Part shown: one piece after another, positions 1-32,870 of the stretch | Numbering within the stretch: the first letter of the stretch is position 1 | Layout of the letters: each line of letters opens with the position of its first letter | Origin: Ruminococcus sp. | GTDB taxonomy: Bacteria > Bacillota > Clostridia > Oscillospirales > Ruminococcaceae | Direction: 5' to 3' | Assembly (NCBI GenBank): GCA_014799735.1 | Contig: JAAVHL010000144.1 | Location: forward strand, 1-32,870 | DNA: 32,870 bases | The notes under the pieces: generated by a model | The model's database searches: none | What the model was told of the DNA's origin: nothing | What the model saw: only the letters and a program-made list of their open reading frames with translations | Translations under genes and position numbers: made by a program

Positions 1-25
1 GGAAACCCAAACAAAGTATTGTTCG

Positions 26-279
26 TTGAAAACAGTCCACAGGACTGTTTTCAAGGTTTACTATGCCGCGCAATGCAACAAGGGGGAGCGGTCATGTCCG
101 CTCCCCCTCGAAATGACTGTCGTCATTTCTCACCCCTTTCTCCGTTTTGAACGATATGCGCCTGCGGGCGCGGGGAAGGGAATTTCGCCGCCTGCGGGCG
201 GCGACCAAAGGGCTCTGCCCTCTGGACTTCTGCCACCTTTGAAAAGGTGGACGAAACTTTTCCATGCGGCTTCGCCGCA
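26..279. repeat. Array of eight short GC-rich hairpins (dispersed palindromic repeat-like)
   Basis: Perfect inverted repeats: 26-54 TTGAAAACAGTCC/GGACTGTTTTCAA; 81-108 AGGGGGAGCGG/CCGCTCCCCCT; 110-129 GAAATGAC/GTCATTTC; 158-171 GCGCC/GGCGC; 186-203 CGCCGCC/GGCGGCG; 209-221 AGGGC/GCCCT; 233-250 CCACCTTT/AAAGGTGG; 265-279 TGCGGC/GCCGCA. Confidence 0.8.
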
Positions 280-307
280 CGGGGACTTTTAGCTTGTCTT
301 GCAAAAT

Positions 308-350
308 AAAATCCCGCAGTATTCTTTTTTGTGAATACTGCGGGATTTTT
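308..350 (-). terminator. Intrinsic terminator, probably bidirectional, downstream of glgP
   Basis: Long stem AAAATCCCGCAGTATTC ... GAATACTGCGGGATTTT with T-rich flank, just past the glgP stop. Confidence 0.85.
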
Positions 351-363
351 TATATTTGATTGA

Positions 364-2760
364 TTATTTAAGCTTCCAGATGTCGCTTGCGTAGTCCTCG
401 ATCGCTCTGTCGGCGGAGAAAATTCCCGCGCCCGCGATATTATGCAGGGACATCTTGTTCCACTTGGACGCGTCCTTGTAGCACTCGGAAACATACTGCT
501 GTGCGCACTGATATGCGTCGAAATCCGCAAGAACCATGTAGGGGTCTTTGAATTTCAGGGAGTTCGCAACCTCCTCAAAGGTGCAGCCGTTTATGCCGTG
601 GTACATCTTGTTTATCGCCTTGTCGATAACGTCGTTGTTATTACAGTACTCCTCGGGACGGTATCCCTGAGCCTGCTTTGCAAGAACCTCGTCGGCGGTC
701 ATGCCGAAGATAAAGATATTGTCGATACCAACCTGATCCTTGATCTCAATGTTCGCGCCGTCAAGAGTACCCAGCGTAAGCGCACCGTTGAGCATGAGCT
801 TCATGTTGCCTGTACCCGAAGCCTCCTTGCCCGCGAGGGAGATCTGCTCCGAAACCTCGGCGGCAGGCATGAGCAGCTCGGAAAGGGATACGCGGTAGTC
901 CTCTAAGAAGAACACCTGAAGCTGCTTGCTGATCTTGGGATTTTTCTTGATCTCCTCGCCCAGCGCCCATATCATCTTGATGATCTGCTTTGCAAGGTAG
1001 TATCCGGGAGCAGCCTTTGCCGCGAAGATATAGGTCTTGGGAACGAAATCCGCGTCGGGATTTTCCAGCAGGTAGTTGTACTCGGCAATAATGTTGAGCA
1101 CATTAAGGTGCTGTCTCTTGTACTCGTGGAGACGCTTTACCTGAACGTCGAAGATACCGTCGGTGTTGAGGACTGTGCCGAAGTTTGTCTTTACATACTT
1201 GGCGAAGCGTTCCTTGTTTTCCTTTTTGATCTCGGCAAGACGCTTGATAACGTTTGCGTCGTTTTCAAATTTGGTGAAGTTGTAAAGGTCTGCGCCGTTT
1301 GACTTGAAGCCGTCGCCGATAGTGCTTTCAAGCAGTGAGGTAAGTCCGGGATTGGACTGGAGCAGCCATCTTCTGTAAGCGATACCGTTGGTAACGTTCT
1401 TGAACTTGTGAGGTGTGTCGGCATACTCGTTCTTGAAAACGTCCTTCTTGATGATATCGGAGTGAAGCTTTGAAACGCCGTTTACGCTGTGAGAAGCGCA
1501 TACGCAGAGCAGAGCCATGTGTATCTGGTTGTTCTGGATAATGGACATTCTCGTGACCTTTGCGCTGTCGTCAAGACGCTCCATAAGGTCTGCACAGTAG
1601 CGGTTGTTGATCTCAACGATGATAGAGAAAATACGGGGAATGACCTGCTTAACAAGGTTTACGTCCCACTTCTCCAGAGCCTCGGCAAGAACGGTATGGT
1701 TTGTGTAAGCAAATGTATTTGTAACGATATGCCAAGCCTTAGCCCAGCTATAGCCGCAGTCGTCAAGCAGAATTCTCATCAGCTCGGGGATAGCAAGTGT
1801 GGGGTGAGTGTCGTTGATGTGGATAGCAACCTTTTCGTGGAGGTTGTCGAGAGTGCCGTAAACGCGCATATGTCTGTCAACGATATCTCCCACGGAAGCA
1901 GCGCACATAAAGTACTGCTGACGGAGACGGAGGCTCTTGCCCTCAAGGTGGTTGTCATTGGGGTACAGAACCTTAGAGATAGCCTGAGCAACGGTGTTCT
2001 GGCTGAGAGCCTTTGCATAGTCGCCCTGATTGAACATAGCCATATCAAAGGAGGGAGCCTTAGCCTGCCACAGTCTGAGGACGGAAACCGCCTCGTTACC
2101 GTAGCCGGGAACGTACATATCGTAAGGTATAGCCTGAACGGTGTTGTAGTTTGTGTAGGAAATGTGGTGGTACTTGTCGTCCCAGTACTCGGTCAGATCG
2201 CCCTCGAAGTGAACGTCGATAACGCGGTCGGACTTCTGAACAATCCAGCTTTCGCCGCCGGGAAGCCAGTTGTCGGGAAGCTCTGTCTGCCAGCCGTCCT
2301 CGATCTTCTGCTTGAAGATACCGTACTCATAGCAGATTGAGTAGCCCATAGCAGGGTATCCGTCGGTAGCAAGACCGTCCAGATAACAGGCGGCAAGTCT
2401 GCCCAGACCGCCGTTGCCCAGACCCGCGTCAGGCTCGTACTCGTAAATTCTGTCAAGATTGATGTCCCATTCCTTGAAGATATCCGCAACCATTTCGTTG
2501 ATATTAAGGTTGAACAGGCTGGTTTTCAGGGAACGTCCCATAAGGAATTCCATGGAAAGGTAGTAGATCTCCTTGTTGCCCGCCGAATGGGTTTTCGCGC
2601 GGAACTTGCGGCGTCTTTCACGAAGTATCTCAACGACAACCTTGGAAAGAGCCTTATAGATCTGCATATCGGAAGCGTCCACAGGAGTAACGCTGTACTC
2701 CGTCTGAAGTACCTTTCGCAGCCTCTCTTCAAATTCATCCTTAGCAATAACAGGAACCAT
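364..2760 (-). CDS. glgP: Glycogen/alpha-glucan phosphorylase
   Basis: 798 aa; phosphorylase signatures (NDTHPTLAIPELMRIL, VKRLHEYKRQ, EASGTGNMKLMLNGALTLGTLDGANIEI); GGAGA RBS upstream. Confidence 0.97.
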   Translation of the reverse strand: MVPVIAKDEFEERLRKVLQTEYSVTPVDASDMQIYKALSKVVVEILRERRRKFRAKTHSAGNKEIYYLSMEFLMGRSLKTSLFNLNINEMVADIFKEWDINLDRIYEYEPDAGLGNGGLGRLAACYLDGLATDGYPAMGYSICYEYGIFKQKIEDGWQTELPDNWLPGGESWIVQKSDRVIDVHFEGDLTEYWDDKYHHISYTNYNTVQAIPYDMYVPGYGNEAVSVLRLWQAKAPSFDMAMFNQGDYAKALSQNTVAQAISKVLYPNDNHLEGKSLRLRQQYFMCAASVGDIVDRHMRVYGTLDNLHEKVAIHINDTHPTLAIPELMRILLDDCGYSWAKAWHIVTNTFAYTNHTVLAEALEKWDVNLVKQVIPRIFSIIVEINNRYCADLMERLDDSAKVTRMSIIQNNQIHMALLCVCASHSVNGVSKLHSDIIKKDVFKNEYADTPHKFKNVTNGIAYRRWLLQSNPGLTSLLESTIGDGFKSNGADLYNFTKFENDANVIKRLAEIKKENKERFAKYVKTNFGTVLNTDGIFDVQVKRLHEYKRQHLNVLNIIAEYNYLLENPDADFVPKTYIFAAKAAPGYYLAKQIIKMIWALGEEIKKNPKISKQLQVFFLEDYRVSLSELLMPAAEVSEQISLAGKEASGTGNMKLMLNGALTLGTLDGANIEIKDQVGIDNIFIFGMTADEVLAKQAQGYRPEEYCNNNDVIDKAINKMYHGINGCTFEEVANSLKFKDPYMVLADFDAYQCAQQYVSECYKDASKWNKMSLHNIAGAGIFSADRAIEDYASDIWKLK

Positions 2761-2796
2761 ATAAAATCTTCTCCAATCTTTAGGGGATTAAGCGAG

Positions 2797-2959
2797 GCTT
2801 GCATTTCTGCAAGCATACGCATACAATACAGGCATTCAATAAGGGGCAGCGCCCCGTTATTTAACAAGCGGCTTAGGGGCGTCAGCCCCTTAGGGATTTC
2901 AGCGGGGGATCTATCCCACGCTGAAAGACCGTTTGCTCCTCCGCCCAAAGGGCGGAGGA
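2797..2959. repeat. Array of five hairpins in the glgP 5' leader
   Basis: 2797-2814 GCTTGCA/TGCAAGC; 2843-2855 GGGGC/GCCCC; 2875-2890 AGGGGC/GCCCCT; 2897-2926 TTTCAGCG/CGCTGAAA with nested GGGAT/ATCCC; 2937-2959 TCCTCCGCCC/GGGCGGAGGA. Confidence 0.8.
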
Positions 2960-2985
2960 CATTAAGCCACGGTTATATAAACATT

Positions 2986-3014
2986 ATTATACTACATTTT
3001 GCCATATAAATCAA
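2986..3014 (-). promoter_or_regulatory. Predicted sigma-A promoter for glgP
   Basis: Minus strand TTGATT-N17-TATAAT. Confidence 0.7.
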
Positions 3015-3107
3015 CCGTAATATTAAACAAATTTATCCTTTTTTGTCATAAACCGCTATTATTCTATTACAATTTTTTTGCAGTAATTTTGTGCAGTTTT
3101 CCGAAAT

Positions 3108-5840
3108 TTATTCAAATATCCTGTCAAGCTCCGAAATATCGACCGTCTTTGCGGGGTTGAAAGCTTCGGAGGCGGCATAGTCCGCAAGACTTTTCAGCAG
3201 CTGAGCGCAGGGTCTGCTGTCCTTGCTGCCGTTTAAGTCGGCGGAGCATACAAGCAGCTTTCCGCCGCCCGTCTTGACCTCGAAAACCGTTCCCAGACTG
3301 TGATTGCGTTCGCAGTTGTCGATGGTGCGGACGATAGGGTCTATATCCAAACCGTCCAGAACCACCGTCCTTGAAGAGCTTACAATATCGTACCACTGAG
3401 CGGTTGAGTAGCTTTCCGAGGGGAACTCCGCAAGAGCGGGGTGACTCTTGTCTATGAGCAGTCCCAAAGTACCCACGGGCACGGGCTTTTTCATGGACTC
3501 GGATATGGAACGGAACATTGGGTAATTCCAGAAGTCTGTGCAGTATGTACCCTCTACCGAGTTGGTATCGTCAAGTCCCGCCGGCAGGAACAGCACCCGT
3601 CCGCCCTCGGCAAGAGCGGCCTTTGCGGCTTTCCAGTTGCTTGTTGTCAGCACATTTTCGTGAGCGGACACCTCAGCGTTCGGGTACACCCAAAGAATGT
3701 ACTTGTTGGATATATCCCTGATATTTATAGTGAGCGTGACCTTTTGCGGCTTGTCGCACTCAGGCAGCCCTATTTCTGCCGTGCCAAGGTCGAAAAGTCC
3801 GCACCTGAAGCTGCCCTTTGCGGATACCGAGTATTCCGAAACTATATCGCCGCCGCAGGAGAGACGTATCTCCGCGGTGGGGTCGGTGTCGGCTTTTGCC
3901 GCGTACTGATAAAGCTTTACTGGCATGGAGACCTTTTCTCCCGCCGCAAAAACAAATTTCGGCAGGCAGCCTAAAATTACCCTGTCGGAACAAAAGCTTC
4001 TCCACTCCACGGAGGTGATAACGCCCTTGCTTTCCATAAAGGCGTTGAGAACTCCCACAAGAGCAGTACCCTGTCCCGAAAAGTCCTGAATGTCTAAAAG
4101 CTGGAAGCCCGAAAGCTCCTTTGAGCGCAGAGCGGTCTCTATCTCGTTTTTGTAGCACTCCGCGGCAAAGCGTCCCGAAGCGCGGAAATATTTGTCCGCA
4201 AGCTTTCCCAGACCCGCGTTTTCAAGACGTTCGCGGAATATCTCTAAATTGTAGGGTTTTAGCACGCCTGTGTACTTCCGTATCTCGCCGTAGTCGGGGT
4301 ACATAAAGTACTGTCCGACTTCGTGGCTTACCACGGGAACAACAGGCAGAAACTCTCCGCTGTCGCCCACCGAAACGGTCTTGACGCCCGTGCCGTACTG
4401 TATCTCGATAGTACCGCCGCTTCCCTGCTCGGAGTTTACCGAGGCGGGACGGATATGCTCGTCGTATGTATAGTCGGAGTTTGGCGCATCGGTCTGAATA
4501 TGTCCCAAGGGCGCGTCGCACATTGCGTAAGAGCCGCGGAAAAGTCTATCCCTTGAAAAGCGCACTCCAACAAAAAAATCATCGTTGTCCAGAACGCAGG
4601 GCCAGAACTGGAAGTTGTTCGATCCCTGTGTGTAAAGCGGACGAGGGTCGTGCTTCTTGTAGCCGCCTAAGATCGCGTCCAGACGCTCCTTGCTGCCCCA
4701 AAGCTCGTTGCCCAGCGACATTGCAAAGAAAGAGGGGTGATTTGCAAATTCGTCAAGGATACGGAAGCCCTCGTCGATAAGGTACTGCTGACCCTCGGTG
4801 ATCTCGTCCTCGACAGTGCCCCAGAAAGGAAGCTCGGGTTCCATGTAGATGCCCAGACGGTCTGCCGCCCTGAAAGCCGCGTCGGGCGGACAGCAGGTAT
4901 GGAAGCGGTAGTGGTTTATGCCGTGCTCCTTGGCGGTTTTCATAACGGTGAGCCAGCCCTCCGTATCGGTGGGAGCCGCTCCCGTCATGGGGAATATCAT
5001 GCCGTCGTGCTTGCCGCGCAGGTGTATCCTTTCGCCGTTGAGCAGGAAGTCCGTGCCGCGTGTCTCAAAATTCCGCATACCGAAAGGAATTTTCACAGTG
5101 TCGCCGTCGGCAGTAAGGGTCATTGTATATGGGACGGGATTGTGTTCGCTCCACTGCTCCGCCTTTGGCATTTCGTACACAAAGGAGGGGTTTTCCGCCG
5201 TAACCGTAACGGTTTTCGGTTTGAAGCCCGTTACCTCCGCGGTAAGAGAAATGCTGTCCCCGCCGATAATAGTTCCGCTTACTGTAACGGTCTCGGACTT
5301 TACATCGGGGACGATCCTTACATTCTCAAAGCGCAGGGGATTTCTGAACTCGATAAAGATATCACCCGTAATGCCAAGCCAGTTGGTCTGAGTGTCCTGA
5401 GAGGTCATGTGTCCTCCGGGGACGGGGCAGGAAACGTTGTCTATTACTATTATAATGTTGTTTTCGCCGCTTTGGACGAGCTTTGTAATGTCATAGCGGT
5501 GAGCGGTGCAGAGGCTGTTTTTAGTTCCCGCGCTTTTGCCGTTTACCCATACGTGGGAGGTTCGGGTGCGTTCCAGAACGAGAAAAACGTCGCTGTCAGG
5601 CTTTTTGGGGGAGACGTTCACCGTCCTGCCGTAGACCGCGTAGCCCTCGAAGCGGTAGGGGTCGGTAAGAAAGCCGTCGCTTCTCTCGTCGGTGACGGGA
5701 GGCTTTTTCTCCTGCTGAACGGTTGAGGGCAGCACCGCCGTATCTTCAAAGCCAAGACCCGCGATATTCGGCATACCCTCCTCCTTGGTGCGGAGCGCAA
5801 AGCTCCATGAAGTGCCCGAAAGGTTGATTTTTTCTATCAT
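3108..5840 (-). CDS. Glycoside hydrolase family 2 protein (beta-galactosidase/glucuronidase-like)
   Basis: Start taken at MIEKINLSGTSWSF (RBS AAAGGAT). Sugar-binding N-terminus, MSLGNELWG (acid/base NE) and VVSHEVGQY (candidate nucleophile E). No signal peptide seen. Confidence 0.85.
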   Translation of the reverse strand: MIEKINLSGTSWSFALRTKEEGMPNIAGLGFEDTAVLPSTVQQEKKPPVTDERSDGFLTDPYRFEGYAVYGRTVNVSPKKPDSDVFLVLERTRTSHVWVNGKSAGTKNSLCTAHRYDITKLVQSGENNIIIVIDNVSCPVPGGHMTSQDTQTNWLGITGDIFIEFRNPLRFENVRIVPDVKSETVTVSGTIIGGDSISLTAEVTGFKPKTVTVTAENPSFVYEMPKAEQWSEHNPVPYTMTLTADGDTVKIPFGMRNFETRGTDFLLNGERIHLRGKHDGMIFPMTGAAPTDTEGWLTVMKTAKEHGINHYRFHTCCPPDAAFRAADRLGIYMEPELPFWGTVEDEITEGQQYLIDEGFRILDEFANHPSFFAMSLGNELWGSKERLDAILGGYKKHDPRPLYTQGSNNFQFWPCVLDNDDFFVGVRFSRDRLFRGSYAMCDAPLGHIQTDAPNSDYTYDEHIRPASVNSEQGSGGTIEIQYGTGVKTVSVGDSGEFLPVVPVVSHEVGQYFMYPDYGEIRKYTGVLKPYNLEIFRERLENAGLGKLADKYFRASGRFAAECYKNEIETALRSKELSGFQLLDIQDFSGQGTALVGVLNAFMESKGVITSVEWRSFCSDRVILGCLPKFVFAAGEKVSMPVKLYQYAAKADTDPTAEIRLSCGGDIVSEYSVSAKGSFRCGLFDLGTAEIGLPECDKPQKVTLTINIRDISNKYILWVYPNAEVSAHENVLTTSNWKAAKAALAEGGRVLFLPAGLDDTNSVEGTYCTDFWNYPMFRSISESMKKPVPVGTLGLLIDKSHPALAEFPSESYSTAQWYDIVSSSRTVVLDGLDIDPIVRTIDNCERNHSLGTVFEVKTGGGKLLVCSADLNGSKDSRPCAQLLKSLADYAASEAFNPAKTVDISELDRIFE

Positions 5841-5898
5841 TTGTATACGATCCTTTCCGAGAATAAATGCATAATAGGTGCAAATACTATCATGAAAC

Positions 5899-5927
5899 AT
5901 TATAGCACAACTTTTATGAAATTACAA
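5899..5927 (-). promoter_or_regulatory. Predicted promoter for the GH2 gene
   Basis: Minus strand TTGTAA-N17-TATAAT. Confidence 0.65.
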
Positions 5928-6136
5928 CCAAATTTCCCAAATTTTAAAAATCAATATTGTGTAAATTTTCACAAACGCCCTCAGCAGGCGGGTACAGAGG
6001 TGAAGCCGAAAATGAATAATTTATTTTATGAAAAATCATTACACCGTAATCACACATTGTTTACAAAGAATTTTAAATATGTGGAAACCTACCAAACAAA
6101 GGTCGATTTTTCTGTAAATTATGTCATGTTTCCCCA

Positions 6137-6165
6137 TTGACATTTTTTAAAATAAAAAGTATTAT
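6137..6165 (+). promoter_or_regulatory. Predicted promoter for the ABC substrate-binding protein
   Basis: TTGACA-N17-TATTAT. Confidence 0.6.
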
Positions 6166-6207
6166 AATCTATGTAAAACACAAAAATAATTTTTGGAGGT
6201 CAACAAA

Positions 6208-7395
6208 ATGAAAGTATCAAAGAAAATTCTTGCATTGGCTCTCGCGGGCTTTATGACAGTGCCTTTCTTTGCTGGCTGTTCTTCCGACGGCGGCGACGCT
6301 CAGGACGGCGGCAACAGCGGCAACAGCAGCGCAGACGGCGGAGAGGCTTCTTCCGCAGGCGGCACATTCAAGATCGGCGGTATCGGCCCTCTTACAGGCG
6401 ACGCTGCTTCCTACGGAATTTCCGTTAAGCAGGGCGCGCAGGTTGCCGTTGACGAGATCAACGCTGCGGGCGGCGTAAACGGAATGACGCTCGAGCTTCT
6501 CTTCGAGGACGACGAGTGCAACGAGGAAAAATCCGTTTCCGCTTACAACAAGCTTATGGACTCTAAGGTAAACGCTATTCTCGGCGCCGTAACAAGCGGA
6601 TGCAGCATCGCGGTATCCGAGGAATCCGTTAACGACGGCATTCTCCAGATCACTCCCTCAGGCTCGGCTATGGACTGCACAAAGAACCCCAACAGCTTCC
6701 GTATCTGCTTCACAGACCCGCTTCAGGGCAAGCTGATGGCACAGTATATTTCCGAGCAGGGTCTCAAGAGCCCCGCTATCATTTACGACGTAGCTTCCGA
6801 CTACAGCAAGGGTATCCACGACGCGTTCGTTGAGCAGGCAAGCACTCTCGGTCTGACAATTGCGGCCGACGAAAGCTTCACAGGCGGCGACGTTGACTTC
6901 AAGACCCAGCTTACAAAGATCAAATCCTCCGGCGCTGACTGCCTGTTCCTGCCCATCTACTACACAGAGGTAGGCTACATCTCCGAGCAGGCTGCAACTG
7001 TAGGCGTTGAGCTTCCTTACTTCGGCTGCGACGGCTGGGACGGCGTTATCAACCAGCTGGGCGGCAATACCGCAAACATCGAGGGCGCAATATTCCTTAC
7101 GCCTTTCGTTGCAAACAGCTCCAACCCCAAGGTAACAGCTTTTGTTGATGCCTATAACAAGGCTTACAACGCAACTCCCGACCAGTTTGCTGCCGACGCT
7201 TACGACGGAGTATACGTTATCAAGGCTCTGCTTGAAACAACAGGCGGCGACGTTTCCAACGAGGCTCTCATCGACGCTATGACAAAGATCTCCGTTGACG
7301 GCGCAACAGGCTCCATGAGCTTTACTGTAGACGGCGAGCCCAACAAGTCCGCTATGGTTGCCGTTATCGAAAACGGCGAATATGTAGGCAAATAA
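6208..7395 (+). CDS. ABC transporter substrate-binding lipoprotein (branched-chain amino acid/LivK type)
   Basis: Lipobox-like FFAGCSS, Gly/Ser-rich linker, then FKIGGIGPLTGDAASYGISVKQGAQVAVDEINAAGGVNG; RBS TTTGGAGG. Confidence 0.92.
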   Translation: MKVSKKILALALAGFMTVPFFAGCSSDGGDAQDGGNSGNSSADGGEASSAGGTFKIGGIGPLTGDAASYGISVKQGAQVAVDEINAAGGVNGMTLELLFEDDECNEEKSVSAYNKLMDSKVNAILGAVTSGCSIAVSEESVNDGILQITPSGSAMDCTKNPNSFRICFTDPLQGKLMAQYISEQGLKSPAIIYDVASDYSKGIHDAFVEQASTLGLTIAADESFTGGDVDFKTQLTKIKSSGADCLFLPIYYTEVGYISEQAATVGVELPYFGCDGWDGVINQLGGNTANIEGAIFLTPFVANSSNPKVTAFVDAYNKAYNATPDQFAADAYDGVYVIKALLETTGGDVSNEALIDAMTKISVDGATGSMSFTVDGEPNKSAMVAVIENGEYVGK

Positions 7396-7425
7396 GCATA
7401 CCGTCATTAATTATCAATGCATTTT

Positions 7426-7460
7426 TCGGGAACGTTCCGCGTGGACGTTCCCGATATTTT
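7426..7460 (+). terminator. Intrinsic terminator after the substrate-binding protein
   Basis: TCGGGAACGT...ACGTTCCCGA followed by TATTTTT. Confidence 0.75.
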
Positions 7461-7579
7461 TACCCCTGCCGCAGAATTCGGAACAAAAATATTTCCATAC
7501 TGCACAGAATTTGTGCATTTTTTATAAATCACCGCCGCAAAATTTGTCTTTGACTGTGGGATTATCTGTAAAGTTTTTA

Positions 7580-7608
7580 TTGACAAAAAAGCTAAAAAAA
7601 TGTATAAT
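7580..7608 (+). promoter_or_regulatory. Predicted sigma-A promoter for the MCP gene
   Basis: TTGACA-N17-TATAAT, both hexamers perfect. Confidence 0.8.
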
Positions 7609-7678
7609 AGTATACGGGTAACCAAACGGCGATGTGCAGAAACCGCATTGCGGATTTTTATGAAAGGAACATTATTTT

Positions 7679-9598
7679 ATGTCCAGAATCGGTAAATCAA
7701 CACTTGCTGCTGTATTTTTTATACTTATTCTTGCTATGACAACTGTTATAGTTTTGCTGTGCGCTGTATTCTCAAAGGCTCAAATAGAAAATCTGAAGGA
7801 ATCGGCACAGATTTCAACTAATATACTGAGCTATACGGTCGCTTCAAAAAACTCCGAGGCGGAAATGATCGCCAATCTGCTCGTTCAGGAGGATAGCTTT
7901 GTAAACGCTGTGGAAAGCGGTGACACTGCTGCAGTACAGAATACATGGAACAATATCAGTAAATCCAACGGTATTTTTGCTCTTTTCCTTAACAGCGACG
8001 GTATTATAACAATGAAAACGGATAACTGCCAGCTCTCCTCCGAGGGCGTGTTCAATGCAATCGGCTCGGCGAAAAACGGTCTTTCCACCGACAGCGAGAT
8101 ATCGCTTTATTACCGCGCTGTCGCCAAGAATAATGGCATTACCGCTATTGTGGGATATTCCTACAGTGATCCCGCCGCGGTAGACGAGCTGCATGAACAG
8201 ACCGAAAGCCAGGCTACGATCTTCAGCGACAACCTCCGTATATCCACCACTTTCATCGGCGAGGACGGTCAGAGAGCTGTCGGAACGACTATGAACGACA
8301 ATATATACCAAAAGGTCGTTGTCAACGGCGAGACCTATCAGCAGCAAACCAAGCTCTTCGGTGATACTTATATGACTACCTATGCCCCTATCATTGACGA
8401 ATACGGGGTCATAAAGGGCGCGTTCTTTACGGGTTATCCTATGGACAGCGTTATTAAAAGCAGAAACAGCGCCGTCTTTCTCGGAATTGTTGTCGGTCTT
8501 ATAATGATGGGTATTGCTGTAGCAGGCGTTACTGTCTTTGTAAACAAGCAGATCGTTACTCCCGTAAACACCATTAAAGAAATGGCACGCCAGCTGGAGC
8601 AGGGAAATCTCAGCAACAACAGCGGTATTACCAAGCAGCTTAGGGACAACGAGATCGGCGACGTTGCTCAGTCGATTTCTACGGCTGTTTCCATACTTAA
8701 TGTTTACGTTACCGATATCGCAATGATGATGAAGGAAATGTCGAAGGGTAACTTCAGCTACTACTCGGATATAGAGTATAAGGGCGACTTTGCGGGAATT
8801 GCCGAATCGAACAAGATACTGAAAAAGCAGATGCACAACGTTGTGGAGGGCATCAATGCCTCCGCGGACGAGGTCTACAGCGGCTCAACTATGATCGCAA
8901 ACGGCTCCGCCAGCCTTGCGGACGGTACTACCCGTCAGGCGTCGTCATCGGAAGAGCTGTCCGTATCCGTTGCGGAGATCACCCAGAATATTCAGCTTAA
9001 CGCTCAGAACGCCGAGAAAGCAAAGGCTCTTTCCAACAACTCGATCGACATGGTAAACAGTCAGAACGAGCAGATAGAGCATATGCTTTCGGCTATGACA
9101 AATATCGAAAACAGCGCCGCCGAGATCAGCAAGATCATCAAAGCTATCGAGGATATTGCTTTCCAGACCAACATTCTTGCGCTTAATGCCGCCGTTGAGG
9201 CTGCACGTGCGGGCGCGGCGGGCAAGGGCTTTGCCGTTGTTGCGGACGAGGTGCGCAATCTTGCAAACAAGTCTGCGGAGGCTGCAAGCAATACGTCCGT
9301 ACTTATCGGAAGCTGTATCGAGGCTGTAAACAACGGCTCCGAGATTGCTCACAGCACTGCCGACGCTATGGCGCAGGTTATCGAGATCACCAACGAGACC
9401 AACAACCTTATCGAAAGCATTGCAAATCAGACGACCAAGCAGGCGGAGTCCGTACAGCTTATCAAGTCGGAGATCGACAGTATTTCAGAGGTTATTTCCA
9501 TGAACAGCGCTACCGCTCAGGAAAGCGCCGCAAGCTGCGAGGAGCTGAACGCTCAGGCTACGACTCTCCGCGACAGGATCGCGATTTTCCAAGTGTAA
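7679..9598 (+). CDS. Methyl-accepting chemotaxis protein
   Basis: Two TM segments around an extracellular Cache-like region, HAMP-like segment, and the MA hairpin tip [37 protein letters not shown]. Confidence 0.96.
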
Positions 9599-9629
9599 AG
9601 CTTTTGTACTTTCAGTTTAGGATCTTTTT

Positions 9630-9668
9630 AAGTCCGCAGAACTTCAATGGAGCGCTGCGGACTTTTGC
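9630..9668 (+). terminator. Intrinsic terminator after the MCP gene
   Basis: AAGTCCGCAG...CTGCGGACTTTT. Confidence 0.75.
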
Positions 9669-9705
9669 TTTAGAAAAAATTAACATTTAATATTTACAAT
9701 ATGCC

Positions 9706-9734
9706 TTTACAAATCGGGCAAAATAATGTATAAT
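9706..9734 (+). promoter_or_regulatory. Predicted promoter for rsmD-coaD
   Basis: TTTACA-N17-TATAAT. Confidence 0.7.
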
Positions 9735-9772
9735 AAATATTTACAGGAAGTTTTTTAGGAAGGATTTTTGCC

Positions 9773-10330
9773 ATGCGTGTTATAACCGGCTCTGCAAGAG
9801 GCAGACGGCTTTCCGCCCCGGCGGGACTGGACGTGCGTCCTACTGCCGATAAAGTCAAGGAGGCCGTTTTTTCTGTTGTACAGTTCGATCTTGCAGGCTC
9901 GGCTGTGCTCGATCTGTTCGCAGGTTCGGGTCAGCTGGGAATAGAGGCGCTTTCACGCGGAGCTAAATCCTGCGTTTTTGTGGACAGTTCCCGCGTTTCG
10001 GTTGAGACCGCTAAGGAAAATATCGCCGCTGCGGGCTTCAAGAACGAATCAACAGTTATGAACTCCGACGCGGAACAGTACCTCAGAATGTGCAGACAAG
10101 CTTTCGATATTGCTTTTATTGACCCGCCATACAAAAAGGGGCTCATTGAAAAGGTAATGCCGCTGCTGTGCGGTCATATGTCTGACAGGGGCATTGCAGT
10201 GTGTGAGCACGAAAAGGGACTGGAGCTTCCCGAAAGCTTCGGAGAGCTCGTGAAAAGCAAAACCTACAGATACGGCAAGACGGAAGTCACGCTATACAGA
10301 CAGCGCGGAAATGAGGAAGAATTGGAATGA
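9773..10330 (+). CDS. rsmD: 16S rRNA (guanine(966)-N(2))-methyltransferase RsmD
   Basis: MRVITGSARGRRL, VLDLFAGSGQLGIEALSRGA, DPPYKKG; ATGA overlap with coaD. Confidence 0.95.
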   Translation: MRVITGSARGRRLSAPAGLDVRPTADKVKEAVFSVVQFDLAGSAVLDLFAGSGQLGIEALSRGAKSCVFVDSSRVSVETAKENIAAAGFKNESTVMNSDAEQYLRMCRQAFDIAFIDPPYKKGLIEKVMPLLCGHMSDRGIAVCEHEKGLELPESFGELVKSKTYRYGKTEVTLYRQRGNEEELE

Positions 10331-10833
10331 GCAACAGAAGAGTAGCGGTTTGTCCGGGAAGCTTTGACCCGGTCACATTCGGACACAGGGACATCATTAA
10401 GCGCGCCTCTCAGCTTTTCGACAAGGTTATTGTGCTGGTATCGGTAAATGCGGTCAAGAACCCAAGCTTTACCGCCGTTGAGCGTGTTAAAATGATTGAA
10501 AAGGTCACGGCAAACATCGACAATGTGGTCATAGACATCTGGGACGGACTGCTTGCTGATTACGTCAAAAGCGTGAACGCCTGCGCGATCATAAAGGGTC
10601 TCAGGGCGGTCTCCGACTTTGAATATGAGTTCCAGATGGCTTTGGCTAACAAGATGCTCTATGACGGCGCGGAAACGGTCTTTCTCACCACAAGCGCGGA
10701 AAATATGTACCTGTCTTCAAGCGTTGTAAAGCAGATAGCCGCTTTCGGCGGAGATATCAGCCACTTTGTACCCCAGTGCATTCTTGAGGACATTAAAGCC
10801 CGTCTCTGGAAAAAACCGGACGAAATGAAGTAG
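10327..10833 (+). CDS. coaD: Phosphopantetheine adenylyltransferase
   Basis: VCPGSFDPVTFGHRDIIKRA, SSSVVKQIAAFGGDISHFVP. Confidence 0.97.
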   Translation: MSNRRVAVCPGSFDPVTFGHRDIIKRASQLFDKVIVLVSVNAVKNPSFTAVERVKMIEKVTANIDNVVIDIWDGLLADYVKSVNACAIIKGLRAVSDFEYEFQMALANKMLYDGAETVFLTTSAENMYLSSSVVKQIAAFGGDISHFVPQCILEDIKARLWKKPDEMK

Positions 10834-10859
10834 CCCTTTTACTGAAAGGATGGTAAAAT

Positions 10860-11369
10860 ATGATTATTGACGATATTCTTGATATGATGGACGACCTGCT
10901 CGACAGCGCTGCGTCAGTTCCGTTTTCGGTAAAAAAATCCATTATCGACTGCGACCAGATGCGGGATTACATAAACGAGATCAGGCTCAATCTTCCGCAG
11001 GAAATAAAGCAGGCAAAGCTTATCGTGCGTGACCGCCAGTCCATTATGAGCGATGCCACAAAAGAAGCCGACGCCATTATACGCCGCGCCGAGGACAGGG
11101 CAAAGGTTATTGTGTCCAACGACGAGATAACCAAGGCGGCCAAGGCAAGGGCAGCCGATATTCTCAATCAGGCGCAGGGCAAGGCAAAGGAAATTAAAAA
11201 TGTTGCCAATAAATATATTGACGACGTTCTCGTACGCTCTGAGGAATGCTTGCAGGCAAATCTTGCGGACATAAGAAAGACCCGTCAGGCTATCAAGACG
11301 CTTCCCGCACAGAACATTCCCCCTCAGCAGACTATCCAGAACGGCGGAACGGCTTTCCCCAAAAAGTAA
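10860..11369 (+). CDS. Coiled-coil ATPase-subunit-like/DivIVA-like conserved protein
   Basis: 169 aa charged helical protein directly downstream of coaD; a similar arrangement is familiar from Clostridia. Confidence 0.7.
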   Translation: MIIDDILDMMDDLLDSAASVPFSVKKSIIDCDQMRDYINEIRLNLPQEIKQAKLIVRDRQSIMSDATKEADAIIRRAEDRAKVIVSNDEITKAAKARAADILNQAQGKAKEIKNVANKYIDDVLVRSEECLQANLADIRKTRQAIKTLPAQNIPPQQTIQNGGTAFPKK

Positions 11370-11374
11370 AAAAA

Positions 11375-11412
11375 CAGCAGCGGTCGGAAAAGGTTTCCCG
11401 ACCGCTGCTTTA
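11375..11412 (+). terminator. Intrinsic terminator
   Basis: AGCAGCGGTCGG...CCGACCGCTGCT followed by TTACTGTTT. Confidence 0.7.
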
Positions 11413-11437
11413 CTGTTTCTGGTCTGATTTATACGAA

Positions 11438-11473
11438 ATTATCCCCGCTGTACTAAGGCACAGCGGGGATAAG
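11438..11473 (-). terminator. Intrinsic terminator of the Ig-like protein gene (convergent)
   Basis: TATCCCCGCTGT...ACAGCGGGGATA. Confidence 0.7.
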
Positions 11474-11495
11474 CTTTTAAGCGAGGGCCATAGGA

Positions 11496-13241
11496 TCAGT
11501 TTCCTGTCGGTGCAGCAGTGCTGATATTTGCCCAAGCCAGCTGGTGCTGGGTAGAACTGCGATCGTAAGTGCAGAGAACATAGATCCACTTGCTTCCGTA
11601 CTGCGAAGTCAGAACATATTCGCCCTTTGCAGAATCGGCTGTAGGAGAAGTCTCATACATTACATACGGCTCATAAACGCCTGTATCGTTCTTGATCGCT
11701 TCATTTCTCTTAAGAATGTCAGCGCCTGTCTTGGGAACGACCATGTATCTCCATGAACCGTTCTTGGTGTATGCAACAACGTTGTCGGTCTGAGTGTTTA
11801 TATTGGGATATGTGCTGTAGATACTATAGTAGGTGTAAACGCTGCCTGAGCCCATGTCATCGCTGATGATCTTGTCAGCTCTGTCCTGATCGTAGTTGTA
11901 GGGAACAAGCATATATCTTGTTACCGACTTGCCTGTGGAGGAATCAATAACAGTCCATGTCTTTACATCGTCCCATGCACTCTGGCTGGTGGAAGGTCTC
12001 TCGTTATAAACGGTGTAGTACTCATATATGTTATTGTACTTAGCAATAGCAGTATTGAGCTTTACCTTGTCATAATTTGCGGGAAGCAGTACATATCTCT
12101 TTCCGTAATTATAAGAGTAGTTCGAGTGAGTAAACTCATTATAGGTATCGTTAGACGCGATCCTTGAAGGAAGTGTCGTGTAGATCTCGTAATATGTGAA
12201 CTTGTTGAGCTTCTGAGCTGCAGCAGTGTTGGCATAAGCGGGATCGTAGTTTGCGGGAACAAGCATATAATAAGTTGTGTAGCTGCTTGTTGTGAAGTTA
12301 AGGATCTTATCCGTCGAAGCCAGCAGAGATGTAGGTCTTGTGGGGTACAGCTCATAATACGCAAGATTGTTGGCAACGGTAATAGGCACGTCAACATACT
12401 TCTTGGTATTGTTCTTGTCGTAGAATCTTACAGTAGTTGTACCTGCGGAAACGCCCTTAACAGTGAAATTCTTGTAATTTCCGGAAGTTGTGCCCGCAGT
12501 TACGGTAGCGATCTTGGAATTGTTTACAGAGAAGTTCAGGTTCTTAATGTCGGCACTGTAAACCTGAAGAGTAGCGGTAGCGTTTGCATTTACGCTTACG
12601 CTCTGAGAAAGGGGAACAATGCCTGAATTGGTTGTGCTTGTGTCGGGATCGTCCTCCTCGTAAAGGCTGTCGCCAACATTTACGTCAATGTACTTGTAGC
12701 AGGTTGAGGGATACTTTTTAAGGTAAACCTTGATTCTTGCGGTACCCTTGCCCTTTGCGGTGATCTTGACCTTGATCTTGTTGCCGTCCCATTCAACGGG
12801 CTTTACCCATGAAGCGGAAGCAACGTTCTTGTTGGTGCTGCCCACGGTAAGTCCGCTGTGGGAGCCCTTTACGGTCAGCGTAACGATCTGCGAATCGCCC
12901 GCTGCGTCAAGGTCTACCTCAGAGGTGTTGGCGGTGATCTTAGCCGCAACAACTGTTACCTTGCACTTGAGAGTAGTGCTGCCTGTCTTGGCATACACAT
13001 ATGTAGTGCCGGGAGCCTTGCCGACTACCTTGCCATTTGACACAGTAGCGATGGACTTGTCGCCTGTGGACCATGTTACGCTTGAAGCGCCTGAAACCGT
13101 AAGAGTAGTCTGATAACCCTTTGTAACGGTAACGGACGTTTTGCTGAGCTTTGCCGCCGCGCTTGACGGAACAGCCATGAGTGATACGACCATAAATACT
13201 GCTAAGAAAATGCTGAGCAGTGATTTAAAGGTTTTTTTCAT
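11496..13241 (-). CDS. Secreted bacterial Ig-like (BIG2) domain protein with C-terminal tandem repeats
   Basis: 581 aa; signal peptide MKKTFKSLLSIFLAVFMVVSLMAVPSSAAA; BIG2-like KTSVTVTKGYQTTLTVSG...VGKAPGTTYVYAKTG; five degenerate C-terminal repeats. Confidence 0.85.
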   Translation of the reverse strand: MKKTFKSLLSIFLAVFMVVSLMAVPSSAAAKLSKTSVTVTKGYQTTLTVSGASSVTWSTGDKSIATVSNGKVVGKAPGTTYVYAKTGSTTLKCKVTVVAAKITANTSEVDLDAAGDSQIVTLTVKGSHSGLTVGSTNKNVASASWVKPVEWDGNKIKVKITAKGKGTARIKVYLKKYPSTCYKYIDVNVGDSLYEEDDPDTSTTNSGIVPLSQSVSVNANATATLQVYSADIKNLNFSVNNSKIATVTAGTTSGNYKNFTVKGVSAGTTTVRFYDKNNTKKYVDVPITVANNLAYYELYPTRPTSLLASTDKILNFTTSSYTTYYMLVPANYDPAYANTAAAQKLNKFTYYEIYTTLPSRIASNDTYNEFTHSNYSYNYGKRYVLLPANYDKVKLNTAIAKYNNIYEYYTVYNERPSTSQSAWDDVKTWTVIDSSTGKSVTRYMLVPYNYDQDRADKIISDDMGSGSVYTYYSIYSTYPNINTQTDNVVAYTKNGSWRYMVVPKTGADILKRNEAIKNDTGVYEPYVMYETSPTADSAKGEYVLTSQYGSKWIYVLCTYDRSSTQHQLAWANISTAAPTGN

Positions 13242-13288
13242 ATTGAATTCCTCCGTTTCTTTCAGAATTTATTTTATGTTGTAAACTT

Positions 13289-13317
13289 ATTCTAACACTA
13301 AATTTAAATAATGTCAA
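13289..13317 (-). promoter_or_regulatory. Predicted promoter for the Ig-like protein gene
   Basis: Minus strand TTGACA-N17-TAGAAT. Confidence 0.65.
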
Positions 13318-13371
13318 GAAAATATCGAGAACAATACGGTGACAAATAGTGACAATCCAGTAACAAATTGT

Positions 13372-13914
13372 CTATAGCCTGTAACAATTCACATCTGCGC
13401 CGTCAAGGGTGCGGATAGTGAACACGCCGTTTTCGTACACCATATAGGTCTTGGGGTTGCCCTCCTTGGGAAGAGACACCGAACCCGGGTTCATGTAGAT
13501 ATAGTCCCTGCTGTCGTCAAAGGTCTGAATGTGGGTGTGTCCGTGGAGAAGGATATCTCCGCGGGAAAGTGCGGGCGGATTTTCGGTGTTGTACAGGTGT
13601 CCGTGGGTGAGAAAGACCGTCCTGCCGTCCAGCCAGAGCATGGCGTAGTCCGCCATAATGGGGAACGTCAGCACCATCTGGTCAACCTCGGTGTCGCAGT
13701 TGCCGCGGACGCAGAGCAGGCTTTCACGACGTTCGTTCAGCATTTCGATGACCTTTTTCGGCGCGTAGCCGTTCGGCAGGTCGTTCCTCGGACCGTGGTA
13801 CAAAATATCCCCCAGCAGGAAAAGCTTGTCCGCTTTTTCCTCATCGAAGCGTTTCAGCATTTGTTCGCAGCAGTCCGCATCTCCGTGGATATCGGACGCA
13901 AACATCAGTTTCAT
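13372..13914 (-). CDS. YfcE/MJ0936-family metallophosphodiesterase
   Basis: MKLMFASDIHGD, FLLGDILYHGPRND, RGNCD, LTHGHLY, GHTH; RBS AAGGAGG before the chosen start. Confidence 0.92.
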   Translation of the reverse strand: MKLMFASDIHGDADCCEQMLKRFDEEKADKLFLLGDILYHGPRNDLPNGYAPKKVIEMLNERRESLLCVRGNCDTEVDQMVLTFPIMADYAMLWLDGRTVFLTHGHLYNTENPPALSRGDILLHGHTHIQTFDDSRDYIYMNPGSVSLPKEGNPKTYMVYENGVFTIRTLDGADVNCYRL

Positions 13915-13948
13915 AAGTACCCTCCTTGTGCGTTTGGTGTAAAGGATA

Positions 13949-14134
13949 TCATTTGTCTTTCTCAAAGATCAGATCCATTTCCTTTATCTTTCCGTAATCT
14001 GTAATATCGGTTGGGATATAGCCCGCATAGCGGTAACCCTTTTCGGCATATTCGTCAATAATCTGCCGATGCTCCTTGGACCCTGCTCCAACAAATTTCC
14101 CTATGTGCAGCTTAACATATTCGTATTTTTTCAT
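13949..14134 (-). CDS. Small conserved protein (DUF4177-like)
   Basis: MKKYEYVKLHIGKF...IIDEYAEKGYRYAGYIPT; RBS GGAGACTGCC before ATG. Confidence 0.65.
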   Translation of the reverse strand: MKKYEYVKLHIGKFVGAGSKEHRQIIDEYAEKGYRYAGYIPTDITDYGKIKEMDLIFEKDK

Positions 14135-14157
14135 AGGCAGTCTCCTTTCGGGCAGGG

Positions 14158-15171
14158 TCAAGCCTTAGTAAAGAACCTCTGGGAAACCGTGTAATTCTCA
14201 TTGGGAGCGATCTCAGCATAGCCGCTTTCCTCTCTTGGAATATCAAGGTTGGGAGCGTTTACCTGCGCTGTCATAGGCTCGGGACAGAAATAATTCTTGA
14301 AGCCCTTGTCGTTCCATACTATCCAGAACTTATAGAGATCGTCAGCCTCATAGCAAAGTCTTTTGCCGCTTTCGGTATCGGTCATAACACAGCCGTGGAA
14401 ATCCTCGCCGTCAAGCTTGAGCGTTCCGCCGAAGTACATATCGTTGCAGATATTTTTCAGTACGGGGACTTTGCCCTTTATGTACTCCTTGTCGTACTTG
14501 CCAAGCTCCGACACTGTGCCGTCGGGAAGCCATCTGCGCTTGTTGAAATTGATCTTCTTTACCGCGGGGACTTGCAGACGGATATTTTCCAATTTGCCGC
14601 CGTCAACAAAAGGAGCGTTGATTGTGGTGTGCGTTGCGATAGAAATAGGCATCATCTTGTCGGAATTATTCGTCAGGGAGATAGTGTGCTTCATGCCTTT
14701 TTCGGAAAGCTCGATAGTAATTTCCGCGGTAAATTTTATGGGGAAACAGGTGAAGAAAAAGTCGTTTTCGTCGTAAACATATTCTGTTGTAACATAAGCC
14801 TTTCCGTCCTCGGCGGCAAGAGCCTTTATTTTGTGTGCGCGCTTCTGCAAAAAGCCGTGGAGGTGGTTGCCGAACTTGCCCTCGTTCACGGGGAGATGAT
14901 ACTCGGCGTCGGAGGTTTTCAGCAAGCCGCCGTCAAAACGGTTTGGCAGGTACAGTGTGGGAAGTCCCCACACCTCGGTGGAGTTCATAATTTCCGCAAT
15001 GCTCACGTCGTCGCTGTAGCGGAAAACCTCCATGCCCAGTTCGTTGTTCCGCAGTCTCAGGACATTGCTGCCGATCTGCGGAGCGACTACAGCATAATAG
15101 CCTCCCGCGGCAAGCTCCACCGCTTCGATACCCTTGTGGTCTGCTTTTCTTGCGTAAAATTCATTTGCCAT
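14158..15171 (-). CDS. Aldose 1-epimerase family protein
   Basis: 337 aa galactose-mutarotase-like sequence (GGYYAVVAPQIGSNVLRLRN, HLHGFLQKRAHKI, SIATHTTINAPF). Confidence 0.85.
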   Translation of the reverse strand: MANEFYARKADHKGIEAVELAAGGYYAVVAPQIGSNVLRLRNNELGMEVFRYSDDVSIAEIMNSTEVWGLPTLYLPNRFDGGLLKTSDAEYHLPVNEGKFGNHLHGFLQKRAHKIKALAAEDGKAYVTTEYVYDENDFFFTCFPIKFTAEITIELSEKGMKHTISLTNNSDKMMPISIATHTTINAPFVDGGKLENIRLQVPAVKKINFNKRRWLPDGTVSELGKYDKEYIKGKVPVLKNICNDMYFGGTLKLDGEDFHGCVMTDTESGKRLCYEADDLYKFWIVWNDKGFKNYFCPEPMTAQVNAPNLDIPREESGYAEIAPNENYTVSQRFFTKA

Positions 15172-15198
15172 TTTTGAGTTCTCCTTTATAATAAATTT

Positions 15199-15618
15199 TT
15201 ATGAGTTCAGCCAATTTTCATCTATGCTTTTCTTTAACTCCTCAAAAGCGGGAATATATTCCGACAGTATTTTTTTGATCACAGCAAGTGCCAGTTCCTC
15301 GTCATAGATGTGTGCAAGGGTGTTTCTCGCTTCGAGAATATCCAGCCAGCAGCTTTCGTTATCTATCATTCCGCACTGATAAGCGGATTTTATTATCAAT
15401 CGGGGAGAGCCCGTTTTCTGCGTAAAATATCCGTGATATTCGAGTATTTCTTTCATGAGCTTCCACGACTGCTCAAAGCATATTGCAAACAGTCCCGTAA
15501 TGCCTGTTTGCTCCGCAATGGAATAGGGCTGTGAAATTTCCAGACAGCTTTTCAGGTTGACAAAAGCCTTGCAGAAATTTTCATACTTTTTCATACAGTA
15601 CAACACCGTCTCTTTCAA
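15199..15618 (-). CDS. HEPN-domain protein (HI0074/HepT-like), putative toxin
   Basis: LEISQPYSIAEQTGITGLFAICFEQSWKLMKEILEYHG family pattern and RX4HXY motif RNTLAHIY; start may be 15594. Confidence 0.85.
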   Translation of the reverse strand: MKETVLYCMKKYENFCKAFVNLKSCLEISQPYSIAEQTGITGLFAICFEQSWKLMKEILEYHGYFTQKTGSPRLIIKSAYQCGMIDNESCWLDILEARNTLAHIYDEELALAVIKKILSEYIPAFEELKKSIDENWLNS

Positions 15619-15877
15619 TTTCGGATATAAGCTCGTCTGATTTGCAGGAAGCTAAGTCCACAACGTCAAACATAAGCAGAGTGTTTACCTGCTCGTCCAT
15701 TGCAAAACAAAAATCTCCGAAGTTCCCGCCGGATACGGCAAGGTCGATATCGCTGCGTTCGCCGTTTGTTCCTCTTGCCCGTGAGCCGAAAAGAATTACC
15801 TTTTCAACGCAGCATTTTTCGGCATGAGCGGCAATTTCTTTCTTCACATTTTCGGGAATATCAAAATTATTTTTCAT
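15581..15877 (-). CDS. Minimal nucleotidyltransferase (MNT/MntA-like), putative antitoxin
   Basis: KVILFGSRARGTNGERSDIDLAVSG (GSX10DXD); start trimmed to MKNNFDIPENVKKE; overlaps the HEPN ORF. Confidence 0.87.
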   Translation of the reverse strand: MKNNFDIPENVKKEIAAHAEKCCVEKVILFGSRARGTNGERSDIDLAVSGGNFGDFCFAMDEQVNTLLMFDVVDLASCKSDELISEIERDGVVLYEKV

Positions 15878-15884
15878 GATCAAA

Positions 15885-16343
15885 TCACCTGTACACATTT
15901 TTCTTTCCGTCAATAAAATCCGCCAAAATATCCCTGTGCTGGTCGATAAAAAGTTCGGGAGCTTTATCGGGCGAAAAATACTGCAAATCAACAGTCTCGC
16001 TGTTCTGCTTTGTTTCCTCTCCGCCCTCGGCGTGAGCAAGAAACATTGTCAGAATTGTCTGCACCTTGTCGCCGTTCGGATATTCATTGAAATATTTTGA
16101 ATACACCCCGAAAAGCGAGTCCACCTTAACTCTCAATCCCGATTCCTCAAAGGCTTCACGGACGGCGACTTCTTCAAGAGATTCTCCCAGTTCCACAACG
16201 CCGCCGAGGAAACCCCACTCGTCGCAGTCACGCCGCTTTTGCAGAAGAATTTCCCCCGCTTCGTTCAGGACGATACACCCCGCATAATTAAGTATTATCT
16301 CGGAATGTCCAACCTTTTCCCTGATGTATTTTACATAGTCCAT
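15885..16343 (-). CDS. NUDIX hydrolase
   Basis: Nudix box GGVVELGESLEEVAVREAFEESGL. Confidence 0.93.
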   Translation of the reverse strand: MDYVKYIREKVGHSEIILNYAGCIVLNEAGEILLQKRRDCDEWGFLGGVVELGESLEEVAVREAFEESGLRVKVDSLFGVYSKYFNEYPNGDKVQTILTMFLAHAEGGEETKQNSETVDLQYFSPDKAPELFIDQHRDILADFIDGKKNVYR

Positions 16344-16355
16344 AGGCGTACTCCT

Positions 16356-16823
16356 TTATAAGTATTCATAAACTGCCATTTCAAAAATTTCGTCAAGCTC
16401 GTCCTGTACGTTTTCCATAGTATAATATGAACCATGTTCGGCAGATTCAAAGATATAATAAATATTTCCCATTTGGCATATCGGATCATAAAATAAAGAA
16501 AGTTTATTTAATTTATAAGCGGTCGTTTTCATGTCCGCTTTTCCATTTTTGTATTCTGCCGCAATTCTTCCAACAAGAATACGTTCAATCAAACATTCGT
16601 TATCCGTCTGCTGCGTATAACCGCATTCAAAAAAATAGTCGCCTATACGCTTCGTAACTTCATTAACGCCTTTAGAAACAGCGTCGAGAACATCAATATA
16701 ACAGTAAGGCACATTGTCAAGCCTTTCTATTTCATTATATATAAAATCTTCAAGCTCGTCAACAGATATAATTCCAACCTCTATACCTGTTTTGTACAAA
16801 TCCAAATATTCATTTATAGTCAT
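16356..16823 (-). CDS. Hypothetical protein (acidic, AT-rich gene)
   Basis: 155 aa uninterrupted ORF spaced tightly between same-strand genes; no family recognised. Confidence 0.65.
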   Translation of the reverse strand: MTINEYLDLYKTGIEVGIISVDELEDFIYNEIERLDNVPYCYIDVLDAVSKGVNEVTKRIGDYFFECGYTQQTDNECLIERILVGRIAAEYKNGKADMKTTAYKLNKLSLFYDPICQMGNIYYIFESAEHGSYYTMENVQDELDEIFEMAVYEYL

Positions 16824-16829
16824 AATATT

Positions 16830-17429
16830 TCACTCGTCATATTTGCGTACCCGAAGCTCTATCCCCAGCGACATAGCAAGAGCCTTGCAGCGGCTTATAT
16901 CCTCCATGGGAATAACGTCCACCACCGTAAACATTACCTTGGGGACGTACTTTTTGCAGTCCGCCGCAAAGGAAATCATAGCGTCGAAAGCGTCCTCCCA
17001 CTTGGGACGTGTAACCTCGTTGTATTTTTCGGCAGAGCATTGGTTAAGGGAAACCGAAACAATATCCACCGCGTCCTCCAGAACCTTTGCAGTAGGTTCG
17101 CCCCAAATTTTGTCTCCCAGACCGTTGGTGTTGAGACGGACGGGAATTTTAAAATTGTCCTTGATGTAACGTCCGATATAGCCCACGTCCTCGGCGCGCT
17201 CCATAGGCTCGCCGTAGCCGCAGAAAACAACTTCCTTGAACTGTGACATATCGTACTTTTCAAGCTCGTCAAGAACCTCGTCCACCGTAGGCTCCCGGTC
17301 GAGCCAAAGGCTGTCCGAACCGTATGCGCCCTCGCCGTTCTGTCTGATACAGAACGTGCAGTTGCAGGGACACTTATTGGTCAGATTGATATAAAGCTTG
17401 TCGCCTACCGTATAGAGAATCGTCATCAT
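16830..17429 (-). CDS. Radical SAM protein, TatD-associated type
   Basis: LYINLTNKCPCNCTFCIRQNGEGAYGSDSLWL (CxxxCxxC), VVFCGYGEPMER, RLNTNGLGD. Confidence 0.88.
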   Translation of the reverse strand: MMTILYTVGDKLYINLTNKCPCNCTFCIRQNGEGAYGSDSLWLDREPTVDEVLDELEKYDMSQFKEVVFCGYGEPMERAEDVGYIGRYIKDNFKIPVRLNTNGLGDKIWGEPTAKVLEDAVDIVSVSLNQCSAEKYNEVTRPKWEDAFDAMISFAADCKKYVPKVMFTVVDVIPMEDISRCKALAMSLGIELRVRKYDE

Positions 17430-17455
17430 ATATATCACCCTGTTCTGCGGCGGTA

Positions 17456-18173
17456 CTAAAGCATTGAGCATACCGCCGAATGTATTTTTTCAAAAACGCC
17501 TTTGTGTTTTTCCGAAATATCCTTATCAAATTTTTCTTTATCGTAAAAATATTCGGCAAGAAATTTTTTGTCATTGTCGCAGGCTTCAAGCAGTTCCTTT
17601 TTCGACAATGGAAAAATATCTTTTTTTGCAGTATAGCTCAAGCCTTAGCGCAAACATAAGCGGCTTTAAAATGTACGTCTTTATTTTTCCGTGAGTAAGC
17701 TTTTCTTTCGGCTCGTCAACAGAGATATAGTGACGGATACTCATTATGATTTCCGCAATATATTTTTTATATATCGCCTCAATATCGCTTTTGTCAGGTT
17801 CGCCGCATAAGTCCCCGCCGTAAAGCAAAACGCTGTCAAGGGCGCGGACGGAACGTTCCGACCATGCGTTGAATTCATCGCTTTTAAATTCCGCTAAAGA
17901 CATACATTGAGAATTTATTTCAACGCTTTCATATGATACCGAATTATTCCTTGCGCAGAAGCCTACGTCCGAAAGAACGCCTGCGTTTATTTCGCCGAAA
18001 ATACAGAATACATCCAAATCGGAATTTTTCCCGCCGTCGCCTCTTGCATAGCTTCCCGAAAGGTAAACGAACAGCAGATTTCCGCCCTGTTTTTCTTTCA
18101 GCATATCAATGAATTCACCGAGGATTTTTTCATAGTCGAAGCCTGAATTATTTTTGGGTATTTCGGTTCTCAT
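17456..18173 (-). pseudogene. Nucleotidyltransferase-domain protein split by a frameshift at a 7-A tract
   Basis: 5' ORF 17586-18173 (LSGSYARGDGGKNSDLDVFC) runs out at ...LELYCKKRYFSIVEKGTA*; the overlapping ORF 17456-17641 continues as ...KKDIFPLSKKELLEACDNDKKFLAEYF. The frames meet at T7 on plus, 17621-17627. Confidence 0.7.
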
Positions 18174-18373
18174 CGGCAGTCTCCCGAATTTTCGTCAATA
18201 TAACCCGTGATAACTTTACCAACAAGCCAGCCCATTGTCAAGCTTAAAGCATGGAGAAAAACGCTGCCGTCCTCCCTTTTGCTTAGCTTCTTAATGAACG
18301 CGCTGATAGCAAGAGTAATTCCGAAATAGATAAGCAGGTCTCTGACTTTTACGGTTTCGTTGAGTTCGTTCAT
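18170..18373 (-). CDS. Small putative membrane protein
   Basis: MNELNETVKVRDLLIYFGITLAISAFIKKLSKRE..., RBS GAAAGGAC; overlaps the next gene's start by 4 bp. Confidence 0.6.
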   Translation of the reverse strand: MNELNETVKVRDLLIYFGITLAISAFIKKLSKREDGSVFLHALSLTMGWLVGKVITGYIDENSGDCR

Positions 18374-18402
18374 AATAACAAGTCCTTTCATAAAGCTTTG
18401 AT

Positions 18403-19791
18403 TTAGTAAATGCTTCCTGCCGTACGCGGGAACGGTATAACGTCGCGGATATTTGAAACGCCCGTAACGTACATTATCAGCCGCTCAAAGCCGAGGCCGA
18501 AGCCCGCGTGCTTTGCTCCGCCGTAACGCCGCAGGTCAAGATACCAGCTGTAATCCTCCGCAGACAAGCCAAGCTCGGACATTCTTTCGGTCAGCATATC
18601 AAGACGTTCCTCACGCTGACTTCCGCCGATAAGCTCACCCACTCCGGGGACAAGCAGGTCAACCGCCGCAACGGTCTTTCCGTCATCATTAAGACGCATA
18701 TAGAACGCCTTTATCTCCTTTGGATAATCAGTGACAAAAACAGGCTTTCCGAATACCTTTTCGGTGAGATAACGTTCATGCTCCGTCTGCAAATCGCAGC
18801 CCCAGAATACAGGGTATTCAAACTCGTCCTTGTGCTTTTCGAGAATTTTGATTGCCTCCGTGTAGGGACATCTTGCAAAGTCAGCAGACGCCACTGCCCT
18901 TAGTCTTTCCAGCAGTCCCTTGTCGTAAAAATTATTGCAGAATTCCAGCTCCGCGGGACACTCTTTCAGAAGCGCATTCAAAACATATTTCAGCATATTT
19001 TCCGCAAGCTCCATGTCGTCCTCAAGGTCGGCAAAAGCGATCTCGGGCTCTATCATCCAGAACTCGGCGGCGTGTCTGGGAGTGTAGGATTTCTCCGCGC
19101 GGAATGTTGGCCCGAACGTGTAAATTTTTCCGAACGCCATTGCCATGCACTCGCCCTCAAGCTGACCCGAAACCGTCAGGGACGCGGGCTGTCCGAAAAA
19201 GTCCTCGGCATAGTCCACACGACCCTCGTCATTTTTGGGGACGTCGTCAGGGTCGATCGTAGTAACGCGGAACATCTCTCCCGCGCCCTCGCAGTCGTTT
19301 GCGGTAATTATCGGCGTGTGAGCGTACACAAAGCCGTTTTCCGCAAAAAATCTGTGGAGAGCCTGCGCCGCCGCTGAGCGTATTTTGAACACCGCCTGAA
19401 AGGTGTTTGTACGCATACGCAGATGAGAAATTGTGCGGAGATATTCAAGTCCGTGAGCTTTTTTCTGCAAGGGATAATCGGGAGAGGAAATTCCCTCTGT
19501 CTCAATTTTATCGGCGTTTATTTCAAACTTCTGCTTGGCGTTTGGAGTGGCTATAACACGTCCCGAAACGCTTATCGCCGCGCCCGTGTTGAGCTTGGAA
19601 ATTTCCTCAAAATTATCAAGCTTGTCTGCTTCGGCTACAATCTGAACAGGGGTAAAGCAGCTTCCGTCGGAAATCGAAATAAAAGCTATCCCCTTGCCCG
19701 TGCGGAGGGATTTTATCCAGCCGCAGACTGTAACCGCTTCGGAAAAGCTTTCGGGATTTTCATGCAGTTTTTTAAGTTCGGTACGTTTCAT
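18403..19791 (-). CDS. asnS: Asparaginyl-tRNA synthetase
   Basis: Class II aaRS motifs; [68 protein letters not shown]. Confidence 0.96.
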
Positions 19792-20009
19792 TTTTGAAGT
19801 CCTTTCATTTTTAAAATTGTATCGTCAGCGGAAATACACTCCGCGTATCTGCCGTTCCAGATGAAATTATTGTAATAGTCACAGCATTTTTCGGCGGTCA
19901 TAAAGCCGTTGTCAAAGGTAGTATTTGCAAGCTGCGGGACAATTATTTTATAGCCCCGCTCAAAGCCGCATTTGACCGCATTTATAATCTTTTTATCAAA
20001 TATCCAAAA
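19788..20009 (-). pseudogene. Headless ORF, probable 3' remnant of a gene formerly upstream of asnS
   Basis: Hand translation gives [73 protein letters not shown]. No usable N-terminal start; its TGA overlaps the asnS ATG (ATGA). Confidence 0.5.
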
Positions 20010-20515
20010 TTATGTACTCCTGTGAAATTCTCAAAAACCTGAGGTTCTTGATTAGTAAATAACGATTTGCGGACAACAATCAGATCATATTTTTCACACA
20101 TTTTCATAATGCCATTTTCATTTACAGCAGGGTCTTCAAGGTAATCTATTATAATTAAATACTTATATTTCATTGTGATTACTTTTTCGAGCAGAGCTTC
20201 AAATGAGTTTCCAAACTTCGCGGCTTCGCCGAGAAGTAAATGCGCTATAATTATATCATATGCCTTGGCAACAGTATCCCCGCATATATCTTTTTCAACT
20301 ACGCTTATATTTTCGTTGTGTTCGGCGATCTCTTTGATAGAGCTTATTTTTCTTATATCGCCCGGATATACAACCGCGTCAACAGGAGTATTGGGAAATG
20401 AATTTACAATTATAGACAGACTTGTCCTTCCGCTCCCTGCGTCAAGTATACTTGTAATGTCCTCTCTTTTTATAAGCTCAAGAAAATCATTTAAAATTAT
20501 TCTATGCCCTTTCAC
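19982..20515 (-). CDS. Putative class I SAM-dependent methyltransferase-like protein
   Basis: ITSILDAGSGRTSLSIIVNSFPN...DAVVYPGDIRKI; GTG start preceded by GGGAGGACTACCG. Confidence 0.6.
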   Translation of the reverse strand: MKGHRIILNDFLELIKREDITSILDAGSGRTSLSIIVNSFPNTPVDAVVYPGDIRKISSIKEIAEHNENISVVEKDICGDTVAKAYDIIIAHLLLGEAAKFGNSFEALLEKVITMKYKYLIIIDYLEDPAVNENGIMKMCEKYDLIVVRKSLFTNQEPQVFENFTGVHNFGYLIKRL

Positions 20516-20531
20516 CGGTAGTCCTCCCAGC

Positions 20532-21068
20532 TTATCTGTATTTCCCCACCGTCTCGTCGCTCCAGACGTGAACCTCGACATACCTTTCGGGACCGTGTTT
20601 CCCGTCGTCGTTCCAGTCCTGTGGCAAGCCGTATTTTTTAATAATTTTCAGTATCTCGTCATAGGTGTAAAGCTTTTGACGGTACTCCTTTCCGTCGTTT
20701 ACAGCCTTGCTGAATGTGGGCATTGAATCGCCGTATGTAAAGGAAAGGGTCGCTGTGTCAAATTCCTCAATGGGAATTTTCACAAAGCCGCAGTCCTCAT
20801 ACCAAGTACTGAGCCATGGGCTATGCTCAACCACCATATAGTGAGGCGGTGTGCGGAGAATTTTCCCGCCCTTTTTCAGAAATTCGGTACGCAGGATCTC
20901 CTCGCAGTTCCGTCTGTACTCAACATATTTGTCATGTCTTTCCGCGCCTTGGGAATTGGGCTTCTCGGCTTTTATTTTTTCAAGGACAGCTTTCGCTTCC
21001 GGGACAGGAAGCTCCGACAAATTTCGGAACGGTGTTCCCGATTTGTCGTAATAATGATACAAGTACAT
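20532..21068 (-). CDS. Conserved hypothetical protein
   Basis: 178 aa MYLYHYYDKSGTPFRNLSELP...LRTEFLKKGGKILRTPPHYMVVEHSPWLSTWY; recognisable as a recurrent Firmicutes protein of unknown function. Confidence 0.7.
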   Translation of the reverse strand: MYLYHYYDKSGTPFRNLSELPVPEAKAVLEKIKAEKPNSQGAERHDKYVEYRRNCEEILRTEFLKKGGKILRTPPHYMVVEHSPWLSTWYEDCGFVKIPIEEFDTATLSFTYGDSMPTFSKAVNDGKEYRQKLYTYDEILKIIKKYGLPQDWNDDGKHGPERYVEVHVWSDETVGKYR

Positions 21069-21089
21069 TCTGTACCTCCATTATAATTT

Positions 21090-21776
21090 TCAGACCAAAC
21101 GCCCGCTAAGAAAACCACAGAATTTATCATACGCTTCTAAATAAATTTTATAGTTTAATTCAGTCGCGAATTTATTGTAATAGTAACTATAGCCTTCTCC
21201 GTTTCCGTATAAAAGAATACACTGCCGGTCGTTATTTTCATCATATTTTATTCCATAGTATTTGTAATGACCGGTCGGGTATTCCGGATCATCATATCTG
21301 ACCCCGGAATCCCGCTTAACAGCTGTTCCGTTTATCTGCAATAATTCCTTATAGTATTCAATCAATTTATTTTCAGGTATTATGACTAAATCCTTTTCTG
21401 TAAACACATTTTCATACTTACTATACAGCTTGAAATCTATTTCGGAGCATACCGCTTCTTCAAGCCTGTCGTAAACATCGGGGACTTCATAGATCTCATC
21501 GGGAGCAATGTTCCTGAAATCGTACATCTTCATTTCACCCGTGTTTGTTATGTAGCAGCCGAGAATGTTTGTATCATCATAATTATGAGACATAACAAAC
21601 ACAATTTCGGGTATATTTTCTGCAAGTGCGTCAAGCTCTTCCTCGCTTAAAGTTACAGCTGTCGTTTCGGAAACCGTTGTTTCTTCCGGCACAGTTTCTC
21701 CCGCTTTTACATATCTGAAATGTATTGCGGCAACGACCGCTGCAAGCAGACATACAAATACTTTTACAGCATTCAT
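21090..21776 (-). CDS. Hypothetical exported/membrane-anchored protein
   Basis: N-terminal hydrophobic segment MNAVKVFVCLLAAVVAAIHF then Thr/Glu-rich linker; 228 aa. Confidence 0.6.
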   Translation of the reverse strand: MNAVKVFVCLLAAVVAAIHFRYVKAGETVPEETTVSETTAVTLSEEELDALAENIPEIVFVMSHNYDDTNILGCYITNTGEMKMYDFRNIAPDEIYEVPDVYDRLEEAVCSEIDFKLYSKYENVFTEKDLVIIPENKLIEYYKELLQINGTAVKRDSGVRYDDPEYPTGHYKYYGIKYDENNDRQCILLYGNGEGYSYYYNKFATELNYKIYLEAYDKFCGFLSGRLV

Positions 21777-21790
21777 AATTTCCTCCGTTA

Positions 21791-22555
21791 TTAACGTTCC
21801 GCAGCATAGACCGCAAGCTCAAGGGCAATATCAAAATGTCCCGCGTCGTGCTGAGTACCCTTTATCTCTCCGTCTTTATGTCTCTTGTCCCATTCGGGAG
21901 CGTCCAGCAGGTCTGCGCTTGTAAAAAACGTGTACAGCTCCAAGCCCCTGAAATCGCACATCGCCTGCAAGCCCGCGCACTCCATTTCGACCGAAATGCA
22001 GCCGTCAGCCTTGTGCTTTTCAAAATTATTTACGGTCTCTCTGTAAAACGAATCGATAGTCCATGTCTTTCCCTTAACATAGGGGATACCGTTTTCACGC
22101 ATAAAATCCGCAACGATATCGGAATTTTTTACGGTGACATAATCGGAAGCAGGCATATAGTGATAGGACGTGCCCTCGTCCCGATAAGCTTCGGTGGGTA
22201 CCATTACTTTCCCGTGGGCTATTTCCTTGTCCAGACAGCCCGCCCCGCCGAATACAACATATTTTTTCGTTTTTATTATCGACAGACTGTCCTCAACCGT
22301 TCCAACACAGGCGGGGGCTCCCACATAAGTTTTATAGAAAGCAATTTTCTTTCCCGCACAGTCGATCTGATAGACGGGGGTATCTCCCGTCGCAAAGCGG
22401 AATGTGCCGATTTGTTTGCAGTCATAATTCTCTGTCACAAATTTTTCTATTTTCTCGGAAAACGTCAGAATGCACGCGTCAACAGCGGGCGCATTTTCAT
22501 TTATCCGCGGCTCAATTATTGCTTTTGATTTATTATCAAATGTTTCGGTTATCAT
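21791..22555 (-). CDS. Nucleoside phosphorylase family protein (uridine phosphorylase-like)
   Basis: VVFGGAGCLDKEIAHGKVMVPTEAYRDEGTSYHY, CISVEMECAGLQAMC; RBS AAAGGAG before MITETF. Confidence 0.88.
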   Translation of the reverse strand: MITETFDNKSKAIIEPRINENAPAVDACILTFSEKIEKFVTENYDCKQIGTFRFATGDTPVYQIDCAGKKIAFYKTYVGAPACVGTVEDSLSIIKTKKYVVFGGAGCLDKEIAHGKVMVPTEAYRDEGTSYHYMPASDYVTVKNSDIVADFMRENGIPYVKGKTWTIDSFYRETVNNFEKHKADGCISVEMECAGLQAMCDFRGLELYTFFTSADLLDAPEWDKRHKDGEIKGTQHDAGHFDIALELAVYAAER

Positions 22556-22557
22556 AA

Positions 22558-23628
22558 TTATTCTCCTTTGCGTACTGCGTACAAATTCGTCTCCCACGCG
22601 GGAATATAAAGCTGGTGTCTGACGTAAAGCTTCAGCTCGGGATTAATGCTTTTTATCAGCAGCGGAAGCTCAAACATATCCTCGTTTCGGTGGTAAAGGG
22701 AACAGAGAATTTTCGCGCCGTTTTCAATGTGACGGCGTGCGCCCAATAACGCCTCACGCTCGCCGCCCTCAACGTCAAGCTTCAGTACTGTAACATTTTC
22801 GGGGACGGCTTCGTCTACCGCAAGGACGGGTATCTCCACCGTCTTTCCCGAGCCGTTTTCGCGGGACATTCTCCCCTCGTTTGCGGAGATTTTTACAGTG
22901 CCGTTTTCCCGTCCCGCCGCGGCGTTGAACAGGGTAATTTTTTCGCTTTCGGGGAGATTTTTTGTAAGCTTGCGGAAATTTTTAGGGTTAGGCTCAAAGG
23001 CGTAAATGTGACGGAATTTTTCTCCGCAGGCTTCAATAAATTCGGCGGCGGTGTCTCCGTTATAAGCACCCAAATCCGCAAAAATTTCTTCATTTCCGAG
23101 CGGGATAATTTCACCGTAAATCTCCTCTTTCGGGGACGTGCATTTGTTTAAGTATTCTATCTTGCCGCTTATTTTAAAATTAAGCACGTTCGCATAGGTC
23201 TGACGGGACTTTTCGTCCGCAAGCATATCATAGGCAGCCTGAATTTTCTCCGCGTTTTCCTGACAGTAGGCATAAGTAAACAAGCCCTCCCCCGCGACGG
23301 GAACGTCGGGAGCAAGGAGAATATGCCGCTTTGCGATTTCATTTATCCTGTCGTAAAGACTTTGATACCCCGCCGCAAATGCAAGGACGATAACAAAGTC
23401 GTCAATAAGAGCCTCAATTTGTGAAAGCGTATGGACTAAATGTCCCTGAAAGGTATGCCCGCGGACAAATTCGTCGCTTGCGAAAAAGCCCGCAAGGGGT
23501 ATGCGGTACTGCTCGAAAACACGCATTATCTTTAACGCCCCGTCCCCCATGCCATAAATGAACACAGGGAGATCGGTGCTTTTCAGATAGTCCCAGCAGT
23601 CGGTTTTTTCGGTGATAAAGTCGAGCAT
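22558..23628 (-). CDS. FkbM family methyltransferase
   Basis: EIFADLGAYNGDTAAEFIE, IYAFEPNPKNFRKL, VLKLDVEGGEREALLGAR. Confidence 0.88.
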   Translation of the reverse strand: MLDFITEKTDCWDYLKSTDLPVFIYGMGDGALKIMRVFEQYRIPLAGFFASDEFVRGHTFQGHLVHTLSQIEALIDDFVIVLAFAAGYQSLYDRINEIAKRHILLAPDVPVAGEGLFTYAYCQENAEKIQAAYDMLADEKSRQTYANVLNFKISGKIEYLNKCTSPKEEIYGEIIPLGNEEIFADLGAYNGDTAAEFIEACGEKFRHIYAFEPNPKNFRKLTKNLPESEKITLFNAAAGRENGTVKISANEGRMSRENGSGKTVEIPVLAVDEAVPENVTVLKLDVEGGEREALLGARRHIENGAKILCSLYHRNEDMFELPLLIKSINPELKLYVRHQLYIPAWETNLYAVRKGE

Positions 23629-23631
23629 GGA

Positions 23632-24036
23632 TCAGTCCTCGTCGTGGTCGCAGTCGATATGCATATCGGACGCTATCATGTCCCTGCCGCGGGTGCGGTA
23701 TTTATCCCGCTGGATATCGACCTGCTTTTCAAAGATGTTCATGAAGTCCCGCGGATTTTTGATTGAGGTCACCTCTTTCACGGGAGTATCCGTGTCGCGG
23801 CAGTTGATGATAACTGTTCCGCAGCCGAAGATACGCTGCCCGAAGGGCTGGCGCAGGCTTTTGTCCACAACGCGGTAAAGCTCTATCTCGTCCTCGGTAA
23901 TGGACAGAAAGCCCTTGCGGGTAATGAATTTTTTCTCGGTAAGAATATATCTTGTGAACGAAAGGGGAAGTCCGAAAAGAGTGCGCTTTTTATCAGTCCA
24001 GATCGTTTCGTAGCCGCTGTTTGAATTGTTTGCCAT
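23632..24036 (-). CDS. Bacterial PH-domain-like protein (YdbS/bPH2 type)
   Basis: SFTRYILTEKKFITRKGFLSITEDEIELYRVVDKSLRQPFGQRIFGCGTVII. Confidence 0.75.
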   Translation of the reverse strand: MANNSNSGYETIWTDKKRTLFGLPLSFTRYILTEKKFITRKGFLSITEDEIELYRVVDKSLRQPFGQRIFGCGTVIINCRDTDTPVKEVTSIKNPRDFMNIFEKQVDIQRDKYRTRGRDMIASDMHIDCDHDED

Positions 24037-24071
24037 AATATCAGTTCCTCTCTTTAAAGCTTTGTAAATTG

Positions 24072-26810
24072 TTATTCATAAATCCTGTTAAGCATGACTT
24101 TTCTGTTCTTGCGTTCATAAAGTCCTATCAGGACGACTGCAAGTATTCCGATAGGGGAAACTATAAGTCCAAGAGCAAGTCCCTTGGGGAAGAATTTCAT
24201 TTCCACGGTATGAGTTCCCGCGCTCATTGGAATGCCTACCAGCGCGTCGTTTGCGACCTTGACAGGCTCGGTCTTTACGCCGTCCACAAGAACAGTCCAG
24301 CCGGGCTCCCACGAAATTGTGGTGAACAGTATTCCGTCCTCTTCGGCTGTGACCGTACCCTTGAGATGATCCTCCTTGAAGCTTTCTATCTCAAGGGGCT
24401 GACGCTTAAGCTCGTCTATAGCTTCGCGGAACATTCCCTCGTCAAGATAGTAGAAATAATTCTCCTTGAAAAGAACCTCTTTCTTTTTCTCGGTAATGGT
24501 GGTGATAAAGGAAAGCTCGTCCCCCGCGTTAAATTTTCCAAGCGGCTGAATGCACATTCTTCCCGCCTCGTAGTAGTAGTCCACAAAATCCTTGTTGAGC
24601 CACAGGTTTACTTCCCGCTCGTACTGGGAGGGGAAATACATATAGATCATATCGTCCGTGGGAGCTTCAAAGATAAACTCAATATGGGAGTTCTCGCCGT
24701 CTATTCTCGGCACGTATTTTGTGTGAGTTCCGTAGGTTGAGGGCTTTGCGTTTTCGGGAACGATCTCGTAGTCCTCTATCCTTTTGAAGAACTCCCGGTA
24801 CTCGTCCGACAGCAGCGCGGACAGAAGCTTGTTCTGGTTTTCAAAGGGATTTTCCCATGAATCGAAGCTCAGGTCTGCTATAGACTCGTCCGCCATGAAT
24901 GCAACGGGCAGAGCGTAGGGGTTTTCGTAAACGTACATTATCTCCTTTTTGTCGCCGTTTGCAAGCACAAGCTTGTCGTAATGCTTTGACTTCTCAACGT
25001 CGGGAGGAGGCGTTATTCCGTTCTCGTCGGGCTGAGGGGCATTGCCCTTTTCCATAACGTATTTTATTCCGAATATCGCGTCGGTAACATAAGTGGCTCC
25101 CTTGTACTTGATGTAGTGTCCGCCGTAGGAAAAGCCTAAATTCCGCAGGAACTGTATGGGCGCGGCGTTAAGGGTGGAGCTTGAATGGGAAAGTCCGAAG
25201 GAGCCGAAAGCCATAGGGTCGTTTACGGTGCGGTGGAAATTCTTTTCTATCCTGTAGACGGGGCTGTCGTCCATTTCGTATATCTTCTCCACGGTGTTAC
25301 GTCCGAGGGTGATGTATCTGTTGTAGGAACTGTATTTGGAGTACACAACGTCCTTGTCGATCTTGTACATGGTATAGGAGGACGTTACCGTCATCTCCGC
25401 GATAACAAGTATCGCTATTGCAATCGGCACGGGCTTTACCTTGTAGTGCTTTTTCTGGAGGTACAGCATCAGCGCATAAAGTCCTGCCATAAGTATGGTA
25501 AACCATACCGTCGCAAGGATATTCATTTTTTCGATATCCTTGCCGTTTGCTGAGACGGTGGGGTTCTGCTTGTCAAGATATAAAACGTATGCCGCAAGCA
25601 GGAAGAACGTCCCGCCTATTTCCTTGAAGCTTATCCCCTCGATGCGTTCAAAAGCCTGCGCCGCCATGACAAGCATAAGGAAGCTGATGGTGAACGAGTA
25701 TCTGTAGGGCAGCCAGTTGGGCACCTGAAAGCCGTGCCATACGAGGTCAACAGTGGACATATACATTGACAGTATCACCGACAGAGTAAGAAGTCCGAAG
25801 CCTATCTTCTGACGGAGCTTGATGTTGCTGTTGAAGAAATAAAGCGGAATAAGCAGTATTGTTATTACCCCGCAGTAGACGACCGGCGAGCCCTCGGGAC
25901 GGCAGGTGTCGTAAACGTTGGGAAGGATATTCATGAAAAAGTCCGCAAAATCAAACTGGGTTTTCATTTCGTAGCTTGGTTCGGAGAACTCAAATTTGCC
26001 GAGGCTGAGGCTGTAGTAAAGGGGTATGAGCAGCCATGCCGCGCAGACCGCGGCTATAACTCCTCCGCAGGCGAATTTAACGCCCGACAGCAGCATATGC
26101 TTGAAATGGAACGGAAGAGTATCCTTTGCGATAAAAAAGTAGTACGCGATAAAGTACAGACAGCAGAAAATTGCGATCATCCAGCCGATGTAGAAATTCG
26201 CTATAAACATCAGCGCAAGGGGAATTATAAACAGCAGCCATTCTCCCTTTTCGATAAGGCGTTCTATTCCCAGACAGATTATAGGCAGGTAGATAAGACC
26301 GTCCAGCCACATGGGATCCATAAGCTGTACTATCATGTACGCCATAAGGCTGTACAGGATTGAAAAAATAAGCGCGGTATAGGGCGCGGTGTTTTTGGAC
26401 TTCCGCAGGTACATACAGAACGTTACCGAAGCCGAGCCGACCTTTAACATCTGCATGATAAGCAGGGAGGTGGTCATTATTGAGCGGGGCAGGAGCATTA
26501 TGATAATGGTGAACGGACTTGCCAGATAGTAGGCGAAGATACCCATTGTTTCTCCCGTAAGGTTGCGGCTCCAGCTGTTTACGAAGCTGCCGTTCCCCCA
26601 GAAAGCGTCCCGCAGATTTTCGTAGTAGTAAACGTACTGACCGCTCAGGTCAAGCACCAGCACGGACTCGTCCCCGAACGGATAGATGCCGAAAATAAAG
26701 TAGGACACCAGCAATACTATCATGGGGATAAAGAACGCGAAAAGGTATATCCCCTTGTTTATGAGAAGATTTCTGAAGCTGAATTTCAGCGATATCTGTG
26801 AATTTTTCAA
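24072..26810 (-). CDS. YfhO family multi-spanning membrane protein
   Basis: 912 aa; MIVLLVSYFIFGIYPFGDESVLVLDLSGQYVYYYENLRDAFWG, many TMs, C-terminal VLVDGVKTEPVKVANDALVGIPMSAGTHTVEMKFFPKG. Confidence 0.93.
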   Translation of the reverse strand: MKNSQISLKFSFRNLLINKGIYLFAFFIPMIVLLVSYFIFGIYPFGDESVLVLDLSGQYVYYYENLRDAFWGNGSFVNSWSRNLTGETMGIFAYYLASPFTIIIMLLPRSIMTTSLLIMQMLKVGSASVTFCMYLRKSKNTAPYTALIFSILYSLMAYMIVQLMDPMWLDGLIYLPIICLGIERLIEKGEWLLFIIPLALMFIANFYIGWMIAIFCCLYFIAYYFFIAKDTLPFHFKHMLLSGVKFACGGVIAAVCAAWLLIPLYYSLSLGKFEFSEPSYEMKTQFDFADFFMNILPNVYDTCRPEGSPVVYCGVITILLIPLYFFNSNIKLRQKIGFGLLTLSVILSMYMSTVDLVWHGFQVPNWLPYRYSFTISFLMLVMAAQAFERIEGISFKEIGGTFFLLAAYVLYLDKQNPTVSANGKDIEKMNILATVWFTILMAGLYALMLYLQKKHYKVKPVPIAIAILVIAEMTVTSSYTMYKIDKDVVYSKYSSYNRYITLGRNTVEKIYEMDDSPVYRIEKNFHRTVNDPMAFGSFGLSHSSSTLNAAPIQFLRNLGFSYGGHYIKYKGATYVTDAIFGIKYVMEKGNAPQPDENGITPPPDVEKSKHYDKLVLANGDKKEIMYVYENPYALPVAFMADESIADLSFDSWENPFENQNKLLSALLSDEYREFFKRIEDYEIVPENAKPSTYGTHTKYVPRIDGENSHIEFIFEAPTDDMIYMYFPSQYEREVNLWLNKDFVDYYYEAGRMCIQPLGKFNAGDELSFITTITEKKKEVLFKENYFYYLDEGMFREAIDELKRQPLEIESFKEDHLKGTVTAEEDGILFTTISWEPGWTVLVDGVKTEPVKVANDALVGIPMSAGTHTVEMKFFPKGLALGLIVSPIGILAVVLIGLYERKNRKVMLNRIYE

Positions 26811-26848
26811 AGCGAACCTCCGTTGTTGATTTTTAGATATATACTTTT

Positions 26849-26877
26849 ATTATAAATGCTTTTCCGCTTCTTTACAA
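26849..26877 (-). promoter_or_regulatory. Predicted promoter for the yfhO-like gene
   Basis: Minus strand TTGTAA-N17-TATAAT. Confidence 0.65.
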
Positions 26878-26927
26878 TAGATTTTGCAATTTTTGTGAAA
26901 AAATATAAAAAAATACCTCCCGACCCC

Positions 26928-26956
26928 TTGTTAAACGGAAAGCAATGTGTTATAAT
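26928..26956 (+). promoter_or_regulatory. Predicted promoter for the NUDIX gene
   Basis: TTGTTA-N17-TATAAT. Confidence 0.65.
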
Positions 26957-27004
26957 GTTAAAAACAGAACATTTGTTGTGCAATTTTTGACCGGAGGTTT
27001 TAAT

Positions 27005-27541
27005 ATGCATCTTTTTGAAAAAACAGTAAGCTCCGAGCTTATTTTCGACGGAAAAATCATCACCGTAAAAAAAGACCAAGCCGAGCTTGAAAACGGCGAG
27101 GTAGTCAGCCGCGAGCTGGTGGTACACCCGGGCGGAGTATGCGTCGTTCCCATTACCGACGAGGGCGAGATACTTATGGTACAGCAGTTCAGATATCCTT
27201 TTCAGGAGGTTCTTACCGAGCTTCCCGCAGGCAAGCTGGAGTTCGGAGAAGATCACCGGGAGGCGGGTCTGAGAGAGCTTCGTGAGGAGACGGGCATGGT
27301 ATGCGAAAAGTTTGAGTATCTGGGCGTGTGCTATCCCTCCGTTGCGTACCTCACCGAGAAAATCCATATGTACCTTGCAACGGGTCTGACCTATCAGTCC
27401 CAGTCCCTTGACGAGGACGAATTCCTTGACGTGATAAAGGTAAAGCTTGAGGACGCCGTTCAAATGGTCATGGACGGAAAGCTTCCCGACGCAAAAACTC
27501 AGTGCGCCGTACTCAAGGCGGCAAGGATACTTGGCAAATAA
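27005..27541 (+). CDS. NUDIX hydrolase, ADP-ribose pyrophosphatase type
   Basis: LPAGKLEFGEDHREAGLRELREETGM; start trimmed to MHLFEKTVSSELIFDGKIITVKKDQ (RBS CCGGAGG). Confidence 0.93.
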   Translation: MHLFEKTVSSELIFDGKIITVKKDQAELENGEVVSRELVVHPGGVCVVPITDEGEILMVQQFRYPFQEVLTELPAGKLEFGEDHREAGLRELREETGMVCEKFEYLGVCYPSVAYLTEKIHMYLATGLTYQSQSLDEDEFLDVIKVKLEDAVQMVMDGKLPDAKTQCAVLKAARILGK

Positions 27542-27550
27542 GCAAATAAA

Positions 27551-27587
27551 AAACTTTACCCGACCTTTGTACGGGTCGGGTAAAGTC
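27551..27587 (+). terminator. Intrinsic terminator between convergent NUDIX and spoVG genes
   Basis: ACTTTACCCGACC...GGTCGGGTAAAGT. Confidence 0.75.
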
Positions 27588-27655
27588 AAGTGCGGTATCG
27601 CTTTGAAGAAGCAAATATGCCGTGGGGACAATTATGTCAGCGGGGACTCCCCGCC

Positions 27656-27952
27656 TTAAAAACCTGCTTCCTCTGCTTCTGCTTCTGCCTGCATCTGCTC
27701 TATATGGCGGGTGTAAGCTTCGAGGATCTCGTCCTCAACAAGCTTGCGGGCGTCGGGAGAGATCGGGTGAACGATATCCCTGAAAATTCCGCTTTCATCC
27801 TTCCTGCTGGGCATTGCAACGAACAGTCTTTCATCACCCTGAACGACCTTGATGTCGTGTACGGCGAGCATATTGTCGATGGTGATGGAAATAACTGCCC
27901 TGAGTCTGCCCTCGGGTATAATTTTCCTGATCTTAATGTCTGTGATGTTCAT
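27656..27952 (-). CDS. spoVG: Septation/sporulation regulator SpoVG
   Basis: MNITDIKIRKI...AVISITIDNMLAVHDIKVVQGDERLFVAMPSRKDESGIFRDIVHPISPDARKLVEDEIL; RBS AAGGAGG. Confidence 0.96.
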   Translation of the reverse strand: MNITDIKIRKIIPEGRLRAVISITIDNMLAVHDIKVVQGDERLFVAMPSRKDESGIFRDIVHPISPDARKLVEDEILEAYTRHIEQMQAEAEAEEAGF

Positions 27953-28148
27953 TAGAAACGTCCTCCTTAATAATTGACATTTGCGGTATACTTAACTACA
28001 AACATATTATTAAACATTTAATGGTAAAATATTCAGTATGAAAAATAAAAATTTGCCGATAATATGTATGCCGCTATCCTATAGTATAGCAGATTATTTT
28101 TAAAATTTTTTAACTTTTTCTGAAACAAAAATATGCGGGGTGTAATTT

Positions 28149-29546
28149 TTGGATAAACAAATTATAAATAACAGCCGACATATCCACTTTATCGGCATAG
28201 GCGGAAGCGGAATGTATCCGCTGGCGCAGATACTCCACTCAAAGGGATATTTTCTGACAGGCTCGGACAACAACGAGACGGAGACCTTGCAGGCTGTCCG
28301 CAGTATGGGCATTCCCGTGTACCTTGGTCAGCGGGCGGAGAATATCGGGGACGCCGATCTTATCGTCCACACGGCGGCTATCCTGCCCGACAACCCCGAG
28401 CTTATCGCCGCCAAAAGCAGCGGAGCAACGGTGCTTGAAAGAAGCCAGCTTTTGGGTATCCTTACCGAGCAGTTCGGAAACACCATATGCGTAAGCGGCA
28501 CTCACGGCAAGACCACCGTTACCTCCATGATAACTCAGATACTGGTCATGCAGGGACTTGACATAAGCGCGGTGATAGGCGGAAAGCTTCCCCTTATCCA
28601 CGGCAGCGGCATTGCGGGAAAAAGCGATATCATGGTGTGCGAAGCCTGCGAGTTTCAGGATCATTTCCTAAATCTTAAAACCTCGGCGGCGGTGGTGCTG
28701 AACGTTGACGAGGATCATCTGGACTATTTTAAAAATCTTGACAATATAATCAGATCGTTCCGAACTTTCTGCGAGAACGCCGACAGCGCCGTTATCATCA
28801 ACGGGGACGACGAAAATTCCATGCGGGCTGTGGAGGGTCTTGACAAAAGCAGGATAATCACCTTCGGCAGGTCGGAAAGCAACAAATGGTATCCTGCCAA
28901 CATAAATCACATCGGCGGCATGGAGACCTCCTTTGACATTATGCGGGACGGAAAGCTGTTCTGCAAAACGGTACTGCACGTTCCCGGAGAGCATAACATT
29001 GTGAACGCTGTTGCTGCTGCCGCGGCTGCGGACTACGCTGGAGCTTCTCCCGAGGGAATAGCCAAGGGTCTGGAAAGTTTTAAGGGCGCGGGCAGACGGT
29101 TTGAAAAGTACGGCGAAGCGGGCGGCATTACCGTTGTGGACGATTACGGTCACCACCCTGCGGAGATCGCCGCAACGTTGGAATCGGCGGTAAAGCTGGG
29201 CTTCAAGCGGGTGTGGGCGGTACACCAGCCCTTTACATTTTCAAGGACGGAGCTTCTGCTTGACGACTTTGCAAAGGCGCTTTCCATTGCCGACAAGGTC
29301 GTTCTTACGTCCATAATGGGCGGCAGAGAGGTGAACACATCGGGAATAACCGCCTCCGCTTTGGCGGACAAAATAAACGGCGCGGTATGCTTCGACAGGG
29401 AGCATGACGAGAGCATAGAGCTTGTGTCGCAGTACGTCTGCGAAAACGCGGAGGAGGGCGACCTGATAGTTACCCTCGGCTGCGGAGACGTTAACAAGGC
29501 GGCAAGAAGAATACTGGAACTGCTGAACGAGAAATACTCCCGATAG
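28149..29546 (+). CDS. murC: UDP-N-acetylmuramate--L-alanine ligase
   Basis: IHFIGIGGSGMYPLAQILHSKGY, VSGTHGKTTVTSMI, DDYGHHPAEIAATL; TTG start predicted. Confidence 0.95.
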   Translation: MDKQIINNSRHIHFIGIGGSGMYPLAQILHSKGYFLTGSDNNETETLQAVRSMGIPVYLGQRAENIGDADLIVHTAAILPDNPELIAAKSSGATVLERSQLLGILTEQFGNTICVSGTHGKTTVTSMITQILVMQGLDISAVIGGKLPLIHGSGIAGKSDIMVCEACEFQDHFLNLKTSAAVVLNVDEDHLDYFKNLDNIIRSFRTFCENADSAVIINGDDENSMRAVEGLDKSRIITFGRSESNKWYPANINHIGGMETSFDIMRDGKLFCKTVLHVPGEHNIVNAVAAAAAADYAGASPEGIAKGLESFKGAGRRFEKYGEAGGITVVDDYGHHPAEIAATLESAVKLGFKRVWAVHQPFTFSRTELLLDDFAKALSIADKVVLTSIMGGREVNTSGITASALADKINGAVCFDREHDESIELVSQYVCENAEEGDLIVTLGCGDVNKAARRILELLNEKYSR

Positions 29547-29554
29547 GGAATAAA

Positions 29555-29776
29555 GGCAACACCGCACAAAGAGCGGCTAACGCCTTTGCGCACGTCTTGC
29601 TTGCATATTTTTCGTCATAAAAATGCTAAAGCATTTCACCAAAATTTTTTGACATACGCCAGTATGCAAAAAGCTAAAGCTTTTGCGAATTTTTGGCACA
29701 ATCTGACGAAAAATCTGACGTTCAATCTTTGATTGAACAAGCGCAAATACGCACGCAATCTTTGTGCGGTATCGCC
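29555..29776. mobile_element. MITE-like element with terminal inverted repeats and TAAA target duplication
   Basis: Ends GGCAACACCGCACAAAG and CTTTGTGCGGTATCGCC are inverted repeats with two mismatches; TAAA at 29551-29554 and 29777-29780; extended imperfect inner palindromy (ATTTTTCGTCA / TGACGAAAAAT); no ORF. Confidence 0.75.
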
Positions 29777-29801
29777 TAAATTCACAGAAAGGATGGTTTA
29801 A

Positions 29802-30380
29802 ATGAACGACAAGGAAAAACGGGTTTTTGAGTACGTCAAGGAGCGAATGGAGGACGGCTTTGCTCCGTCCATACGTGAGATATGCGCGGCTCTGGGCATA
29901 CGCTCCACCTCCACGGCGGCAAGGTATGTCAATAACCTTGTTTCGGAGGGATACCTTGAAAAGGTTGACGGCTGCAACCGCGCAATAAAGCTTGCGGGAA
30001 AGGGTGCTGTTAAGATACCCTTGGTGGGTACTATCACGGCAGGTCAGCCCATTACCGCGGTTGAGGACATTACGGACTACATCAATTTCCACGAGCAGAA
30101 AAACTACACGGGAGAGCTTTTCGCTCTTAAAGTCCGCGGCGAAAGCATGATAAACGCGGCTATTTTGGACGGTGACATTGTTGTTGTGGAAAAATGCTCC
30201 ACCGCCCGGAACGGCGAGATCGTCGCCGCTATGGTAAACGGAGAAGAGGCTACCGTCAAGACGTTCTACAAGGAGAACGGCCACTACCGCCTCCAGCCCG
30301 AAAACGATACTATGGATCCCATTATCGTGGACGAGTGCGAGATAATCGGAAAGATCGCAGCGGTAATACGCTACCTTTAA
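29802..30380 (+). CDS. lexA: LexA SOS repressor
   Basis: HTH SIREICAALGIRSTSTAARYVNNL; cleavage site TAGQP; catalytic VRGESMINAAILDGD and Lys in EEATVKTFYK. Confidence 0.95.
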   Translation: MNDKEKRVFEYVKERMEDGFAPSIREICAALGIRSTSTAARYVNNLVSEGYLEKVDGCNRAIKLAGKGAVKIPLVGTITAGQPITAVEDITDYINFHEQKNYTGELFALKVRGESMINAAILDGDIVVVEKCSTARNGEIVAAMVNGEEATVKTFYKENGHYRLQPENDTMDPIIVDECEIIGKIAAVIRYL

Positions 30381-30403
30381 GCTTTAAAAATCGGAGAAAT
30401 AAT

Positions 30404-31477
30404 ATGAATTACTACGGACAGCCAAACGGTCTGAACAACGGACAGCTTCCTCCTCAGATGTACTATGACGACGAAGCCACCTCCGACGAGAAAAAAGAAA
30501 TACGCCGCACTTTCAACGCTGTGGGAGCGGCTCTGCTGGCGCTGTACATACTTATAATCGTTTTCTGCTATGCGGGCTACAGAGCTTTCAGCGGCGAAAC
30601 GGAGTACAACGAGTACGGTCAGGCGATCTACACGCTTGCGGACACGATCGTAGGCGGGTGCTTTCCCGCACTCACCGCAATGCTTGTTTTTGCCGGGTAC
30701 TGCGCTCTGTCCCGCTACAATCCCAAGGAGCTTTTCAGAACGGATAAGCTGAACGGCAAAGAGATCGCAAAATACGTGATGATAGTTCTTTTCCTTCAGC
30801 AGATATCGGTGATCTGCACCGTTATCATGTCCAGCGGACTTTATTCGGTGGGTCTGGAGGTCGCGGGAATGAACTACGTCTTTGAGCATAAGCCCTCGGT
30901 CTACGCGGCGGACGTGATCGCAACGATTATTCTTGCTCCCATAGGCGAAGAGCTTGTCTACAGAGGGATAGTGCTGCGCTGCACAGCCAAGATAAGCCAG
31001 AGGTTCGCTATATTTTTCTCGGCGTTTATTTTCGGCATTATGCACGGAAATCCCTATCAGTTCGTGCTGGGCTTCCTGCTGGGTATACCCATGGCGATAA
31101 TCACAATAAGGACGGGTTCGATCATTCCGTCGATAATATGTCATATGTCGGCAAACACCATAGCTTCGATACCGACTGTTGTGGAGTACTTTAACGAGGA
31201 CGCGTCCTTTGCGCTGACTGTGATAACTCTGCCTGTTTTTCTTATTGTGGGACTGGTGGTGTTCGTCTCGGAGGCAGTCTCGGGAGGACTGAAGCTGCCC
31301 GCCTATACTGCCTATCATAAAAAGCGCACCTTTCCAATTCTTATTACGTCATGGAGCATGATACTGGTAACGGTTCTTTATGTTGCAGACCTGATAAGGA
31401 GCATACAGCCTATTGCGGAGCTTCCCGAAATATCCGAAATGACAGAGCAGGCGGCAAGATTTATTTTAAGGAGTTAG
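30404..31477 (+). CDS. CPBP family intramembrane metalloprotease
   Basis: EELVYRGIVLR (EExxxR) and FGIMHGNPYQF (FxxxH), multi-TM; start MNYYGQPNGLNN after GGAGAAATAAT. Confidence 0.9.
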   Translation: MNYYGQPNGLNNGQLPPQMYYDDEATSDEKKEIRRTFNAVGAALLALYILIIVFCYAGYRAFSGETEYNEYGQAIYTLADTIVGGCFPALTAMLVFAGYCALSRYNPKELFRTDKLNGKEIAKYVMIVLFLQQISVICTVIMSSGLYSVGLEVAGMNYVFEHKPSVYAADVIATIILAPIGEELVYRGIVLRCTAKISQRFAIFFSAFIFGIMHGNPYQFVLGFLLGIPMAIITIRTGSIIPSIICHMSANTIASIPTVVEYFNEDASFALTVITLPVFLIVGLVVFVSEAVSGGLKLPAYTAYHKKRTFPILITSWSMILVTVLYVADLIRSIQPIAELPEISEMTEQAARFILRS

Positions 31478-31480
31478 CTT

Positions 31481-31642
31481 ATGGAAGATAAGAGCAAGCA
31501 GAACGGGCAGGACACCCGCGTCCCCGAAAAAACAAACGGTGACAAGCACAATCTTATGCCCGACCAGACCTCATGGGCTGAGGAAGCCAAGGAGGAAATG
31601 GAGGACTATATCGAGTCACAGGGTATCCATATAAGGCAGTGA
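31481..31642 (+). CDS. Small ORF, 53 aa, acidic C-terminus
   Basis: MEDKSKQNGQDTRVPEKTNGDKHNLMPDQTSWAEEAKEEMEDYIESQGIHIRQ; SD AAGGAG within the upstream CDS; below the length cutoff of the supplied track. Confidence 0.6.
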   Translation: MEDKSKQNGQDTRVPEKTNGDKHNLMPDQTSWAEEAKEEMEDYIESQGIHIRQ

Positions 31643-31671
31643 CCCGAAACAGCGAAAGGAGGCGGTCTTGC

Positions 31672-32283
31672 GTGTCCGAAAATGAGACGGGAAATGGCGC
31701 AGCAGGCAAAAAGTTTTTTGCCATAATTTCACGAATGAAGTATATAAACCGCTGGGGACTTATGCGAAACGCCGTTAACGAAAACATAAGCGAGCACAGT
31801 CTGGAGACGGCGTTTATCGCCCATGTTCTGGCGCTGTACAGGAACGTCCGCTTCGGCGGGAACGTCGATCCCGAACGGGCTGCGCTTCTGGCAATGTACC
31901 ACGACGTTACCGAAATAATCACTGGCGACCTGCCCACGCCCGTAAAGTACTACAACGAGGAGATAAAGCAGCAGTACGGCAGGGTGGAGGAAATCGCGGG
32001 AGAGAAGATACTGAGTTATCTTCCCGACGATCTGCGGGAATATTACCGTCCGCTGATGGGAAAAACCGAGGAGGAAAGCGAGCTTTGGCAGCTTGTAAAG
32101 GCTGCGGACAAGCTTTCCGCGCTTATAAAGTGCATTGAGGAGCGGAACATGGGAAATCTGGATTTTGCCAACGCGGAGCAGAGCACCCTTAAAGCCGTAC
32201 ACGACATGGAGCTTCCCGAAGCTGAGGAGTTCATTCGGGAATTTCTGCCGTCCTACGGACTTACCCTTGATGCGCAGATATGA
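31672..32283 (+). CDS. HD-domain 5'-deoxynucleotidase YfbR-like
   Basis: NISEHSLETAFIAHVLAL, MYHDVTEIITGDLPTPVKYYN; GTG start after AAAGGAGG. Confidence 0.88.
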   Translation: MSENETGNGAAGKKFFAIISRMKYINRWGLMRNAVNENISEHSLETAFIAHVLALYRNVRFGGNVDPERAALLAMYHDVTEIITGDLPTPVKYYNEEIKQQYGRVEEIAGEKILSYLPDDLREYYRPLMGKTEEESELWQLVKAADKLSALIKCIEERNMGNLDFANAEQSTLKAVHDMELPEAEEFIREFLPSYGLTLDAQI

Positions 32284-32305
32284 CCGCGGCAAACAGCAAA
32301 AAACA

Positions 32306-32355
32306 AAGGACATAACGCATACCGCAAAGCGGCGGCAGGCGTTATGTCCTTTTTG
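32306..32355 (+). terminator. Intrinsic terminator
   Basis: AAGGACATAACGC...GCGTTATGTCCTT followed by TTTT. Confidence 0.75.
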
Positions 32356-32379
32356 CACGGAAAGCCGCAAAACTTCCCG

Positions 32380-32748
32380 TTAAGTATTTTCACTGATAAT
32401 ACGGCAGATCTCTCTGTTCAGCTTTTCAATAAGCTTTATATCCTCATCTGCGCCCTCCGCGGAGCCGTTCTTGGCTTTAAGCTCAAGAGTGCGGGCGGCT
32501 TCGGAAAGGGCGGTCATTCCGAGGTTTGCGGAGACCCCCTTAAGCTTGTGTGCGGTCTGGGAAAGCTTTTCAAGATCGTTTTCGGAAACCGCGTCTTTGA
32601 TCGGCGTGATCCTGTCCTCGTCGGGGAAGCGCTTCAGAAACTTGGCATAAATCTCGGAGGAATCGTCCCCGAATCGCGAAAGCGTTTTGTCCACCTCAAT
32701 GCCTATCTCTTTAAGGGCGGCGAAAAGACCGCCGGTGCTTTTTTCCAT
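32380..32748 (-). CDS. Stand-alone Hpt (histidine phosphotransfer) domain protein
   Basis: TAHKLKGVSANLGMTALSEAARTLE (HxxKG core). Confidence 0.85.
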   Translation of the reverse strand: MEKSTGGLFAALKEIGIEVDKTLSRFGDDSSEIYAKFLKRFPDEDRITPIKDAVSENDLEKLSQTAHKLKGVSANLGMTALSEAARTLELKAKNGSAEGADEDIKLIEKLNREICRIISENT

Positions 32749-32870
32749 AATCGTTGTACCTCTTTTCTGAGCAGTGATAAAGACCGATAAAAATGCGGCG
32801 AAAAACGTCCGAAAGAGAAAATTTATGCCGCTGATAAAGAAAGTATCCGTACAAAACGGAAAACAGATAC

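Follow-up and report, generated by a model that had tools for sequence, protein, structure and literature searches.

Definitions of MITEs usually rest on the ends of the elements. Among described non-coding elements, the Chunjie MITE of Geobacter uraniireducens resembles the one reported here in its length (178-235 bp), in its terminal repeats and duplications and in having one copy inside an operon, as far as the accessible sections of PMC10969869 describe it. The Correia elements of Neisseria (NEMIS/CREE) have inverted repeats round a conserved core and fold when transcribed, and in several cases they modify neighbouring genes (accessible sections of PMC2649163 and PMC10969869). IS5-family insertion sequences (IS; NF033581 transpos_IS5_4) are alike in another respect, having 17-bp ends identical to those of the present element (0-2 mismatches) and 4-bp TTAA-like duplications. 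The element considered here lies between murC and lexA in the window (the whole 32,870-nucleotide stretch of DNA that was analysed, from Ruminococcus sp., a gut bacterium). We hold with high confidence that it is a non-autonomous MITE, probably mobilised in trans by an IS5-type transposase, and that it left the adjoining genes and the ribosome-binding site intact, with read-through the most likely source of lexA expression.

The element in the murC-lexA spacer

Intact murC (UDP-N-acetylmuramate--L-alanine ligase; 28149-29546, + strand; TIGR01082, 399 bits, above the cut-off), the TAG stop codon of which ends at 29546, is followed by an intact lexA of 192 aa (29802-30380, + strand; TIGR00498, 180 bits, above the cut-off). 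The 222-bp element occupies 29555-29776, 8 bp from the murC stop and 25 bp from the lexA ATG at 29802, exactly where an earlier reading made from the letters alone (the sequence-only reading) had placed it. The terminal inverted repeats of about 17 bp with two mismatches and the perfect TAAA duplication given in that reading were also borne out: the left repeat GGCAACACCGCACAAAG (29555-29571, + strand; class A, with the same ends on IS5-family elements) and the right repeat GGCGATACCGCACAAAG (29760-29776, - strand, from repeat comparison) match at 15 of 17 positions, and TAAA stands at 29551-29554 and, as read from the sequence, at 29777-29780. No ORF of 60 aa or more is contained in 29555-29776. 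The lexA ribosome-binding site AGAAAGGATGG (29786-29796, + strand) lies outside the element and is kept at the empty site described below. Inside the left end is a sub-terminal hairpin, GGC-TAAC-GCC (29575-29584, + strand), which reads GCC-TNAC-GGC in other copies, with a compensatory C-G/G-C swap in 13 of the 45 sequences having letters on both sides. The conserved core (29598-29720, + strand), common to elements with different ends, was delimited from the copy alignment, the repeats and a covariance model, R1. It contains the hairpin TTGACATAC-GCCA-GTATGC (29649-29667, + strand) and, relative to the 172-bp canonical form of the element, the extra hairpin inserts AAAATGCTAAAGCATTT (29620-29636) and AAAAAGCTAAAGCTTTT (29668-29684); a further palindromic insert, TTCAATC-TTT-GATTGAA (29721-29743, + strand), is likewise missing from the canonical form. 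The 50 bp by which the window copy exceeds the canonical length come from three palindromes inserted over 14, 15 and 21 alignment columns.

The element had been called MITE-like, and further copies together with empty sites in relatives uphold this. Another full-length copy, 94% identical, lies on a different contig (G000:C53:19095-19322) of the draft host genome (2.19 Mb, 151 contigs, 78.7% complete), making two full copies altogether, and matches were found in 17 of the 61 genomes searched (the host and 60 others; 16 of 60 without the host), mostly of the same genus and some holding more than 10. Copies with 4-bp duplications (TTAA, TAAA, TATA, CTAA) occur in many genomes. Of the other genus members, 19 have a readable junction, and every one of these lacks the element and has only 6-35 bp between murC and lexA. 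The window spacer reads TAG-GGAA-TAAA-[222 bp]-TAAA-TTCACAGAAAGGATGGTTTAA-ATG and that of G007, the LexA of which is 95% identical, TAG-GGAA-GAAA-TTCACAGAAAGGATGGTTTAA-ATG; an Oscillospiraceae MAG (JAIEDQ010000058.1) has the same empty spacer as G007. The G007 junction is the exact pre-insertion state but for one target base: the empty sites that the sequence-only reading proposed to look for exist, with GAAA in G007 in place of the single TAAA. The site of the C53 copy is empty in G007, G008 and G009, with both flanks adjacent and a 5-base overlap; G007 reads CTTTC-TATA-AGTATTC and the host CTTTC-TATA-[element]-TGTA-TGTATTC, a 4-bp target duplication with one change (TATA/TGTA). Folded as RNA the element gives -77.8 kcal/mol (z -7.1) and as DNA -60.5 (z -8.3). 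The 94% copy, the matches in other genomes, the exact empty sites and these z-scores place the element far beyond chance, and on comparison of these sequences we take it to be a real and recently mobile MITE.

We note several further observations. The C53 copy (L002), too, lies close to a gene, fewer than 20 bp away from what is probably the start codon (ATG) of an ORF for a multi-pass membrane protein. In the murC-lexA gap of G009 (L070), CTATAGGGGCAAAACCGTGTGAAAGG just before lexA is like a single terminal repeat GGCAACACCGCACAAAG, and the gap of G008 (L069) looks like a deletion derivative; both are possibly what is left of an earlier insertion there. A distant relative (L175, JAQXHC010000046.1; LexA 59%) has an 82-bp gap with an apparently independent and decayed mini-element, TTTAA-GGCAGCAACGCAC...ATGCAGCATTGCC-TGAA.

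The core structure was assessed with an RNAalifold consensus of 15 pairs. In all, 97.2% of its cells pair, compared with 87.8% (sd 0.6) after shuffling and 30-44% after sliding; the tract at column pair 80/126 is often unpaired. Cells with both sides changed number 60 against 13.7 (sd 2.9) in shuffles, and the covariation score of 0.244 compares with 0.077 (sd 0.008) there, numbers that are inflated by related copies and that arm-to-arm correction in a palindrome could also yield; pairs with double changes (6 against 4.6) do not differ significantly. The alignment shows that a palindromic fold has been maintained in the core, and covariation of this kind does not prove an RNA function.

Expression of lexA downstream of the element

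An element directly upstream of lexA, of a family with a covarying core structure, might be read as a conserved lexA leader or riboregulator and not as a mobile element, a reading that is hardly credible and that the empty sites already refute: the element is missing from the junction in every readable genus relative and from 32 genome-collection loci with murC-lexA gene order, it stands at many unrelated sites with target duplications, and Rfam gave no match above the gathering score in the window. The same relatives bear on the idea that the insertion rewired lexA by bringing a promoter or removing LexA autoregulation. The TTGACA at 29649, the murC-lexA gap without a LexA box and the closeness of the insertion to the lexA start codon would fit such a change, but murC-lexA is an ancestrally tight operon, an arrangement also seen in most more distant murC-lexA loci. 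With gaps of only 6-35 bp in the relatives, lexA would have been co-transcribed with murC before the insertion, and a spacer of this kind would have had neither a dedicated promoter, for which there was no room, nor a LexA box to disturb. The lack of GAAC-N4-GTTC between the genes, as previously claimed, was confirmed; none lies upstream of murC in the window either, one-mismatch matches occurring elsewhere only, and a LexA box search with a palindrome count upstream of murC yielded no candidate. The motif is also lacking upstream of murC/lexA at 75 of the 80 lexA loci of relatives (L153-L232) and present at 5, so its absence is a lineage trait and was not caused by the insertion. A promoter scan called no promoter pair inside the element, and the best match of a relaxed scan, TTGACA-18-GCTAAA (9/12), was reached by 292 of 500 shuffles and is at the level of chance. 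The TTGACA proposed as a good -35 is indeed present at 29649-29654, but it forms one arm of the family's conserved hairpin TTGACATAC-N4-GTATG (the pattern TTGACATACN{3,6}GTATG has 67 occurrences in 13 of 27 genomes, the reversed-pattern control 1), and it is kept in most copies whatever gene adjoins. We consider rewiring very unlikely, and the suggestion that LexA autoregulation may be rewired here is not sustained. Of the choice put forward with it, a promoter inside the element or read-through, the second half stands as the ancestral state and the first does not.

A less drastic possibility is that the element polarises the operon, its hairpin lowering or separating lexA expression through RNase III processing or partial termination. 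When transcribed, the element would fold into a stable hairpin (about -78 kcal/mol) without a U-tract, and RNase III or another RNase may cut this hairpin and so part the murC and lexA messages. The host genome has an RNase III gene (rnc, 235 bits), and RNase III cuts MITE terminal repeats in Correia elements (accessible sections of PMC10969869), which together with the very stable fold is consistent with polarity; however, no U-tract follows the hairpin on the + strand, no terminator was called there and the sequence bears no sign of cleavage. We regard polarity as possible, with the chances somewhat against it. The insertion itself left murC, lexA and the lexA ribosome-binding site intact. 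For that site the mean predicted unpaired probability is 0.62 when the element is in place and 0.64 when the flanks are joined, and its predicted accessibility is unchanged by the insertion. Most likely read-through from murC still accounts for lexA expression, and the most likely effect of the insertion on lexA is nil to modest.

Terminal cassettes, a partner insertion sequence and the shared core

Terminal repeats and the 4-bp duplication served to delimit about 70 copies in 13 genomes. These copies give a canonical length of 172 bp, with a core of some 99 nt, and their ends fall into classes: A (GGCAACACCGCACAAAG), A2 (class A with a changed 3' part, ...CACAACTA or ...CACAATTA), B (GGAAGCGCTGATTAAATC), C (GGTCACCTCTAAAAACCA) and D (GAACCTGTCTTCACAAG), the last with a more divergent core. 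Copies with clear boundaries have both ends of one class; in L310 the automatic labels differed between the ends, and by eye both are class C. The host holds classes A (window and C53), B (C134) and D (C19). Copies in G025 (L281-L300, L357-L359) differ in length by steps of 26 bp (172, 198, 224, 250), which suggests a repeated 26-bp internal unit. Two terminal repeats alone form a 44-bp near-perfect palindrome, TTAA-flanked, in the host (G000:C78:8891-8935, L007), and this palindrome is also found in two close relatives (G007:C44, L348; G008:C219).

A partner for these ends was found in other genomes. In G003, GGCAATACCGCACAAAC stands about 120 bp from many contig ends, mostly preceded by TTAA, and is always followed by the same sequence with the ORF start MNKQLTFSLISDELAQ...; these IS ends precede the ORF in 13 copies, and the contigs break inside the multi-copy IS, of which the ends and the N-terminus are present and the interior is missing. 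A family-wide search with a 28-residue stretch from this ORF start led to G184, where eight copies have a 329-codon open frame and several are flanked by GGCAATACCGCACAGAA, a matching right end and TTAA-like targets. The encoded protein is an IS5-family transposase (NF033581 transpos_IS5_4, 350.6 bits, cut-off 140), also assigned to PF01609 and PF05598. Because the same ends flank an IS5-family IS with 4-bp duplications, the element was probably mobilised in trans by such a transposase; its interior is unlike that of the IS and is not IS-derived. We propose that a trans-acting transposase of IS5 type recognised the 17-bp ends and that insertion took place into a murC-lexA operon spacer of 26-29 bp in an ancestor of the host strain. 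An IS5-type transposase with the element's ends was not found in the draft host genome, which at 78.7% completeness and in 151 contigs may be missing the partner, or the partner may have been lost. Four transposase genes from a DUF772 search of the listed genomes are unrelated and lack the element's ends. The plasmid collection gave no match to the element or to the IS N-terminus.

Comparison of the copies suggests that cores and ends assort INDEPENDENTLY, the core being independent of the terminal repeats and shared by at least three end classes. Among 48 aligned interiors, core identity between genomes differed by -0.008 for same-class minus different-class ends (permutation P 0.85), and the sub-terminal arms followed end class (+0.058, 0 of 2000 permutations). 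As the permutation test ignores relatedness, the contrast within G003 is the stronger evidence: between elements that differ in their ends, mean identity is 88% in the cores (97.6% at most) and only 51% in the arms. Individual copies, compared with core limits slightly different from those of the permutation comparison, give the same picture: the core of L302 (class B) is closest to those of L303 and L308 (A2; 97.7%), that of L311 (B) to L316 (A2, in another genome; 96.6%), that of L325 (B) to L323 (A; 95.4%) and that of L310 (C) to L301 and L305 (B; 95.4%). The simplest explanation is gene conversion of cores between dispersed copies; another is the capture of new ends. At family level the element would then be a core hairpin module joined to several different terminal cassettes, probably by recombination or gene conversion between dispersed copies.

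The core is also widespread. Covariance model R1, which spans the 99 positions of the core and nothing else, matched in 108 of 398 family genomes and 40 of 126 genera at E <= 1e-4 when up to 10 candidates per genome were scored. Among the 30 R1 matches listed, 26 have the hairpin anchor pattern and all 26 gave terminal repeats, mostly of class A, A2, B or C with TTAA-like duplications. Perhaps the core spreads in Ruminococcaceae-type genomes on exchangeable ends, with matched cassettes for each IS5-group transposase and cores that recombine freely and persist, a proposal to which we give a little under even odds. In the phage collection, end fragments only (28-30% of the query) were found, in four unannotated human-faecal records (MT835489.1, MT836531.1, MT835572.1 and MT835480.1) with about 65 bp resembling the element's left end, so the family may travel on phages.

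Comparison with described elements

The locus offers a very recent MITE insertion in an operon controlling the SOS regulator, with the exact before and after sites to hand, and it disposes of a claim of regulatory rewiring that is tempting but lacks support. Here one covarying core stands behind at least three different end pairs, and 40 of the 126 genera covered have it. Shuffling, if real, would mean that a non-autonomous element can outlive the loss of its transposase by switching ends, and it brings up the function of the conserved core. In the open-licence literature we found no paper on the terminal repeat string, on MITEs of Ruminococcus or Oscillospiraceae or on bacterial elements that share an interior but not their ends, and modular shuffling of ends and cores was found neither there nor in the accessible sections of a 2024 review of prokaryotic MITEs (PMC10969869). 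The Chunjie MITE differs in sequence and host, and multiple terminal classes on one core are not described for it in those sections. Correia elements also differ in sequence, and the RNase III cleavage, IHF binding and promoters shown for them in the accessible sections of their sources are hypothetical for the present element. IS5-family ISs, which share its ends, differ in that the element has no transposase gene and an unrelated interior. One covarying core behind several end pairs is an unusual variant, which we did not find described in a limited open-licence search; the insertion before lexA is itself ordinary in kind, an IS5-type MITE.
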